64,000 bases of DNA from Actinomycetota bacterium (lineage in GTDB: Bacteria > Actinomycetota > Acidimicrobiia > Acidimicrobiales > Ilumatobacteraceae). Positions 1-64,000 of this stretch are shown here, piece after piece. The notes under the pieces were generated by a model that made no database searches, had not been told where the DNA came from, and saw nothing but the letters and a program-made list of their open reading frames with translations. The stretch is taken from the NCBI GenBank assembly GCA_016870215.1, contig VGCD01000005.1, positions 1 through 64,000 of the forward strand. Reading direction: 5' to 3'. Positions within the stretch are counted from its first letter, which is position 1. The number at the start of each line of letters is the position of its first letter. The position numbers were made by a program, and so were the translations under genes.

Positions 1-127
1 TAGCCAACCCACGATCAGCCAACGTCTTGGAAATAGCAGCCGTCAACGTGGTCTTGCCATGGTCAATATGACCCATCGTTCCAATATTCACGTGAGGCTT
101 CGTGCGCTCGAACTTTGCCTTACTCAT
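1..127 (-). CDS. tuf: Elongation factor Tu, N-terminal fragment (window edge)
   Basis: Only the first 42 codons lie in the window; the gene continues past the left edge. The translation begins [20 protein letters not shown] and continues into the P-loop [10 protein letters not shown], the G1 motif of EF-Tu, the GTPase that delivers aminoacyl-tRNA to the ribosome. The usual G1 is GHVDHGKTTL, so this copy has Ile for Val. The ATG is at 125-127 and a strong AAGGAG Shine-Dalgarno sequence lies about 9 bases upstream. tRNA-Met and tRNA-Thr lie just upstream on the same strand and may share its transcript, as tRNAs do in the E. coli tufB operon. Confidence 0.96.
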
Positions 128-173
128 CGGGGGTTCTCCTTGTTGATGCTTTCCCTAGTGTTTTAATTTTTCG

Positions 174-247
174 TAGCGGCGATCGGGATCGAACCGATGA
201 CCTTCCGATTATGAGCCGGATGCTCTGACCAACTGAGCTACGCCGCC
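174..247 (-). tRNA. tRNA-Met (anticodon CAT, elongator type)
   Basis: The minus strand folds into a full cloverleaf. The acceptor stem is GGCGGCG with CGCCGCT, with G-U as the first pair. The D-stem is GCTC/GAGC, the anticodon loop is CTCATAA (CAT), and the T-arm carries TTCGATC. No CCA is encoded. The first pair and the anticodon stem fit an elongator rather than an initiator tRNA. A tRNA-Ile with a lysidine-modified CAT anticodon cannot be fully excluded by eye. Confidence 0.93.
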
Positions 248-320
248 AAGGCGTACTGGTCGCTTTGTCGCCAAACAAATCAATCGTGAGTGAACTCACT
301 CACGACCGCCAGTGTGGCTG

Positions 321-393
321 AGCCCTCTGTGGGAATCGAACCCACGACCTTTTCCTTACCATGGAAACGCTCTGCCGACTGAGCTAAGAGGGC
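321..393 (-). tRNA. tRNA-Thr (anticodon GGT)
   Basis: The minus strand forms a complete cloverleaf. The acceptor stem is GCCCTCT/AGAGGGC, the D-stem GCTC/GAGC, the anticodon stem TTTCC/GGAAA with loop ATGGTAA (GGT), and the T-stem GTGGG/CCCAC with loop TTCGATT. The discriminator base is T and no CCA is encoded. It lies about 70 bases upstream of tRNA-Met on the same strand. Confidence 0.95.
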
Positions 394-529
394 GCGCACG
401 CGGAAGCTAAGCCCCCGTGAGCCAAGTGCCAAAGGATAGCGGTGGGATTGACAGACCACCCCTGAGAACCTGGTTCTCTTGAATCCTCCTCAGGCTCTGG
501 CCGGGAGCAAACGGTAGGTTTCAGCCCTC

Positions 530-1042
530 GTGGACCAGTTGCGCATCCGACCCGCCACGCTCGACGACGCCGAGGCCATCCGCGCCATCTATAACAACGA
601 GGTCGAGAACCACACCGCCACCTTCGACTTGGTGCCGCGATCCCTCGACGACCAGCGCGAGTGGCAGTCGGCCCGTTCCGGCGCGTTCACCGTGGTCGTT
701 GCCGAGGAAGCGGGCGACGTGCTGGGCTTCGGTGCGCTCTCCCCCTACAAAGAGCGTGCCGCCTACCGAACGTCGGTCGAAGACAGTGTGTATGTACGAC
801 GTGACTTGGCGCGCCGTGGCATTGGTCGATTGTTGCTGTCGCATCTTCTCGACACTGCCGAGCAGAGCGGCTTCCACGCAGTGATGGCTCGCATCACCAC
901 CACCAGCGAAGCCTCCATACACCTGCACACTGCGCTTGGCTTTTCTTTGGTGGGAATCGAGCGTGAGATTGGTCGCAAGTTCAACAAGTGGCTTGATGTC
1001 GCACTGATGCAATGTCTGTTGAACGAACGACCAAGCAGCTAG
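530..1042 (+). CDS. GNAT N-acetyltransferase, phosphinothricin acetyltransferase-like
   Basis: This 170-residue protein is one GNAT fold that moves an acetyl group from acetyl-CoA to an amine. Family features include the N-terminal IRPATLDDAEAIRAIYN, the acetyl-CoA pyrophosphate loop VRRDLARRGIGRLLL (near residues 88-102; consensus R/Q-x-x-G-x-G/A), and the late segment HTALGFSLVGIEREIGRKF, where Pat/Bar-type enzymes carry H-x-x-x-GF. The start is GTG. The gene lies antisense between tRNA-Thr and tRNA-Tyr. The substrate is unknown: a phosphinothricin- or methionine-sulfone-like compound is possible from family resemblance only. Confidence 0.85.
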   Translation: MDQLRIRPATLDDAEAIRAIYNNEVENHTATFDLVPRSLDDQREWQSARSGAFTVVVAEEAGDVLGFGALSPYKERAAYRTSVEDSVYVRRDLARRGIGRLLLSHLLDTAEQSGFHAVMARITTTSEASIHLHTALGFSLVGIEREIGRKFNKWLDVALMQCLLNERPSS

Positions 1043-1068
1043 TGACGAACTGACTCACCCAGAAAAGC

Positions 1069-1103
1069 ACACGACCCCGCCGAACGAATCGGCGAGGTCG
1101 TGT
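1069..1103. terminator. Bidirectional hairpin terminator
   Basis: A 15-base left arm (1069-1083) pairs with a right arm (1089-1103) around a five-base loop, with one mismatch. It lies just past the stop of the acetyltransferase gene (plus) and just past the 3' end of tRNA-Tyr (minus), so it could end both transcripts. There is no long T tract, which is common for actinobacterial terminators. Confidence 0.65.
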
Positions 1104-1137
1104 ACGGGTTGGGCTGTTTCACGATGAATCATCGTGG

Positions 1138-1219
1138 TGGGCCGGGGAGGATTCGAACCTCCGTAGGCAGTGCCGGCAGATTTACAGTCTGCTCCCTTTG
1201 GCCGCTCGGGCACCGACCC
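1138..1219 (-). tRNA. tRNA-Tyr (anticodon GTA)
   Basis: A class II tRNA on the minus strand. The acceptor stem is GGGTCGG/CCGGCCC, the anticodon stem GCAGA/TCTGC has loop CTGTAAA (GTA), a long variable arm follows, and the T-arm is GGAGG TTCGAAT CCTCC. The long variable arm with GTA identifies bacterial tRNA-Tyr. No CCA is encoded. Confidence 0.95.
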
Positions 1220-1261
1220 TTTGGAATGACAGAGGCTATCGGAGAAGTAGCCTTCTAACCC

Positions 1262-1750
1262 ATGCCGTCATTCGATGTTGTCTCCGAAGTTGACCGACAG
1301 GAACTGCGCAATGCCGTCGATCAGGCGCAGCGCGAATTGTCGCAGCGCTTCGACTTCAAGGGCACCGATTCATCTATTGAGCAGAACGAATTGGTCATCA
1401 CCATCAAGACCATCAGTGAGGACAAGGCCCGCGCCGTACGCACCTTGCTCGAAGAAAAGATGGTGAAGCGCGGCATGTCACTGAAGGGCATCGATTGGGG
1501 CAAGTTCGAACAGGCCTCCGGCGACACTGTTCGACAAGTTGTCACTGTCAAAGTCGGTATCTCGTCTGACAAAGCCCGTGAGATCAACAAGCTCATCAAA
1601 GAAAAGGGTCCGAAAGGCGTCAGTAGCCAGACCCAGGGTGAGCAAATTCGCGTGACCGGGAAAAAGCGCGATGACCTGCAAGCTGCCATCGCATTGCTGA
1701 AGTCAGACGACCTCGGTATTCCGTTGCAGTTCGAAAACTTCCGCGACTAA
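1262..1750 (+). CDS. yajQ: YajQ family nucleotide-binding protein (UPF0234)
   Basis: The 162-residue product matches the YajQ family along its length. It begins [21 protein letters not shown], includes [13 protein letters not shown] near residues 28-40, has the mid segment [16 protein letters not shown], and ends FENFRD. Members have two ferredoxin-like domains and bind nucleotides. In Xanthomonas and Pseudomonas, relatives bind c-di-GMP and modulate transcription factors, but the role in actinobacteria is not settled. The stop overlaps the stop of acs on the other strand by four bases (1747-1750). Confidence 0.93.
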
Positions 1751-3696
1751 TCCTCGCTCGGCGCTTCGGCCGCGCGTTTTTGCAACTCACTCACGACACT
1801 GGCATCGGCCAACGTGGTGGTGTCGCCCAAATTGCGACCTTCAGCGACATCGCGCAACAACCGACGCATGATCTTGCCGCTGCGAGTCTTCGGCAAGTCG
1901 GGTGTGAAGTAAACGGTCTTGGGCTTTGCGATTGCACCAATTTCTTTGGCTACGTGGTTGCGAAGATCTTGTTCATCGGCGCTCGCCCCACCCACCAACG
2001 TGACGTACGCGATGATTGCTTGACCCGTAGTTGCGTCGTTCGCGCCAACAACTGCCGCTTCAGCAACTGCCGGATGCGATACCAAGGCTGATTCCACTTC
2101 TGTGGTGCTGATGCGATGTCCGGACACGTTCATCACGTCATCAACGCGACCAAGCAGCCACAGGTAACCATCGTCGTCCAACTTGGCACCATCGCCTGCG
2201 AAGTACCGGCCTTCGAATCGACTCCAATATGTGTCTTTGTAGCGCTGTGGGTCACCCCAGATTCCTCGAAGCATGCCTGGCCACGGATGCGTCAATGTGA
2301 GATACCCACCCCCACGACTGACCGCTTTCCCCGAGTCATCAACGACTTCTGCACCGACACCTGGAACAGGGAATGTTGCCGACCCGGGCTTCAGAGTGGT
2401 CGCACCGGGCAAAGGACTGATCATGATGCCACCAGTCTCGGTCTGCCACCACGTGTCAACAATCGGACAACGACTTCCGCCGATGTGTTCGTGGTACCAC
2501 ATCCACGCTTCAGGGTTGATTGGTTCGCCAACACTTCCGAGCAATCGCAACGACGACAGGTCGTGCTTGGCAGGCTCTTCCACTCCCCACTTCATGTATG
2601 TGCGAATTGCTGTTGGTGCGGTGTAAAAGATGGTGACCTTGTACTTCTCAACGATTGACCAGATGCGATCGTTGGCCGGAAAGTTGGGCACACCTTCGTA
2701 CATCACTTGGGTCGCACCGTTCGCAAGTGGTCCGTACACGATGTAACTGTGACCCGTCACCCAACCGACATCAGCAGTACACCAGTACACGTCTTCATCA
2801 GGGTGCAGGTCGAACACATACTTGTGCGTGTAAGCGACATGGGTGAGGTAACCACCGGTCGTGTGCATGATGCCCTTCGGCTTGCCGGTTGTGCCTGAGG
2901 TGTACAACAGAAACAACAACTGTTCGGCATCCATCGGCTCTGCCGGGCACACAGGGTCAGCCTTGGCGATGAGATCGTGATACCAATTGTCACGGCCAGC
3001 AGTCATCGACACGTCGTTACCACCGCGCTTCACAACCACCACGTGTTCTATTGACGGAGTCGACTGCAACGCCTCATCGGCGTATTGCTTGAGAGGGAAC
3101 ACCTCGCCACGTCGCCAACCACCATCAGCGGTGATCAGCACTTTGGCCTCTGCGTCGTTGATGCGATCCGCAAGAGCTTGAGAGGAGAACCCACCGAACA
3201 CCACACTGTGCGCAGCACCGATACGTGCGCACGCAAGCATTGCAACCGCGGCCTCAGGAATCATCGGCATGTAGATATTCACTCGGTCACCCTTGGTGAC
3301 ACCCAATGATTTCAACGCGTTAGAGAACTTCTGCACTTCGTCGAGCAGCTGTGAATACGTAACAGTGCGCGTATCACCAGGCTCGCCTTCGAAATGAAAA
3401 GCAACCTTGTCTCCTTTGCCAGCAAGCACGTGGCGGTCGAGACAGTTGTAGCTGACGTTCAAGGTGCCACCGACGAACCACTTGGAGAACGGAAGATCCC
3501 ATTCACACACGGTGTGCCACGGAGTGTTCCACGTCACCAATTCACTTGCTTGCCGTGCCCAGAAAGACTCGTAGTCTTCGCTGGCCTCGTCGTATAGGTG
3601 CGTACCAGCGACAAGAGTGCGTTTCTTGAAACTCTCTGACGGTGGGAATTTCCGTTGCTCGATCAATAGGTCGTCAATTGCGTCGCTCTCAGCCAC
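1747..3696 (-). CDS. acs: Acetyl-CoA synthetase
   Basis: This 649-residue AMP-forming ligase activates acetate with ATP and CoA, for acetate assimilation. The P-loop [11 protein letters not shown] is at residues 265-275, and [11 protein letters not shown] is the acyl-adenylate motif typical of Acs. The C-terminal [11 protein letters not shown] contains the catalytic Lys (about 608), which Pat-type acetyltransferases usually acetylate and CobB-type enzymes deacetylate. The reading frame stays open to 3765, but I chose the GTG at 3696 because AAAGGGGG lies upstream and the length then matches the family (E. coli Acs has 652). It diverges from the exporter gene across a 110-base gap with three spaced GTGAC repeats. 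Confidence 0.94.
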
Positions 3697-3750
3697 AGCG
3701 AACCCCCTTTGCAATGTGGAGACTAGTGAACTGAACTCCGCACGCACACA

Positions 3751-3785
3751 GTGACTGACACACACGTGACACCACTACCTGTGAC
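3751..3785. promoter_or_regulatory. Three GTGAC direct repeats at 15-base spacing
   Basis: GTGAC occurs at 3751, 3766 and 3781, exactly 15 bases apart, in the divergent promoter region of acs and the DMT exporter. Evenly phased short direct repeats are typical of multimeric regulator sites. No regulator is identified and chance is possible for such short units. Confidence 0.3.
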
Positions 3786-3806
3786 AGAGTACGGAACGGA
3801 GGGACG

Positions 3807-4706
3807 ATGCCTGATCAAGACAAGCAACACTTCGGTGGAACCGAGTGGGCGATGACCCTCATGACCTCGCTTGTGTGGGGTGCGTCATTCCTCTTTATCG
3901 CCATTGCACTTGACCACGTGAACACCGGTGTCATCCCGATGATGCGCACATTCTTCGGGTTCCTGGCGCTGCTGTGCATCCCGCGTGCACGAGTGATGAT
4001 CCAGAAAGAAGACATGAAGACCGTCTTCTTCCTCAGTCTCATCTGGATGGCTGCGCCGTTCTTCCTCTATCCACTGGCCGCACACACAGTGTCGTCATCG
4101 GTCGTCGGGATGATCAACGGAGCGCTCCCTGCGCTGACAGTCGTCGTGACTGCGATCATGACCAGACGGCGCCCGACGCGACAACGCGTGACTGCAGTTC
4201 TCGTCGGATTCAGTGGTATTGCACTCATCTCCTTCTCGAGCATCACCGACAACGCATCTGCCTCTGTCCACGGCATCTTCTTTTTATTGCTCGCATTGCT
4301 CGGCTACGCCGTCGCCGTGAACATCGCCCTGCCACTCAATGCAAAGTACGGCGCGACTGCCACCATGATGTGGGTGGAAGGAGCTGCATTCATTTGGACG
4401 TTGCCGCTCGGTGTACCGGCACTGCGTGGAAGTGAGTTCACCGGATCAGCAGTTGCGGCGCTTCTCATTCTTGGTGCAATTGGCACGGGCATCACCTTCG
4501 CCGTGTATTCAGCACTGCAGACCCGCGCGGGCGTGGTGCGCGCAATGATTGGCACACTCTTCACCCCGGTCGTTGCGACCATACTCGGAGTTATATTCCG
4601 TGATGAACACGTAACTCTTTTTGCAATCATTGGAATGTTCATTGTCATCATCGGTGCTTTCCTGACAAGCCGACCAGAAAAACCCATCATCACGAACGCT
4701 GTCTAA
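3807..4706 (+). CDS. EamA/DMT-family transporter
   Basis: A 299-residue inner-membrane protein with about ten hydrophobic helices arranged as two EamA repeats (roughly residues 15-145 and 155-290), the layout of drug/metabolite transporters such as RhtA and YdcZ relatives. The start of the first repeat, SLVWGASFLFIAIALDHV, is typical. The second repeat ends in the usual GxFLTSR-like terminus. GGAGGG precedes the ATG closely. Substrate unknown. A TetR-type gene follows 104 bases downstream in the same direction and may control it. Confidence 0.88.
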   Translation: MPDQDKQHFGGTEWAMTLMTSLVWGASFLFIAIALDHVNTGVIPMMRTFFGFLALLCIPRARVMIQKEDMKTVFFLSLIWMAAPFFLYPLAAHTVSSSVVGMINGALPALTVVVTAIMTRRRPTRQRVTAVLVGFSGIALISFSSITDNASASVHGIFFLLLALLGYAVAVNIALPLNAKYGATATMMWVEGAAFIWTLPLGVPALRGSEFTGSAVAALLILGAIGTGITFAVYSALQTRAGVVRAMIGTLFTPVVATILGVIFRDEHVTLFAIIGMFIVIIGAFLTSRPEKPIITNAV

Positions 4707-4810
4707 AGAGGACTACACCTCCTACGTTCTTCACATTTTGAAGAACTCCCCGTCTAAAGGTAAAAAATTTTTATACACAGATAAATACGGGCTCTCCTAC
4801 ACTGGCAACG

Positions 4811-5428
4811 ATGAATCCGCCCTCACTGAAGGAATTTCGCGCCAAACGTCGTAGCGCAACCGATACTCCACAGCAGCGCATTCTCGAGAGTGCGCGTGGT
4901 GAGATCGAAGAAGTTGGCATTCGCGGACTTCGAGTCGCCGAGGTAGCAAAAAATGCCTACACGTCAGTGACCCTCATCTACCGCTACTTCGGTGACCGCG
5001 ATGGACTACTAGCCCAGGTACTGGGTGACATGTACGCCGAATTCCAGGAAAACACCGTCTCTGATTTCATGAAGCAACTCGAACCCCTGCAGCCGCTGAC
5101 GGTGCAGAACGTGGTGGACGCAATGCCAGACATTGATGACCCCGGCTTCAAGAAACGCCACGCGCAACGACTACAAATCTTGGCAACTGCTGTCAACAAC
5201 GATCAATTACGAGCACGAATCGAGCAGATCACACAAGAGCAGGCGAGCGACTGGACCAACGCACTCAAGCAAGTGATTGGCTCGATGAAGCCCGGCGAAA
5301 AATTGAATCTTCGGATCTTTTCCATGATGTTTGCGATGCAGACCATGTATTACCGCGAGCTCATGGGCGACCGCGCATTCACGCAGAAGGATTACCGCCA
5401 GTTTGTGTACGACGTACTCAAGGCCTAG
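4811..5428 (+). CDS. TetR-family transcriptional regulator
   Basis: The 205-residue protein has an N-terminal TetR helix-turn-helix (about residues 20-66): RILESARGEIEEVGIRGLRVAEVAKNAY...IYRYFGDRDGLLAQVL. The YRYFGDRDGLL run is the standard TetR signature, and the all-helical C-terminal half would bind a ligand. The preceding 104 bases are AT-rich for this window (around TTTTTATACACAGATAAAT) and probably hold its promoter or operator. Its stop overlaps the end of the convergent methyltransferase gene by 11 bases. Its target is unknown; the upstream exporter is the obvious candidate. Confidence 0.9.
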   Translation: MNPPSLKEFRAKRRSATDTPQQRILESARGEIEEVGIRGLRVAEVAKNAYTSVTLIYRYFGDRDGLLAQVLGDMYAEFQENTVSDFMKQLEPLQPLTVQNVVDAMPDIDDPGFKKRHAQRLQILATAVNNDQLRARIEQITQEQASDWTNALKQVIGSMKPGEKLNLRIFSMMFAMQTMYYRELMGDRAFTQKDYRQFVYDVLKA

Positions 5429-6458
5429 CGCGCCACTCGAGCACGGAAAACGCACCTAGTCCTGCCGGGTCAAGTAGTGCTTCTGCCTCACTCACACGAC
5501 TTCGCATCTTCAACGCTTCGAGAGTGGGGCTGGACGCATTGGCCGCCCACGCTTCCCTGCCTTCACTGACCAAAGCATCAATTCCCAACATCTGCAGAAA
5601 TTGAGCCTGGCTTCGAACACTGTCGGGTTCGGCAATGTCAGCAAGCTGATCAATCATCACCTGACACGTGATGTCTTGTGAGCCAGCTTCTTTGAGATAG
5701 TGACCGCCCCGCTCGTGTCCGACATACGTGCGCAGCCACTCTCGCCACGGAGCCGCAGCTGCGATTGCTGTGAGTGGAGTGCAGTAGTCGATGACTACAA
5801 CAGATCCGTTGACCAGCGATGTCAGTGCGCGGCCAAGCCATTGCTGTGCAGCAATTTGCTCGGGAGCTCGGGAGCCATGACGTGCCGATGAAGGAAGAAC
5901 TCCTGGCGGTGGAACACTCTCAAGAATTTCTGCAAACCCACCAGAGCCCAATGACACGCGAGCTCGACGCCAACCGCCGTCGAAGACCCACAACTGAAAC
6001 GGCAAGTTATCGAGCAGTTCATTCGCGATGATGATGCCGTTGTCGATACGCAATGGCATGACATCAGTCGAAGTGATGTTGTCTGGGTGCATTGCTCGCT
6101 GTGTCGCCGATGCTTCGACAGCTACATAGTCAAGCGCGGACAGACATTCCGGTTTCGCCGCAAGAATCGACCTAGCCAAAGTGCCGGGGCCAGCACCGGC
6201 GTCGACCACAGTGAAAGTTGACGGTGAACCACATCGTTTCCATTCGTTGTCGATGTGGCGTGCCAATAGTTGGCCGAACAAAGGGCCGACTTCGGGCGAG
6301 GTGATGAAATCCCCGCGACGTCCTGCGCGGCCCACCCCATCTACTCGCGTATAGAAACCATGCTCGCCGTACAGGGCGATGGACATGAAAGTGGCGAAGT
6401 CGATGCTTCCACCGCTCTCTGCGATGGCAGCCGATACGTCGTCAGCCGCCGAAGGCAC
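5418..6458 (-). CDS. SAM-dependent methyltransferase, MidA/NDUFAF7 (DUF185) family
   Basis: About 346 residues. The N-terminal block GGSIDFATFMSIALYGEHGFYTR, then GRAGRRGDFITSPEVGPLFGQLLARHI and the SAM-binding VVDAGAGPGTLARSIL are diagnostic for the DUF185 family (MidA, NDUFAF7). NDUFAF7 dimethylates an arginine of the 49-kDa subunit (NuoD homologue) of mitochondrial complex I and is needed for its assembly. Here the gene is the last of the 11-gene nuo operon, overlapping the end of nuoN, which fits a complex I assembly role (inference). The frame is open to 6527. GTG at 6458 gives a 17-base overlap with nuoN, but no strong ribosome site marks it, so the start is uncertain. Confidence 0.87.
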   Translation of the reverse strand: MPSAADDVSAAIAESGGSIDFATFMSIALYGEHGFYTRVDGVGRAGRRGDFITSPEVGPLFGQLLARHIDNEWKRCGSPSTFTVVDAGAGPGTLARSILAAKPECLSALDYVAVEASATQRAMHPDNITSTDVMPLRIDNGIIIANELLDNLPFQLWVFDGGWRRARVSLGSGGFAEILESVPPPGVLPSSARHGSRAPEQIAAQQWLGRALTSLVNGSVVVIDYCTPLTAIAAAAPWREWLRTYVGHERGGHYLKEAGSQDITCQVMIDQLADIAEPDSVRSQAQFLQMLGIDALVSEGREAWAANASSPTLEALKMRSRVSEAEALLDPAGLGAFSVLEWRARP

Positions 6459-7962
6459 GTGACAAGCTGGCGAGGTCGCCGAAGTGCGACACGATGCCAG
6501 GAAGTGTACCGAGCACGAGGGTCGCAAGAGCGGTGATACCTAGTGCAACTGCGATAGCTGGTTGAATCACAACCGGTGCCGTGTCGCCGTCTGGTGCGGG
6601 ACGCATCCATATTTCTCGCAGCACATTTCCGTAGTAGCCGAACGCCACCACTGAATTGACGGCGCCGATAACTGCAATGGCGTAACCCCAATTGGTTTCG
6701 GCCGACAGCACAGCCTGGAATGCAGCGAACTTGCCGAACCATCCGCCGAGTGGCGGAATGCCTGCGAGTGAAGCCATGAAGATCGTCATGAGCGCCGCAA
6801 GACCGGGCGCATACGAGAACAAACCGCCGTACGACGAAATGGCACCGCTACGAGTCTTTCGCGCAACTGCGATGACGATGGCAAACACACCAAGGTTTGT
6901 GGCCGCATACAACATGAGGTACACAACAACTGCACGAAGAGCGGACTGTCCGACAGCTCCTTCACCAGCAACGGCAAGCGGCATGAGGATGAAGCCACCT
7001 TGGCTGATGGATGAATAAGCCAACATTCGGACAATGTTTGATTGACGAAGGGCAAGCACATTGCCGACAGTCATTGTGAGAGCGGAAAGTATCCACATGA
7101 CTGGCTGCCACACATCGCTCGCATATGGGAATGCGACATACAGGACCGTCACCAACGCGACAAAACCAGCCGCCTTCGATGCGACCGACAAGAACGCCGT
7201 CACTGGAGTTGGGGCGCCCTCATAAGTGTCGGGAGCCCACGTGTGGAAGGGCACCGCAGACACTTTGAAGGCAAAGCCGATGATTACAAAGAGCACTGCG
7301 AGAGCGCGAATCGACGTCATCTCACCAGAGAGGGTCTCTCCGATATCGGTGAGAAGAGTCGAATTTGCGATGCCGTACAAGAGCGACATGCCATACAACA
7401 TGATGGCGGATGCAAACACTCCGAGCAGGTAGTACTTCACACCTGCTTCATTGCTCTTCAAGTCACGCTTGCGCCACGCAGCCAACATGTACGCAGGGAT
7501 CGACAAGAACTCGAGTGCAACGAAAATACTGACAAGATCGCGGCTTGACGCCATCATCACCATGCCGAGAATGCTGGTGAGCACCAAGAACCAATACTCA
7601 CCTTGGTAGTAGTCGCCTTCGCGCAGGTAATCGGTGGAGATGAGCACCACCACATAGCCCGCAAGGATGAAGAGACCCTTGATGACGAGGCTGAATTCGT
7701 CGACCACATAACGGCCATCAAACAACTCACGCATCGTGTTGTCGCTCAGTGCGAGGGTGACAACAGGGATGAACGCCCCCAAGAACGAGAAGCTCGCAAT
7801 AGGAGCCACCAACCACTTATTCGACTCACTTGTGAACAGGTCAACCAACAACACGACGACAATTCCAGCGGCGAGCACGATTTCGGGTGCGAGCGCGTGG
7901 TAGTCGATTGTCGGACTCACCCAGTCGCCATCAGCGACCATGGACAGGAGCGATGAAAGCAC
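6442..7962 (-). CDS. nuoN: Complex I subunit N, copy 1
   Basis: A 506-residue polytopic antiporter-like subunit of the complex I membrane arm, with about 14 helices. The proton-channel signature FKVSAVPFHTWAPDTYEGAP with its conserved Lys, and the late SLAGIPPLGGWFGKF, identify NuoN rather than NuoL or NuoM. The start is GTG, three bases after the nuoM stop. It is the last nuo gene of the first operon, ahead of the MidA-like gene. Copy 2 is at 19833-21329. Confidence 0.93.
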   Translation of the reverse strand: MLSSLLSMVADGDWVSPTIDYHALAPEIVLAAGIVVVLLVDLFTSESNKWLVAPIASFSFLGAFIPVVTLALSDNTMRELFDGRYVVDEFSLVIKGLFILAGYVVVLISTDYLREGDYYQGEYWFLVLTSILGMVMMASSRDLVSIFVALEFLSIPAYMLAAWRKRDLKSNEAGVKYYLLGVFASAIMLYGMSLLYGIANSTLLTDIGETLSGEMTSIRALAVLFVIIGFAFKVSAVPFHTWAPDTYEGAPTPVTAFLSVASKAAGFVALVTVLYVAFPYASDVWQPVMWILSALTMTVGNVLALRQSNIVRMLAYSSISQGGFILMPLAVAGEGAVGQSALRAVVVYLMLYAATNLGVFAIVIAVARKTRSGAISSYGGLFSYAPGLAALMTIFMASLAGIPPLGGWFGKFAAFQAVLSAETNWGYAIAVIGAVNSVVAFGYYGNVLREIWMRPAPDGDTAPVVIQPAIAVALGITALATLVLGTLPGIVSHFGDLASLSRAFGG

Positions 7963-7965
7963 CGG

Positions 7966-9537
7966 TCAGCCTCCGAACACCGCAAGGGTGGCTTTGACGG
8001 CTGGGTCGAGCACGTCGAACATCAGCTGGGGATACACGCCGAACACCACGATGCTGATGAGCAACGGGGTCCAAGCAATCCACTCGAACTTAGTGACGTC
8101 ATGGATGTCATCATGTCCATCTCCATGACCGTGACCATGACCGTGTCCGTCTCCGTGACCGGTGAACTCCGCGCTTGGTTCGCCGAACGCAGTGCGCTGG
8201 TACAACCAGAGCAAGTAACCAGCGGCAAAAACTGTGCCGATTGCCGCAATCACCATGAAGGTGCGGAAGGTTTCTTCCGGAAGACCCTCGGCGGGACTGT
8301 ATGCGGACAAAATCGCAGGGAACTCACCCCAGAACCCAGCAAGACCAGGCAAGCCGAGCGAGGCCATCGCACAAAAGCCCATGATCCAACCGAGACGAGG
8401 CACTTGCTTCAACATGCCAGAGAGACGCTTGATTTCAAGCGTGTGATAGCGCTCTTTCACGCTTCCTGCGACGAAGAACAACATTCCCGTGATGAGACCG
8501 TGCGCCACCATTCCGAACAGTGCCGCATTGAAACCAAATGGCGTCAGCGTCGAGATGCCGAGCATGACAAAGCCCATGTGTGCGACCGATGAAAACGCGA
8601 TAAGACGCTTCATGTCGGTTTGAGCAAGACACCCGAGTGCGCCGTAAATGATTCCGATGACGGCGAGTAACCCAATCCACGGTGCCCACTCTTTTGCTGC
8701 TTCGGGTAACACCGGAATGGCGATACGGATGAAACCATACGTTCCGAGCTTCAACAAGATGGCTGCAAGGATGACCGACCCTTGTGTGGGCGCTTGCGTG
8801 TGAGCGTCAGGCAGCCAGGTGTGGAATGGGAACATCGGCACCTTCACTGCGAATCCGATGAACATTCCAGCGAAGATCCAAATCTGCGTGTTGCGCGCAA
8901 TCGATGCACCGTTTTCGACGAGGTACGGAATTGCGAAGCTCTCTGCACCGGTCTTGAAGAACAGTGCGAGGAACGCGACAAGCATGAGCGCAGATCCGAA
9001 CATGGTGTACAAGAAGAACTTCAGCGAGGCGTACTGACGCTGCTCTCCGCCCCACACACCAATCATGAAATACATCGGCAAGAGCACCACTTCGAAGAAC
9101 ACGAAGAAGAGCACGAGGTCTTGTGCGATGAATGTTCCGGCCATGCCCGTCTGAAGGATCAGCATGAGAATCAGGAACGCCTTCGGGTTACCCGGGTTCG
9201 GAATGTGGTCCCAGCTGTAAATCATCACCAACACGGTGACGACCATCGAGAGGAAGTACATCGGCAAACTGATGCCATCTAGACCGATGAGATACGAGCT
9301 CTTGATGATCGAGATCCACTCGACATCAGTCACGAACTGCAACTTCTCGGCTTGGCCATAGTCGAACAGCACGAGCGTCCACACGCCCACTGCCAACGTT
9401 GCGACCGCTGTCGCAAGCGCCACTGCCTTGTGGGCCACCTCATCAGCCTTCGGAATGAAGAGCATGATGAGAACTCCGACTATCGGCAGGAATGTGCCGA
9501 TCGTTAGTACCCAGTTGTTGTCACGCAGGAGTTCCAT
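7966..9537 (-). CDS. nuoM: Complex I subunit M, copy 1, with His-rich loop
   Basis: A 523-residue antiporter-like proton-pumping subunit. The channel signature VKVPMFPFHTWLPDAHTQAP and SLGLPGLAGFWGEF identify NuoM. Between the last two helices, residues 458-480 form a Gly/His/Asp run with seven histidines, coded by a near-hexameric DNA repeat (about 8107-8165). The second NuoM (21329-22876) has a short loop there without the run. Such a loop could bind metal ions; this is inference. Fourteen bases separate the gene from nuoL. Confidence 0.93.
   Translation of the reverse strand: MELLRDNNWVLTIGTFLPIVGVLIMLFIPKADEVAHKAVALATAVATLAVGVWTLVLFDYGQAEKLQFVTDVEWISIIKSSYLIGLDGISLPMYFLSMVVTVLVMIYSWDHIPNPGNPKAFLILMLILQTGMAGTFIAQDLVLFFVFFEVVLLPMYFMIGVWGGEQRQYASLKFFLYTMFGSALMLVAFLALFFKTGAESFAIPYLVENGASIARNTQIWIFAGMFIGFAVKVPMFPFHTWLPDAHTQAPTQGSVILAAILLKLGTYGFIRIAIPVLPEAAKEWAPWIGLLAVIGIIYGALGCLAQTDMKRLIAFSSVAHMGFVMLGISTLTPFGFNAALFGMVAHGLITGMLFFVAGSVKERYHTLEIKRLSGMLKQVPRLGWIMGFCAMASLGLPGLAGFWGEFPAILSAYSPAEGLPEETFRTFMVIAAIGTVFAAGYLLWLYQRTAFGEPSAEFTGHGDGHGHGHGHGDGHDDIHDVTKFEWIAWTPLLISIVVFGVYPQLMFDVLDPAVKATLAVFGG
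8107..8165 (-). repeat. Short in-gene tandem repeat coding the NuoM His/Gly/Asp loop
   Basis: Near-hexameric units of the type CCATGA / CCGTGA / CCGTGT follow each other within nuoM copy 1 and read as alternating His and Gly/Asp codons on the minus strand. The repeat stays in frame. It may have arisen by slippage and could vary in length between strains. Confidence 0.7.
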
Positions 9538-9551
9538 GTCTTCCAGCTCCC

Positions 9552-11909
9552 TCAGGTGTTGATGATGACGAGTACGAGAGCGCCGATGGCGGCAGCGCCG
9601 AACAACAACGCCCCATACTGATTGACTTTTCCAGACTGAACAGGCCGCAATGCAGACCCTGCCCCTTGGGCTGCGGCCCCCGAACTATTGACTGCGCCAT
9701 CGACCACACGCTGGTCGATGTTGCGATACACCCAACCTGCGGACACACGAGCAACGATGCCGGCGCCGTTGACCGCGCCATCGAGAACCTTCTGATTGAT
9801 CCAGTAGGCACCGCGCGAGATGGGATACGCGATTGCTTTGACGATGACGTTCTCGTACAACGCGTCGAGGTAGTACTTGTTCGCGAGAAGGTTGTATCCA
9901 GCACCGAGCAACTTGTTGCGCTGAGTGAGACCAACAAGAGCCTTGTTCTTGCGTTCATACAACTGCATCGACAAGAACCAGCTGATCAGAATGCCCGCGA
10001 AGACGATGATGAGTGACATCGCGGCCTTTGACCACTTAAACTTCGCGTGGTTCAGCTGAGGTGCGACACACACACCATCTTTCGGAGTTTCAGACCCGCA
10101 TGGCGATGAATGGTGTCCGTCTTCTGACTCCTCAGCAGCGGGAAGCGCACGAACTTCGCCAGGTCCACCGTGAGCAACCAATGCGACGCTGGTGGCATCG
10201 ACGACTTCTGCGCGTGGCTCGACCCACACCTTCAACTTCTCCCACTTCTCACCGAATGGTGTTGCGTTCAAGAAGCCAGAACCGATGGCGAGTACGGCGA
10301 GGATGATGAGTGGCACGGTGATCAACTTGCCGCTCTCACGCGGCCCTTGAGACTCCCCATGTGATGCGTGGTCATCGTGACCGTGCGTGTCATGGGCGTG
10401 TGCGTCGTGGGTTGCGTGGCTGTCGTGCGAACCGTGAGCGTCATCGTGATGTTCGCCTGCAGAGGCGCCACGTGACGTACCAAAGAAGGTGAGGTACGTG
10501 GCACGGGTCATGTACGCGGCCGTCAGGAATGCACCGACAAGTCCGACAATCATGAACAGGTTGTAACCATTGTGCCCGACATTGTCGATGATCTCGTCCT
10601 TGGAGAAAAAGCCGGAGAATGGGAACACTCCACAGAGTGCGAGTGTGCTGACGATCCAGGTCATGAACGTGATGGGCATGTACTTACGAAGGCCGCCCAT
10701 GTCTTTCTTCATGTCGAAAGAGTGATGCGACGCACTGTGACTTATCGAGCCTGCTCCGAGGAACAAACATGCTTTGAAGAATGCGTGAGTGAAAATGTGG
10801 AACACAGCCGGCAACCATGCACCTGCACCGAGTCCCATCATCATGTAACCCAACTGCGACACAGTCGAGTACGCGAGCACTTTCTTGATGTCGTTTTGCA
10901 CGAAGGCCAATGCGGCAGCAATGACGATGGTGATACCACCGATGACCACGATGAAGTTCACGTTGGTGCCGAGGATGTTCATTCCCTCGAAGAACACCGG
11001 GTACAGACGCGCTACCAAGAAGACACCTGCGACGACCATCGTCGAGGAGTGCAACAGCGAACTGACCGGAGTCGGGCCGGCCATGGCATCGGGCAGCCAG
11101 GTATGCAGCGGGAACTGACCGCTCTTGCCGATGCAAGCGATGAAAAGCGCGACCGCACCAACCGTGATGGCTGTCGAACTTGGTTCGCCCGACAGCGCCC
11201 AAGCAGACAGACCTCGAATGGTGAAGCTGGAGATACCGAGCGTCTTTTGTGTCCACTCATTCGCAGCGAAAAAGAGCACCGATGTGCCAACAAGAAGTCC
11301 GATATCGCCCGTCCGAGTGGTGAAGAACGCTTTCAGTGCCGCACGACTGTTAGCGCCGTCTTCCCACCAGTGACCGATCAGCATGAACGAACACAGACCC
11401 ATGATTTCCCAGCCGAGAATGAGCTGCAGCATGTTCTCGGCGATGACCATGTTCATCATTCCTGCAGAGAACAACGTGAGTGACGCAAAGAAGTGCGTGT
11501 ACCGACGGTCGCCGTGCAAGTACTCAACGGAGTAGATCTGCACGAGCGTCGAGATGAACGCAACGACGCAGAGCACGATGAGCGCCAGACCGTCGATGTG
11601 TTGGCCGATTCCGAACGAGAATCCGTCGCTCGACCACCACGTCCACGCCTTGATCACGGGCGGCACGAACACTTCTTTGTCGACAGCTTCGACTCGGTCA
11701 ATCCACTGGTAGGCAGCTGCAGCCGACATGGCGAGTGTCGCAAGCATGGAAATGATGCCAAGTTCACTGCCCTTCATTGGCAGGCGCTTGCCGAAGAAGA
11801 TGATGAGGGCAAAAGCAACTGCGGGAATGATCGGAACAATCCAGACGTGGTCGAGGAACCACCCCGATGTGAACACGGCCTCTGCGGCTTCGGTGCTTGC
11901 AGACAGCAT
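9552..11909 (-). CDS. nuoL: Complex I subunit L, copy 1, long form with His-rich loop
   Basis: A 785-residue antiporter-like subunit, much longer than the usual 610-640 (E. coli 613) and than copy 2 (637). Core motifs are intact: LGWEIMGLCSFMLIGHWWE, GKSGQFPLHTWLPDAM and IKKVLAYSTVSQLGYMM. The extra length lies after about residue 480. Residues 487-517 are His/Asp-rich (12 histidines). A soluble-looking stretch follows near 560-640 with several Cys, and the C-terminus reads GAYWINQKVLDGAVNGAG. Near-identical VDGAVN motifs recur there. The lateral helix that braces the membrane arm should lie in this region. Confidence 0.92.
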   Translation of the reverse strand: MLSASTEAAEAVFTSGWFLDHVWIVPIIPAVAFALIIFFGKRLPMKGSELGIISMLATLAMSAAAAYQWIDRVEAVDKEVFVPPVIKAWTWWSSDGFSFGIGQHIDGLALIVLCVVAFISTLVQIYSVEYLHGDRRYTHFFASLTLFSAGMMNMVIAENMLQLILGWEIMGLCSFMLIGHWWEDGANSRAALKAFFTTRTGDIGLLVGTSVLFFAANEWTQKTLGISSFTIRGLSAWALSGEPSSTAITVGAVALFIACIGKSGQFPLHTWLPDAMAGPTPVSSLLHSSTMVVAGVFLVARLYPVFFEGMNILGTNVNFIVVIGGITIVIAAALAFVQNDIKKVLAYSTVSQLGYMMMGLGAGAWLPAVFHIFTHAFFKACLFLGAGSISHSASHHSFDMKKDMGGLRKYMPITFMTWIVSTLALCGVFPFSGFFSKDEIIDNVGHNGYNLFMIVGLVGAFLTAAYMTRATYLTFFGTSRGASAGEHHDDAHGSHDSHATHDAHAHDTHGHDDHASHGESQGPRESGKLITVPLIILAVLAIGSGFLNATPFGEKWEKLKVWVEPRAEVVDATSVALVAHGGPGEVRALPAAEESEDGHHSSPCGSETPKDGVCVAPQLNHAKFKWSKAAMSLIIVFAGILISWFLSMQLYERKNKALVGLTQRNKLLGAGYNLLANKYYLDALYENVIVKAIAYPISRGAYWINQKVLDGAVNGAGIVARVSAGWVYRNIDQRVVDGAVNSSGAAAQGAGSALRPVQSGKVNQYGALLFGAAAIGALVLVIINT

Positions 11910-11913
11910 CGGT

Positions 11914-12213
11914 TCAGCCCTTCATCTCTGCGAGGTCGTCCAAGGCAATGGACTTGCGATTGCGGTACACGAGCAACACCATCGCCAGGCCGACACCCAC
12001 TTCAGCAGCAGCCACGGCAATGACATAAAGCGCGAATGTGTGCCCATCAGCCGACCCGTTGCGCAATGCGAAGGCCAGCAAGTTGATGTTCACCGAATTC
12101 AAGATGAGTTCGATTGACATGAGCACCAACACAGCGTTGCGACGAGCGATGACTCCGTAGACACCGATGCAGAACAGCACGGCACCGAGCATGAGGAACT
12201 GGTTCACCAACAT
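11914..12213 (-). CDS. nuoK: Complex I subunit K, copy 1
   Basis: A 99-residue, three-helix membrane subunit. The family core is plain: FLMLGAVLFCIGVYGVIARRNAVLVLMSIELILNSVNINLLAF, with the conserved Glu in the SIELILN helix that belongs to the proton path. The ATG is two bases after the nuoJ stop; nuoL follows four bases downstream. Copy 2 is at 24790-25107. Confidence 0.95.
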   Translation of the reverse strand: MLVNQFLMLGAVLFCIGVYGVIARRNAVLVLMSIELILNSVNINLLAFALRNGSADGHTFALYVIAVAAAEVGVGLAMVLLVYRNRKSIALDDLAEMKG

Positions 12214-12215
12214 AG

Positions 12216-12731
12216 TCAGTCCCTCCTTGCCAACACGATGGCACCGATGACGGCAGCAAGCAGTACGAACGAGAGCGCCCAGAACGGCAACAAGTACGGA
12301 CCAAAGATTTGATCAGAAATCATCTGGGTGTTGACCAGGGTGTCGGGGTCTGCAGGCAACTTCTCGTCGCCGAACCCATCATTGAGTGCCAACAACATGG
12401 TCGCAAGCAACAACACCGCGATGGGTACTCCCATGAACCAATTCTTGTTGTTGACATCTTTTTCGGCTCCGATGCGAGCACGAGTGAGCATGGTGCCGAA
12501 GAGGAACAACACCATGACAGCACCGATGTAGACCAGAACTTGAGTGACTGCAACGAACTCAGCGGCAAGCAAAACGTACTGCGCTGCAGCGCCGGCCAGA
12601 ACGGTGACCAACCACAAGGCTGCGTGAACGATGTTCGACGTCGTCACTACTCTCAATGCACCTACCACCATGATGACGGCGATGACGCCGAACCCGATGT
12701 TCTGTGCCACGAGCACATCAGCGGCGAGCAT
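12216..12731 (-). CDS. nuoJ: Complex I subunit J, copy 1
   Basis: About 171 residues and five helices. The segment YVLLAAEFVAVTQVLVYIGAVMVLFLFGTML is the conserved third helix of NuoJ, whose pi-bulge links quinone chemistry to proton pumping in known complex I structures. The stop of nuoI overlaps the ATG at 12731 as TGATG. A GTG one codon earlier (12734) is an alternative start. Confidence 0.94.
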   Translation of the reverse strand: MLAADVLVAQNIGFGVIAVIMVVGALRVVTTSNIVHAALWLVTVLAGAAAQYVLLAAEFVAVTQVLVYIGAVMVLFLFGTMLTRARIGAEKDVNNKNWFMGVPIAVLLLATMLLALNDGFGDEKLPADPDTLVNTQMISDQIFGPYLLPFWALSFVLLAAVIGAIVLARRD

Positions 12732-13222
12732 CACTTCTTGCCCTTCCTGTCTGCGCCAGCTTCGAGCTCTGGTGCTTCAGGAACGGTCTGCATCCATTCA
12801 CCCAACTTGGCCTTGTCGTGCAACAAGTCCGCGATGCGAGGTTCGGAGTATTCGTATTCAGGGCTCCAGAAGAGCGCGTCGAACGGACACACCTCGACGC
12901 AAATTCCGCAATACATACAAAGCGCGTAGTCGATGTCGAATCGATCGAGCTTGTTGACTTGGCGGGGCTTTCCACCTGCACGGCGCGGCGGAGCAAGTTC
13001 CTTGTGGCCTTCGATGTAGATGCACCAGTCCGGGCATGAACGCGCGCACAACATGCACGACGTGCAGTTGCCTTCATGCAGAGCAATGACACCACGCGCA
13101 CGAATCGGTGGGGTCTCTTTCTCGTGCGGATACTGCACGGTGTTCGCACCTTCGGTGACGGTGCGCGACATCGTGCCGAGCGTGACGCCGAGGCCTTTGA
13201 ACAATCCGGGAATCTTGGGCAT
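12731..13222 (-). CDS. nuoI: Complex I subunit I, copy 1 (2x[4Fe-4S])
   Basis: A 163-residue peripheral-arm subunit with two ferredoxin-type motifs, [12 protein letters not shown] and [12 protein letters not shown], which bind clusters N6a and N6b. The frame is open further upstream, but ATG 13222 overlaps the nuoH stop as TGATG and gives the normal N-terminus [18 protein letters not shown]. Since this operon lacks nuoEFG, NuoI would be the most exposed iron-sulfur subunit and the likely entry point for electrons, as ferredoxin uses in 11-subunit relatives (inference). Confidence 0.94.
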
Positions 13223-14283
13223 CAGAAGGCTACCTTCAAGATTGCTGTCACCATGATGTTGACGAGCGAGATCGGAATCAGAACTTTCCAAGCGAAGCGC
13301 TGGAGTTGGTCTTCACGGAACCGTGGGTAGCTGAAACGCACCCACATGACCACGAACACAACCAACATCATCTTGGTGAACAAGATGAGTGGTCCGACGA
13401 TGTTCATCCAGTTGTCGACAGAGTCCATGTCGGTCCAACCGAACCATGCGAATGGCACTCCCCAACCACCGAGGAACAAGATCGACGCGATCATCGCGAA
13501 CACGCCTGCTGTGGCGAATTCACCGATGAAGAAGATGAGGAAGCGGAAACCTGAGTACTCGGTCATATAACCGGACACGAGTTCTGACTCAGCAATTGGC
13601 ATGTCGAATGGTGCCTGAGTGAGTTCGGCTTGCACCGCAATCATGAAGATGATGAAGCCCACGAACTGCGTAAGCACATACGGATTACCAAGACCGTCCC
13701 ACCCGAAAATGGACCCAGCGTTCTGAGCAAGGACGATGTCCTGCAAGTTCATCGACCCGGCTTGAATGACAACACCGATGACAGCAAGCACCATCGGAAG
13801 TTCATAAGCAATCAACTGACCAGCTGCGCGCAGACCACCGAGCAACGAATACTTATTGGCACTTGCCCATCCGGCGATGAGGATGCCGAGCACCGACACC
13901 GACGACACCGCGAGGGCGTAAAAAATTCCTGCTTCGAAGTTGGTAAACCAAGCATCGGGCCCGAAAGGAACGACGGCGACAAGCAAGAACGTGCTTGCAA
14001 GAACGATGAGGGGCGCCAACTTGAAGATGAACTTGTCGGCGCGCTCTGGGTAGATGTCTTCCTTCTGCAGCCATTTACCGACCTCCGCAAACAACTGCAT
14101 CGATCCGTAAGGACCCGCTTCCATCGGCCCAAGTCGGCTCTGCATGAACGACATCATCTTGAAGAGGAATACGTACACGATGGTTCCGGCGGGCAGCAGC
14201 ACGGCCACCAAGCCGCCAAGAACGCGCAACAAAGACTGTGCCCAATACGGCAGATCGACAGCAAGTACGGACACCATCGACAT
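13222..14283 (-). CDS. nuoH: Complex I subunit H, copy 1
   Basis: A 353-residue membrane subunit with eight or so helices that forms the quinone tunnel with NuoB and NuoD. Family motifs are [13 protein letters not shown], the acidic loop [13 protein letters not shown] and [21 protein letters not shown]. In the last motif the usual E-A-E-Q-E acidic run is thinned to I-A-E-S-E compared with copy 2, so the quinone-side loop differs between the two complexes. The ATG at 14283 overlaps the nuoD stop as TGATG; the open frame further upstream is not a likely coding extension. Confidence 0.94.
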
Positions 14284-15455
14284 CAGCGATCGATGTCTCC
14301 GAGGATGAAGTACAGCGACGCGAGGATGGTGATGATGTCTGGCACGTAGACGCCCTTCAACAACCACGGTGTAATCGACATGTTGTTGAACGATGCGCTA
14401 CGAATTTTCACACGGAATGGTCCAAGGTCACCCTTTGACACCACGTAGTAACCCATCTCACCAAGCGGATTCTCGGTTGCTACCCATGCTTCACCTTCTG
14501 GCACCTTGATGATGCGCGGCACCTTCGTCATCACCGGTCCAGCAGGAATGGTTTCGATGAGTTGGTCGACGATCTTGGTGGACTCGCGCACTTCTTGCAG
14601 GCGAACCCAACAACGGGCAAACGAGTCACCGTCGTTGTGTGTCCACACTTTCCAATCAGCCTTGTTCCAGGCCATCGGTAGTGATTGATCGCGGCGCAAG
14701 TCCCAGTCGACACCAGATGCTCGCAAGTTTGCGCCAGACAACCCGTACTGCATGGCGACGTCGCGCGGAATGACACCGATGCCACGAGTACGTGACTGGA
14801 AGATTTCGTTGCCAAAGAGCAAGTCTTCGATTTCGTCGCAGAAACGGCGAAGCTTCTTCATGACGTTGCGGGTCTCGTCAATCCAACCAGCGGGCAGATC
14901 GTCCTTCAACCCACCGATGCGGTCAAAGTTCGGGTGGAAGCGGCCACCTGTTGCTCCTTCGATGAGGTTCAACACGTACTCGCGGTCACGGAAAGCCATG
15001 AATACCGGGGTGATGGCACCCAACTGCACGCCGAGGTCACCGAGAAACAGTGACACGTTCGCAATTCGTGAAAGCTCGAACAAGATGGTGCGAATGTGTT
15101 GCGCGCGAGCCGGCGCTTCGATGCCCATCAATTTCTCGGCAGCGAGAATGAAGGGCACCTCATTGGCAAAACTGCCCAGCCAGTCGATTCGGTTGACGAG
15201 CGCTGTGACTTGCGGGAACGTACGAACTTCGGTGAGTTTTTCGTAGCCGCGGTGCATGTAGCCACAGGAAGGCTCGGCCCACACCACTTGTTCGCCGTCG
15301 AGTCGCGCGATGATGCGCAATGTTCCGTGTGTTGCGGGGTGCTGGGGCCCGATGTTGAGCGTCATGCCCTCGGTCTCGAGCTCGAGATTCACGCGTGCAT
15401 CGGCTGCTTGTGCAGCGATGTACGACAACTGCTGCCTGTCAGTGAGCATCGTCAT
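14283..15455 (-). CDS. nuoD: Complex I subunit D (49-kDa), copy 1
   Basis: A 390-residue subunit related to [NiFe]-hydrogenase large subunits but without metal-site cysteines; it forms the quinone-binding pocket with NuoB. Motifs are NIGPQHPATHGTLRIIARLDGE and GYMHRGYEKL near the N-terminus and FLGDLGVQLGAITPVF in the middle. The arginine in HGTLR is the probable counterpart of the residue methylated by NDUFAF7 in mitochondria. nuoC and nuoD are separate genes here. The start abuts the nuoC stop. Confidence 0.95.
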   Translation of the reverse strand: MTMLTDRQQLSYIAAQAADARVNLELETEGMTLNIGPQHPATHGTLRIIARLDGEQVVWAEPSCGYMHRGYEKLTEVRTFPQVTALVNRIDWLGSFANEVPFILAAEKLMGIEAPARAQHIRTILFELSRIANVSLFLGDLGVQLGAITPVFMAFRDREYVLNLIEGATGGRFHPNFDRIGGLKDDLPAGWIDETRNVMKKLRRFCDEIEDLLFGNEIFQSRTRGIGVIPRDVAMQYGLSGANLRASGVDWDLRRDQSLPMAWNKADWKVWTHNDGDSFARCWVRLQEVRESTKIVDQLIETIPAGPVMTKVPRIIKVPEGEAWVATENPLGEMGYYVVSKGDLGPFRVKIRSASFNNMSITPWLLKGVYVPDIITILASLYFILGDIDR

Positions 15456-16142
15456 CTATTCACCAGCCTCGTCGTCTGACCCGCCACCGGGCATTGGTTC
15501 GACATCGACAATTCCGGGCCACGGCTTCACGATGCGAGCAAGCAACGGAAAGTCTTTGCGCAGCGGATGACCTTCAAAGTCGGTTGGCAAATACATGTTG
15601 CGCGGGTCGGGATGACCTGCAAAACGGATACCGAACATTTCCCATGCTTCACGTTCGTGCCAATTCGCACCCGCGTACACCGATACCCAACTGTCAATGA
15701 CAGGAGCATCATCGGCAACATCAACCTTGAGATTCACACCAAGTGATGTCGTTAGGTCGACAACGCGTGCAAGAACTTGCATCCGCGTGTCCCCACCGGC
15801 ATATCCCTGACGAATAGTCGTGTCACGCTCGGGTGCTGGCTCGGTCGGATCATCTTCGCCACGTCCGAAGGGCGATGGCATCCAGTCGATTGCGGAGAGA
15901 AAATCGAAATACGCGAAGCCCAATTCGCGTGCTGCCTCTCCGGCGCGCCGCCATGAGTCGGTTCGAACGCGAATCCACACGTCGTCACCTGGCTTCACGA
16001 ACGAATCAACAACGGCATCGCCAAGCGCGGATGAAAAGCGCGTGACAACGGCGTTGCGCACTTCGTCAACGACCACGGGTGTGTCGGTCTCAGTGGCTGA
16101 CAACGGGAACACCTCCCCGTTCGGCGCTCTCGCCATCGACAC
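15456..16142 (-). CDS. nuoC: Complex I subunit C (30-kDa), copy 1
   Basis: A 228-residue peripheral subunit that packs on NuoD. The family signature [26 protein letters not shown] followed by [10 protein letters not shown] is at about residues 165-200. The first ATG (16142) overlaps the end of nuoB by 53 bases; ATG at 16136 is an alternative. It is about 60 residues longer than copy 2 (167 aa), mostly in the N-terminal half and an acidic loop near residues 90-110. Confidence 0.93.
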
Positions 16143-16659
16143 GCATCGAAGAATCCTTCGCCATCAATTGAGTACCTTCACCGCGCCAACGTGCGCCCAT
16201 GTCCTCGTTCTTGATGCGCTGCTGCAACATCACGACACCTTCAAGAAGTGCCTCAGGACGTGGAGGGCAACCAGGCACATACACATCGACTGGAATGATT
16301 TGATCGACACCCTTGGTGACTGAATAGCTGTCCCAATACGGACCACCACAGTTGGCGCAACTTCCCATCGAGATGACGTACTTCGGCTCTGGCATCTGCT
16401 CATAGAGACGCTTGACCGCTGGTGCCATCTTGTCGGTGACCGTTCCTGAAATGACAACCAAGTCAGCTTGACGCGGTGACGCTGGCAACGGAATAACACC
16501 GAGTCGCATGACGTCGTAACGAGGTGATCCGAATGCTGCACCCATTTCGATGGCACAACACGCGAGTCCCCATTGGTACACCCACAAGCTGTACGAACGG
16601 CCCAAGTTGAAGAGTGATGTCAGCGGCTTTGGTAAGCGGCCACGATCGACAAGTCCCAT
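16090..16659 (-). CDS. nuoB: Complex I subunit B, copy 1 (cluster N2)
   Basis: A 189-residue subunit holding the last [4Fe-4S] cluster N2, which reduces quinone. The tandem-Cys motif [11 protein letters not shown], the third ligand in [17 protein letters not shown] and the fourth in [15 protein letters not shown] are all present. An extra Cys in SCANCGG is not seen in copy 2 (VCASSGG). I chose ATG 16659, ten bases past the nuoA stop with GAGG upstream. Confidence 0.95.
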
Positions 16660-16669
16660 AACTATCGCC

Positions 16670-17035
16670 TCAGATCCAGCGCAAGACACCCTTGCGCCAC
16701 GCATACACGAGGCCCAAGAGGAGCACAGCTACGAACACACCCATCTCGACGAGGCCGAATCCGGCGTATCGCTCGAGCTGAGTGGCCCAGGGGAAAATGA
16801 ACACTGCTTCCACGTCGAAGATAACGAAGAGAAGCGCGAAGACGTAATAACGAATTTGGCTTTGCGACCAGCCCTCGCCGACGGGGTCGACACCACTTTC
16901 ATATGCGATGAGTTTTTCTCGCGTCGGGCGGTTGGGTCGCAGAAGGGCCGACAATCCGAGCAACAGCGAGGCAATCAGGAAGGCGGCCAAGCCGAACCAC
17001 ACGACAGTGAGATACGACCGGAGGAACTGGGACAT
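16670..17035 (-). CDS. nuoA: Complex I subunit A, copy 1
   Basis: A 121-residue, three-helix membrane subunit at the heel of complex I. It carries the family core [20 protein letters not shown] and the second-helix [12 protein letters not shown]. Copy 2 has the more usual YECGIVP where this has YESGVDP, so the Cys of the mobile loop is Ser here. First gene of operon 1; about 130 bases separate it from the amidotransferase gene and should hold the operon promoter. Confidence 0.94.
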
Positions 17036-17167
17036 CGCCCATCGAAACTACTACGGGGGCCAAAGTTGACCCCAACTTCCCCTCTCTGAACAGAGCCAGA
17101 AAGCCCGTTGCCATGGGGTTATGTGCCTTTGTGAGCCACCGACAGTTCCTATGTCACATCAACAGGT

Positions 17168-17875
17168 TCACACACGCAGATGCGCGACGTCGCGAAGGAA
17201 CCAATCGACAAGCGACCGACTTCGAACTTCTGCGCTTGTGGCCTCGGTTCGTGTCTGCGCCATCAAAGTGTCGTAGTCGACCCGTGCGTCAGCCAGTTCC
17301 TGGCGTCCATCTCCGGACGACCACCTCGAGACGATCGATTCGGTTGCTTCCGGATGGAATTGCACAGCCAATGAAGACCCCACGCGGAACGCCTGAACCG
17401 CATTGTCGCTCTCAGCCAACGTGGTGGCGCCTGAAGGCACTTCGACGCAGTCGTAATGCCATTGCATCCACGTGCCCGCCAGTGGTGATGAATCAGCCGG
17501 CGCTTCTCGGGTGAGGCGCACGTCGCACCACCCAATTTCGTGTTGATCGGCGCGGCGAACATATCCACCGGCGGCACGGGCGAGCATCTGGGCGCCAAAA
17601 CAGATGCCAAGAACAGGCACATCGGTCTTCAAGGCCTGTTTCAGGAGTGCAGTTTCAGTGGAAACAGGCCCACTTGCAGATTCCCGGTAGACGCTCCATG
17701 ACGAGCCAAGCGACAGCACCATATCTATGCCGTCAAGAGCGCTCGCGAGCGTTTGGTTCCATGTGTCGTGCTGTTCACGGATGAGCTCGGTGAAGGCAAA
17801 ACCTCGTTCGCGCAGCGCATGACCCACGAATCCGGCATCAGCATCAGTTGCATTTGCGATCATGAGAGCCCGCAT
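17168..17875 (-). CDS. Class I glutamine amidotransferase-like protein
   Basis: The 235-residue protein is a stand-alone class I glutamine amidotransferase (GMP-synthase-like GATase1). The nucleophile elbow GICFGAQMLA puts Cys at 92 and VQFHPEA supplies His174 and Glu176, so the catalytic triad is complete. The partner synthetase, if any, is not adjacent. The frame runs far past the ATG at 17875, but that region would overlap the divergent ilvA-like gene; the start MRALMIANATDADAG fits the family. ATG 17863 is an alternative. Confidence 0.85.
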   Translation of the reverse strand: MRALMIANATDADAGFVGHALRERGFAFTELIREQHDTWNQTLASALDGIDMVLSLGSSWSVYRESASGPVSTETALLKQALKTDVPVLGICFGAQMLARAAGGYVRRADQHEIGWCDVRLTREAPADSSPLAGTWMQWHYDCVEVPSGATTLAESDNAVQAFRVGSSLAVQFHPEATESIVSRWSSGDGRQELADARVDYDTLMAQTRTEATSAEVRSRSLVDWFLRDVAHLRV

Positions 17876-17897
17876 CGACAAGTACCGTAGGCGATGA

Positions 17898-19109
17898 ATG
17901 GGCAAGCACGCCATCAGTACTGAAGACATCGTTGCCGCTCGTGCGGTGGGTCGGGGCATTGTCAAACACACCCCCATCACAGAGTCATATGCACTCTCCG
18001 ACATGTGCGGTGGCAATGTCATTTTGAAGGCCGAGAACTTGCAGCGCACCGGTTCGTTCAAGGTACGCGGCGCACTCAACAAGTTGCACTCATTGGGATC
18101 AGCAGTTGGCGCCGGGGTCACGGCGGGTAGTGCTGGTAACCACGCACAGGCAATCGCCTTTGCTGCACGACATCACGGGGTGCCCTGTCAGATTTTCGTG
18201 CCGGCTGGTGCGAGTCTCTCAAAGATCGAACAATGTCGTACCTACGGTGCAACCGTTGTCGAAGGTGGTGACACCCTCGACGATGCGGTGTCACGTGCCA
18301 AAGAACACGCAGCTTCGACAGGCATGCACTTCTGCCACCCCTTTGATGATCCGGTCGTGGTCGCGGGTCAGGGCACTCTTGGACTCGAGTTACTCGAAGA
18401 CATCGCCGACCTTCACACCGTGATTATTCCGTTGGGTGGAGGTGGTTTGACCGCAGGAACCGCAATCGCCGTGAAGTCACAACGACCACACGTACGCGTC
18501 ATCGGCGTGCAAGTTGCCGCATGTGCACCATATGCAGGTCGTCCACCAGCTGATGGTCCCATCGTCACGCTTGCTGATGGAATCGCAGTGAAAAGACCAG
18601 GTGTAGTCACTGCTCCGCTCATCGAAGAGTTTGTTGACGAAGTGGTTGTCGTTGCTGAAGACACAGTGGCCGATGCAATGGTGTTGCTGATGGACCGTGG
18701 GAAGTTCTATGTGGAAGGTGGCGGTGCCGTCGGCGTGTCAGCACTTCTCACCCGCGCCGTCGTACCTGCAGCAAAGGGCACCACTTGTGTTGTGCTGTCC
18801 GGCGGCAATGTCGACTTGGGTGTTGTTCCCAATCTCATCAGACGCCATGAAACTCACGTTGGCCGCCGTCTGATTGTGTTTGCCCGAATCTCAGACCGCC
18901 CTGGTGGATTGGCCCGTTTGCTCACACTGTTCGCACAGGCCGGCGCGAACCTCATTGAAGTCGAACACGTGCGTGAGGGAGTCGATCTGCATGTACGTGA
19001 AACAGGGGTGCAGGCTGTGCTCGAAATTCGAGGGAAAGAACACGAAGAGGCAGTACTTTCTGCGGCCCGTGAAGCTGGCTACGAGGTACAAAAAGTCGTC
19101 GGGCATTGA
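17898..19109 (+). CDS. ilvA: Threonine dehydratase, PLP-dependent, with ACT domain
   Basis: A 403-residue fold-type II PLP enzyme that deaminates L-threonine to 2-oxobutanoate and ammonia. The PLP Lys is in TGSFKVRGA (Lys55), the glycine-rich phosphate cup is GGGGLTAGTA, and SAGNHAQA is the substrate loop. Residues from about 326 form one ACT-type domain (ISDRPGGLARLLTLFAQAGANLIEVEH). A single short ACT domain resembles TdcB-type or the short biosynthetic form, so catabolic or isoleucine-pathway use cannot be decided here. The stop is within a few bases of the next gene's start, so the two are probably cotranscribed. Confidence 0.88.
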   Translation: MGKHAISTEDIVAARAVGRGIVKHTPITESYALSDMCGGNVILKAENLQRTGSFKVRGALNKLHSLGSAVGAGVTAGSAGNHAQAIAFAARHHGVPCQIFVPAGASLSKIEQCRTYGATVVEGGDTLDDAVSRAKEHAASTGMHFCHPFDDPVVVAGQGTLGLELLEDIADLHTVIIPLGGGGLTAGTAIAVKSQRPHVRVIGVQVAACAPYAGRPPADGPIVTLADGIAVKRPGVVTAPLIEEFVDEVVVVAEDTVADAMVLLMDRGKFYVEGGGAVGVSALLTRAVVPAAKGTTCVVLSGGNVDLGVVPNLIRRHETHVGRRLIVFARISDRPGGLARLLTLFAQAGANLIEVEHVREGVDLHVRETGVQAVLEIRGKEHEEAVLSAAREAGYEVQKVVGH

Positions 19110-19111
19110 CG

Positions 19112-19807
19112 ATGTCGCGACCGATCATCGCCCATCTCGCCCGGTTCGCTGACTCTGCAGACACATTCTCAAGTCCGGTCGCAGCTGGTGGACGCCACTA
19201 CATCGATGCGGTGGAGCGGGCTGGAGGACAACCGATACTTGTTCCACCAACGCGTGACTCACGCCAAGTTGTCGATCTCTTGTCTCGCGTCGACGGCGTT
19301 CTCATCGCCGGAGGTGGCGACGTCAACCCCGCTCGTTACGGCGAAAAACCGCATCCCACCGTGTACAACGTCGATGACCTGAATGATGACTTTGAGATCG
19401 AGATGGTCAAAGCGTGCGTATTCGTCGACAGGCCATTGCTCGCAATCTGTCGCGGACACCAAGTGTTGAATGTCGCACTAGGTGGGACACTTGTGCAGCA
19501 CATTGAGAATCATGAGCAGCATCGTGGCGTCATCCGTGCAGCGTCAGTTGATTCCAATAGCCGTGTTGCACACGCCATGGGGAGCACCGACAGCAATGGA
19601 TTGTGTTGGCACCATCAAGCAGTACTCACACCTGGTGAAGCACTTCGAGTGGTGGCGCGTGCCAGTGATGGCGTCATAGAAGCCGTCGAACACACCACGG
19701 CAACCTGGATAGTTGGTGTGCAGTGGCACCCCGAGCAGACTGCATCCAATGACGCGACGCAACAGAATCTGTTCAATGAATTAGTACGACGCGCTTCTCG
19801 TCGGTGA
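19112..19807 (+). CDS. Peptidase C26 / gamma-glutamyl-gamma-aminobutyrate hydrolase-like protein
   Basis: About 231 residues of a class I amidotransferase-like hydrolase. The PuuD-type pattern is clear: VDGVLIAGGGDVNPARYGE, the nucleophile elbow LLAICRGHQVLNVALGG, and VGVQWHPEQT with His and Glu. PuuD relatives cleave gamma-glutamyl amides such as gamma-glutamyl-GABA. I chose ATG 19112, just past the ilvA stop; a TTG at 19106 would overlap that stop. The role in this organism is not set by context. Confidence 0.85.
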   Translation: MSRPIIAHLARFADSADTFSSPVAAGGRHYIDAVERAGGQPILVPPTRDSRQVVDLLSRVDGVLIAGGGDVNPARYGEKPHPTVYNVDDLNDDFEIEMVKACVFVDRPLLAICRGHQVLNVALGGTLVQHIENHEQHRGVIRAASVDSNSRVAHAMGSTDSNGLCWHHQAVLTPGEALRVVARASDGVIEAVEHTTATWIVGVQWHPEQTASNDATQQNLFNELVRRASRR

Positions 19808-19810
19808 GGG

Positions 19811-19825
19811 GCGCGTCATGCGCGC
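19811..19825. terminator. Short GC hairpin between convergent genes
   Basis: GCGCG and CGCGC flank a five-base loop directly after the C26 peptidase stop and just before the nuoN (copy 2) stop on the other strand. The position suits a shared terminator, but the stem is only five base pairs and there is no T tract. Confidence 0.3.
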
Positions 19826-19832
19826 ATATTTG

Positions 19833-21329
19833 TTATGCGCCGAGCAATGTTGTGGCTTTGTCGGCCAAGGTGAGTAGCCAGCCTGGGTACACACCAACTG
19901 CGATGGTGAACACCACACACAATGCAACGGCAAGCCCGAGACCTCTCGGAATTTCCACGGCACTCTCGTCGCTACTTTCAGAGAGCCATGCGCTCACCAT
20001 GATGCGCAAGTACAAGTACGCAGCAATAACAGCCGCGAGCATGGCAATGATCGCCAAGGCATAACTCTCAGCATCAACCGACGCAGTGATGACACCGAAC
20101 TTGGCAATGAAGCCACTTGTCGCCGGTACGCCTGCCTGAGCAATGAGAAACACTGTGAGCGCAAGTGCAAGAACGGGGCGACGACGCGCCAAGCCACGCA
20201 GATCGTCCAGAGATGTCGCCCCATCGCCGCGACCGGACACTGCCGTGACCACGGCAAACGAGCCGATGACAAGAACCGAATAAAGGAACAAGTACACAAC
20301 GACAGAAGACACGGCATCCGTGCGATTTGCGTGCGCCGACGCTTCAACGCCGACAAGGATGAAACCTGCATGACTTATTGATGAGAAAGCCAACATGCGT
20401 TTCACATTCGTTTGCACCACGGCCATCACCGAACCACCGACGAGAGTGAGAACGGCGAGTACCCAGATGACTGGTTGCCAATCGTCGATACGAGACGGAA
20501 GAGCCACGATGAGCACGCGCACGAGCGCGGCGAAAGCAGCAACTTTTCCGGCTGATGCCATGAACCCCGTCACTGGTGATGGTGCTCCTTGATACACATC
20601 TGGCGTCCACACCTGGAATGGAACTGCTGACACCTTGAATGCAAATCCGACAATTAGCAGTCCGATTCCGATCAGTAGAAGCGCATCGTTCGTATTGACA
20701 TCGATGGATCCGCGAAGTGTGCCGTTGATTTCCAGAAGATTGGTCGTACCACTTACGCCATAGATGAGCGCGATTCCATAGAGGAAGAACGCCGACGCGA
20801 AACCACCGAGCACGAAGTACTTGAGACCCGCTTCTTGACTCTCGGTCTTGCGTCGATGACTTGCCGCCAACAGATACAGCGACAAGCTGAGCGTCTCAAG
20901 GCCGAGGAACAGAACGATGAGGTCGTTGGCGACAATCATGACCGAAGCCCCGAGTGCCGCCGTCAGATACAACGCATACATTTCCGGACCGTCGTATTCC
21001 TCACGGCGGAGGAATCCATCAGTCACCAAAGCAGTGAGAAACACCGACACCAATACAGCGACAAGCGACAACACCGCGAAGTGATCGAAGACAATCGACT
21101 TTGAGATTGCAGAAGCCATTCCATCGTCGGTAACGCGACCCCAGAGAACAACCAAGAACACAAAAGACACCACTGTCGTGAGTACGGTGAAGGTCGCGTA
21201 CAGTCCGTGTCGCCAGCGCGGAACAATGGCGCCGACAATCAACAAGATCGACGTGCCCGCCAGCAGGGTCAATGCCCAACCGAGGTCAAGCCAAGGAATT
21301 TCAGGGCCAGTGAGCGTCTCAGCGAGCAT
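19833..21329 (-). CDS. nuoN: Complex I subunit N, copy 2
   Basis: A 498-residue antiporter-like membrane subunit. The channel motif FKVSAVPFQVWTPDVYQGAPSP and LIAQAGVPATSGFIAKFGV near the end identify it. The start overlaps the nuoM stop as TGATG. It is the last gene of the 14-gene nuo operon; no assembly factor follows it, unlike the first operon. Confidence 0.94.
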   Translation of the reverse strand: MLAETLTGPEIPWLDLGWALTLLAGTSILLIVGAIVPRWRHGLYATFTVLTTVVSFVFLVVLWGRVTDDGMASAISKSIVFDHFAVLSLVAVLVSVFLTALVTDGFLRREEYDGPEMYALYLTAALGASVMIVANDLIVLFLGLETLSLSLYLLAASHRRKTESQEAGLKYFVLGGFASAFFLYGIALIYGVSGTTNLLEINGTLRGSIDVNTNDALLLIGIGLLIVGFAFKVSAVPFQVWTPDVYQGAPSPVTGFMASAGKVAAFAALVRVLIVALPSRIDDWQPVIWVLAVLTLVGGSVMAVVQTNVKRMLAFSSISHAGFILVGVEASAHANRTDAVSSVVVYLFLYSVLVIGSFAVVTAVSGRGDGATSLDDLRGLARRRPVLALALTVFLIAQAGVPATSGFIAKFGVITASVDAESYALAIIAMLAAVIAAYLYLRIMVSAWLSESSDESAVEIPRGLGLAVALCVVFTIAVGVYPGWLLTLADKATTLLGA

Positions 21330-22876
21330 CAGCCCTCTCCCTCTGAATGTTTGATGTCCGGCTGCACAAAATCACTGTGTTCTTCAACGTGCTCGATGAG
21401 CTTCTTCACACTTGGTTCGATGCGCTCAAGCATGGGCTTCGGGTAGAGGCCAGTGAAAACGATTGCAGCGATGAACACTGCAAGCAACGCACCTTCACGC
21501 GGCCTCAGTTCAGCAAATGATGAGTTTGCTTCGTCGGGCTCGCCGTGGAACACACGTTGATACGCCCACAGCAGATAAAGAGCCGCGAGAATCACGCCTG
21601 TTGCAGCGATGACCACCCACCAACGGGCGGTACTGAATGAACCGATGAGCACGAGGAACTCTCCGACGAATCCGTTCAAACCGGGCACACCGATGGACGA
21701 CAACATCACCACCATGAAGGCTGCGGCAAAGATCGGAGCGACCTGTTGCAGTCCCTTCAACTCCGCGATTGCTCTCGTGTGACGACGCTCATAGATCATG
21801 CCGACCAGCAAGAACAACGCACCAGTAGACACACCGTGATTCACCATCTGCATGACACTGCCCGTGATGGCTTGGTCGGTGAATGCGAACGTACCGAGCA
21901 CGATGAAACCCAAGTGCGCGACCGATGAATATGCGACAAGTCGTTTGAGGTCTGTCTGCATCGTTGCTGCGATGGCGCCATAGATGATGCCAATTGTTGC
22001 GAGAGTGAGAAAGAGTGGTCGCGCCCACACTGCTGCCTCTGGGAACAAATACAAGCCGAAACGCAGGAAGCCGTACGTACCCATCTTCAAGAGCACGCCA
22101 GCGAGGATGACCGAGCCGCCTGTCGGAGCCTGAGTGTGCGCATCGGGCAACCACGTGTGCAACGGAAACACCGGCACCTTCACCGCAAATGCAATGGCGA
22201 ACGACATGAACAACCAACGTGCGGTGTCGGTGGCAAATGATGATTTTTCAGCAAGAGTCACCAGGTCAAATGTGACGTATCCGAGGTCTTGACGGGCAAG
22301 CAATGCAGTTGCCACGATGCCAACAAGCATGAATGCCGAGCCAAACATCGTGTACAAGAAGAATTTCGTTGCGGCATAGATACGGTTGTCGTATCCCCAA
22401 CCGCCAATGAGGAAATACATCGGCACCAGAACAATTTCAAAGAACAAGAAGAAGAGCACAAGGTCGAGACTGAGGAAACTTCCCATGACGCCGGCTTCGA
22501 GCAGCAGCAGCCAGGCCAAGTAGCGCTTCTCGTCATGGTGTGGGTCGACGCCGGCAATCACCAGCGGGAACAAGACACCGGTCAACACCACAAGAAATAG
22601 CGAAATGCCATCGATACCAAGGTGCCAGGAAATACCCCACGGCTCGATCCACGGATGACGTGACACGAACTGGAATCCACCTTTGTGCGCGTCGAATGCT
22701 CCGAGCACCCACAAACTGATTGCTCCAGTTGCAACACTCGTGAGAAGCGCGGCGAGCTTGACATACTCGGCCCGCTTCTCGGACAACAACGCGACCAACA
22801 CAGAACCAATGATCGGCAAGATGATGAGAAGCGAAAGTGCCGGGAACGACACGACGGCACCAGATTCGGCGATCAT
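21329..22876 (-). CDS. nuoM: Complex I subunit M, copy 2
   Basis: A 515-residue antiporter-like subunit. VKVPVFPLHTWLPDAHTQAP and SIGVPGLNGFVGEFLVL identify NuoM. ATG 22876 overlaps the nuoL stop as ATGA; earlier in-frame starts would overlap nuoL more deeply. Unlike copy 1 it lacks the His-rich loop, having only YQRVFHGEPDEANSSF there. Confidence 0.94.
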   Translation of the reverse strand: MIAESGAVVSFPALSLLIILPIIGSVLVALLSEKRAEYVKLAALLTSVATGAISLWVLGAFDAHKGGFQFVSRHPWIEPWGISWHLGIDGISLFLVVLTGVLFPLVIAGVDPHHDEKRYLAWLLLLEAGVMGSFLSLDLVLFFLFFEIVLVPMYFLIGGWGYDNRIYAATKFFLYTMFGSAFMLVGIVATALLARQDLGYVTFDLVTLAEKSSFATDTARWLFMSFAIAFAVKVPVFPLHTWLPDAHTQAPTGGSVILAGVLLKMGTYGFLRFGLYLFPEAAVWARPLFLTLATIGIIYGAIAATMQTDLKRLVAYSSVAHLGFIVLGTFAFTDQAITGSVMQMVNHGVSTGALFLLVGMIYERRHTRAIAELKGLQQVAPIFAAAFMVVMLSSIGVPGLNGFVGEFLVLIGSFSTARWWVVIAATGVILAALYLLWAYQRVFHGEPDEANSSFAELRPREGALLAVFIAAIVFTGLYPKPMLERIEPSVKKLIEHVEEHSDFVQPDIKHSEGEG

Positions 22877-24786
22877 GCCCACACCCCCCTGAACAAGAAC
22901 CACGCAAGCACGAGAAGCACGCCGACCGACAAGATCACGGCGTACGAGCGGACAAATCCTGTCTGAACTTTTCTCACCACACCGCTGGTTGAACGGGTCA
23001 CGATTCCTGCGCCATTGACCGCACCATCAACGACCTTGGCGTCGAACAATGCGAGTGCGTTGAACGCTGCCTTGCCTGGACCACCAACGAGTGATGACAC
23101 CGCGGCGTCGTATCTCCATGCATCGGCAAGGATTGCTGGCTCGATTGCCTTTGCCTTCTTCTTTGCATACACCGCGATCGATGCCGCGATTCCAGCACAT
23201 GCGATGACCACTGCCAGGCCGAGCAACAACCACTTGTTGTCGTATGCCCAGGACTTCTTGATGTCAGCCTCACCGAATTCAATAACGGGCTCGAGCCAAT
23301 GCTCAAGAAAATGCGTGGACTTCGAGAACGGCAGTTGCATCGCACCACCCACAGCCGACAAAACGGCGAGAACGACGAGTGGAAACAGCATGATCTTCAG
23401 GCTCTCGTGTGGCTTGAAGTCGCCGTGTGCACCGTGGTCGTCGCTGTGATCGTTCCAACGAGCTTCGCCGTAAAACACCATGATCACCTGGCGGGTCATG
23501 TAGTACGCGGTGAGCAAAGCTGTGATCACACCGATGACATACAAGGCCCGATTGTTGGCAAATGCGTAGAGAAGAATTTCATCCTTCGACCAGAAACCAG
23601 CGAACGGTGGCACTCCGGCGATTGCGAGCCAGCCGATGATGAATGTAAACGCGGTGACTGGCATGACCTTTCGCAAGGCACCCATGCGACGCATGTCCTG
23701 TTCATGATGCATGCCATGGATGACTGAACCTGAGCCGAGGAACAGGAGGGCCTTGAAGAAAGCGTGCGTCACCATGTGGAAGATTGCCGCCACGTATGCA
23801 CCGGAGCCGACTGCGAGAAACATGAAGCCGAGCTGCGAAACAGTGGAGTACGCAAGAACCTTCTTGATGTCGTTCTGCGCCACTGCGATAGTGGCGGCGA
23901 ACAAAGCGGTGATTGCACCAATGGTCGCAATTGTGGTTGGCGCCCAGTCATACGACACAGCCAACACTGGATTCACACGAGTCATGAGGAACACGCCAGA
24001 CGTCACCATCGTGGCGGCGTGAATGAGTGCAGATACCGGCGTCGGCCCTTCCATGGCATCGGGCAACCACAAGTACAAGGGCAACTGAGCACTCTTTCCA
24101 CATGCTCCGATGAACAACATCATGGCGATCGCAGTGGCTGTGACAGGAGCCAAATGTCCCATTTCCGCGGCCTCATTGATGCCGCTGTATGACACCGTGC
24201 CGACAGTTGTGAAAGCCAAGAACATGGCGATCATGACTCCCCAGTCACCGACACGGTTCGTGACAAAGGCTTTCTTGCCAGCGGTCGCGGCAGAGTCACG
24301 CGTGTGCCAGAACGAAATGAGGAAGTACGAACACGCACCCACGCCTTCCCACCCGAGGAAAGTGACCAGCAAGTTCTCGCCCAACACCAACATCAACATC
24401 GAGAAGACGAAGAGGTTGAGATACAAGAAGAACTTCGAGAATTTCGGGTCGCCGTGCATGTAGCCAACGGCGTAGAAGTGAATGAGCGAACCAATGCCGG
24501 TGATGAAAAGCGCCATCGTCACTGATAACGGATCGATGAGAAATGCCATGTCGATGTGCAAAGACCCAACTGGCACCCAGGAGAACAACTTGATGACATG
24601 ATGTCGCTCTTCTGCTTCTCGAGACAACACGTCGAAGTACACGAGAACAGTGACCACAAAAGCCGCGGCAGGCATGAGCGCTGCAAACAGACCTGCCTTT
24701 GGGTCACCGAGACGGCGACCGAACAACAGAATTGTGACGAAACCGACAAGCGGCAGGGCAGGAATGAGCCAGGCAAGTTCGACCAT
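22873..24786 (-). CDS. nuoL: Complex I subunit L, copy 2
   Basis: A 637-residue subunit of normal length. LGWEGVGACSYFLISFWH, GKSAQLPLYLWLPDAMEGPTP and the lateral-helix region at the C-terminus fit NuoL. It contains only a weak His cluster (NDHSDDHGAHGDFKPHE) where copy 1 has 12 His in 31 residues. Three bases separate it from nuoK. Confidence 0.94.
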   Translation of the reverse strand: MVELAWLIPALPLVGFVTILLFGRRLGDPKAGLFAALMPAAAFVVTVLVYFDVLSREAEERHHVIKLFSWVPVGSLHIDMAFLIDPLSVTMALFITGIGSLIHFYAVGYMHGDPKFSKFFLYLNLFVFSMLMLVLGENLLVTFLGWEGVGACSYFLISFWHTRDSAATAGKKAFVTNRVGDWGVMIAMFLAFTTVGTVSYSGINEAAEMGHLAPVTATAIAMMLFIGACGKSAQLPLYLWLPDAMEGPTPVSALIHAATMVTSGVFLMTRVNPVLAVSYDWAPTTIATIGAITALFAATIAVAQNDIKKVLAYSTVSQLGFMFLAVGSGAYVAAIFHMVTHAFFKALLFLGSGSVIHGMHHEQDMRRMGALRKVMPVTAFTFIIGWLAIAGVPPFAGFWSKDEILLYAFANNRALYVIGVITALLTAYYMTRQVIMVFYGEARWNDHSDDHGAHGDFKPHESLKIMLFPLVVLAVLSAVGGAMQLPFSKSTHFLEHWLEPVIEFGEADIKKSWAYDNKWLLLGLAVVIACAGIAASIAVYAKKKAKAIEPAILADAWRYDAAVSSLVGGPGKAAFNALALFDAKVVDGAVNGAGIVTRSTSGVVRKVQTGFVRSYAVILSVGVLLVLAWFLFRGVWA

Positions 24787-24789
24787 GGA

Positions 24790-25107
24790 TCAGCCCTTCA
24801 ACTCCGCCACGTCATCAACAGTGGCATGGGTTCGACCACGCATGATCGACACGATGATTCCGAGGCCGACGACGACTTCTGCCGCAGCAACGACCATCAC
24901 GAAAAACACCGCAGTCTGACCATCGATGTTCGCCACTCGCGGCGCGAGCGACACGAAAGACAGGTTCACGGCATTCAACATCAATTCGATACACATGAAC
25001 ATGACAAGCGGGTTGCGCCTGATCATGACACCCACCATGCCGATGACAAACAACAATGCTGACAACAGCAAGTACCACGTGGTGGTGGGTTCGGCTGCCG
25101 CGATCAC
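24790..25107 (-). CDS. nuoK: Complex I subunit K, copy 2
   Basis: A 105-residue, three-helix subunit with [29 protein letters not shown], including the conserved Glu. The GTG start overlaps the nuoJ stop as GTGA (25104-25107), which marks translational coupling. Confidence 0.95.
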
Positions 25108-25646
25108 TTCGACACCACCTCAACGCGACGCTGACGACGAGTTAGCAACACAGTGCCAACCACTGCCACCAGCAGAAGAATTGACACCACTTCGAAGGCG
25201 AACACGTAGTCGCCAAAGATCGACCGAGCAATTTGGCGAATGTTCGCATCGGGGTCAGCCACTTCAGTGGGGCTTAATCCGTCGCCTCGGCGCACGACCG
25301 AATCAGTCGACGTGATGATTGCCGTAGCCAACACCGCAAACACCCCGACGCCAAGCACAAGTGCAAGTGGTCGCTGGGCAGTCAATGGTTCGGTCTTGAT
25401 GTCTTCGGCTTTGTCGACTCCGAGAAGCATGATGACGAAGAGGAACAACACAACAATTGCGCCGGCATACACGATGACTTGCACTGCTGCCAGGAAGTGA
25501 GCATCTTGGGCGACAAACAGCACAGCCACACCAAAGAGTGTTAACACCAAACTGAGTGCAGCATGCACGGGGTGACTGCGCAGAATTACACCGAGTGCAC
25601 CAAGCAACACCATGACGGCAGCGCAAATGAAGACGAAAAGCTCCAA
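25104..25646 (-). CDS. nuoJ: Complex I subunit J, copy 2
   Basis: A 180-residue, five-helix subunit. [27 protein letters not shown] is the conserved third helix. Copies 1 and 2 differ in the loop after it. It begins three bases after the nuoI stop and ends in the GTGA overlap with nuoK. Confidence 0.94.
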
Positions 25647-25649
25647 GGA

Positions 25650-26282
25650 CTACTCGCCGTCCTGACCAGGCTCAGGCGCGCGTGTGCCATAACCCAACTC
25701 ACCACTCCACGACACGATGCCTCGAAAATCGACATCACCTGAGGGTGCCGTTGCGCGCATCCAACCGCTGGTGTTGAGGTCTTCACCCTCACGCCAGTCT
25801 TCCCATGGCATGTGTTGCGGCATGCCGTCTTCACCCACCAGCAGTTCGCTCTTTGTGTAGATCGCGTCACGGCGGTTTGTGAAAGAGAACTCAAACAACT
25901 TGGTCTCGGTGATCGCCTCGGTCGGACATGCCTCGACGCACAAGTCACAGTGAATGCAGCGGAGATAGTTGATCTCGTACACGAATCCGAAACGCTCGCC
26001 AGGCGAGGTCGGATTCATCGGGTCATTGTCCTTACCCCGAACGTAGATACACCTCGCCGGACACACACCGGCGCACAACTCGCAGCCGATGCACTTCTCC
26101 ATGCCATCTTCGTACCGATTCAGAACGTGACGACCGTGCAAGCGCTCAGGCTTCTCGATCTTCTGATCTTTCTTGTCGTTACGCTTCTTGCGCCACACAC
26201 GACCACCGGAGTATTCGGTAGTGACGCGGTTGCGGCGGCCGTGCTGACGCACCGTGACCAGGAGACCTCCGAGGTAGCCCAT
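25650..26282 (-). CDS. nuoI: Complex I subunit I, copy 2 (2x[4Fe-4S])
   Basis: A 210-residue subunit. Two ferredoxin motifs, [12 protein letters not shown] and [12 protein letters not shown], bind clusters N6a and N6b that pass electrons from NuoG to NuoB. A basic N-terminal segment ([15 protein letters not shown]) precedes them, absent from copy 1. The start abuts nuoH. Confidence 0.95.
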
Positions 26283-27508
26283 TAGAACATCGCTCCTTCG
26301 CGTTCGCGCTCAAGACGACTTGTGCGCAGGGCAAGCTGCAACAGGGAGTACGACACGAGCAGGACAATCGCAGCAACCACTGTGGTGATGACCGGATCCC
26401 AACCAGCGACGTCACCGACACGCTGAGCTGCGAGCAGCATGAACCATCCGAGCGAAGCTGGAATGAGCACCTTCCAACCAAGATCCATGAGCTGGTCGTA
26501 ACGAAGGCGCGGGAACGTTGCACGGAACCACACGAAGAGATACAGGAAAGCAAACATCTTCAGCATCACCCACACTGTTCCTTCGAGCGCACCAGGAATG
26601 AGGGGAATGTTGATGACCGTGTCACCAAACGCGATGGGGTTCGGGCCACCAAAGAACAAGGTCGAGAGCAAGAGCGACATGGTGATGGGGTTCATGAATT
26701 CGCCAAGGAAGAACAAACCGAATCGGATGGATGAATACTCAGTGTTGTACCCGCCCACAAGCTCTTGCTCTGCTTCAACCAAGTCAAATGGAGGCAAGTT
26801 CATCTCGGCTGTCGACGCAATAAGGAAGATGACGAACGGGATAATGCCAGTGGTGACGAGGTGCCACGTTCCGATTGTTGTTTGGTTGGCCACGATTCCG
26901 CTCGTCGACAACGTTCCTGCCACCAACACAACTGTGGCGAGGCTCATTCCGAGTGCTGCTTCGTAGCTCACCATCTGTGCCGACGCACGCACTGAGCCGA
27001 GCAACGGATACTTCGAACCACTTGCCCATCCGGCAAGCATGATTCCGTAAACGGCGATCGACGAGATTGCAACTGCGAACAACACACCAACTGGCGGGTC
27101 TGCCAACTGCACACGAGTCACTTCACCAAACCAGGTGACCGTGCCGTCATTGCCGCCGGTGAAATCTCCGCCCAAGGGAACGATGGCAAAGGCAAGAAAT
27201 GCAGGAACAAAAGTGAGATATGGCGCCAGACGAAACACAAAATTGTCGGCTCTCTCTGGAATGAGGTCCTCTTTGAAGAACAACTTGATTCCGTCTGCCA
27301 ACGTTTGAAGCAATCCGAACGGACCGGTCTTGTTTGGGCCAACGCGGTTCTGCATGCCAGCAATCACCTTGCGCAAAAACCACACGTTCAACATCGTGGC
27401 CAGCAGACCAACAACAAAGATGACGAGCACTTTGAGCAGCACGATGAGTAATGGCGTCCACAGAACATCACCGACAAGCAACGGGTCGATACCGAGAATC
27501 GACACCAT
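26282..27508 (-). CDS. nuoH: Complex I subunit H, copy 2
   Basis: A 408-residue membrane subunit of the quinone tunnel. [28 protein letters not shown] and [20 protein letters not shown] are the standard motifs with the full acidic run. A C-terminal extension of about 40 residues with one extra helix is present relative to copy 1. The start overlaps the nuoG stop by one base. Confidence 0.95.
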
Positions 27509-29865
27509 CAGATGCCCTCGATTCGCACATCGGTGACTGCTTGGTCATGGCGAATGAGCTCGCGTACATCGGCCCCGGCAAGGTTGAAGGGCACGAAGGC
27601 GGTGCCGCGCACGACGGCGGACGACGCATGTACTGGCAGGGCAATTGCTCCAGAGCTCGAACTAACGCGAACCGATGCGCCGTCGGACTTTCCGATGCGT
27701 TCAAGATCTTGCGGGTGCACATACACCGCTGCAGAATCTGCCAAGTTCACGAGCGACCGACTGGCAGTCGTTCCGGTGGCCTTGTCGTACAACTTTCGAC
27801 CAGACACCAAGCGGAACTCGTACGAGTTACGGGTGCCTACTGGTGTCACTGCCGCTGATGACGCCGCACTTGCAACTGTCGGCACAACGATTCCGTTTCG
27901 ACGAAGTGCAACTGCGACGTTTTCGGTTTGCATCTGCGGAATGCTGGTCATCATGTGGGCTTGGACTTCCTCCACACGTGTCAATGGAATGTCGCGACCC
28001 AGTGCATGAGCAAGTTCGATGGCAATCATCCAGTCCGGTCGAGACGTTCCGCGAGGAGTGACTTTCTGTGCAACGTTTGTCACTCGACCTTCAAGATTTG
28101 TCGTCGTTCCGTTCTTCTCACCGAAAGCTGCGGCCGGCAACACGACACTGGCGCTCTGAACCGACTGATTCATGAACATGTCGACGGCAATGATGTTTCG
28201 TACCGATGCGAATGCTCGGCGCACCAAGTCGGCATCAGGATGATCTGACAACGGATCACTTCCAAGAAGCACGAGACACTCGATGTCACCAGTGACTGCT
28301 GACTTCAGAATGTGTGTTGCGTCGTTACCGTCTGTCGGAGCCAGGCCGACGCTGAGCGCACCACGTACGTTTCCGCGACGCAACGCCGGCAACACGCTGA
28401 CGTGAGCCACAGAACCGACAATCGTGTCGAGTGCGGCCATGATGTTTGCTTCGCTCTCCGCCAAACTCGAGCGACCAGCGATGACCACAACTGGTCCCTT
28501 TGCTAGTTGTGCTGCGATGTCAGTGTCCGCGAGAGTTGCTCGTACTGCGTCGAGTTGATGACCGGGTTCATGATGCACGCTCTTCCATGCGTACTTCGTG
28601 AGACCTGAATCGTGCGAAGTGATTTCGACGATGCGGCTACGACCCTTTTCGACCGCATCGCGGACACGCAAGTAGAGAACCGGCAGCTCTTCCTTGAGAT
28701 CAGGTGCCAACAAAATGATGGTCGGTGCCGAACAGGCTGCGTCGATGGTGGCCTGCGGATATGAGAACACTCGAGCGGGCAGACCATCTCCCATCTGTGC
28801 ATCACGCATTTTGAACTTCGCTAGGTCCGCAAGTTGGGCCCATGCCCATGCATCTTCATTCGTGCCACGAGCCCCGCCGAGCAATGCCACTTTCCCACTC
28901 GCAGACGAGATGAGTTGAGCCGCACGTGACAATGCGTCGACCCAAGTGGTTTCGACAAGTGTCTGGCCATCACGAACGTGAGGAGTCGTGACTCGATCAT
29001 CAGATGACACGGACTGGAAGTTGAAACGACCGCGGTCACAGAGCCAGCCCCAGTTCACCGGGTCACTGTCGACACCTTGGTACCGAACGAGCTCATCACG
29101 ACTCGACTGCACAGCGATGCGGCAACCAACTGAGCACGTGGTGCATGTGCTCTCGCGTTCTTCCAAGTCCCACGGGCGAGCCTTGAAGCGATACGGCTGA
29201 GCGGTGAGTGCGCCGACAGGGCAAATTTGCACGGTGTTGCCTGAGAAGTACGAAGCAAAGGGCTCATCAGGGAAAGTGAGCACTTGTGTGTTGTTGCCGC
29301 GATGAGTGAAGCTGATCAACGGATCACCGGCAACTTCGTTGGCAAAGCGTGTGCACCGATCACACAAGATGCAGCGCTCCCGATCAAGAAACACCAAGTC
29401 ACTGATTGGAATGGGCTTTTCGTAGTGCCGCTTTTCTTCGACGTAACGGCTCTCACCGGGACCATGACTGAAGGCTTGGTCTTGAAGTGGGCATTCGCCA
29501 CCTTTGTCACACACTGGACAATCAAGTGGGTGGTTCGCCAACAACAACTCAAGCACACCCTCTTGGGCTTGCTTCACCTGGTCAGTATCGGTGCGCACCA
29601 CTTGACCATCAGCCACAGGCGTCATGCACGACACGACCATCATCGGTCCGCGCGGCCCTTCAACCTCGACAAGACACTGGCGGCACATGCCCACAGGCTT
29701 CATGCGTGGGTGGTAGCAAAAACGCGGGATGAAATCGGCTGTGCGATCTGCTGCAGCGATGATCATCTCGCCCTTGACTGCGCTCACTGAACGACCGTTG
29801 ATGGTGATGTTCACCGCATTCGGGTCGACAGCTGTTGCTTCATCGTGAGATTCCGTCGTGCTCAT
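27508..29865 (-). CDS. nuoG: Complex I subunit G (NADH module)
   Basis: A 785-residue iron-sulfur subunit of the NADH module. The N-terminal [2Fe-2S] ligands lie in FCYHPRMKPVGMCRQCLVEVEG, followed by the H-x3-C type site HPLDCPVCDKGGECPLQ, the [4Fe-4S] site ERCILCDRCTRF, and a fourth CTTCSVGC site for cluster N7. The C-terminal half is a molybdopterin-oxidoreductase-like fold without an evident cofactor role in complex I. ATGA overlap with nuoF upstream. Confidence 0.95.
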   Translation of the reverse strand: MSTTESHDEATAVDPNAVNITINGRSVSAVKGEMIIAAADRTADFIPRFCYHPRMKPVGMCRQCLVEVEGPRGPMMVVSCMTPVADGQVVRTDTDQVKQAQEGVLELLLANHPLDCPVCDKGGECPLQDQAFSHGPGESRYVEEKRHYEKPIPISDLVFLDRERCILCDRCTRFANEVAGDPLISFTHRGNNTQVLTFPDEPFASYFSGNTVQICPVGALTAQPYRFKARPWDLEERESTCTTCSVGCRIAVQSSRDELVRYQGVDSDPVNWGWLCDRGRFNFQSVSSDDRVTTPHVRDGQTLVETTWVDALSRAAQLISSASGKVALLGGARGTNEDAWAWAQLADLAKFKMRDAQMGDGLPARVFSYPQATIDAACSAPTIILLAPDLKEELPVLYLRVRDAVEKGRSRIVEITSHDSGLTKYAWKSVHHEPGHQLDAVRATLADTDIAAQLAKGPVVVIAGRSSLAESEANIMAALDTIVGSVAHVSVLPALRRGNVRGALSVGLAPTDGNDATHILKSAVTGDIECLVLLGSDPLSDHPDADLVRRAFASVRNIIAVDMFMNQSVQSASVVLPAAAFGEKNGTTTNLEGRVTNVAQKVTPRGTSRPDWMIAIELAHALGRDIPLTRVEEVQAHMMTSIPQMQTENVAVALRRNGIVVPTVASAASSAAVTPVGTRNSYEFRLVSGRKLYDKATGTTASRSLVNLADSAAVYVHPQDLERIGKSDGASVRVSSSSGAIALPVHASSAVVRGTAFVPFNLAGADVRELIRHDQAVTDVRIEGI

Positions 29866-31262
29866 TCACCCACCCCCACTGCAGTGACGGGTATGTGTGT
29901 GCGCTTCGTGACACGTGCTTCGAATTCCTCTGGGAACAATGTCAATGCGGAATGGACCGGCGTGTATGCGCTCGGGCCCACGAAACAAATTGTCGTCATC
30001 TTGTACGGGAACGGCACGGCTGCAAGGCCAAGACGAGTGCTCGAGGCATGCGGGAAATCACCCGGACAAATCGACGTGCCTACTTCGATGAGTTGTTGCA
30101 AGTCGGCGTCGGTGCCCTTGCCGTCGACCACGCGGCGCAAGATGCGCTCCAGCCATGTTCCACCTTCACGACATGGCGTGCACTTGCCACACGACTCATG
30201 TGCGTAGAAGCGCGTCAGTGTGAGCGCCGCAGCAGGAATGTCGGTGGTGTGATCCATCACCATGATCGCGCCCGATCCGAGCATCGAACCAGCCGCGCCA
30301 GCTTGTGGTCCCTCGAACGGAATGTCCAACTGATCGGGTGTGAACCAAGGTGCAGATCCTCCACCTGGAACAAACGCTTTCAGTTCATTGCCGTTGCGAA
30401 TGCCCTGACAAAAGTCATCGCCATAAATGAGGTCACGGAATGTGGTTGTTCCGTTGATGATTTCGTAGACACCTGGACGCTTCACGTGTCCGGACACCGC
30501 AACCATACGTGTGCCGGGCGAAGTGGCGGTACCGATTGCCGTGTACGCCTCGGCGCCGTTCGTGAGAATCCACGGAAGGTTCGACAATGTCTCGACATTG
30601 TTCACGATTGTCGGCTTGCCATAGAGGCCGATGGCCGCAGGAAAGAACGGAGGCTTCAGGCGGGGCATGCCGCGGTTGCCTTCGAGACTTTCGATGAGTG
30701 CAGTTTCTTCGCCCACCACGTATGCACCAGCTCCCCAGTGCAACACCACATCAACTGAGAACTTGGACCCGAGAATGTTCTTGCCGACATAGCCCGCTGC
30801 GTATGCCTCGTTCAGAGCGGCTGCGACCCGCTCTTGGGCATGGGCCATTTCACCTCGTATATAGAGGAAGCACTGCGAGAGGCCAGCCGCGTAACAGGCG
30901 ATGACGCAACCTTCAATCAACTGGTGCGGGTCACGCTCCATGAGAAGGCGGTCTTTGTAGGTACCGGGCTCGCTCTCGTCTCCGTTCACCACGAGATACC
31001 GCGGGAACACACCCTCTGGCGTGAGTCCCCATTTGGTACCAGCGGGAAATCCGGCGCCACCGCGACCAAGCACGGTTGCTTTCTTCACTTCATCATGCAC
31101 GTCGGTTGCCGGGCGAGCGAGCGCCTTGCGCAAACCTTGGTAGCCACCGGTGGCGAGATACCTCTCGAGTGAATACGAATCTGCATGTTCGAAACGCGAG
31201 GTCACGATGCGCGGACGGTCTCCTGAATAGAAGCCGGCGGCGTGTGCATATGTTCCGGTCAC
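29862..31262 (-). CDS. nuoF: Complex I subunit F (NADH- and FMN-binding) with an insert
   Basis: A 466-residue subunit that oxidises NADH with FMN. GRGGAGFPAGTKW is the NADH/FMN glycine-rich loop, VNGDESEPGTYKDR and GAGAYVVGEETALI are the flavin-site motifs, and HESCGKCTPCREG gives three ligands of cluster N3. The usual last ligand, TICxxG, appears as TICFVGPSA (Cys426), but an extra stretch of about 27 residues with its own Cys (SICPGD, Cys399) precedes it. The start is GTG 31262, which overlaps the nuoE stop as GTGA. Confidence 0.94.
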   Translation of the reverse strand: MTGTYAHAAGFYSGDRPRIVTSRFEHADSYSLERYLATGGYQGLRKALARPATDVHDEVKKATVLGRGGAGFPAGTKWGLTPEGVFPRYLVVNGDESEPGTYKDRLLMERDPHQLIEGCVIACYAAGLSQCFLYIRGEMAHAQERVAAALNEAYAAGYVGKNILGSKFSVDVVLHWGAGAYVVGEETALIESLEGNRGMPRLKPPFFPAAIGLYGKPTIVNNVETLSNLPWILTNGAEAYTAIGTATSPGTRMVAVSGHVKRPGVYEIINGTTTFRDLIYGDDFCQGIRNGNELKAFVPGGGSAPWFTPDQLDIPFEGPQAGAAGSMLGSGAIMVMDHTTDIPAAALTLTRFYAHESCGKCTPCREGGTWLERILRRVVDGKGTDADLQQLIEVGTSICPGDFPHASSTRLGLAAVPFPYKMTTICFVGPSAYTPVHSALTLFPEEFEARVTKRTHIPVTAVGVGE

Positions 31263-31873
31263 AGCGCTGCCTTTCCGTCGAACCACGCGGGTGCTGTGGT
31301 GGCAGCTTCTGGTGCGACGGCACCTACTCCGCGATCGGCAGGAATGTGCTGGCGAACTTTTGCCAATGTTCCGTGCGCGGGGATTTCATCAGACAATTTT
31401 CCGGCCCGCAGATCGTGAATGAGTGAATCGACGTCAGCTGGAGTCACACGGAAGCGATAACGGTAATTCACCTGAAGACAGGGGGCTTCAGTGCACGCCG
31501 CCTGACATTCCGCGTGCTCGAGCGTGATGAGACCATCTGGTGTCGTGCCGCCTGCTTTGACACCAAGCTTGTGTTCGGCACGATGCAACAGCTCTTCTGA
31601 ACCCATGAGCGCACAACTCAATGTGCCGCAGATATTGATGACGTACTTGCCGACGGGCTCGAACTTGAACATCTCGTAGAACGAGGCTGTTCCGTACACC
31701 TCTGCAGAAGTGACTCCGACGAGCTCTGCAAGATGGGCCATCGCATCATTGGTGATGTAGCCGTTCTGCTCTTGCGACAGATGAAGTAACGGAATGAGGG
31801 CTGACTTTGGACGCGGGTAGCGCGCAATGATTTCTTTGGCGAGAGCGACGTTGGCGTCGTTCAAACGGCTCAT
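31259..31873 (-). CDS. nuoE: Complex I subunit E ([2Fe-2S], thioredoxin-like)
   Basis: A 204-residue subunit of the NADH module. The [2Fe-2S] cluster N1a ligands are Cys82 and Cys87 (ICGTLSC) and Cys123 and Cys127 (AECQAAC), the C-x4-C and C-x3-C spacing of the family. An Ala/Pro-rich tail of about 25 residues follows the domain. It overlaps nuoD upstream by ATGA. Confidence 0.95.
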   Translation of the reverse strand: MSRLNDANVALAKEIIARYPRPKSALIPLLHLSQEQNGYITNDAMAHLAELVGVTSAEVYGTASFYEMFKFEPVGKYVINICGTLSCALMGSEELLHRAEHKLGVKAGGTTPDGLITLEHAECQAACTEAPCLQVNYRYRFRVTPADVDSLIHDLRAGKLSDEIPAHGTLAKVRQHIPADRGVGAVAPEAATTAPAWFDGKAAL

Positions 31874-33216
31874 CGGTCGACCTCCCCCAGCACTGGGTCG
31901 ACAGACGAAATGACTGCAACTGCATCAGCCACCAGACTGCCGCGCATCATGTGGGGCATTGACTGGATGTTTACGAACGATGGCGCACGCATGTGCATGC
32001 GATAAGGCTTCGATGATCCGTCGCTCGCGATGTAACAACCAATCTCGCCGCGCGGGCTTTCGATTGCCACGTAAACCTCGCCCTCGGGCACCTTGAAACC
32101 CTCGGTGAAGATCTTGAAGTGATGGATAAGTGCTTCCATCGACTCATCGATACGCGCACGCGGTGGTGGCGTGACCTTCTTGTCTTGGATGCGATAGTCG
32201 CCCTTTGGCATCTTGTCGAGAATTTGATAGACGATGCGCATCGACTCACGAACTTCGTTGAGGCGAATCGCGTAGCGGTCGTACGCATCACCATACGAAC
32301 CCACGACCACGTCGAACTCAAGCTCGTCGTAGCGCAGGTACGGAATGTCGCGGCGAAGATCCCACGGCACACCAGTGGAACGAAGAATCGGTCCGGTTGC
32401 ACCAAGTGCCACCGCTTCACGTGCAGTGATGACACCAACACCTTGCAAACGCTCGCGCCAGATGGGTTGACCCGTCATGAGTGTGTCGTATTCATCGAGA
32501 CGTGCAGGAAGTATCTCGAGAATGTCGAGAACATCGTCTCTCCAACCTGGCGGGAGATCGGCTGCAAGACCACCGGGGCGAATGAAGTTGTGGTTCATGC
32601 GAAGGCCGGTGACCTTCTGGAAGAAGCGCAACACTTCCTCCCGCTCGCGCCATCCGTACAACATCATCGAGATTGCACCGATGTCCATGCCGTTCGTGGC
32701 AAGGAACAAAATGTGACTGCTCATGCGATTCAGCTCGGACAACAACATGCGCATCCACACGGCACGTTCCGGTATGTCGCCATCAATGCCGAGCAACTTT
32801 TCAACTGCCAAGGAGAACACGAGCTCGTTGTTCAATGGCGACAAGTAGTCCATGCGCGTGACATTGGTGCCGCCCTGCATGAACGTCAGTTGTTCTGCGG
32901 TCTTTTCCATGCCGGTGTGCAAGTAGCCGATGATTGGCTTGCACCTGAGCACGGTCTCACCCTGAAGCTCGAGCATGAGGCGCAACACGCCGTGCGTGCT
33001 CGGATGTTGAGGCCCCATGTTGATGATCATGGACTGATCTTCACCTATGTCTTGCTGAACATCAGCGAGAGCAGCGGCTTCAGATTCGCTCATGCGCAAC
33101 ACCGCGCCGGCTTCGCGCAACAACTCTTTTGCAGTCAACTCACTGCGGGAGCGAAGTTCCTGGCCACCCTCGTCGGTACCTGCAGAAGCAAATGACGGAT
33201 CGTCGAGCACGGTCAT
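31870..33216 (-). CDS. nuoD: Complex I subunit D (49-kDa), copy 2
   Basis: A 448-residue quinone-pocket subunit. INMGPQHPSTHGVLRLMLELQGE, IGYLHTGMEKTAE and FLATNGMDIGAISMMLYG are family motifs. Compared with copy 1 it has an N-terminal extension of about 55 residues. ATG 33216 overlaps the nuoC stop as ATGA. The frame is open further upstream but that would overlap nuoC. Confidence 0.95.
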   Translation of the reverse strand: MTVLDDPSFASAGTDEGGQELRSRSELTAKELLREAGAVLRMSESEAAALADVQQDIGEDQSMIINMGPQHPSTHGVLRLMLELQGETVLRCKPIIGYLHTGMEKTAEQLTFMQGGTNVTRMDYLSPLNNELVFSLAVEKLLGIDGDIPERAVWMRMLLSELNRMSSHILFLATNGMDIGAISMMLYGWREREEVLRFFQKVTGLRMNHNFIRPGGLAADLPPGWRDDVLDILEILPARLDEYDTLMTGQPIWRERLQGVGVITAREAVALGATGPILRSTGVPWDLRRDIPYLRYDELEFDVVVGSYGDAYDRYAIRLNEVRESMRIVYQILDKMPKGDYRIQDKKVTPPPRARIDESMEALIHHFKIFTEGFKVPEGEVYVAIESPRGEIGCYIASDGSSKPYRMHMRAPSFVNIQSMPHMMRGSLVADAVAVISSVDPVLGEVDR

Positions 33217-33716
33217 GCTGGCGCACCTTTGAACTGAACCGGTATGCGACCGACTTCGTAGTCCTTGCGGAGCGGATGTCCGTCCCAATCTTCAGGCATG
33301 AGAATGCGAGTCATGTCGGGATGACCTTCGAAGGTGATGCCGAACATGTCGAACACCTCTCGCTCCATGGCTTCCGTGCCCGGATGAAGATCGAACAATG
33401 ACGGCATCGTGGCGTCGGACTCTGGCACCTGCACTCGCACTCGAAGGCGCTCACGACGAGTCATGGACAACAAGTTCACGACCAATTCGTATCGCTCTGG
33501 CGTGATACCCGCCGCAACTGTCCGGTTAGGCATGAGTAAATAGTCGACGGCGGTGAGGTCGACACACATGTCGAATGAATCGTCAGCAAGCTTCTTCAAC
33601 ACCTGCACATACGATGCACGGTCGACAAGCAGCACCTTTTGACCAAGTGAGTTCACCACAGGGAAACCATGCAATGTTTCTGCAGTCTCGTGCCCTTGAG
33701 CAACCGATTCAGACAT
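33213..33716 (-). CDS. nuoC: Complex I subunit C (30-kDa), copy 2
   Basis: A 167-residue subunit with the signature GTEAMEREVFDMFGITFEGHPDMTRILMPEDWDGHPLRKDY (about residues 115-155; family consensus E-x-Y/F-D-x-F/G...GH-P-L-R-K-D). It is shorter than copy 1. Two bases separate it from nuoB. Confidence 0.94.
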   Translation of the reverse strand: MSESVAQGHETAETLHGFPVVNSLGQKVLLVDRASYVQVLKKLADDSFDMCVDLTAVDYLLMPNRTVAAGITPERYELVVNLLSMTRRERLRVRVQVPESDATMPSLFDLHPGTEAMEREVFDMFGITFEGHPDMTRILMPEDWDGHPLRKDYEVGRIPVQFKGAPA

Positions 33717-33718
33717 GG

Positions 33719-34306
33719 TTACTTGGTCCCCAGTGCAACTGACACAGAGGCTGCAGCCTCGGTCGGCAGTTCAAGATGCACACCAGCACCACCAGCATTT
33801 GCTTCACGGCGACGCATGAGTTCGCCATCTTCGATGAGTTGGTGCAACGTCTCGATGGCATGGATAAGAGTCTCAGGCGTTGGTGGGCAACCAGGCGCAT
33901 ACACATCGACCGGCACAATCTGATCGACGCCTTGAACGATGGCGTAGTTGTTGAACATTCCGCCACTTGATGCACACACGCCCATTGAGATGACCCACTT
34001 GGGTTCCATCATTTGGTCGTACACCTGTCGCAACACCGGTGCCATTTTCTGGCTCACTCGACCAGCCACGATCATGATGTCTGCCTGACGTGGAGAGGCG
34101 CGGAACACTTCCATACCGAAGCGTGCAAGGTCATAATGCGGTGCTCCGGTACCCATCATCTCGATGGCACAGCAAGCAAGACCAAATGTGACACCCCAAC
34201 TTGAACGTGAACGTGACCACTTCACCAAGTCTTCGAGACGAGCTGTCACGAAGTTGTGCTGAAGGCCGGCGACGCCATCATCAAGAACGTTCTGAACAAC
34301 TCCCAT
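33719..34306 (-). CDS. nuoB: Complex I subunit B, copy 2 (cluster N2)
   Basis: A 195-residue subunit. N2 ligands are in [23 protein letters not shown] and [12 protein letters not shown]. The N-terminus [34 protein letters not shown] differs from copy 1. A Val/Ala-rich C-terminal tail ends the protein. The start overlaps the nuoA stop as TGATG. Confidence 0.95.
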
Positions 34307-34785
34307 CAGGCTGCCGTCACTTCTTCTGAACGACGACCCTCGTGACCGACTCGACGAATGGTGGTACGCGGATTCGGCGTGCTCGGAACTTGTGCGCTCG
34401 CGATGTCATGGAGCGGCTTGTAACGCTGCAACGGACCCCAGTCGAGTGCACCGCGCGCAACGACGTACACAAAAGCGACAAAGAACACTGCACTGAAAGC
34501 AAGCATTTCGATCAGCCCATATGTTCCGAGGAATTCATGATCGACGGCGTATGGGTAGATGAAGATGATTTCGATGTCGAACATGATGAACAACATCGCG
34601 ATGACATAAAAACTCACCGGAAAGCGTTCGGGTGGTTCCTTGCTCGGCACAATGCCACATTCGTACGGAGCCTCCTTGGCGGTGTTCGGGCGCCTTGGTG
34701 CAAGCAAACCTGAGGCGACGAAACTCAACACTCCGAAGAGAATGACGAGAATCGTCAACACCACAATGGGGAGGTACTGGCCCAC
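34306..34785 (-). CDS. nuoA: Complex I subunit A, copy 2
   Basis: A 159-residue, three-helix subunit. [21 protein letters not shown] and [13 protein letters not shown] are family motifs. A hydrophilic C-terminal tail of about 40 residues, rich in Arg and Ser, is absent in copy 1. The gene begins just three bases past an unknown membrane-protein gene, so the bc genes and nuoA-N probably form one transcript. Confidence 0.94.
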
Positions 34786-34788
34786 TCG

Positions 34789-35607
34789 TTACGCCCTGAC
34801 TGGGGTCGCGGCAGAGCGGTTGGCCATCACGTACGCCTCTCGGCGATGCAACACCCAACACAAGAGCAGGAAGATAATTCCTGAGCCCAAGGTGATGAAC
34901 ATCGCGGGCTGACGCTTGTTTCCAAGGTCACGCAACATCACCACATATCTGTGCGACTGTGCTTCGTCGACAACCGGACGTGCAGGTGCCCGACCCGGTT
35001 CGGCACGCTGCTGGATGACAGGTGCAACTTCAACCACGGCGTAACGCGGCTTATGGAAGAACGCCAAGAAGTCGAGGGACTCATTGATCTTTGGCCAGCG
35101 TTCGCCACCTCGGTCATACACCGCGACCGTGAGGTACTCGCCTGCCTTGAATTCTTCAGCCTTGTTTTGCAACAGGTCGTCTGACGAGGCGGCTGCTTGT
35201 CCACGTCGAGGATCAGCGTCATCGAGCTTCACCCACCCCTCGGCAACCATCTGCTCCGACGCGGCAGCGGCGGCTTCGGCGGTCGACAACCCTTCTGTCT
35301 TTACTGACGACTCAATGACTTCAGCAGAGTGGAGATTCGCCGGATCTCGCACGATGGCGATTGGCTCTGAAGGTTTCCACGATGGCTCATTGCCCTTTAA
35401 ACCAATGCCGTAGACCCACCAAATAAGTGCCATCGACATCATCCAGCCAAAGAAACCGGCCATCGCAACCAAGAACCCCAGACGCGCACCGATGTTGGTG
35501 CCGACAATGAGGTACGTGCCACCGATGAGAACGACCACCATGATGAGAACAACAAGGATTCCGCGAATCTCTGGTTGCCAAGCGACCGCGAGCATCGACG
35601 CGATCAT
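34789..35607 (-). CDS. Uncharacterised membrane protein between the cytochrome c and nuoA genes
   Basis: I do not recognise this 272-residue protein. Two hydrophobic helices lie at residues 13-37 and 41-65, followed by about 165 soluble residues (including an Ala-rich run and a stretch with ERWPKINESLDFLAFFHKPRYAVVEV), and one helix near 240-258. The soluble middle would face one side of the membrane, the outer face if the N-terminus is inside. Its gene abuts the di-heme cytochrome c upstream and nuoA downstream, so a role in assembling or bridging the bc complex and complex I is plausible, but only from position. Confidence 0.8.
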   Translation of the reverse strand: MIASMLAVAWQPEIRGILVVLIMVVVLIGGTYLIVGTNIGARLGFLVAMAGFFGWMMSMALIWWVYGIGLKGNEPSWKPSEPIAIVRDPANLHSAEVIESSVKTEGLSTAEAAAAASEQMVAEGWVKLDDADPRRGQAAASSDDLLQNKAEEFKAGEYLTVAVYDRGGERWPKINESLDFLAFFHKPRYAVVEVAPVIQQRAEPGRAPARPVVDEAQSHRYVVMLRDLGNKRQPAMFITLGSGIIFLLLCWVLHRREAYVMANRSAATPVRA

Positions 35608-36669
35608 TTACAGCCCCCGCACATATTCAACAATGGCCTTCAACTGCTCATCGGTGTAGATGGCGCCGAAGCCAGGCATGCGACCGCTTCCCTGTCCCTG
35701 CTCGCCATAACGCTTTCCGTATTCCGAGCCGACTTTCAAGAACTCGATCATGTCTTGCTTGTTCGGGAACTGACGAATGGACGAACCACCAGTGAGGTTC
35801 GGACCAAAGGCTCCACCACCGGTGACCTGCGGATCGCCGTATGAGTAGCCCTTGGTGTGGCAACGAGCGCACGAATACGAACCGCCGTACAAATCAATGT
35901 TGAACAAGGCCTCGCCGAGCGAACCGTATGTTCGGTTAGAGACGAGACGCTCGGCTTCTTTCTGAAGTTCGTCGTTCTTTTCTTTCGGAAGTTTTCCGTC
36001 AGAACACGTGCGTGCATCTTCCTTCGGGTCACTGCAACCTTCACGCGGAATCTGAATCGTCGCAAGATAGTCAATGAGGTTCTGCACTGACTGATCATTC
36101 AGTGGTCCGCCGCCGATTGTTCCCCACGCGGACATGGGAGAGAACGGCCGTCCGTAATTGAGAATGAAACGGACTTCTTCTTCACTGAACTTGTACAACA
36201 CCGTGTTCAATGCAGGAGCTTTCCACGACACAGCTTTCACTTCACCAGTCTTCGGGTCAGTCACTGCGTAAGGGGCCACACCACCTGTGGCATTCATGCC
36301 ACCGTGACAACCCGCGCAGTTCATTCCACCATCTGCAGTCGCAGCGAAGTTGCGACTTCCCCACTTTGCGAAACGCTTCTCGAACCCGAACTCTGCACCT
36401 GCTTGACGACCTGGCTCAAGCACCCAGTACAACGGCAGTCCGATTGTGATGATGACAAGGAATGCGATTCCGAGCAACTGTGTGCGCTCGAGTTTTTTCC
36501 CCTCGAGCACTTCATCGGGGTAGTACTCCTTGCGGTTTGCCGCAAGTTCAATTTCTGCTCCGGCTTCGGCACGACCTTTGCGCATGTTGCCAAGGCCATA
36601 AATGAGCCAGCCAATTGCGATGGTGAGGAAAAGAATCCAAGCAATCGATGTGTAGATACTTGCAATCAT
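35608..36669 (-). CDS. Membrane-anchored di-heme cytochrome c of the bc complex
   Basis: The 353-residue protein has N-terminal helices near residues 5-25 and 65-84, then two cytochrome c domains. Haem sites are CAGCH (Cys118, Cys121, His122) and CARCH (Cys267, Cys270, His271). Met331 in GRMPGFG is a likely sixth ligand of the second haem. An acidic-basic linker with two more Cys (212 and 222) joins the domains. It corresponds in role to the cytochrome cc (QcrC) of actinobacterial bc complexes, which hands electrons to the oxidase directly, but its two N-terminal helices differ from QcrC's C-terminal anchor. Confidence 0.88.
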   Translation of the reverse strand: MIASIYTSIAWILFLTIAIGWLIYGLGNMRKGRAEAGAEIELAANRKEYYPDEVLEGKKLERTQLLGIAFLVIITIGLPLYWVLEPGRQAGAEFGFEKRFAKWGSRNFAATADGGMNCAGCHGGMNATGGVAPYAVTDPKTGEVKAVSWKAPALNTVLYKFSEEEVRFILNYGRPFSPMSAWGTIGGGPLNDQSVQNLIDYLATIQIPREGCSDPKEDARTCSDGKLPKEKNDELQKEAERLVSNRTYGSLGEALFNIDLYGGSYSCARCHTKGYSYGDPQVTGGGAFGPNLTGGSSIRQFPNKQDMIEFLKVGSEYGKRYGEQGQGSGRMPGFGAIYTDEQLKAIVEYVRGL

Positions 36670-36671
36670 GA

Positions 36672-37520
36672 TCAGTGGCCTCCACCGCCGGCACCGATGC
36701 AGTGCGGTCCCTCAGCTTCTTGACCAGTTGTGTTCACGCCAATTGCCGGACCGGCGAACACGGCGCCGGTATCAATAGCCAACACACCGTTGTTGATGGC
36801 TACACCAAAACGATCCATTCCGCGCGGTGCAGGCCCACCCTTTTTTTCGCCGACACGGTTGTACTGCGAACCATGGCAAGGACACTCGAACCACTGTGAG
36901 CTCTTGCACTCAGGAACGCGACATCCGAGGTGAGGACACTTCTGATACAGCGCAACGACTCCGGATTCCATTCCGCTGATGACCGGTGCTTGATTGCCGT
37001 ACACAGCAGAGGCCTTACCCAATGCATCTTTCGGATACTCGGTGACCCATGCACGTGCTTCAGACAAGTACAAGAAACCGTTGTTTGACCTGATCAATTG
37101 GATGACATCGTCGATCTTGCCCACGGTGATCTTCGTACCGAAACCACCAGACGCGCCCTTCCAAAGAAAGGCGAGTACAGCTGCACCGAATGCACCAATG
37201 CTCGCCGACATGAGCGCAACAGATGTGCGGTTGAAGAACATGCGGCGAGTAACACCGAGAGTCTCTTCATCGGGTGGCGACCAAGGAGCCAATTCAGCTG
37301 GTGCCACAGTCGCAAGTACAGTCGTTTGTGTGACCACTTGTTCTGCAGCACGCGTTGCATCACGTGCGTCACGCTTGGCTGCCCGATCACGCTGACGTGT
37401 CTCGCGCGACAATGCACCCGCGCCACGAACATCGGTCTTGCGGGCAGTGGTCAACACCACGACGGCGCCAAGAACGACTGCCGCGATGACGACGAGAGTG
37501 ATGAGTAGTCCTGTGCTCAT
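36672..37520 (-). CDS. qcrA: Rieske [2Fe-2S] subunit of the bc complex
   Basis: A 282-residue iron-sulfur subunit. CPHLGC (Cys195, His197, Cys200) and CPCHGS (Cys213, Cys215, His216) hold the Rieske cluster and its disulfide. An N-terminal helix (about 4-24) precedes a basic region, then TRRMFFNR at 91-98 followed by a second helix: a twin-arginine-like signal, as is usual for Rieske export. Two helices before the head resemble QcrA of actinobacteria. ATG 37520 is favoured over open sequence further upstream; it overlaps the subunit IV-like gene by less than 15 bases. It lies after the two cytochrome b parts. Confidence 0.92.
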   Translation of the reverse strand: MSTGLLITLVVIAAVVLGAVVVLTTARKTDVRGAGALSRETRQRDRAAKRDARDATRAAEQVVTQTTVLATVAPAELAPWSPPDEETLGVTRRMFFNRTSVALMSASIGAFGAAVLAFLWKGASGGFGTKITVGKIDDVIQLIRSNNGFLYLSEARAWVTEYPKDALGKASAVYGNQAPVISGMESGVVALYQKCPHLGCRVPECKSSQWFECPCHGSQYNRVGEKKGGPAPRGMDRFGVAINNGVLAIDTGAVFAGPAIGVNTTGQEAEGPHCIGAGGGGH

Positions 37521-37533
37521 GTGTGTCAGTGCC

Positions 37534-38283
37534 TCACAACTCGAAGAAGATGCCGTCACGCCACGGGAACGTGAAGTTGAATCCGGGCCCGCGGAAGAAC
37601 GAGCCAATGATGACGAGCACGGCCCAGAACATGAGGTGAACCGTCATCATGGTGGTCATGAACTTGCGATCTTCAGGCTTGTTCGAAGGATTACGGTCGA
37701 GATACGGCGCGAGAATCAACAAGATGAGCGCGACACCAGGCAATGTCACACCCGCAATCATCGGGTGGAACATGGTGAGAAGTTCCTGCAGACCGAGGAA
37801 GTACCAAGGTGCCTTCGACGGGTTCGGTGTCTTGTTGGGGTCAGCGGCCTGCAACAGCGGTGCATTGACTACCCACGAGAACACCAGCAAGAACGCAGTA
37901 CAAGCGAGTGCTGCAACGAATTCAACTGCCAACAAGTGGGGCCAGGTGTGCACCTTGTCAACTGGTGCGCCTTTTGCTTCTTGGATTGAACCCGACTTGA
38001 CAACTGTAAGAAGTCGTTGGGTGTGACCACCAGGACCAGCACCAACCGGAACTCCACCCGCTGTCGGCGCAGCTGTAACGACGGCACCAGCCTTCTCAGC
38101 CACTGCAACTCCGCCACCGGCGTCACCACCGGAACGTGCAGCCTTCGAACGATCAAGCAAGTGTTGCGGAATGCGAGGGTCACTCGCCTCGCCTGATGAT
38201 GGTGCGGCAGCACCACTATCAGCGGCAGCTTTTTCGCGCGCGGCCTGCGCGCGCTTCAGAAGGTGTTCGGGAATCTCAGTCAT
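37534..38283 (-). CDS. Cytochrome b C-terminal part (subunit IV-like)
   Basis: A 249-residue protein with three predicted helices in the C-terminal half (about 118-140, 177-195, 210-229), matching the b6f subunit IV or the C-terminal half of cytochrome b. The quinol-oxidation motif appears as KAPWYFLGLQELL (158-170), with A-P-W-Y instead of P-E-W-Y. The first 110 residues are hydrophilic and Ala/Gly-rich, and start MTEIPEHLLKR; a second version, RIPQHLLDRSKAAR, lies at about 37-50. That motif also starts the divergent mono-heme cytochrome c at 40388. Confidence 0.88.
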   Translation of the reverse strand: MTEIPEHLLKRAQAAREKAAADSGAAAPSSGEASDPRIPQHLLDRSKAARSGGDAGGGVAVAEKAGAVVTAAPTAGGVPVGAGPGGHTQRLLTVVKSGSIQEAKGAPVDKVHTWPHLLAVEFVAALACTAFLLVFSWVVNAPLLQAADPNKTPNPSKAPWYFLGLQELLTMFHPMIAGVTLPGVALILLILAPYLDRNPSNKPEDRKFMTTMMTVHLMFWAVLVIIGSFFRGPGFNFTFPWRDGIFFEL

Positions 38284-38295
38284 ATCAGTCTCCGA

Positions 38296-39078
38296 TCACA
38301 GTGGTCCTGAAATGCCGCCGTCTTTACGGACGCGCCAGAAGTGAATCGCCATGAAGATCACGATGACGAATGGAAGCATCAACACGTGGAGCACGTACCA
38401 ACGCAACAAGGTTTCAGAACCAATTTCGACACCACCAAGCAACACGAATCGAACTTGTGATCCGAACACCGGTGTGTAACCCATCATGTTGGTTCCCACC
38501 GCAACAGCCCACAATGCCAGCTGGTCCCATGGCAACAAGTAACCAGTGAACGAAAGCAACAAAGTGAGTGTCAGCAACACGACACCGATGACCCAGTTGA
38601 ACTCTCGTGGTGCCTTGTATGCACCGTGATAGAAGACACGTGCCATATGCAAGAACACAGACAACACCATGAGGTGAGCCGCCCATCGGTGCATGTTTCG
38701 AACGAGAAGTCCGAACGTCACTGACGTCTGCAATGTCTGAATGTCTTGCCAAGCATTTGCTGCGGTCGGTCGGTAGAAGAACATCAAGAAGATGCCTGTG
38801 ACCGTGAGCAAAATGAATAGGAAGAAGCTGAGTCCGCCCAAGCAAAGCGTGTAACTGACTTTCACTGCGTGACGCTTCACCTTCACCGGGTGAAGGTGGT
38901 ACAGCACCGAGTTCATGATGACGTACGAACGATTACGTGGGCTGTCGGTGTAGCCCTTGCGGAAAATCGAACCCGGTCGGAAGATCGAGTTCCACGCTTG
39001 GCTGCCCTGCACTTGCTCGCCGATTTTCGCGGCGCGCTCTTTCAATGTGGGACGGGGGTTGTCGAGGACTTTTGCCAT
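38296..39078 (-). CDS. Cytochrome b6-like N-terminal part of cytochrome b
   Basis: A 260-residue, four-helix di-haem protein. Haem b ligands are His130 and His144 (H-x13-H) and His231 and His246 (H-x14-H); the longer second spacing is the b6f type. The run YTLCLGG places Cys79 where b6 carries Cys35, the covalent anchor of haem c(i), and the end (IHFWRVRKDGGISGPL) closely matches b6. The cytochrome b is thus split into two genes, as in b6f and the Firmicutes bc complexes, unlike the fused QcrB of mycobacteria and Streptomyces. Confidence 0.92.
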   Translation of the reverse strand: MAKVLDNPRPTLKERAAKIGEQVQGSQAWNSIFRPGSIFRKGYTDSPRNRSYVIMNSVLYHLHPVKVKRHAVKVSYTLCLGGLSFFLFILLTVTGIFLMFFYRPTAANAWQDIQTLQTSVTFGLLVRNMHRWAAHLMVLSVFLHMARVFYHGAYKAPREFNWVIGVVLLTLTLLLSFTGYLLPWDQLALWAVAVGTNMMGYTPVFGSQVRFVLLGGVEIGSETLLRWYVLHVLMLPFVIVIFMAIHFWRVRKDGGISGPL

Positions 39079-39090
39079 GTCGCTTTTCTC

Positions 39091-39504
39091 CTAAAGCCGC
39101 ATTCCGTAGGCGTAGCCGTGGTTATTGGTTCGAGTGTGTGTTTCGCCGGTTGCGAGAGGTGCTCCGGCTTTGCCGAGGATGATGACACCGGTCGGACAAC
39201 GGTCGACACATAACGCGCAACGCGTGCACACGTCATCGTCGATGATGAAAATGACGTTGTCTTTGGGGTCGGCACCAGGAAGCTCAGTTCCTTGCGCTTC
39301 AGCAACTGCATCTGGCGTGACCATGTGGATGCACTTCCACGGGCAGATGTCGACGCAGCCTTCGCACATGATGCATTCACTCTGATCAATGTGAATGAAC
39401 TGCTTCGGCTTCACAGCCTTGGTCAAGTAGTCAGCATCTACCTCGACGAGTTGGTACTCAGTCGACCACTCTGGCATCGGTGGGTTGGCGTCGGTCTTTG
39501 CCAT
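39091..39504 (-). CDS. 2x[4Fe-4S] ferredoxin in the bc operon
   Basis: A 137-residue protein with two [4Fe-4S] motifs: CIMCEGCVDIC (Cys44, 47, 50, 54) and CTRCALCVDRC (Cys93, 96, 99, 103). A 38-residue spacer separates them and an N-terminal stretch (PPMPEWSTEYQLVEVDADYL) precedes them. It is encoded just upstream of the cytochrome b6-like gene and downstream of a small membrane protein gene. A ferredoxin in a bc operon is uncommon. It might dock on the complex as an extra electron entry, or carry electrons to the 11-subunit complex I; neither is shown by sequence. Confidence 0.88.
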   Translation of the reverse strand: MAKTDANPPMPEWSTEYQLVEVDADYLTKAVKPKQFIHIDQSECIMCEGCVDICPWKCIHMVTPDAVAEAQGTELPGADPKDNVIFIIDDDVCTRCALCVDRCPTGVIILGKAGAPLATGETHTRTNNHGYAYGMRL

Positions 39505-39511
39505 GGCAGCG

Positions 39512-39988
39512 CTACGACTTCCTCACGAGCGGACGGCCATACGTTGACTGTTCAAGTTCTTTTGTCTGCACAGCACCGCGCTTTTGCCACCACGACACGA
39601 TGAAAATGGTGATTGCGAAGAAGATGACGTGGATGACGACCACGATGACGTCACGCAGCGCCTCGTAGCTGATTGTGATTGGAAAACTTCCGCCGTATGT
39701 GTCGGGCTGAAGAAGATTGAACGGGCCGTAGATTATTTTGTCTTTGCGCCAGCCGAGGTTCTTGTCCGCATGGTCGATCCATTGGTGGGGTACGACACCA
39801 AATGCGAGGAACCACACAAAGAACACATACACCGACCCGAGCATTGCTTCGCCCCACGTGACCGGCATGCCCACTTTGCGACGCTTGCCATAGGGAATGA
39901 CAGCCAACCCCATCGCCACTGTGACAGCGAAGGAGAAGAGAAACGCCTGGTTCATTCCGGGCCACTCGAGCGGTTTGATCGCGAGCAT
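39512..39988 (-). CDS. Uncharacterised small membrane protein heading the bc operon
   Basis: I do not recognise this 158-residue protein. Three hydrophobic helices lie near 14-32, 45-67 and 112-135; WFLAFGVVPHQWIDHADKN sits between helices two and three and has two His. The frame is open to 40159, but the added N-terminal part looks non-coding, and ATG 39988 has GGAG 14 bases upstream. ATG at 39955 is an alternative. It is the first gene of the bc-nuo run and seven bases upstream of the ferredoxin gene, so it may anchor that protein (inference). Confidence 0.7.
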   Translation of the reverse strand: MLAIKPLEWPGMNQAFLFSFAVTVAMGLAVIPYGKRRKVGMPVTWGEAMLGSVYVFFVWFLAFGVVPHQWIDHADKNLGWRKDKIIYGPFNLLQPDTYGGSFPITISYEALRDVIVVVIHVIFFAITIFIVSWWQKRGAVQTKELEQSTYGRPLVRKS

Positions 39989-40387
39989 GGGACTGTGCTG
40001 CTTCTCCGTATGTTGGGGACTGGGTTCTGTGCCTTCCACAGCACTCTCTGTCGGGCAGCCGACTTTGAATCTTGTGAAAATCGGTCTGATGACCTGCGAA
40101 CTAACACTAGTCACGCCCCTACCCAGTACCGCCATTTCTCCCCTATTCATAAGGGTCAACTTCCGTCACTCTCTATGACGATTGCGCACCTCACCACCAT
40201 CGGCACTTCACGAACACACTTGTGTTGGGTTGTGCTCTTGTGACGAGCGACCACGAATGTCAGTCAGATGAATTCAGGTCAACACCGTTAAGTTGTCTAT
40301 CGTTAGAGCAGTCAGGGGTTTGCTCCTGTCACCATTCGATTTCTCCCAAAATGTGGCGCCATGTGACAAGGGCGCGAAAGGACCGCC
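39989..40387. promoter_or_regulatory. Divergent promoter region of the bc-nuo operon and the cytochrome c gene
   Basis: About 400 bases without a convincing gene separate the two divergently read respiratory units. A 14-base palindrome lies at 40213-40226. AAAGGA at about 40376-40381 is the ribosome site for the GTG of the cytochrome c gene. I could not pick -10 and -35 boxes with confidence. Confidence 0.55.
40213..40226. promoter_or_regulatory. Palindrome AACACACTTGTGTT
   Basis: Two six-base arms, AACACA and TGTGTT, are exact inverted repeats around CT. It lies in the intergenic region between the bc-nuo run and cytochrome c, where a redox or carbon regulator could bind. It does not fit the Rex half-site order (GTG...CAC). 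Not assigned. Confidence 0.35.
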
Positions 40388-41221
40388 GTGACTGAGATTC
40401 CTGAGCATCTCCTCAAGAGGTCAAAGGATCGTCGCGCCGCCATGTCCGGCGAAGCTCCGGCCGATGCCGGCGCAGCAACTCCAGCGACGACCTCCTCGAC
40501 TCCGGCAGTCGCCTCAAGTGCCCCCGCCAAGGCAGCGAGCGCACCGGCCACCCCTCCGCCCCCGAAGCCTGATGCACCTCATGTGGCCGCTGCAAAGTCA
40601 CGCAAGAAGATCCCTTTCTGGGCAATGGCAGGTCTGAGCCTGCTGCCGCTCTGGGGTTTCCTTTATCTCATCGCTCTTCAGCCAGTCGAAAAGGCAGTTG
40701 CTGGTCCCCTGGCTGTCGGGACGGCCACGTACAGTGGTTGCGCAGGCTGCCATGGTGGTGAAGGAGCCGGCGGAGCTGGCCGAGCGTTGTACCAGGGTGA
40801 AGTCATGAAGACCTTCCCCCACATCGAGGACATGTTGAACTTCGTCTACACCGGCAGCCAGGCATACGCCGCCGAGGGCTTCAAGGCCTACGGCGACCTC
40901 GATCGCGAGGGTGGCGCCCATGCCCCCTTGTCATACAACGGAAATGCCATGCCCATGCAGGGTGAAAAGGCCGGAGGTGGGCTGACTGAAGCCGAAATTC
41001 TCGGCGTGGTCTGCCACGTTCGTTATGACCTGAGCGGAGCCGATTCGACCAGTGAAGAATGGGCCGCGGAGTACGAGACCTGGTGTTCACCAGAATCGGA
41101 AATCTTTAAGGGACTTGAATCCGGCGCGACTTCATTCGACACCGTGGAAAAAGACTTCGCCATGCTCGAGAACAAGCCAAAGGCTGTCGGAACCAGCCCG
41201 CGCGAGACCGTCGGCAAGTAA
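40388..41221 (+). CDS. Membrane-anchored mono-heme cytochrome c
   Basis: A 277-residue protein with a hydrophilic Ala/Pro-rich N-terminus, a single helix at about 76-97 and one haem motif, CAGCH (Cys118, Cys121, His122). The C-terminal half continues the c-type domain, with MPMQGEKAGGGLTEAEIL offering possible Met ligands. It starts MTEIPEHLLKRSK, the same tag as the subunit IV-like protein encoded on the other strand. GTG is the start, with AAAGGA upstream. It is likely an electron carrier between the bc complex and the terminal oxidase. Three hairpins follow. Confidence 0.88.
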   Translation: MTEIPEHLLKRSKDRRAAMSGEAPADAGAATPATTSSTPAVASSAPAKAASAPATPPPPKPDAPHVAAAKSRKKIPFWAMAGLSLLPLWGFLYLIALQPVEKAVAGPLAVGTATYSGCAGCHGGEGAGGAGRALYQGEVMKTFPHIEDMLNFVYTGSQAYAAEGFKAYGDLDREGGAHAPLSYNGNAMPMQGEKAGGGLTEAEILGVVCHVRYDLSGADSTSEEWAAEYETWCSPESEIFKGLESGATSFDTVEKDFAMLENKPKAVGTSPRETVGK

Positions 41222-41226
41222 CAACT

Positions 41227-41294
41227 GGTTGCGTGTGACACGCAACCGACAGCACCGTTCGGTGCTCATGAACCACCAGCCGTAGCCTCGGCTG
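41227..41294 (+). terminator. Three tandem hairpins after the cytochrome c gene
   Basis: The arms 41227-41235 with 41239-41247 (nine base pairs, three-base loop), 41251-41256 with 41261-41266 (six pairs) and 41277-41282 with 41289-41294 (six pairs) follow one another directly after the stop. The first is the strongest. No clear T tract follows. The position fits transcription termination before the menJ-like gene. Confidence 0.6.
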
Positions 41295-41328
41295 TGTCGT
41301 CTCCCCCTATCGGCGACATCAAACGGTC

Positions 41329-42621
41329 ATGAACGACGAACAGTCCCCCGATATCACTCCCACTATCAACGCGGCACCAGTTGAAACCGACGTGCTCGTC
41401 GTCGGTGGCGGTCCTGCCGGCGCAGCTGCTGGATACTGGTTAGCCACTCAGGGACATGACGTCACGATTGTTGAGAAGAAGACCTTTCCGCGCGAAAAGA
41501 CATGTGGTGACGGACTAACGCCACGCGCTGTCAAACAATTGGCAGACATGGGCCTCGAAGAGAAGCTGTCTGCATTCCATCGCTACGACGGACTACGCGC
41601 GACAGCGCACGGAAAAGCACTCGAACTTCAGTGGCCAACACATCCGGTGTACCCGCAACACGGTTATGTGGCTCGCAGACGCGAGCTCGACATGATGGTT
41701 GCTCACAATGCAGAACAGGCCGGTGCACGTTTGTTGCAAGGTCACGAGGCACATGCACCCATCAGCGAACTTGGTTTTGTTCGCGGAGCAACTGTCACGG
41801 ACAAGAACACTCACCAAACCTTCGAGATTCGTAGCAAGTATGTGGTTGTTGCTGACGGCGCGAATTCACGCATCGGTCGCGCACTCGGCACGGCTCGAAC
41901 CAAGCAATGGCCATACGGAACCGCGATTCGTACATATTGGGAAAGTCCTCGTCACGCCGAGCCGTGGATTGAGTCTGCACTCGATGTCAAAGATAAGAAC
42001 GGGAAATCGATGCCGGGATACGGATGGATCTTCCCTGTTGGTGACGGCACCATCAACATTGGTGTCGGCCTCTTGTCGACATTCCGCGACTTCAAGAGTG
42101 TCAACACCACACAGATTCTTGATGCGTACGCGCACATGGTTGCTGACGACTGGGGAATCACCCCCGACGCTCCAACATGCCGCGCAACAAGTGGACGTAT
42201 TCCCATGGGTGGAAGTGTCGGACCCAAAGTTGGAAGTACGCACATTGTCATTGGCGACGCGGCCGGCAGTGTGAATCCGTTCAACGGAGAAGGCATCGAC
42301 TACGCATACGAAACTGCGCGCATGGCAGCACAGGTGCTCCACGATGCTCTAATCAGCGGCGATCCACGCGCCATCCAGCAATACACCACGTTGCTCGACG
42401 ACGAATACGGTCAATACTTCAAAGTCGCACGACTGTTTGCACGCGTCATTGGTCGTCCAGCTCTCATGCGCGAGTTGTCACGTGTCGGAATGCAAAGCCG
42501 CACACTCATGGAGTGGGTGTTGCGAATCATGGCGAACCTTCTGCGGCCAGACGAAATTGGTCCGGCCGAGGCGGCATACAAAGCAGCGGCAGCAATCGTT
42601 CGACTCGCGCCAAACGCCTGA
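41329..42621 (+). CDS. Geranylgeranyl reductase family flavoprotein, MenJ-like
   Basis: The 430-residue FAD enzyme has the dinucleotide-binding fingerprint VVGGGPAGAAAGYWLA near residues 25-40, EKTCGDGLTPRAVKQL (the CGDG of the family) and IGDAAGSVNPFNGEGIDYAYE, the second FAD motif. Members reduce isoprenoid double bonds; mycobacterial MenJ (Rv0561c) saturates one bond of menaquinone's side chain. Beside menaquinol-using complexes that role fits well here, but geranylgeranyl lipid reduction is an alternative. Its stop is six bases from the convergent hypothetical gene. Confidence 0.85.
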   Translation: MNDEQSPDITPTINAAPVETDVLVVGGGPAGAAAGYWLATQGHDVTIVEKKTFPREKTCGDGLTPRAVKQLADMGLEEKLSAFHRYDGLRATAHGKALELQWPTHPVYPQHGYVARRRELDMMVAHNAEQAGARLLQGHEAHAPISELGFVRGATVTDKNTHQTFEIRSKYVVVADGANSRIGRALGTARTKQWPYGTAIRTYWESPRHAEPWIESALDVKDKNGKSMPGYGWIFPVGDGTINIGVGLLSTFRDFKSVNTTQILDAYAHMVADDWGITPDAPTCRATSGRIPMGGSVGPKVGSTHIVIGDAAGSVNPFNGEGIDYAYETARMAAQVLHDALISGDPRAIQQYTTLLDDEYGQYFKVARLFARVIGRPALMRELSRVGMQSRTLMEWVLRIMANLLRPDEIGPAEAAYKAAAAIVRLAPNA

Positions 42622-42626
42622 GCGCT

Positions 42627-43247
42627 TCAGCTCTCGAGGCAGACGACCTCGACCACCGACTGTGTCTCCAACGACACGATGGTCAATGACTTGTTCCCTT
42701 CGTAACGGTTGATGAAGTCGCGAAGTGACAACGTCGGTGTTGAGTCACATGTGCGTTTCACTGGGGTGGCAAGCGGAACTTGCCACCCATTCGGCAGTAC
42801 TCCGATGTCACCGTTGTCGCGCATGTCAACAAGACCTGGAAGCGTTGTTCGAGCATCAGGAGCAGCCGCATCTGCTTTGACGAAAGCAAACCACACCACT
42901 GCATCACCCAACATGTCTGCCAAAAGGACGCATGTGTCCGCGGGGGTAAGTGGGTTACAGACAGGTATCTCTCCGTTACCACCTACGAGTGAGCCTGACA
43001 CGATGTTCATGACGCGACCGGTGGACAAAGTGACGGTCATCGACCCGGTGGTGACGGCTTCAGCTGCGGACCACTCCTGAGTGGCAACTGCAGATGTCAC
43101 CCGGCCAACGAGGTCGACCTTGTTGTCGACGACCGTGAGTGATGTGTCACTTGCACCACTGCTCGTGAAGGCTGCGAGGATAATTGTGAGCGAACCGACG
43201 ATGCCGAGGACGGCGGCGGCATTTCGACGAGCTGTTGTCGTGTTCAC
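42627..43247 (-). CDS. Hypothetical exported or membrane-anchored protein
   Basis: I do not recognise this 206-residue protein. A hydrophobic segment at about 12-30 (AVLGIVGSLTIILAAFTSSG) looks like an uncleaved signal or anchor, so the rest should be outside the cytoplasm. Six Cys in the mature part (CNPLTPADTC, CDSTP, CLES and others) may form disulfides. It follows hemL by eight bases on the same strand and may be its last operon partner, but nothing links it to haem. Confidence 0.6.
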   Translation of the reverse strand: MNTTTARRNAAAVLGIVGSLTIILAAFTSSGASDTSLTVVDNKVDLVGRVTSAVATQEWSAAEAVTTGSMTVTLSTGRVMNIVSGSLVGGNGEIPVCNPLTPADTCVLLADMLGDAVVWFAFVKADAAAPDARTTLPGLVDMRDNGDIGVLPNGWQVPLATPVKRTCDSTPTLSLRDFINRYEGNKSLTIVSLETQSVVEVVCLES

Positions 43248-43255
43248 CGAACTGA

Positions 43256-44611
43256 TTATGACCGTGCCACAGCCGCCAGCGCAGTCATCATGCGCTCGCC
43301 AATCTGATCAATGACGTCGTCGGTGTGAGCGAGTCCTACAAACAATGCCTCATATGCACCTGGGGCAAGAGCAACCCCATGTGAGAGCGCGGCGTGAAAG
43401 ACACGAGCGAACAACTTCTCGTCTGTGGTCTTTGCTTCTTCGAAATTCGATGGCGCTCGCCCGTTCAATGCCCCACCAAAATGCATACCGACCAAAGTTC
43501 CGAACACAGGGAACTGGGCAGTCACCTGAGACTCGGCGCATGCATCGCGCAAGACAGCTGAAAGCCGACGAGCACGAGCTGACAACTCCATGTACGACTC
43601 GGCAGTCAATTCGTTCAACACTGCAAGTCCTGCTGCCGTCGCAATCGGGTTTCCGGCCAAGGTACCCGCGTGAAACACCGCCCCAAGCGGGGACATGTTC
43701 GACATGATGTCGCGACGACCGCCAACCGCTCCGATTGGCAACCCACCGCCGATGACTTTTCCAAAACAGGTGAGGTCGGGACGCACATCGACTTTTGCCT
43801 GTGCACCACCGAGACCAAGTCGGAAACCTGTGATGACTTCATCGAAGATCAGAAGTGCGCCGACTCGGTTGCACTCAGCACGCAGACCTTCGAGGAAGCC
43901 TGGTGCAGGTGGAACAAGACCCATGTTCGCAGCGACGGGTTCGACAATGACTGCTGCCACATCATTTTCAAGTACCGGAACTTCGTTGTAGGGCAGCACC
44001 CAAGTGTTCGCAACTGCTTCCTTTGGCACACCAGCCGTGCCAGGAAGTCCGAGCGTTGCGACACCGCTTCCGCCTGCCGCAAGCAGCGCATCTGTTGCAC
44101 CGTGAAAGTTGCCGTGAAACGTGACGATCTTGTCGCGACCAGTGGCACCTCGTGCCAAACGCACTGCAGTGCTCGTTGCCTCGGTGCCGCTGTTCATGAA
44201 TCGCACCATCTCGCAAGATGTCACACGCTCACTGATGGCTTCAGCAAGCTTCATCTCACGAGTGGTCGGCGCACCATAAGAAGTACCACTTGTTGATGCG
44301 GTTGAAACCGCTTCCACTATTGCCGGGTGAGCGTGGCCGAGAATGACCGCTCCGTAGCTCTGCACCAAATCAATGTGCTGGCGACCCTCGACATCCCACA
44401 CGAAGGCGCCATTTGCTCGCGAGACGATGTATGGAGTTCCACCAACTGCCTTGAACGCACGAATGGATGAGTTCACTCCACCCGGAATGACGTGTGCAGA
44501 CCGGTCAAAAACACGTTGGTTTGACGCAATTCCCTTACCAACGCACACCACGGCATCGCAGCCAGCAGACGCGCATGCTGCGGGATCGCAAAATTCGATT
44601 GCACCACTCAT
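43256..44611 (-). CDS. hemL: Glutamate-1-semialdehyde 2,1-aminomutase with Cys-spaced N-terminus
   Basis: A 451-residue PLP enzyme that makes 5-aminolevulinate from glutamate-1-semialdehyde. It has HVIPGGVNSSIRAFKAVGG, VQSYGAVILGHAHPAI, FDEVITGFRLGLGGAQ and GGGLPIGAVGG, while PLP Lys is in DLTCFGKVIGGG. The ATG overlaps the hemB stop as ATGA. The first 23 residues are unlike other HemL N-termini and hold Cys at 8, 13, 18 and 23, that is C-x4-C-x4-C-x4-C. Confidence 0.93.
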   Translation of the reverse strand: MSGAIEFCDPAACASAGCDAVVCVGKGIASNQRVFDRSAHVIPGGVNSSIRAFKAVGGTPYIVSRANGAFVWDVEGRQHIDLVQSYGAVILGHAHPAIVEAVSTASTSGTSYGAPTTREMKLAEAISERVTSCEMVRFMNSGTEATSTAVRLARGATGRDKIVTFHGNFHGATDALLAAGGSGVATLGLPGTAGVPKEAVANTWVLPYNEVPVLENDVAAVIVEPVAANMGLVPPAPGFLEGLRAECNRVGALLIFDEVITGFRLGLGGAQAKVDVRPDLTCFGKVIGGGLPIGAVGGRRDIMSNMSPLGAVFHAGTLAGNPIATAAGLAVLNELTAESYMELSARARRLSAVLRDACAESQVTAQFPVFGTLVGMHFGGALNGRAPSNFEEAKTTDEKLFARVFHAALSHGVALAPGAYEALFVGLAHTDDVIDQIGERMMTALAAVARS

Positions 44612-45585
44612 AACACGTGTTCGGCGTACCAACGAGCGAGATACGTGAGAATGATGTCTGCACCAGCACGCTTGATGGCACCGAGATGTTCGAGTGCTGT
44701 TACATCGTGGTCGATCCAACCGTTAGCGGCTGCTGCCTTCAACATCGAATACTCACCACTCACGTGATATGCGGCAAGGGGCAATGGAGTGAGTCGACGT
44801 ATTTCGGCGATGATGTCGAGGTACGCGAGTGCGGGTTTGACCATGACGATGTCGGCACCCTGTTCGATATCTTCCAGCACTTCTCGTACTGCTTCGCGAG
44901 AATTGCGCCAATCCTGCTGATAACCCTTTCGGTCTCCGCCACCAGCGATACGCACATCAACAGCGTCACGGAACGGGCCATACTCAGCGGATGCGTACTT
45001 TGCCGAGTACGCCATGATTGCAACATCAAGAAAACCGGCAGCATCAAGTGCAGCGCGAATGGCACCCACTTGTCCGTCCATCATGCCGCTCGGTGCCACG
45101 ACATGTGCACCAGCAGTTGCTTGCGCTAGCGCAGTTCGGCAGTAAATGTCGACGGTCTTGTCGTTGTCGACATGGCCATGAGCATCGAGGACACCACAAT
45201 GCCCGTGCGATGTGTATTCATCGACACACAAGTCCGCCATGATGGCGATGTCGTCTTGGAACGTGTCACGAAGATTGCGCAGACTCCGCTGCGCAATGCC
45301 GTTCGGATCAAAGGCGCCAGATCCGATGTCATCTTTCGTAGACGGCACTCCGAACAAAATGACACCCTTCACTCCGAGAGCAACAAGTGCACGAACCTCT
45401 TCAACGAGAGAGGGCATCGTGTGTTGCACGACACCTGGAAGCGACGTGATGGGCTGAGGCGAATCAATGCCCTCACGCACGAAAAGTGGTGCCACAAGGT
45501 CGGACACATGTACGCGCGACTCGGCGGTTAGTTCCCGAAGGGCTGCTGTGGTTCGCAGACGTCGAGGACGCGACACGGGAAACAT
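44608..45585 (-). CDS. hemB: Porphobilinogen synthase
   Basis: A 325-residue enzyme that condenses two 5-aminolevulinate molecules. DLCVDEYTSHGHCGVL (about residues 117-132) is the metal site: two of the three zinc Cys are present and the middle one is Asp, a pattern common in actinobacteria. The Schiff-base Lys are in AYSAKYASAEYGPF and VKPALAYLD. The end, KRAGADIILTYLARWYAEHVL, is typical. Confidence 0.95.
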   Translation of the reverse strand: MFPVSRPRRLRTTAALRELTAESRVHVSDLVAPLFVREGIDSPQPITSLPGVVQHTMPSLVEEVRALVALGVKGVILFGVPSTKDDIGSGAFDPNGIAQRSLRNLRDTFQDDIAIMADLCVDEYTSHGHCGVLDAHGHVDNDKTVDIYCRTALAQATAGAHVVAPSGMMDGQVGAIRAALDAAGFLDVAIMAYSAKYASAEYGPFRDAVDVRIAGGGDRKGYQQDWRNSREAVREVLEDIEQGADIVMVKPALAYLDIIAEIRRLTPLPLAAYHVSGEYSMLKAAAANGWIDHDVTALEHLGAIKRAGADIILTYLARWYAEHVL

Positions 45586-45620
45586 CGAACCAAATGCTAT
45601 GGGCAGACCAGAGGAACCGG

Positions 45621-46373
45621 TCAGTTGGACCGATCGTCAGCCAACAACGCCGATACCACCGCTTCGGCAAGGGCCGGCACTGTCTGTGCATCGGCAGTTG
45701 TCGACACGTGCATACCGAGATCGTTGGCAACACGTGTGGTCATCGGACCGATCGACGCAACCACAGGGGGCGTCTCGGCTCCGAACGAGTCGAACCATGC
45801 CTGCACCGCACTTCCAGATGCGAACACCACTGCATCAGCAGAACGAACTTCTTCACGTTGCTCGAACGTCGGCTCAAGTGTCAGCGTTCGATACGCATCG
45901 ACACGTGTCACATTCCACCCTTTTGCCCGCAGACCAACCTCGACATCATCGCCAGCGCGCTCGCCTTGCACCACCAACACTCGGCCATGACCGTCAGGGA
46001 AGTCCTCGACCAGCACTGAAGCTCGCGCCGGATCAGCTGTCAAACGAGTTGGATAGCCAAGTGCGCGTTCAGTTGCTGCACCGACAGCAGCGATATTCGG
46101 GATCTCCGTGTTATCACCGGCAGCGCCGTGTGCATCCAGAAAGGGGCGCACTCGCGCTGCGCCGTTCGGCGACGTGATGACAATCCACTCGAAATGAGCA
46201 AAGCCATGCAACGTACGATCGCGTTCCGCTCCGTCGTCTTCTGGTTCATCAATGGCGATGAGTGGCACTTCAACGACTGTCACACCATGCTCTGCAAGTG
46301 CAGCCGCGAGGTCAGCGTTCTGCTCCACCGCCCTTGTCACCACAACCTTGCAATTTGCCAACTTTCGAGTCAT
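45621..46373 (-). CDS. hemD: Uroporphyrinogen-III synthase
   Basis: A 250-residue protein of the two-domain HemD fold, which closes and inverts ring D of hydroxymethylbilane. Sequence conservation in the family is low; VVVTRAVEQNADLAAALAEHG at the start, WIVITSPNGAARV near residues 63-75, and SADAVVFASGSAVQAWFDSFG are recognisable. Its position directly after hemC supports the call. In Streptomyces hemD is fused to a methyltransferase; here it stands alone. Confidence 0.85.
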   Translation of the reverse strand: MTRKLANCKVVVTRAVEQNADLAAALAEHGVTVVEVPLIAIDEPEDDGAERDRTLHGFAHFEWIVITSPNGAARVRPFLDAHGAAGDNTEIPNIAAVGAATERALGYPTRLTADPARASVLVEDFPDGHGRVLVVQGERAGDDVEVGLRAKGWNVTRVDAYRTLTLEPTFEQREEVRSADAVVFASGSAVQAWFDSFGAETPPVVASIGPMTTRVANDLGMHVSTTADAQTVPALAEAVVSALLADDRSN

Positions 46374-46379
46374 TCAGCG

Positions 46380-47264
46380 TCACCTGGTGCGAAGACGCCG
46401 TCGGCATTCATGGGCAATTCCGGCACCCACAACTTTGTGATCATCTGACGCGCCGATCGAGCCTGCGAGCTGGACTACTTCACTATCGCGCGCCATGAAC
46501 GCATGAAACACACCTTGAGTATCGAGATGTGCTGCGACAGGCAAAGAACACCCAGCACCTAGTTCTGTGAGGAAAGCTCGCTCCGCCTCCACCGCACGGC
46601 GTGTTGCCGAATGATCAATGCTGCGGAATACATCTCGTGTGCCTGCGTCATCGGTGCGGGCTTCGACTGCGACGCATCCTTGACCAACCATGGGCACACA
46701 CAGCTCGATGTCGAGCACTTGAGCAATGCGATCTGTCAATCCAAGAACTTCGAGTGCCGCAACTGCCATCACGATTGCGCCGTCAGCAGGAATCTTCTCG
46801 AGACGAGTTGGAATGTTTCCTCGTAGCTCGACGAATGAAAGATCGGGTCGCAATGTTGCTAGCTGGGCGCGACGACGCACGGAGCCGGTCGCAACAGTCG
46901 CACCGAGCGCAAGTTCGTCAAGCGACCGCCCGACAAGAGCGTCATGTGGGGAACGACGCTCGGTGAAGGCAGCGATAGAGAGCCCTGCAACGTTTTCCGA
47001 CGGCAGGTCCTTTGCCGAATGAACTGCTGCGTCTGCCCGACCTTCTAGGACCGCCTGCTGCACCTCCTTCACGAAGACTCCCTGCCCGCCGATTTGGTGC
47101 AACGGCACATCTGCTCGCTGATCACCTGTTGTATCGACAAACACGAGCTCGACATCAGTGCCGGGTTGATGAGCACGAATCGAGTCAGCGACGAATTGTG
47201 CCTGAGTGCGCGCCTGCAGGCTTGATCGCGTCGCTAACCGAAGGACGCGGGACCGATTGGTCAT
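46380..47264 (-). CDS. hemC: Hydroxymethylbilane synthase (porphobilinogen deaminase)
   Basis: A 294-residue enzyme that links four porphobilinogens. LRLATRSSLQARTQAQ starts the protein, GGQGVFVKEVQQAVL and DLPSENVAGLSIAAFTERRSPHDALV are substrate-channel motifs, and AELGAGCSLPVAAH (as TELGAGCSLPVAAH) holds the Cys that binds the dipyrromethane cofactor. The C-terminal domain is short compared with E. coli HemC (313 residues). Six bases separate it from hemD. Confidence 0.94.
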   Translation of the reverse strand: MTNRSRVLRLATRSSLQARTQAQFVADSIRAHQPGTDVELVFVDTTGDQRADVPLHQIGGQGVFVKEVQQAVLEGRADAAVHSAKDLPSENVAGLSIAAFTERRSPHDALVGRSLDELALGATVATGSVRRRAQLATLRPDLSFVELRGNIPTRLEKIPADGAIVMAVAALEVLGLTDRIAQVLDIELCVPMVGQGCVAVEARTDDAGTRDVFRSIDHSATRRAVEAERAFLTELGAGCSLPVAAHLDTQGVFHAFMARDSEVVQLAGSIGASDDHKVVGAGIAHECRRRLRTR

Positions 47265-47280
47265 ACAACAAGTATGGCAA

Positions 47281-48537
47281 TCAGTCGAGGTCGAAGAGTT
47301 CGCGCAGCGCGCCAGCGAGACGTGCCCCTTGCGTGCTACCAGATACTGACTTCAGATGGACCGTGGGCCCGTGCAGCAACTTGGCAAGAATGCCTGAGGT
47401 CAGTGACTCCACCACTTCGCGCTGCTCGGCACTGAGCGAGGCCAATCTGGCTTCATAGCGAGTCAATTCTCCAACTCGAATTGATTCAGCGAGTTCACGA
47501 ATTTGTGCGATGAGTGGGGCCATCTGGCGCGCAGAGGAGTCCACCACATATCGCTCAACTTCATCGTCGACAATCGCCTCGACCCGTGCTGCTTCGGCAG
47601 CCCGCGACTCGCGTCCTTTGTCGGCCCACTCGCGAAGATGCGACAGATCCTTCAAGGTTACGCCTGGCAATCCGCCCACAGACGATTCAACGTCGCGTGG
47701 AAGTGCGATGTCAACGATCATCAATGGCTTGCTCGTGCCAACGCGCGCAGCTTGCATCATGTCTAACGTCAAGATGACTGTTCCCGCACCAGTACATGTC
47801 ACCACCATGTCGACCGTCGCAAGTTCGTCTTCAAAGGATGAGAACGGAACCACCCGAGCGTTGACGGTGACAGCAAGATCATCAGCCCGTTCTCCGGTGC
47901 GGTTTGTCACCACGATGTCAGCTCCCTCACGAGCAAGTGCTCCGGCAACGCCAACACCCATATCGCCAGCACCAACCACCATGACCGAGCGGCCAGACAG
48001 TGAACCAATTGCATCAACAGCCATTTCGACTCCGGCTTGTGATACCGATGCTGTTGCACGGCCGATTTCAGTCTCGGTCCGCGCGCGCTTCCCGGTTTCA
48101 AGCGCGTGACGGAACACCAGGTTCAACTCGCTACGTGATGTGTTCTCGCGCATCGCTTCATCCCATGCGAGCTTCACTTGTCCGAGAATTTCATGCTCAC
48201 CGAGTATCGCCGAATCAAGACCCGCCGCCACATTGAAGAGATGGCGCACTGCGGCTTCATCGTGTTGGTAATAGAGAAACGGCTGGATGTCGTTGACGTC
48301 GAGGTCTCCCAAATCGCAGAAGAAGCTTCGAATGGCACCGTGTGCATCATGGAAACGCTCAACAGTTGCGTAGACCTCGGTGCGATTACAGGTGGACAAC
48401 AACACGACTTCGCGAATGTCGTCCATGTTCTGGATGATGCGCAATGTCTTGGCGATATCTGCCGGTGCGATCGCGACTTTTTCAAGAAGCGACAGCGGGC
48501 TGGTGCGGTGATTGATACCGAAGACGACGAAACTCAT
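47281..48537 (-). CDS. hemA: Glutamyl-tRNA reductase
   Basis: A 418-residue enzyme that commits glutamyl-tRNA to haem synthesis. It starts FVVFGINHRTSPLSLLEK, has the catalytic Cys in LLSTCNRTEVYA, the NADPH-binding VMVVGAGDMGVGVAGALA and the dimer helix SLSAEQREVVESLTSG. It lies 13 bases after rex, the rex-hemA order known in Streptomyces, and begins the set of haem genes. Confidence 0.95.
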   Translation of the reverse strand: MSFVVFGINHRTSPLSLLEKVAIAPADIAKTLRIIQNMDDIREVVLLSTCNRTEVYATVERFHDAHGAIRSFFCDLGDLDVNDIQPFLYYQHDEAAVRHLFNVAAGLDSAILGEHEILGQVKLAWDEAMRENTSRSELNLVFRHALETGKRARTETEIGRATASVSQAGVEMAVDAIGSLSGRSVMVVGAGDMGVGVAGALAREGADIVVTNRTGERADDLAVTVNARVVPFSSFEDELATVDMVVTCTGAGTVILTLDMMQAARVGTSKPLMIVDIALPRDVESSVGGLPGVTLKDLSHLREWADKGRESRAAEAARVEAIVDDEVERYVVDSSARQMAPLIAQIRELAESIRVGELTRYEARLASLSAEQREVVESLTSGILAKLLHGPTVHLKSVSGSTQGARLAGALRELFDLD

Positions 48538-48549
48538 GGGTGCGCCTAC

Positions 48550-49233
48550 TTACGCTGACTGTCCGCCAGCGACGTCGGGAACTGCACGTAGCCCCTTCGA
48601 GCGCATCTGCTCGTAATAGCTGAGAATCTGCAATTCAAGAGCCAGATCGACTTTCCGAACTCGTACATGTCGTGGCACCGCGATGACGACCGGTGCAAAG
48701 TTGAGAATGGAGCCGATGCCAGCACGCACCAAGTGATCAGCTGCTTCTTGCGCATGTGTGGCTGGTGTTGCAATGACTCCGATGCTCACGGACTTTGACT
48801 GGGCGATATTGGTCAGATCATCGATGTGTCTGATGCGAACACCACCGATGACAGATCCGACCTTCGACGGGTCCACATCCACGACACCGGCAACGTTGAA
48901 TCCACGACCACCGAGACCGCCATAGTTAGCGAGAGCCTGTCCGAGATTTCCAGCGCCGACGATGACGACTGGCCACGATTGATTGAGTCCGAGCTCGCGT
49001 TGAATCTGATACGTCAGGTACTCAATGTCGTAACCCACGCCGCGAGTTCCGTAGCTACCAAGGTACGAGAGGTCTTTTCGAACCTTTGCCGCATTGACCC
49101 CGGCCAACTGTGCCAACTGGTCGCTCGATACCTGCTGTGTTCCCTCCGCGGTGAGCTCAGTGAGGATGCGCAGATACATGGGCAAGCGCGCGACAGCGGC
49201 TTCAGGAATTCGACGACGGGGGAAGTCGCTCAT
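48550..49233 (-). CDS. rex: Redox-sensing transcriptional repressor Rex
   Basis: A 227-residue repressor that senses the NADH/NAD+ ratio. The N-terminal winged helix (IPEAAVARLPMYLRILTELT...SSDQLAQLAGVNAAKVRKDLSYLG) and the Rossmann site VVIVGAGNLGQALANY are both clear, with GTRGVGYDIEYL as the linker. NADH releases it from DNA, so the haem genes behind it should rise when respiration stalls. ATG 49233 fits the family; GTG 49242 is possible. A candidate Rex operator is just upstream. Confidence 0.95.
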   Translation of the reverse strand: MSDFPRRRIPEAAVARLPMYLRILTELTAEGTQQVSSDQLAQLAGVNAAKVRKDLSYLGSYGTRGVGYDIEYLTYQIQRELGLNQSWPVVIVGAGNLGQALANYGGLGGRGFNVAGVVDVDPSKVGSVIGGVRIRHIDDLTNIAQSKSVSIGVIATPATHAQEAADHLVRAGIGSILNFAPVVIAVPRHVRVRKVDLALELQILSYYEQMRSKGLRAVPDVAGGQSA

Positions 49234-49252
49234 GCGTCCCACACGCTATTAC

Positions 49253-49272
49253 TTCGTGCAACTTTTCACGAA
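49253..49272. promoter_or_regulatory. Candidate Rex operator
   Basis: TTCGTGCAACTTTTCACGAA is an inverted repeat (TTCGTG/CACGAA) with eight bases between the GTG and CAC. The Streptomyces Rex site has TGTGAACGCGTTCACA, so the GTG-n8-CAC spacing is the same. It lies 20 bases upstream of the rex start, where an autoregulatory operator is expected, and could also touch the divergent membrane-protein gene. Confidence 0.65.
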
Positions 49273-49302
49273 CTCAGCCCACCCACCTCTAGTGTCATTG
49301 CC

Positions 49303-50079
49303 GTGACGTTGAACACGGCTCTGGCCGCAGCCTCAGCACTTGTCGCCCTGGCCTTCGGACTCAGCACCGCCGATCGATGGGCTCGTCGGCGCCGACGCCA
49401 TGACATGGCGTGGACGGTGGCGATGGGGTTGTTTGCTGTCGCGGCGCTGTCTCTCTGGTGGGCTGAGGCACGCGGCTGGAGCACAGCTTCGTTTCGCATG
49501 TTCTTTGCCTTCGGTGCGGTCATCAATGTTCCGTGGCTCGCACTTGGAACGATTTACTTGCTCGCTGGCACTCGCATCGGCGATGTGACTGCACGAGTGT
49601 TGCTCATCTTCAGTGGATTTGCTCTCGGTGTCGTCATGGTGACACCGATGTCCCCGGTCAAAGCCGATGAACTTCCGAAAGGTTCGGATGTCTTCACTGC
49701 CCTTCCACGAATTCTTGCGGCAGTCGGCTCGGCGCTTCCCGCGACCGTCATTTTCCTCGGCGCTGCTTACAGTGCGATACAAGTTCTCCGTCGTCGATCC
49801 CCATCAGTCACTGCATCTGCCAGACGGATTGTTTCAGCACCTGGACGTCTTGCGCTCGGCAACGTGTTAATTGCCGCTGGATCAGTCATCTTGTCGGCAA
49901 GTGGCTCACTTGCCGGTCGACTTGGAGAGGACACGGCATTCGCCACGACCTTGTTCGTCGGTATCTGCGTGTTGTTCGCCGGATTCTTGGTTGCGAGTGG
50001 ATCGACTGTTGCTGCGCGGCCCGCACGCACTGTCGTGCGTGATCTGATCGATGATGCGTCACTTCAACGAGTGGCGTAA
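49303..50079 (+). CDS. Uncharacterised polytopic membrane protein
   Basis: I do not recognise this 258-residue protein. About seven hydrophobic helices cover it, near 3-18, 38-55, 64-83, 97-117, 142-160, 186-208 and 220-240. The frame is open much further upstream but that part overlaps rex and is not likely coding; the GTG at 49303 fits the first helix and lies just past the Rex operator. The gene diverges from rex. Its end overlaps the convergent ligase gene by 21 bases. Function unknown. Confidence 0.7.
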   Translation: MTLNTALAAASALVALAFGLSTADRWARRRRRHDMAWTVAMGLFAVAALSLWWAEARGWSTASFRMFFAFGAVINVPWLALGTIYLLAGTRIGDVTARVLLIFSGFALGVVMVTPMSPVKADELPKGSDVFTALPRILAAVGSALPATVIFLGAAYSAIQVLRRRSPSVTASARRIVSAPGRLALGNVLIAAGSVILSASGSLAGRLGEDTAFATTLFVGICVLFAGFLVASGSTVAARPARTVVRDLIDDASLQRVA

Positions 50080-51546
50080 AACTTTCCCACTCACATTTTT
50101 CGGAATCTGATCCACGAGTAGCACCTTCGTCGGACACTTGTACCGCGCAAGTCGTGACCTACAAAAGTCAACGAGTGCATCCTCATCAAGGTGAACGGCA
50201 TCACGAGTGACAACGTAGGCACGAACGGTCTCGCCAGTATGTGGATGCGGAGTGCCGACCACGGCAACTTCTTTCACATGTGGGTGCTGAGAGATAACGG
50301 ATTCGACTTCTGCTGGAAACACATTGAAGCCGGACACGATGATGAGATCCTTTGCGCGATCAACCAAGAAGAGTCGACCGTTCTCGTCCACCACTCCAAT
50401 GTCACCGGTTCGTAGCCAACCATCAGGTGTGAGTGCCCGGTTAGTCGCTTCGGCATCATTGAGATAGCCAACAAACACATTCAGTCCGTTCACCCAAACT
50501 TCGCCGGTATCTCCAACCAACACGTCGTCGCCGTCTTCATCAACAAGACGCACGTTGATGCCTGGCAGAGGCTGGCCGATACTTCCAGGAATCCAGTCGT
50601 CTCCTACCGAGGTGGTGACAACCGGAGCTGCTTCGGTGAGGCCGTAACCCTCATACACCTTGAGACCAAAACGTCGGTGGAGGTGGTCGGCGATCGCCTC
50701 GGGCAACTTTGCGGCGCCAGACAGAGCCATGCGAACACCGGCGAAGGCATCTGCGGGAAGTTCTGGCATTTGAGCAAAGGCGGCCCACATACTGGGGACT
50801 CCTGGCACGACAGTGACGCCTCGTTCAACGATGGTCTCGGCTGCTGTTGCCGGATCAAAACGTTGCACCAGCACCACACATGCACCCATTGACAGCGCGC
50901 AACCAACGACGACATTGAGGCCAAAGATATGGAAGAGCGGCAACACGCCATAGAACACATCTGACTTGGTGATCGACTCCACCTCGTCCACTTGTTCGAT
51001 GTTTGTTGCGAGATTGCAGTGTGTGAGCACGGCTGCTTTGGGTGACCCAGCGGTTCCGCTGGTGAACATGTACACCGCAGGCGTGTCGGGTCGGACATCG
51101 ACGACATCAACCGGAGATGCGTTGAGCATCGCATCGATGCTCTTTCCATTACTGATGGAACTTCCATCAGTGGTGACGACAAGTTTCAATGACGGAAGCT
51201 TTGCTTTGTCAATTCCTGCCCATGCCGATTCGGCGGCCGGTTCGATGACTGCCACCTTCGGATCAACCACCGCTAGTTCACGCTCCAACTCGGGCGTGGG
51301 TGAGGTCGGGTTGAGCGGAACTGCGATGGCCCCGATACCGATAATGGCGAGATACGAAACGACGAAGTACCGACTATTGCCGCACAACAGCGCGACCCTG
51401 TCGCCGGGCACCACACCCTCTGCGCGCAATGCTCCGCGCATCGAAGCAACTTGCTGACGCAACACACCATACGTTGTCGGTCGTCCGCGCGAGATCAACG
51501 CAAGTGCGTCATCGGGATGACCATCGATGAGACTCGCAAGATTCAC
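50059..51546 (-). CDS. AMP-dependent acyl-CoA ligase (long-chain-fatty-acid-CoA ligase family)
   Basis: A 495-residue adenylate-forming enzyme. The P-loop is YMFTSGTAGSPKAAVLTH, the substrate and adenylate motif YEGYGLTEAAPVVT, the hinge WLRTGDIGVVDENGRLFLVDRAKDLI, and the late catalytic Lys is in PKNVSGKVLRHSLK. It would activate a carboxylate as an acyl-AMP and then as a CoA thioester. The pocket cannot be read by eye, so fatty acids are only the most likely substrate. Confidence 0.88.
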   Translation of the reverse strand: MNLASLIDGHPDDALALISRGRPTTYGVLRQQVASMRGALRAEGVVPGDRVALLCGNSRYFVVSYLAIIGIGAIAVPLNPTSPTPELERELAVVDPKVAVIEPAAESAWAGIDKAKLPSLKLVVTTDGSSISNGKSIDAMLNASPVDVVDVRPDTPAVYMFTSGTAGSPKAAVLTHCNLATNIEQVDEVESITKSDVFYGVLPLFHIFGLNVVVGCALSMGACVVLVQRFDPATAAETIVERGVTVVPGVPSMWAAFAQMPELPADAFAGVRMALSGAAKLPEAIADHLHRRFGLKVYEGYGLTEAAPVVTTSVGDDWIPGSIGQPLPGINVRLVDEDGDDVLVGDTGEVWVNGLNVFVGYLNDAEATNRALTPDGWLRTGDIGVVDENGRLFLVDRAKDLIIVSGFNVFPAEVESVISQHPHVKEVAVVGTPHPHTGETVRAYVVTRDAVHLDEDALVDFCRSRLARYKCPTKVLLVDQIPKNVSGKVLRHSLK

Positions 51547-51566
51547 TGCGCGCTCTGACCAGATAC

Positions 51567-51653
51567 CTATCGGAACATCAACAAGTTGACAATGCCTGCG
51601 ATGAGAATGACCCCAATGAGCAGTGCAACAGTCAACGTCGTGGCCGGTCGCAT
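51567..51653 (-). CDS. Possible 28-residue single-helix membrane peptide
   Basis: A short frame between the ligase and SAM hydrolase genes reads MRPATTLTVALLIGVILIAG, then seven more hydrophobic residues and Phe-Arg at the end. It is one transmembrane helix with a positive residue at each end. No strong ribosome site is seen (AAGTAG about 15 bases upstream), so it may not be translated. It is too short for usual gene callers. Confidence 0.35.
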   Translation of the reverse strand: MRPATTLTVALLIGVILIAGIVNLLMFR

Positions 51654-51679
51654 GGGGTCAAGGCTACTTGCGCTGATGA

Positions 51680-52543
51680 CTACTTACGAATGCCAACTCG
51701 CGTTGTCTGTGATGGGTCGGGTTCGTCGCCGTAGGGGAAGAGCCAAACCTCATCAGTGACTCCAAGCTTCAGTGACTCAGCCGCAGACGCACGATCCATC
51801 GACAATGCCAACATGCCATAGGAATCAATCACCAAACCGAGTGCACCGGTTTGAATCTCAGCGTATGTTCGAACGATTGATGCACGACGCACATCGTCAC
51901 CGAGCACCACTCGCAATGCTGACGGCATATGAGCAACATCGTCGGCACCCACATTCAACTGACAATTGCCGAATGTGTCGACCCAGGTGACTTCACACTT
52001 CACACCTGCACCATAAGAGTCATCGTTCACTTCGCCAGGCAACGGGATGAGACCCGGCATCAATGAGTCGACGTCAAGTTGTACGCCCACATCATCGATG
52101 CGACCACCGTTCAGGAGATATGCAGCAACTGGCGCAAAGATGTCGCGGCCAGCAAATGTCGCCCCTGGTGCTTCGAGATGCAGCGAAGTGTTGGAGAGCT
52201 CGAATGCCCGCTCGGCACCACCAGCCATCGCAACTGCGGGTGCAAGTAGTCCGTTGTCAGGCCCGATCAAAATGCCGTCACCACCAGCGACTTCAACTGC
52301 GATTGCTCGACGAGCAGTTCCAACACCGGGATCAACAACAGCAATGATGAGTCCTTTTGGAACGTACTGAACAGCACGCGCGAGCATCAACGAACCACCT
52401 CGCACATCAAAGGGTGCGACTCCGTGCGAGATATCAGTGATTTGTGCATGTGGTGCGGCATCGATGATGACCGACTTCAACACACCGACGAATTCATCGT
52501 TCATGCCGTAATCAGTGAGGAGTGCAACGTGCGTGTGATTCAT
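51680..52543 (-). CDS. SAM hydroxide adenosyltransferase (DUF62 / chlorinase-fluorinase fold)
   Basis: A 287-residue enzyme of the fluorinase fold. Starts HVALLTDYGMNDEFVGVLKSV, with the SAM-ribose Asp in TDYG; it also has ITDISHGVAPFDV, VVDPGVGTARRAIAVE and GPDNGLLAPA. The hydroxide-adenosyltransferase members cleave SAM to adenosine and methionine using water; halogenases carry a distinctive loop not obvious here. ATG 52543 follows a TTG one codon triplet upstream that is less likely. A structured region lies upstream on the leader side. Confidence 0.9.
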   Translation of the reverse strand: MNHTHVALLTDYGMNDEFVGVLKSVIIDAAPHAQITDISHGVAPFDVRGGSLMLARAVQYVPKGLIIAVVDPGVGTARRAIAVEVAGGDGILIGPDNGLLAPAVAMAGGAERAFELSNTSLHLEAPGATFAGRDIFAPVAAYLLNGGRIDDVGVQLDVDSLMPGLIPLPGEVNDDSYGAGVKCEVTWVDTFGNCQLNVGADDVAHMPSALRVVLGDDVRRASIVRTYAEIQTGALGLVIDSYGMLALSMDRASAAESLKLGVTDEVWLFPYGDEPDPSQTTRVGIRK

Positions 52544-52912
52544 TGTGTGCAATTCGTCATTGTGTTCAAACTATGTGGAGTTTTCGCGAGGATACTTATG
52601 CCCAGAAACGACTGGGGCCGGTGCCAACCCCCCGATGGCACCGGCCCGTCGGCGCGGCCCCGAAGGGCGCGACTCCCGTTCAAGCGAACCTGAACGGTGA
52701 CCTAGTGACCCGTACTCTATGCACATCGGTCCGATTATGAAAAGCGTCACGGCATTCTCCCGAAGAAATTTTTTGAACGAATTATCAACATCTGGCAACG
52801 ATCGGCGTGACGATGAAGCGATGAAGTTGAGCAAGTTTTCGCACTAAATCATCGTGGCATTTGTGAAAGAACTTCGGGATTGTGCGCACGTTCACGTGCC
52901 GAGCGCTGGGCC
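52544..52912. other. Intergenic region with hairpins between proC and the SAM hydrolase gene
   Basis: About 370 bases without a supported gene. It holds three hairpins at 52615-52697 (separate entry), GCACG-TTCA-CGTGC at about 52890 just past the proC stop that may help end that transcript, and an AT-rich middle (around 52765-52800) that could hold a promoter read on the minus strand. A 36-codon plus-strand frame at 52737-52847 is not convincing. Confidence 0.5.
52615..52697. ncRNA. Candidate structured RNA: three consecutive hairpins
   Basis: Arms 52615-52625 and 52637-52647 form an 11-pair perfect stem; 52653-52660 and 52665-52671 form a second with a bulge; 52676-52682 and 52691-52697 give seven perfect pairs. 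On the minus strand the middle loop reads CCC-TTCG-GGG, the stable UUCG tetraloop, and lies in the leader of the SAM hydrolase gene. On the plus strand the first loop is AACCCCCCGAT, with six C, as in 6C RNAs, but a second C6 loop is missing. Strand and class are open; a terminator cluster is the plain alternative. Confidence 0.45.
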
Positions 52913-53707
52913 TTACTGGCCCATTTCCCGGTTGCGTTCGGCTGCTCGACGCACCACTGCCCGCACGGTGTCGCGGAAACCCTGGTTCTCAAATACCTGT
53001 AACCCCGCAAAAGTGACTCCGTTGGGCGAGGTCACCTTGTCTTTGAGGGTTGCAGCAGTGTCTGGTGACGACGCCAAGAGTTCTCCGGAACCCTTGAACA
53101 ACTGGCGAATGAGTGGCTCAGCCACCTCACGAGGCAAACCTTCCTCGACGGCGGCTTCGAGCAGGGCCTCTGCAAAGAGAAAGAGGTACCCCGGACCAGA
53201 CCCAGCGACAGCGGTTGCCACATCCATCAAGTCCTCGGAGATCTGCATCACCAGGCCAACTGCACTGAGAGTTCGGGTCGCCCACTCGATGTCGGCGGTC
53301 TTCGTTCCGTCCGCAGCACAAAGCGACGTTGCCCCCTGCCCCACGAGTGCTGGAGTGTTCGGCATCGCACGAATGACTGCCACACTCGGGCCTGCAGCGT
53401 CTTGCAACTGCCGAACAGTCACACCGGCTGCAATCGACACGATGCGTTCCGCACCTTGAGCAGCGAGTTCAGCACATACTGCAGTTGCTGCTTGAGGCTT
53501 CACAGCAATCACCGCACCCTCGCATGGAACGATAGTCGCACTGGTTCGCACGCCCAATCGAGCGGCAAGAGACTGGCGCTTTTCCGCATCCACCTCGACC
53601 ACCACGATGTCGTCAGGGGCGAGACCACCTGCAATGAGACCTTCGAGCAGTGCACTTCCCATGTTGCCGCCACCAACGATGGACAAGATGGCGCGTTGCT
53701 CGGTCAC
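52913..53707 (-). CDS. proC: Pyrroline-5-carboxylate reductase
   Basis: A 264-residue NAD(P)H-dependent enzyme, last step of proline synthesis. It has ILSIVGGGNMGSALLEGLIAGG (nucleotide-binding), VIAVKPQ in the Rossmann part, RAMPNTPALVGQGATSLCA, and the substrate-binding VAGSGPGYLFLFAEALLEAAVEEGL. Its place near YbjN-like, mshA and phosphoglycerate-mutase genes resembles the mycobacterial mshA-to-proC region. Confidence 0.95.
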   Translation of the reverse strand: MTEQRAILSIVGGGNMGSALLEGLIAGGLAPDDIVVVEVDAEKRQSLAARLGVRTSATIVPCEGAVIAVKPQAATAVCAELAAQGAERIVSIAAGVTVRQLQDAAGPSVAVIRAMPNTPALVGQGATSLCAADGTKTADIEWATRTLSAVGLVMQISEDLMDVATAVAGSGPGYLFLFAEALLEAAVEEGLPREVAEPLIRQLFKGSGELLASSPDTAATLKDKVTSPNGVTFAGLQVFENQGFRDTVRAVVRRAAERNREMGQ

Positions 53708-53732
53708 GACTTCAGGCTAACGCACAGCAGCG

Positions 53733-54191
53733 CTAGCTGAATTTGCTGGCGAATCCGATGCGGATGATGGAGGGAAAGACTTGCTCGACCACTTGGAACA
53801 AAGTGCCGATTGCACGGTCAAGCTCGCTCTCACACAAAATTCCCAAGGGCAACTCGCCGCGCAAGAAGATGGCCTCTTCTATGCCGATGGAGAAGTGAGC
53901 ACCGACAAGTTTTTCGTTTCGCCGCAACAAGTTTTCGTACAACACTTCCGCATTCTCTTCTGGAGCAGGCATGACGTAAGTCTCGTATTTCAGTGTGCGT
54001 TGGCCAAGCAACAACCAGACGGTGGTGAATTCCTTCGATTCGCCACGCATGCGCACGAACCATCTGCGCTCGTCACCTTCCAGTCGATCAATGGCCGCAA
54101 TGTTCGAATGATTGTATGAATATGCGGCAAGCCACTCGTCGATGCGACGCGCTAGGACTCCCAGCTCGGGCTCGTTGAACAACTCGCTCAC
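53733..54191 (-). CDS. YbjN domain protein
   Basis: A 152-residue protein of the YbjN / type III secretion chaperone-like fold: a helix (LARRIDEWLAAYSYNHS), then strands with RWFVRMRGESKEFTTVWLLLGQRTLKYETYVMPAPEENAEVLYENLLRRNEKL. In mycobacteria the gene next to mshA (Rv0487) is of this type. Its function is not established. It follows mshA by about seven bases on the same strand, so they are probably cotranscribed. Confidence 0.82.
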   Translation of the reverse strand: MSELFNEPELGVLARRIDEWLAAYSYNHSNIAAIDRLEGDERRWFVRMRGESKEFTTVWLLLGQRTLKYETYVMPAPEENAEVLYENLLRRNEKLVGAHFSIGIEEAIFLRGELPLGILCESELDRAIGTLFQVVEQVFPSIIRIGFASKFS

Positions 54192-54198
54192 AGTTCAC

Positions 54199-55410
54199 CT
54201 ATGAGCACATGACTCGGTCGCGTGCTGCCAAGTCGGCATACACGCGTCGCAATCTGGCAGCGGCAAAGTTCCATGTGTATCGCCGTGCACGCTCTGCAGC
54301 ATTGATGCCGAGAGTTCGAGCCAGTACGGGTTGGTTAACGAGGTCGGTGACGTGTCGGGCAAACACATCGGGGTCACGATCGGCTACGAGGTAGCCGGTT
54401 TGACCATGTTCGACGATGGTCAACAAGCCACCAACTGCATTGGCGACGACTGGTGTTCCGCATGCAGCGGCTTCAAGTGCGACAAGTCCGAAACTTTCAC
54501 TACGGCTCGGAACCAAAACCACATCAGCTGCGCGGTAATACGTGCTGAGAATGTGGTGCGGTTGCGGCTCGATGAACTGAACGCGATCGGTAACTCCCAA
54601 CTCATCGATCAGTTCAAGCATTCGATGCAATTCAGCCACACCCTCGGTGCCACTCGCACCACCGACGACGAGCAAGCGTGCATCGGGTCGCGGCACCATG
54701 GAGAGAGCACGAATGGTAACATCGAGGCCCTTCAGTGGTTGGATGCGTCCGACAAACAACAACACAGGCTCATCACCCAATTGCAATGCATGCCTTGCGC
54801 CACGCTTGTCACCAGGAGCAAAAAAAGCGTGTTCGACACCTGGGGCAACAATTTCGAGTGTTCCGGGCGGAGTGCCATACAACTCAATGAACTGACGCTC
54901 TTCTTCTGAGCAACTGACACAAATTGCGTCAGCACACCCGATGATGCCCATCTCGGCTTGCTCACGCAGTTCCGACTCGGGGTCGCCACCTTGGGCTTTC
55001 ACTCTGGCAAACGTGTGAAAAGTGGTGACCAGGGGAACATTCAAGTCATGTTTCAAACTGTGGCCGGCAAGTCCAGATAACCAGTAGTTCGCATGTACGA
55101 CATCGGTTCCGCCATTAGCGAGCACATGTTGGGCGACTTTGTCGGTGAATTCAGGAACAAACGACACCAAATCGTCTTTGGGCATGTCGGGGTCACCCAC
55201 AGAAATGTGCACGATGCGGTGATTCGGTTCGACTTCCACCACAGGCGCGAGTCCTTCACGCCACGCCCGGGTGTAAGTAGTGCAGTCAATGCCTGCGTGT
55301 GCAAGACCAGCCACGAGTTCGCGCACGTACACGTTCATTCCACCACCGTCGCCAACACCAGGTTGAGCGAGCGGAGATGTGTGAAGAGAGAGAACGGCTA
55401 CGCGTTGCAC
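54199..55410 (-). CDS. mshA: D-inositol-3-phosphate glycosyltransferase of mycothiol synthesis
   Basis: A 403-residue GT4 glycosyltransferase, first step of mycothiol synthesis (UDP-GlcNAc + inositol-3-phosphate). The N-terminal loop VGDGGGMNVYVRELV is specific to MshA within GT4, as is HANYWLSGLAG. VGRIQPLKGLD and the EX7E-type SRSESFGLVALEAAACGTPVVA are donor-site motifs. Mycothiol is the thiol of actinobacteria, so this supports the phylum. Confidence 0.93.
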   Translation of the reverse strand: MQRVAVLSLHTSPLAQPGVGDGGGMNVYVRELVAGLAHAGIDCTTYTRAWREGLAPVVEVEPNHRIVHISVGDPDMPKDDLVSFVPEFTDKVAQHVLANGGTDVVHANYWLSGLAGHSLKHDLNVPLVTTFHTFARVKAQGGDPESELREQAEMGIIGCADAICVSCSEEERQFIELYGTPPGTLEIVAPGVEHAFFAPGDKRGARHALQLGDEPVLLFVGRIQPLKGLDVTIRALSMVPRPDARLLVVGGASGTEGVAELHRMLELIDELGVTDRVQFIEPQPHHILSTYYRAADVVLVPSRSESFGLVALEAAACGTPVVANAVGGLLTIVEHGQTGYLVADRDPDVFARHVTDLVNQPVLARTLGINAAERARRYTWNFAAARLRRVYADLAARDRVMCS

Positions 55411-55448
55411 AGGAAGGTCAACCTACCCATGAGGCAGAACATTCCCGT

Positions 55449-55856
55449 CTAGTGCGAAGAAGGTGGCTCTACAGGACCGACGTATGAGCGATACACGCTG
55501 AGAAGCGTCTGTTTTTGCTCTGCGGTCAGATGTGGATCAGCTGCAATTGCATGCGACACGCTGGGAGATGACTCATGGGCCTCTGGGTCGAGGATGCCGG
55601 CACGTACGTACAAACTCTCGGATGAGATCTCGAGGGCGCGCGCTATCTGCTGAAGGATGCTTGCCGATGGTCGACGAATTCCGCGTTCAATCTGCGACAG
55701 GTAGGGATTTGAGACTCCCGCCGCTTTCGCAAGGTCGCGGATGCTGTGTTGTGCAGCTTCGCGTTGCTGTTTGATGAAGTCGCCAACGTCGCGAAGGCGG
55801 TCAGAGGGAGAACGATCAGATGATCTGTCGTGAGGCGACGCGCTCTGTTCTGTCAT
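55449..55856 (-). CDS. XRE-family transcriptional regulator (Rv0474-like)
   Basis: A 135-residue protein with one helix-turn-helix at about 28-82: IKQQREAAQHSIRDLAKAAGVSNPYLSQIERGIRRPSASILQQIARALEIS. The sequence around GVSNPYLSQIERG and SLYVRAGIL recalls mycobacterial Rv0474. A Ser/Arg-rich tail precedes the domain and an acidic one follows. ATG 55856 overlaps the stop of the RsiG-like gene as ATGA, so the two are translationally coupled. Confidence 0.87.
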   Translation of the reverse strand: MTEQSASPHDRSSDRSPSDRLRDVGDFIKQQREAAQHSIRDLAKAAGVSNPYLSQIERGIRRPSASILQQIARALEISSESLYVRAGILDPEAHESSPSVSHAIAADPHLTAEQKQTLLSVYRSYVGPVEPPSSH

Positions 55857-56338
55857 CTGTTCTCGAGCACTGCACCAGCACCGCCCTCTTTCAGGCGCCG
55901 CACGAGCTCGGCGGTGAGGGCATCTATTTGCTCGAACAAATCGTGACGGTCGCGAGAACACGATTGCTCAAAGAGGGACAGTGCGCTGTCGAGCGCCGAC
56001 AGCGACGAATCTGACAATGAATCCAAGTCTTCAAAGTTGAATTCAGCACAGAGTTCATCGAGTTGCGCTGCGAGCGGGTCGTCCGTCGGCACGATCGTTT
56101 CACGAGGTGGCCGTGCACTGCCACCACCGTGCTGTTGCCCGAACACATCAGCAAGGCGTGCAGCAAGGTCTCGTGAATCTGCCGGAGCACCGTTAGCACG
56201 ACGCCGTTGTTCGTCATGCACCAAATCAATGCGACCCTGAGCGAGACGTCGCACGAAGGACACGACGTCTTCTTGGCGTTGCAACTCACCACGTCGTGCT
56301 CGAATGTCTGCAAGAGAAAGCGAAGAAAAATCAGTCAT
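55853..56338 (-). CDS. RsiG-like c-di-GMP-binding protein (anti-sigma factor family)
   Basis: This 161-residue, mostly helical protein contains the RsiG c-di-GMP signature E-x3-S-x2-R-x3-Q-x3-D exactly: Glu23, Ser27, Arg30, Gln34, Asp38. A second copy in the C-terminal helix is Glu124, Ser128, Arg131, Phe135, Asp139, so only Gln is changed. RsiG of Streptomyces holds two such helices in an antiparallel coiled coil that grips c-di-GMP and sequesters the sigma factor WhiG. Acidic, Ser-rich residues 85-122 and the loop between form the rest. No sigma factor gene is in the window. ATG 56338 overlaps the MoaD-like gene as ATGA. Confidence 0.8.
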   Translation of the reverse strand: MTDFSSLSLADIRARRGELQRQEDVVSFVRRLAQGRIDLVHDEQRRRANGAPADSRDLAARLADVFGQQHGGGSARPPRETIVPTDDPLAAQLDELCAEFNFEDLDSLSDSSLSALDSALSLFEQSCSRDRHDLFEQIDALTAELVRRLKEGGAGAVLENR

Positions 56339-56577
56339 TGACTTCCACCAGACACAGGGGGCAACACAGCCACTTCGTCTTCGTCGGACACTTGCATGGA
56401 CGGGATCGCTTCCTCGCCGTTCAGCCACACTTTGCACGTGGTAAGCACGACACCGAAGTGAGTGCCGTATTTCGCCACTGCTGCCTCGAGCACATCACTG
56501 ATTGTGTCACCAGCAAGAGTGTCTGCGGCGGTTCCTGCTGCCTCACGTGCTGCGGCGAACAATCGCACCCGCGCCAT
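56335..56577 (-). CDS. MoaD/ThiS-family ubiquitin-like protein
   Basis: An 80-residue protein of the beta-grasp sulfur-carrier type: VRLFAAAREAAG at the start, then helix and DEDEVAVLPPVSGG near the end. In MoaD and ThiS the di-glycine is the C-terminus and is adenylated. Here two residues (Ser-Gln) follow the GG, so a protease or another function would be needed. Candidate roles are molybdopterin, thiamine or cysteine synthesis; no partner gene is next to it. ATGA overlap with the RsiG-like gene downstream. Confidence 0.8.
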   Translation of the reverse strand: MARVRLFAAAREAAGTAADTLAGDTISDVLEAAVAKYGTHFGVVLTTCKVWLNGEEAIPSMQVSDEDEVAVLPPVSGGSQ

Positions 56578-56612
56578 AAGACGAGCGTACTCGTGGCGAT
56601 ACCCTTGAGTTC

Positions 56613-57227
56613 GTGCCTTCTCACACCTCGTCGACGAGCTTTCTCGTCATCCGACACGGTGAAAGTGAATGGAACGCACAGCGACGTTGGCAAGGACAGG
56701 CCGACCCGCCGCTGACAGATCTTGGTCGCACTCAGGCTCATGCTGCCGTCGAGAAACTTGGCTCGTTCGATCTTCTCGCGAGTAGCGACCTGCAGCGGGC
56801 ACGAACCACCGCAGAAATCATCGGCCACCGCCTCGGAATCGAACTTCTTCCGGCTGACCAACGACTCCGCGAGACCGATGTGGGCGAATGGCAGGGACTA
56901 ACCGTCGAAGAGATTGAGGCGGCTTACCCCGGATATTTGGAACGTCATGAACGTCCCCCGAACTTCGAATCCAACGAGTCCGTGATCGGCCGCTTTACTG
57001 CAGCGCTCGCTGACTTGTCGGAGGTGTGTCCGGGTGGCCAAGTACTTGTCGTCGCGCATGCTGGAGTTCTACGTGTCATGAGGCGCGCGTTGGGCATGAG
57101 TGATCCGCGCATTCCCAACTTGGGTGGCTGCACTTTCACTTTTCATCATCGGCCAAGTGGCTCTGATCTCATTCCTGGCGACATTGTTGAACTCGTTGAT
57201 CATGGCGCTATCAGTGAAGCGCTCTAG
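56613..57227 (+). CDS. Histidine phosphatase / phosphoglycerate mutase family protein
   Basis: A 204-residue protein of the histidine phosphatase superfamily. LVIRHGESEWNAQRRWQG gives the catalytic RHG (His near 15), LLASSDLQRARTTAEII follows, and VVAHAGVLRVMRR supplies the second His. Sequence resembles cofactor-dependent phosphatases such as CobC or PhoE more than glycolytic mutase, so phosphoglycerate mutase should not be assumed. GTG start at 56613. Confidence 0.85.
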   Translation: MPSHTSSTSFLVIRHGESEWNAQRRWQGQADPPLTDLGRTQAHAAVEKLGSFDLLASSDLQRARTTAEIIGHRLGIELLPADQRLRETDVGEWQGLTVEEIEAAYPGYLERHERPPNFESNESVIGRFTAALADLSEVCPGGQVLVVAHAGVLRVMRRALGMSDPRIPNLGGCTFTFHHRPSGSDLIPGDIVELVDHGAISEAL

Positions 57228-57247
57228 AAGACACGGCTACTGAAATC

Positions 57248-58447
57248 ATGTTTGGTCGCAGGCTTGACGACACGTACGCGCCCGAAGTTCGTGAGCACCT
57301 CACCACACTGACTGTGGCGCGTCTGGTGTCGAATGCGTGTTATCGCTTCGCTCCTCCGTTTGTGGCGACCATCGCGCGTGGTTTCGACGTAACGGTCAGC
57401 CAACTCGGACTCGCGCTGATGGTTGGCGAGTTGGCCGGACTGCTTGCACCATTTGTTGGAAAAGTCATCGATCGAAACAGGCGTCGGAATTCGATGCTCG
57501 TCGGAATGTCAGCGATTGTTGCGAGCGTCGTTCTTGCTTCCATGTCAAACAGCGTCGCATTATTCACCGTCGCGGTGTTCGCTCTCAGTGTGTCGAAGGT
57601 CATCTTTGATTCATCGATGGTTGTGTGGATCAATGACCATGTTCCATATGCACGCCGTGGCCGCGTCATCGGAATCATCGAGACTTCCTGGGCGCTCGGA
57701 TTACTCGTCGGAGTACTCGCGATGGGTCTTGTCACTGAACTCATCAATTGGCGCGCCGGATATCTGCTTGGCGCAGTTGCGATGTTCTTGTCACTTGTGG
57801 CTGTCGCACAGAAATTGCCGGCCGAACCTCCACGACCTTCTGAAGATTTGGGCGTCAAAGGATCTCTTCGTGGCTCACCACTTCTTATTGTTGGCACGAT
57901 GTTTTGCCTTATGGCTGCGAGTCAGTCTTTGGGCATCACATTCGGTGCGTGGCTTGAAGACGATCATGGGGCAAACGCAGCTGCAATCTCCGGAGTCGTG
58001 TTTTTTCTTGGAGCGCTCGAGCTGCTCGCCAGCATCACCAGCGCCCGCCGCACTGATACCTGGGGTAAAGAACGAAGTGTGATGTACGGCGCAGCCATCA
58101 TGGTTCCGAGCGGACTGTTGATGGTCGTAGGTGCAAACCATGTCCTGATCGGGCTCGTGCTCTTCATCGTGTTCATCGGAGCATTCGAATTCGCAGTGGT
58201 GAGTGCTTTGCCGATTGCGGCCAATCTCATTCCCGGAAGCACGGGTGTTGGGCTCGGGGCGGCTGTCGGAGCCGGAACTTTTGGTCGCGCAGTGATGTCT
58301 GCGATTGCGACAGCCCTCTACGAATCCCGTGGGTTTGCAGCGCCAGGGTTGGTCGGAGCCACTTTGGCTCTGTTGGCTGGGCTCTTGACGTTCGCTTACT
58401 CGCGAACGCAACACGTCACGCTGAAGGGTGCGAATATCGACTGGTGA
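57248..58447 (+). CDS. MFS transporter
   Basis: A 399-residue membrane protein with about 12 helices. The loop KVIDRNRRRNSMLVGM between helices two and three is the MFS A-type motif (D-R-x-x-R-R), and VIGIIETSWALGLLVG is the antiporter-like motif in helix five. Substrate unknown; an efflux role is usual for this type. Its 3' end overlaps the convergent nadE by 32 bases. Confidence 0.87.
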   Translation: MFGRRLDDTYAPEVREHLTTLTVARLVSNACYRFAPPFVATIARGFDVTVSQLGLALMVGELAGLLAPFVGKVIDRNRRRNSMLVGMSAIVASVVLASMSNSVALFTVAVFALSVSKVIFDSSMVVWINDHVPYARRGRVIGIIETSWALGLLVGVLAMGLVTELINWRAGYLLGAVAMFLSLVAVAQKLPAEPPRPSEDLGVKGSLRGSPLLIVGTMFCLMAASQSLGITFGAWLEDDHGANAAAISGVVFFLGALELLASITSARRTDTWGKERSVMYGAAIMVPSGLLMVVGANHVLIGLVLFIVFIGAFEFAVVSALPIAANLIPGSTGVGLGAAVGAGTFGRAVMSAIATALYESRGFAAPGLVGATLALLAGLLTFAYSRTQHVTLKGANIDW

Positions 58448-60047
58448 TTGGCATACGTCGGTCTTTGCCAAATGCCTTTGTCGACACACGCACACCTGGC
58501 GCACATTGTCGGCGCTTGTATTCATTGAGATCGATGAGTCGTGCAATTCGACGCACCACCGACTCGTCAAATCCGCGAGTAACAATTTCAGACACCGTGA
58601 GGTCGCCATCCACGTAGAGACGCACAATTGGGTCAAGCACCTCGTATGGCGGAAGGCTCTGATCATCGCGCTGATCTGGACGCAACTCCGCTGACGGGGG
58701 CTTCACGAGAACTGACTCGGGAATGATGTCTCGACCTGCTCGTTCATTGACGCGCCGACACAATGCGTACACCTCGGTCTTTAAGACATCTTTGATGACC
58801 GCATAGCCACCCACTGAGTCGCCATAGATCGTGAAGTAACCAACAGCCATTTCGCTCTTGTTGCCTGTCGTCAGCACCATCCAGTTGAACTTGTTCGACA
58901 AGGCCATCAATGTTGCTCCACGACAACGACTCTGCAAGTTCTCTTCAGTGAGGTCAGGCTCGCGGCCAGAAAATGATGGTGCAAGCATTGATAGATACGA
59001 CGTGAATGCCTCTTCAATCGGCACGACGCGGTAATCAATGCCGAGATTCACTGCCAATGCTTCCGCATCATCGAGTGATCCTTGACTGCTGTACCTCGAT
59101 GGCATTGCTACACCGTGCACATGTTCAGCACCGAGTGCTTCGACTGCGATACACGCGACAAGCGTTGAATCGATACCACCGGACAGTCCGATGAGAACGT
59201 CGGTGAACCCATTTTTGCGTACATAGTCACGGGTGCCAAGAACGAGCGCGCGATACATACGGTCGATGTCGTCGCTCGTTTGGGTTGATGCTGTCGGAAG
59301 TTGACTTCGCCCGTCAACTTCCAGATCGACTACAAGAAAATCCTCCTCGAATGGCTTGCCACGCGCGACGACTCTTCCTGACGAGTCAATGACGAGGCTC
59401 GCACCATCGAACACCAACTCATCTTGTCCACCCACCTGATTGACATAAACGATGGCGCACGAGTTGGCGCGGGCACGTTCGATGAGCATCGCTTCTCGCT
59501 CGCCGTGTTTGCCAGAGTGAAATGGTGACCCGTTCAAACTCAACACAATTCGCGCACCGGCAGCAACCTGTTTGGTGACTGGTCCGTCAGTCGCCCAGAT
59601 GTCCTCGCAGATTGACATCGCGCACACAGATTCACCGAGATTGAAGACCCCGTGGTCGCCTGCACCAGGTCCCGGTGTGAAGTACCGCTCTTCATCGAAC
59701 ACGGCGTAGTTCGGCAGAAGTCGCTTGCGATAGACCGCCTCGATGCCGCCATTCGCGCACAGCGCCGCAGCGTTATAGATGTGGTCGCCGTCGAAGTCGA
59801 CAAATCCGATGATTGCTCGGCAGTCGCGGGTCTTCTCGGCGAAGCGATGCACGGCCAGCACATTGTCCTCGACAAATCGACGCTTCAACACGAGATCCTC
59901 TGGCGGATAACCGACCAGCATCAACTCGGGGAAGACCACAACGTCACAGCCTTCGCCTTCAGCACGGGCGTACAAGTCCCCCGCACGAGCGGCGTTGCCA
60001 GAGATGTCGCCCACGGTCGGGTTCACCTGGGCCAGCGCAATCCTCAC
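58416..60047 (-). CDS. nadE: Glutamine-dependent NAD+ synthetase
   Basis: About 543 residues. An N-terminal nitrilase-type glutaminase (VVFPELMLVGYPPED with Glu, YRKRLLPNYAVFDE with Lys, MSICEDIWA with Cys) releases ammonia, and a C-terminal NAD synthetase domain with the PP-loop IGLSGGIDSTLVACI uses it to amidate nicotinate adenine dinucleotide. GKSEMAVGY and the ending KRRQ...SRYSHPSA fit the family. The GTG at 60047 gives the usual start RIALAQVNPTVGDI; an ATG at 60140 would add 31 residues. Confidence 0.92.
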   Translation of the reverse strand: MRIALAQVNPTVGDISGNAARAGDLYARAEGEGCDVVVFPELMLVGYPPEDLVLKRRFVEDNVLAVHRFAEKTRDCRAIIGFVDFDGDHIYNAAALCANGGIEAVYRKRLLPNYAVFDEERYFTPGPGAGDHGVFNLGESVCAMSICEDIWATDGPVTKQVAAGARIVLSLNGSPFHSGKHGEREAMLIERARANSCAIVYVNQVGGQDELVFDGASLVIDSSGRVVARGKPFEEDFLVVDLEVDGRSQLPTASTQTSDDIDRMYRALVLGTRDYVRKNGFTDVLIGLSGGIDSTLVACIAVEALGAEHVHGVAMPSRYSSQGSLDDAEALAVNLGIDYRVVPIEEAFTSYLSMLAPSFSGREPDLTEENLQSRCRGATLMALSNKFNWMVLTTGNKSEMAVGYFTIYGDSVGGYAVIKDVLKTEVYALCRRVNERAGRDIIPESVLVKPPSAELRPDQRDDQSLPPYEVLDPIVRLYVDGDLTVSEIVTRGFDESVVRRIARLIDLNEYKRRQCAPGVRVSTKAFGKDRRMPITSRYSHPSA

Positions 60048-60169
60048 GCCACTCGTTTTACCAACCGTCACAAGAAGCGAGGCTACCCACGCGTCACCTC
60101 GTGAGAATGGGGGCGCGGCGCCCTCAAATTCAGCCGACATCGGCTCGGAGTCACCATTTCTCGGGTCAT

Positions 60170-60196
60170 TTCACACTGCCGTAACAGTCGGGTTAC
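60170..60196. promoter_or_regulatory. Candidate GlnR-type operator upstream of glnII
   Basis: Three half-sites of the form GTnAC are spaced 11 bases apart: TTCAC at 60170-60174, GTAAC at 60181-60185 and GTTAC at 60192-60196, each separated by six bases. GlnR of actinobacteria binds GTnAC-n6-GaAAC. The site is about 95 bases upstream of the glnII start and a GlnR-like gene lies 2.6 kb away. Confidence 0.6.
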
Positions 60197-60289
60197 AGAC
60201 AAGCAAAGGCTTCTTGGCAGGCTGTAGCGACTAAATCACTCGGACGACGCTCACTCGATGGGTAGGTCCCAAAGACAAAGGACAGCACT

Positions 60290-61303
60290 GTGCCCATTCA
60301 GGCCGAATACATCTGGATAGACGGAACAAAGCCCACCCCCCTCCTTCGTTCCAAGACAAAGGTCCTGCCGGATTACGCCGGCGCGATCTCTGACATGCCA
60401 ATCGACGAGTGGGGTTTCGACGGTTCGTCAACCGAACAAGCAACTGGAGAATCCTCCGACTGCATCTTGAAGCCGGTGTTCCACTGCCCCGACCCCATTC
60501 GTGGCGGCAAGAACGTCATCGTGATGTGTGAAGTGTTGCTCGCCGCTACTGGTGAACCACACCCCACCAACACACGCGGAGCATGTGAAGCAGCTGCGAA
60601 GAAGTACGCAGATGCAGAAATGATCTACGGCATCGAGCAGGAATACACCATGTTGCGTCTCGACGGAACTCCACTCGGATTCCCCGAGGGTGGTTACCCA
60701 GCACCGCAGGGTCCGTACTACTGCGGCGTCGGTGCAGGTCGCGTGGTCGGTCGCGAAATCGTCGAGCGTCACACTCAGGCGTGCATCGATGCAGGCCTTC
60801 GCATCTCTGGCACCAACGCAGAAGTGATGCCTGGTCAGTGGGAATTCCAAATCGGACCATTGAGCGCGACAGCGGTCAGTGACCATCTCAATGTCGGTCG
60901 TTGGTTGCTGCATCGCATCGCCGAGGACTACGACGTGGTCATCTCGTTCGACGCGAAGCCCGAGAAGGGTGACTGGAACGGTGCAGGTGCACACACCAAC
61001 TTCTCAACCCGTGCCATGCGTGACAACTACGAAGCAGTCATCGCCGCGTGCGAGAAGCTCGGTACGCGCGTGCTCGAGCATGTCGAGAACTACGGACACG
61101 ACATCCAGAGCCGCCTCACCGGAAAGCACGAGACTGCGCCGTGGAACAAGTACAGCTACGGCGTGTCAAACCGTGGGGCGTCTGTACGTATTCCGTGGCA
61201 GGTCGCACGCGACAAGCGCGGTTATGCAGAAGACCGTCGTCCGAACGCCAACTGCGATCCTTACTTAGTCACGCGGTTGATTCTCGAGACCGTCCTCGGT
61301 TAA
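60290..61303 (+). CDS. glnII: Glutamine synthetase type II (GSII)
   Basis: A 337-residue ATP-dependent enzyme making glutamine from glutamate and ammonia. It starts with AEYIWIDG and DEWGFDGSSTEQATGESSD, the GSII metal and substrate motifs, and has YGIEQEYTML, NAEVMPGQWEFQIGP, and GAGAHTNFSTRAMR. The GSII subclass is typical of Streptomyces and rhizobia. GTG start with AAAGGA eight bases before it. A UUCG-loop terminator follows, then glnA. Confidence 0.95.
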   Translation: MPIQAEYIWIDGTKPTPLLRSKTKVLPDYAGAISDMPIDEWGFDGSSTEQATGESSDCILKPVFHCPDPIRGGKNVIVMCEVLLAATGEPHPTNTRGACEAAAKKYADAEMIYGIEQEYTMLRLDGTPLGFPEGGYPAPQGPYYCGVGAGRVVGREIVERHTQACIDAGLRISGTNAEVMPGQWEFQIGPLSATAVSDHLNVGRWLLHRIAEDYDVVISFDAKPEKGDWNGAGAHTNFSTRAMRDNYEAVIAACEKLGTRVLEHVENYGHDIQSRLTGKHETAPWNKYSYGVSNRGASVRIPWQVARDKRGYAEDRRPNANCDPYLVTRLILETVLG

Positions 61304-61339
61304 GGAATTGCGGTTCCACACCGCACACAAACGACATCC

Positions 61340-61361
61340 GCGGGGGCCTTCGGGCCCCCGC
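61340..61361 (+). terminator. UUCG-loop terminator after glnII
   Basis: GCGGGGGCC and GGCCCCCGC pair perfectly (nine pairs) around TTCG, 40 bases past the glnII stop. AAGCATTTAT follows, only mildly T-rich. This is the plainest factor-independent-like terminator in the window. Confidence 0.8.
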
Positions 61362-61373
61362 AAGCATTTATGG

Positions 61374-61391
61374 ACCGAACCACCATTCGGT
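61374..61391. promoter_or_regulatory. Inverted repeat ACCGAA-n6-TTCGGT upstream of glnA
   Basis: Exact six-base arms with a six-base spacer, 36 bases before the glnA start, in the gap behind the glnII terminator. It could be an operator or a leader hairpin. It is not a GTnAC site. Confidence 0.3.
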
Positions 61392-61426
61392 GCGGAGATT
61401 GACAAGACACACGGCAGACTGGCGAG

Positions 61427-62773
61427 GTGAGCGAGATGCTCGATCAACAACGTGACTACGTATTGCGGACAGTGGAGGAACGCGGCGTGCGTCTGGTGCG
61501 CCTGTGGTTCACCGACGTGCTCGGCACGCTCAAGAGCTTTGCCATCAGCCCGGCAGAGCTCGAAAATGCACTGAACGACGGCATGACATTCGATGGTTCG
61601 TCCATCAACGGATACAGCCGCGTGCAGGAAAGCGACGTGCTCGCGATTCCCGACCCGAACACATTCGAGGTCATGCCATGGGTCGACCAGAAGAGTGCAG
61701 AAGCACGGGTGTTCTGCGACATCCACAAACTCGATGGCGCACCATTCGAAGGTGATCCACGTCAGATTCTTCGTCGCAATCTCGATGCAGCGCGTGCTCA
61801 GGGCTTCGAATTTCTTCTTGCTCCCGACATGGAGTACTTCTACTTCGCACCTCCGCAACCTGGCGTCGCGCCCCAGCCCCTGGATGAGGGTGGCTTCTTC
61901 GATCTCACAAGTTCCGATGTCGCTTCCTCACTTCGCAAAGAGACCATCCGCACTCTCGAGACCATGGGCATTCCTGTGGAGTACTCATTCCACGAAGATG
62001 CGCCAAGCCAACAAGAGATTGACCTTCGCCACACCGATGCACTCACCATGGCCGACAGCGTCATGACATTTCGTGTAGTGGTGAAAGAAATAGCCGCATC
62101 ACACGGAGTGCATGCAACTTTCATGCCCAAACCATTGGAAGGCGTGCAGGGATCTGGCATGCATCTGCACATGTCGCTTTTCAAAGGTGACTCGAACGCC
62201 TTCTACGACGAGAACGACCCCTACAACTTGTCGCCAGTGGCAAAACAGTTCATGGCCGGTCTCATCCGACATGCGGCCGAAATTACCGCCATCACAAACC
62301 AAACGGTCAACAGTTACAAACGACTCGTACCTGGGTTCGAAGCACCAGTGCACATCACCTGGGCGCGCAACAACGTGAGTGGGCTCATCCGAGTTCCCAT
62401 TCCAAAGCGTGGTAACCCGAATGCAACTCGCATCGAGTATCGCTCGCCAGACCCAGCCACCAATCCGTACCTTGCGTTCTCGGTGATTCTTGCTGCAGGT
62501 CTAAAGGGCATTCGCGAGAGATATGAACTTCCCACCGAAGCCGACGCGAACTTGTTCGAGATGGGCGATGACGTCGTCGAGAAGCTCGGCATCCAACAAC
62601 TTCCACAATTGTTGGCCGACGCATTGAAAGTCATGGAAAGCTCACAACTCGTTGCCGACTGCCTGGGCGAGCACACATTCGAATGGTTCTTGCGCAATAA
62701 GCGCGATGAATGGCGTGCATACAAGACCCAAGTAACTCCGTTCGAGTTGAACCGTTATCTGAAGTCGATGTAG
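61427..62773 (+). CDS. glnA: Glutamine synthetase type I without the adenylylation tyrosine
   Basis: A 448-residue GSI. MTFDGSSINGYSRVQESD (about residues 53-70), the metal/glutamate site APDMEYFYF, HLHMS, the glutamate loop and the NPNATRIEYRSPDPATNPYLAFS run are intact. Where E. coli GlnA has its adenylylated Tyr (NLYDLP), this has NLFEMG with Phe377, so adenylylation control is lost. It lacks the 25-residue insert of adenylylated types, so it is GSI-alpha-like. GTG start. Confidence 0.93.
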   Translation: MSEMLDQQRDYVLRTVEERGVRLVRLWFTDVLGTLKSFAISPAELENALNDGMTFDGSSINGYSRVQESDVLAIPDPNTFEVMPWVDQKSAEARVFCDIHKLDGAPFEGDPRQILRRNLDAARAQGFEFLLAPDMEYFYFAPPQPGVAPQPLDEGGFFDLTSSDVASSLRKETIRTLETMGIPVEYSFHEDAPSQQEIDLRHTDALTMADSVMTFRVVVKEIAASHGVHATFMPKPLEGVQGSGMHLHMSLFKGDSNAFYDENDPYNLSPVAKQFMAGLIRHAAEITAITNQTVNSYKRLVPGFEAPVHITWARNNVSGLIRVPIPKRGNPNATRIEYRSPDPATNPYLAFSVILAAGLKGIRERYELPTEADANLFEMGDDVVEKLGIQQLPQLLADALKVMESSQLVADCLGEHTFEWFLRNKRDEWRAYKTQVTPFELNRYLKSM

Positions 62774-62781
62774 GTGGTGTG

Positions 62782-63477
62782 GTGACCGACATCGACACTC
62801 TTGTCGTCTTCCCCGATCCGGCGTCGCCCGATGTCGCACGCTTGCTTGATCTTGGAGGCTTTCGGTGGAAAGCGGTTGCCAACCCTGAAGAAGCCGAGCG
62901 GGCAGAACCAGCCCAAGGTTGGGGTGGCGCGGTGGTGTCATGCGAAACCGACCCAGAAGGTGCGTGGGCGTTTGCTCGCTCTCTCCGTAAGCGCGACAAC
63001 CCCGTGACTCCAGTCATCGTGTTGGTGACCGGTGCACAAATCACCGATCTTGAGCTGCGAGATGACTTGTACGACGACTTCTGCTTGGCCCCGTTTCATC
63101 CTCGCGAATTGGAAGCGCGCCTGCGTCATGCCCTGTGGCTGGCAGGCGGTTCGGTGTCGGGTGCCGAGATGGTGGAGTACTCCGGTCTCTCGTTGAATCT
63201 TGAGACCTACCAGGCCACATTCAATGGCAAACCGCTCGACCTCACCTTCATGGAATACGAACTTTTGAAGTTCCTTGCCCAAAACCCAGGCAAGGTGTTC
63301 ACTCGCGAAGTGTTGCTGTCACGAGTGTGGGGGTATGAGTACTACGGCGGAGCGCGAACTGTCGATGTCCATATTCGTCGTCTGCGAGCCAAGTTGGGTG
63401 AAGAACACGCCAACCTCATTCAGACAGTTCGAAGTGTCGGCTATCGCTTTGGTCAGTCGCGCTGGGGCGCTAGCTAA
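62782..63477 (+). CDS. glnR: GlnR-like orphan OmpR/PhoB-type regulator with a degenerate receiver
   Basis: A 231-residue regulator. The C-terminal winged helix (about 138-225) closely follows actinobacterial GlnR: DLTFMEYELLKFLAQNPGKV, WGYEYYGGARTVDVHIRRLRAKLG and TVRSVGYRF. The N-terminal receiver lacks the phosphate-accepting Asp (the strand ends AVVSCETD; Ser53/Cys54) and the switch Lys (LAPF, Ala103), so phosphorylation is not likely the signal, as for other orphan GlnR proteins. It directly follows glnA. GTG 62782 or the one before it is the start. Confidence 0.82.
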   Translation: MTDIDTLVVFPDPASPDVARLLDLGGFRWKAVANPEEAERAEPAQGWGGAVVSCETDPEGAWAFARSLRKRDNPVTPVIVLVTGAQITDLELRDDLYDDFCLAPFHPRELEARLRHALWLAGGSVSGAEMVEYSGLSLNLETYQATFNGKPLDLTFMEYELLKFLAQNPGKVFTREVLLSRVWGYEYYGGARTVDVHIRRLRAKLGEEHANLIQTVRSVGYRFGQSRWGAS

Positions 63478-64000
63478 GCGCTTCGACAAACAACAAGGCG
63501 GCAAACACGAAAAATGCGATCGCAACACCAATCTTGATGGTGCGTTCTGGCAATCGCTTACCAAGCGCTCTACCGATGACAATTACAAGAGCATCTGCGA
63601 TCACCATTCCAACGGTCGAACCAAGCCACGTGCCGACCAGACCTTCGCGTGTCGCCAAGGTGACGGTTGCGAGCATGGTCTTGTCACCGAGCTCTGCAAG
63701 AAAGAACACCGACCCAACTGCAAACACCACGCTTCGTGCAGTTTGGGCAGCGCGATTCTCTTCAGCCTCACTCAACTCATCGCCCCGCAGCGTCCAGAGT
63801 CCGAAGATCACGAATGCGACTGCAGCGACAACATTGATGGGCTTGGTCGGCAGTGCCGCACCGAGCACACCACCAAGCGCGACTGAAGCCAGATGAACGA
63901 TCGCAGTCGCAGCGGTGATGCCGATGAGAACAGGCATCACCTTGTAACGCGTCGCAAATGCCAGCGCCATTAGCTGGCTCTTGTCCCCAAGTTCAGCGAC
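63470..64000 (-). CDS. GDT1/TMEM165 (UPF0016) family transporter, C-terminal part (window edge)
   Basis: A membrane protein entering the window from the right edge. Both family motifs are present: ELGDKSQLMALA at the edge and ELGDKTMLATVT about 90 residues on, the paired E-x-G-D-K-T/S that bind metal cations. GDT1 relatives export Mn2+ or Ca2+; in bacteria MneA and similar export Mn2+. Five of the usual six or seven helices are visible. Its end overlaps the glnR stop by eight bases. Confidence 0.88.
   Translation of the reverse strand, partial: VAELGDKSQLMALAFATRYKVMPVLIGITAATAIVHLASVALGGVLGAALPTKPINVVAAVAFVIFGLWTLRGDELSEAEENRAAQTARSVVFAVGSVFFLAELGDKTMLATVTLATREGLVGTWLGSTVGMVIADALVIVIGRALGKRLPERTIKIGVAIAFFVFAALLFVEALS

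Follow-up and report, generated by a model that had tools for sequence, protein, structure and literature searches.

A family-wide variant of the c-di-GMP-responsive anti-sigma factor RsiG with an aromatic residue in its second motif in Ilumatobacteraceae

The window analysed here is a whole stretch of 64,000 nucleotides of DNA (contig VGCD01000005.1, positions 1 to 64,000 of the forward strand) from an actinobacterium of the family Ilumatobacteraceae, order Acidimicrobiales. Towards its end, the interval assigned to rsiG in Table 1 contains stops in the plus-strand frame, and the minus strand carries a complete gene for a 161-residue protein, called P0001. The first of the two putative c-di-GMP motifs of P0001 has the consensus residue at all five positions (E23, S27, R30, Q34 and D38) and also fits the wider form E(X)3S(X)2R(X)3[Q/H](X)3D, while in the second one E124, S128, R131 and D139 are retained and Phe135 occupies position 4, where the published consensus has Gln. 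The original prediction, which named no strand, had placed an exact motif at residues 23-38 and a second one at residues 124-139 that differs by Phe for Gln alone, and the sequence agrees with it on both counts. When P0001 was shuffled 20,000 times, one motif with five out of five positions was obtained in 25 shuffles and such a motif together with a second one matching at least four out of five positions in none. Overlaid in the register of the motifs, the two helices of P0001 share 11 identities over 45 positions, four of which are motif residues. The XRE gene is followed, on the strand of rsiG, by genes of the mshA, ybjN and proC types; the glycosyltransferase gene listed in Table 1 is the one which we take to be mshA.

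Table 1. Position of the rsiG homologue, its motifs and neighbouring genes in the window, and of the candidate partner sigma factor in the source genome.
Feature	Coordinates	Strand	Basis
rsiG homologue P0001, 161 aa, putative twin-motif anti-sigma factor	55853..56338	minus	Pfam PF22802, phmmer, Foldseek
Motif 1, EDVVSFVRRLAQGRID, residues 23-38	56225..56272	minus	exact E-x3-S-x2-R-x3-Q-x3-D
Motif 2, EQSCSRDRHDLFEQID, residues 124-139	55922..55969	minus	Phe replaces stacking Gln
Phe135 codon TTC	55934..55936	minus	read from sequence
Conserved loop, FGQQHGGGSARPPRET, residues 66-81, joining the two long helices	56096..56143	minus	two alignments and model
MoaD/ThiS-fold gene, directly upstream, ATGA overlap with rsiG	56335..56577	minus	Pfam ThiS 44.5 bits
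XRE-type helix-turn-helix regulator, directly downstream, ATGA overlap with rsiG	55449..55856	minus	Pfam HTH_3 58.2 bits
Glycosyltransferase, next gene of the same-strand run	54199..55410	minus	Pfam Glycos_transf_1 139.7 bits
WhiG/FliA-type sigma factor, 250 aa	G000:C1:176398-177150		TIGR02479 and solved relatives

P0001 matched the Pfam RsiG model PF22802 in two stretches with 74.6 bits (cut-off 27), and the same model gave no match in any of 14 control genomes. Among proteins of solved structure, its best relative was RsiG of S. venezuelae (6pfj/6pfv; phmmer E=2e-14, residues 4-154), followed by the single-motif proteins of Rubrobacter. An AlphaFold model of P0001 computed from 37 sequences (mean pLDDT 85.6) showed long helices at residues 9-48 and 110-152, and the predicted fold is that of an antiparallel two-helix coiled coil. 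Foldseek searches with this model returned just four matches at E <= 0.001, all of which were RsiG chains of 6pfv/6pfj (for 6pfv_B, E=6.3e-05 and TM 0.62). Model confidence is low for the loop at residues 71-77. In the phmmer alignment, H70 and R76 of this loop are paired with H110 and R115 in the S. venezuelae protein, both of which are named among its c-di-GMP contacts (PMC7288161). Judged by homology, P0001 is an RsiG, and the RsiG-like nature originally proposed for it is borne out by Pfam, phmmer and Foldseek over nearly its whole length.

The source assembly (2,007,417 bases in 55 contigs, 91.8% complete) contains one RsiG gene, which holds both Pfam stretches. Sigma region 3 was found at three places in this genome, and the one at C1:176728 belongs to the 250-residue protein of Table 1. 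Among solved structures, this protein is nearest to the WhiG chain of the RsiG complex (E=2.5e-70, as compared to 1.6e-50 for the best FliA). It reached 258.6 bits against the FliA/WhiG model TIGR02479 (above the cut-off of 189.6) and 275.8 bits against the narrower NCBIfam WhiG model NF004935 (below the cut-off of 343). Its residues K38, G42 and R43 align with K57, G61 and R62, the c-di-GMP contacts of S. venezuelae WhiG (PMC8325347). The three contacts were kept in all 31 sequences compared, i.e. the genome's own and those of the 30 best-scoring family loci. The sigma factor gene lies among DprA-, integrase/XerC-, M23-peptidase-, ribosomal S2- and EF-Ts-type genes, presumably a place similar to that of whiG in Streptomyces. 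The genome further encodes two GGDEF-EAL proteins of 759 and about 650 residues, one with a GGDEF and the other with an SGDEF sequence, which by their domain content could make and remove c-di-GMP; in Streptomyces, RsiG is reported to face competition for WhiG from a GGDEF-EAL enzyme, RmdB (PMC13232838). The original prediction had proposed that the genome be searched for a WhiG/FliA-type sigma factor and for diguanylate cyclases; the former is present with its c-di-GMP-contacting residues, and for the latter, the two proteins with GGDEF domains are candidates.

To follow the two genes beyond the source genome we used a family sample of 150 Ilumatobacteraceae genomes and a phylum sample of 396 genomes. 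In the family sample, RsiG was found over the cut-off in 135 genomes and a FliA/WhiG sigma factor over the TIGR02479 cut-off in 130. Both genes were present in 124 genomes, neither in 9, RsiG only in 11 and the sigma factor only in 6 (Fisher test, which ignores kinship, 6.5e-6). Among the 76 genomes at least 90% complete according to rounded figures, the sigma factor was absent from five out of five genomes without RsiG versus 3 out of 71 with RsiG (Fisher 3e-6, again ignoring kinship). In this family, RsiG and WhiG tend to occur jointly or to be missing jointly, which is what partners would show. Three of the 11 genomes with RsiG and no sigma factor over the cut-off are at least 90% complete (rounded). 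The five genomes at least 90% complete in which RsiG and a FliA/WhiG sigma factor over the cut-off are both absent (G008, G011, G023, G050 and G090) represent five genera (g9, g12, g13, g20 and g24) and constitute a natural series for studying what accompanies the RsiG-WhiG switch; both genes were present in 8 of 10 sampled genomes of g13 and in 6 of 10 of g20. RsiG was found in 248 genomes of the phylum sample, in 246 of them over the cut-off. Outside the family, RsiG is patchy within the window's order: a match was absent in 12 of 19 genomes (f3, f4, f6 and f9), including all eight listed for f4.

The best explanation of these data, to which we assign a probability of about 0.86, is a c-di-GMP-armed RsiG-WhiG switch. 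RsiG would be an anti-sigma factor folded as a two-helix coiled coil, whose two motifs, one per helix, would clamp a c-di-GMP dimer when the level of c-di-GMP is high. The c-di-GMP-loaded RsiG would then bind the WhiG-type sigma factor and hold it inactive, and falling c-di-GMP would release WhiG and allow transcription of the WhiG genes. This explanation draws on homology, the predicted fold, the two motifs, the partner sigma factor with its contacts, the GGDEF-EAL proteins and the joint presence or absence of the two genes. The points against it are the Gln missing from motif 2, the score below the NF004935 cut-off, the lack of a recognisable WhiG regulon and the genomes which carry only RsiG or only the sigma factor. 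We infer c-di-GMP binding, stacking by Phe and sigma inhibition by P0001.

Motility had originally been suggested as the output. A search for the flagellar export gene (FHIPEP), which matched 4 out of 14 control genomes, gave no match in the 91.8%-complete source genome, and a flagellar output was rejected on this ground. WhiG-type promoters were searched with the published flagellar consensus TAAA/GCCGATAA, using the reversed consensus as control. The source genome contained no exact site, and allowing up to two mismatches there were 53 sites versus 77 for the control. Exact sites in the 150 family genomes numbered 15 (in 13 genomes) versus 52 for the control (hand-summed). The flagellar consensus is thus not enriched in either set, and the motility suggestion finds no support here either. 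Loci were available for 30 of the 53 sites of the source genome, and 28 of these were inside open reading frames of at least 150 residues on either strand; L143 was the sole site of the 30 that lay outside such frames and had a long gene no more than 200 bases away. Upstream of both GGDEF-EAL genes, tadA, tadE, whiG, moaD-rsiG and the dehydrogenase gene beside tadA, the consensus scored no better than random, and no candidate WhiG-controlled gene stands out in the site and upstream scans. There may be a small WhiG regulon with flagellar-type promoters.

A Tad-type pilus was considered as what the switch controls; this idea does not compete with the best explanation but would supply it with an output. 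One T2SSE ATPase was found over the cut-off in the source genome, with T2SSF and TadE genes adjoining it on C14, and these genes suggest a pilus of this type. The small cluster (G000:C14:23770-26416, corresponding to L074:9771-12417) is followed by a STAS-domain gene. In Rubrobacter, a relative with a single motif seems to govern type IV pili (PMC8325347), and this precedent of type IV pili together with c-di-GMP enzymes, to which the missing match for a flagellar export gene can be added, makes pili the first guess for the output. However, the best flagellar-consensus scores upstream of tadA and tadE were 7/12, at or below those of random stretches, and nothing ties the pilus to WhiG, so that this guess is a doubtful one.

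The c-di-GMP-armed switch must also accommodate the residue at position 4 of motif 2. We compared 83 distinct family sequences, comprising P0001 and 82 sequences from 89 loci (7 identical ones were dropped) in 83 of the other 134 RsiG-bearing family genomes (30 best-scoring loci and 59 picked across genera, 6 shared). Position 4 of motif 2 was Phe in 79 and Tyr in 4 of these sequences, and all 83 carried E/D, S, R, Q and D in motif 1 and E, S, R, F/Y and D in motif 2. Named loci, taken as the best 80 of 102 relatives and thus close to the query by selection, showed ESRQD and ESRFD in 80 out of 80; the titles of these best 80 of 102 are mostly Ilumatobacteraceae, Acidimicrobiaceae and plain Actinomycetota MAGs, some bearing species names that are evidently wrong, and the closest relative among them is UBA2093 with 94% identity. 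Decay or a sequencing error as the origin of Phe135 was rejected because the residue is shared across the family.

For a phylum-wide survey, 98 loci were chosen for score or spread. A scorable motif pair was obtained for 67 of them, the remaining 31 being single-motif proteins or outside the search pattern. At position 4 of motif 2, these 67 pairs from outside the family had Gln in 23, His in 22, Leu, Ile or Met in 13 and Phe or Tyr in 9 cases. Other families of the window's order showed His in 6 of 7 loci (1 unscored). Aromatic residues recurred in family f23 (Phe in seven out of seven loci read) and, with one Phe and one Tyr, in f11 and f12 (same class). In a quick tree of 91 rows computed with the position-4 column omitted, the aromatic state changed at least three times, two of these changes being forced by strongly supported branches, and the tree does not separate gains from losses. 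As the position can be Gln, His, aliphatic or aromatic, Gln is no strict criterion of the homologous RsiG family; in PMC8325347, a Gln-to-His exchange in motif 1 is the sole exception described among the homologues. The variation at position 4, a residue published as conserved in motif 2, with E, S, R and D mostly kept provides a natural series for testing the stacking position.

Further deviating RsiG proteins were observed in the phylum sample. L210 and L267 (f59) and L260 (f67) have a short-spaced twin-motif RsiG with a motif distance of 86-90 residues, and their second motif has the look of a typical motif 1 (e.g. EAKVSYRRRVIQGKID), which would fit swapped halves or a separate duplication. 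For L211 (G170:C77), the second RsiG stretch of the genome shows a single TGA within the frame that was matched, yet a motif pair can be read in one open frame. In L233, L238, L254, L255, L228 (f21), L266 (f55), L234 (f58) and L263 (f63), the search pattern picks up a single motif whose position 4 is Ile or Leu; it is apparently the second one, and the first one seems to deviate.

We searched the literature on RsiG, WhiG, c-di-GMP, Acidimicrobi* and Ilumatobacter and found no report of an aromatic motif 2 variant; the supplementary alignment of PMC8325347 may show Phe. The main text of that paper uses neither the word 'phenylalanine' nor 'aromatic', and passages of two c-di-GMP reviews, one of them PMC7288161, contain no mention of Phe in RsiG. 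The aromatic motif 2, which is common to the family and turns up again in two further groups, has apparently not been described before. In solved complexes, Gln of motif 2 stacks on guanine (PMC8325347), and the bases of c-di-GMP may stack on Phe or Tyr in binding sites generally (PMC7288161), so that an aromatic replacement fits the same role. Going by this analogy, Phe or Tyr probably stacks on guanine at motif 2 in the family instead of Gln.

Alternatively, RsiG might bind WhiG while the Phe-bearing motif 2 misreads c-di-GMP, resulting in a weaker, asymmetric or c-di-GMP-independent switch. The replacement of the guanine-stacking Gln in all family sequences examined is in line with this idea, and the aliphatic residues in 13 of the 67 pairs of other families indicate that this corner of the protein tolerates change. 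However, E, S, R and D of motif 2 are invariant in the same 83 sequences, Gln is replaced by an aromatic residue in each of them, which is what preserved stacking would predict, and WhiG retains its c-di-GMP-contacting K, G and R in 31 out of 31 sequences. We therefore consider a misreading motif improbable and favor the c-di-GMP-armed switch with both motifs in use.

Gene order around rsiG was compared across the family and the phylum. Without exception, MoaD adjoins rsiG in the family (59 of 59 loci) and in the named loci with room (77 of 77, among the best 80 of 102). For XRE the figures are just 33 of 58 in the family and, among the same best 80 of 102, 45 of 76 in the named loci with room; in the same-genus relatives L075 and L076, XRE does not adjoin RsiG. 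An mshA gene was found downstream within 4 kb in all 55 family loci with enough sequence. Elsewhere in the phylum, 20 loci were compared by tblastn, two of which had no RsiG match; in the other 18, XRE was matched in 10 and MoaD in 4. Six loci of other families have XRE 1.2-2.4 kb and mshA 2.4-4.1 kb downstream and no MoaD match, and four Streptomyces-like loci had no match to the genes that neighbour rsiG in the window, over a distance of about 9 kb. Since the XRE-mshA-ybjN-proC run is found near RsiG in several other families, our reading is that it represents an inherited old gene order and not a signalling module. The original prediction had coupled RsiG to both neighbours. For XRE this was not supported, as its patchy adjacency makes it unlikely as a partner of RsiG; the adjacency of MoaD proved regular, but it says nothing on the output. 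A single functional module of RsiG, XRE and MoaD, in which XRE would act as the output regulator, is improbable, since the ATGA overlaps at both junctions, which make co-translation of the three genes probable here, and the constant company of MoaD are set against an XRE gene that is missing from the junction in many family and named loci, L075 and L076 included, and that lies at a distance from rsiG, with no MoaD match, in the six loci of other families.

Returning to the c-di-GMP-armed RsiG-WhiG switch, its most far-reaching version holds that there is a distinct aromatic RsiG form, family-wide and shared with two other actinobacterial groups, whose half-clamp stacks guanine by Phe or Tyr and which governs a WhiG programme other than sporulation and flagella in small-genome members. 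For this version as a whole we see the odds as even. RsiG occurs in 135 of 150 genomes of a single actinobacterial family, including a genome of 2.0 Mb that gave no match for a flagellar export gene.

PMC8325347 describes RsiG-WhiG as the sole sigma/anti-sigma complex known to be a target of c-di-GMP. P0001 resembles the S. venezuelae protein (6pfj, 6pfv; PMC8325347) in its homologous residues 4-154, its twin motifs on two long helices and its WhiG-type partner with K, G and R; it differs in having Phe where the latter has Gln in motif 2, and the Streptomyces-like loci differ in their gene neighbourhood, as seen in the four loci compared above. Twin-motif RsiG is described as working as a monomer (PMC8325347), so a model of a dimer, as originally proposed, does not apply. 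The sigma factor belongs with the WhiG/FliA family by its TIGR02479 score and by its closeness to WhiG among solved chains, and departs from it in its NF004935 score and in the lack of enriched flagellar-type promoters in the genome and the family sample. Rubrobacter, which is unicellular and non-sporulating, has the same device outside sporulation, and type IV pili seem to be driven by the switch there (PMC8325347); the Rubrobacter RsiG (7lq2, 7lq3, 7lq4), matched to P0001 by phmmer, differs in having one motif and forming a homodimer, with type IV pili and dgc/pde genes as the predicted output. Twin-motif RsiG of the same type was reported for three out of four species of Acidimicrobiales, the order of the window's organism (PMC8325347), and other families of this order differ by the His at position 4 in 6 of 7 loci, which makes the aromatic residue particular to the window's family within the order. 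With these Acidimicrobiales and Rubrobacter in print, the novelty originally seen in an RsiG outside sporulating actinobacteria falls away. As twin-motif RsiG of Acidimicrobiales and a non-sporulating use have both been published and RsiG is common, P0001 is best regarded as a well-founded member of an already known system, carrying a family-wide variant motif, and the finding extends the RsiG-WhiG system rather than adding a new one.
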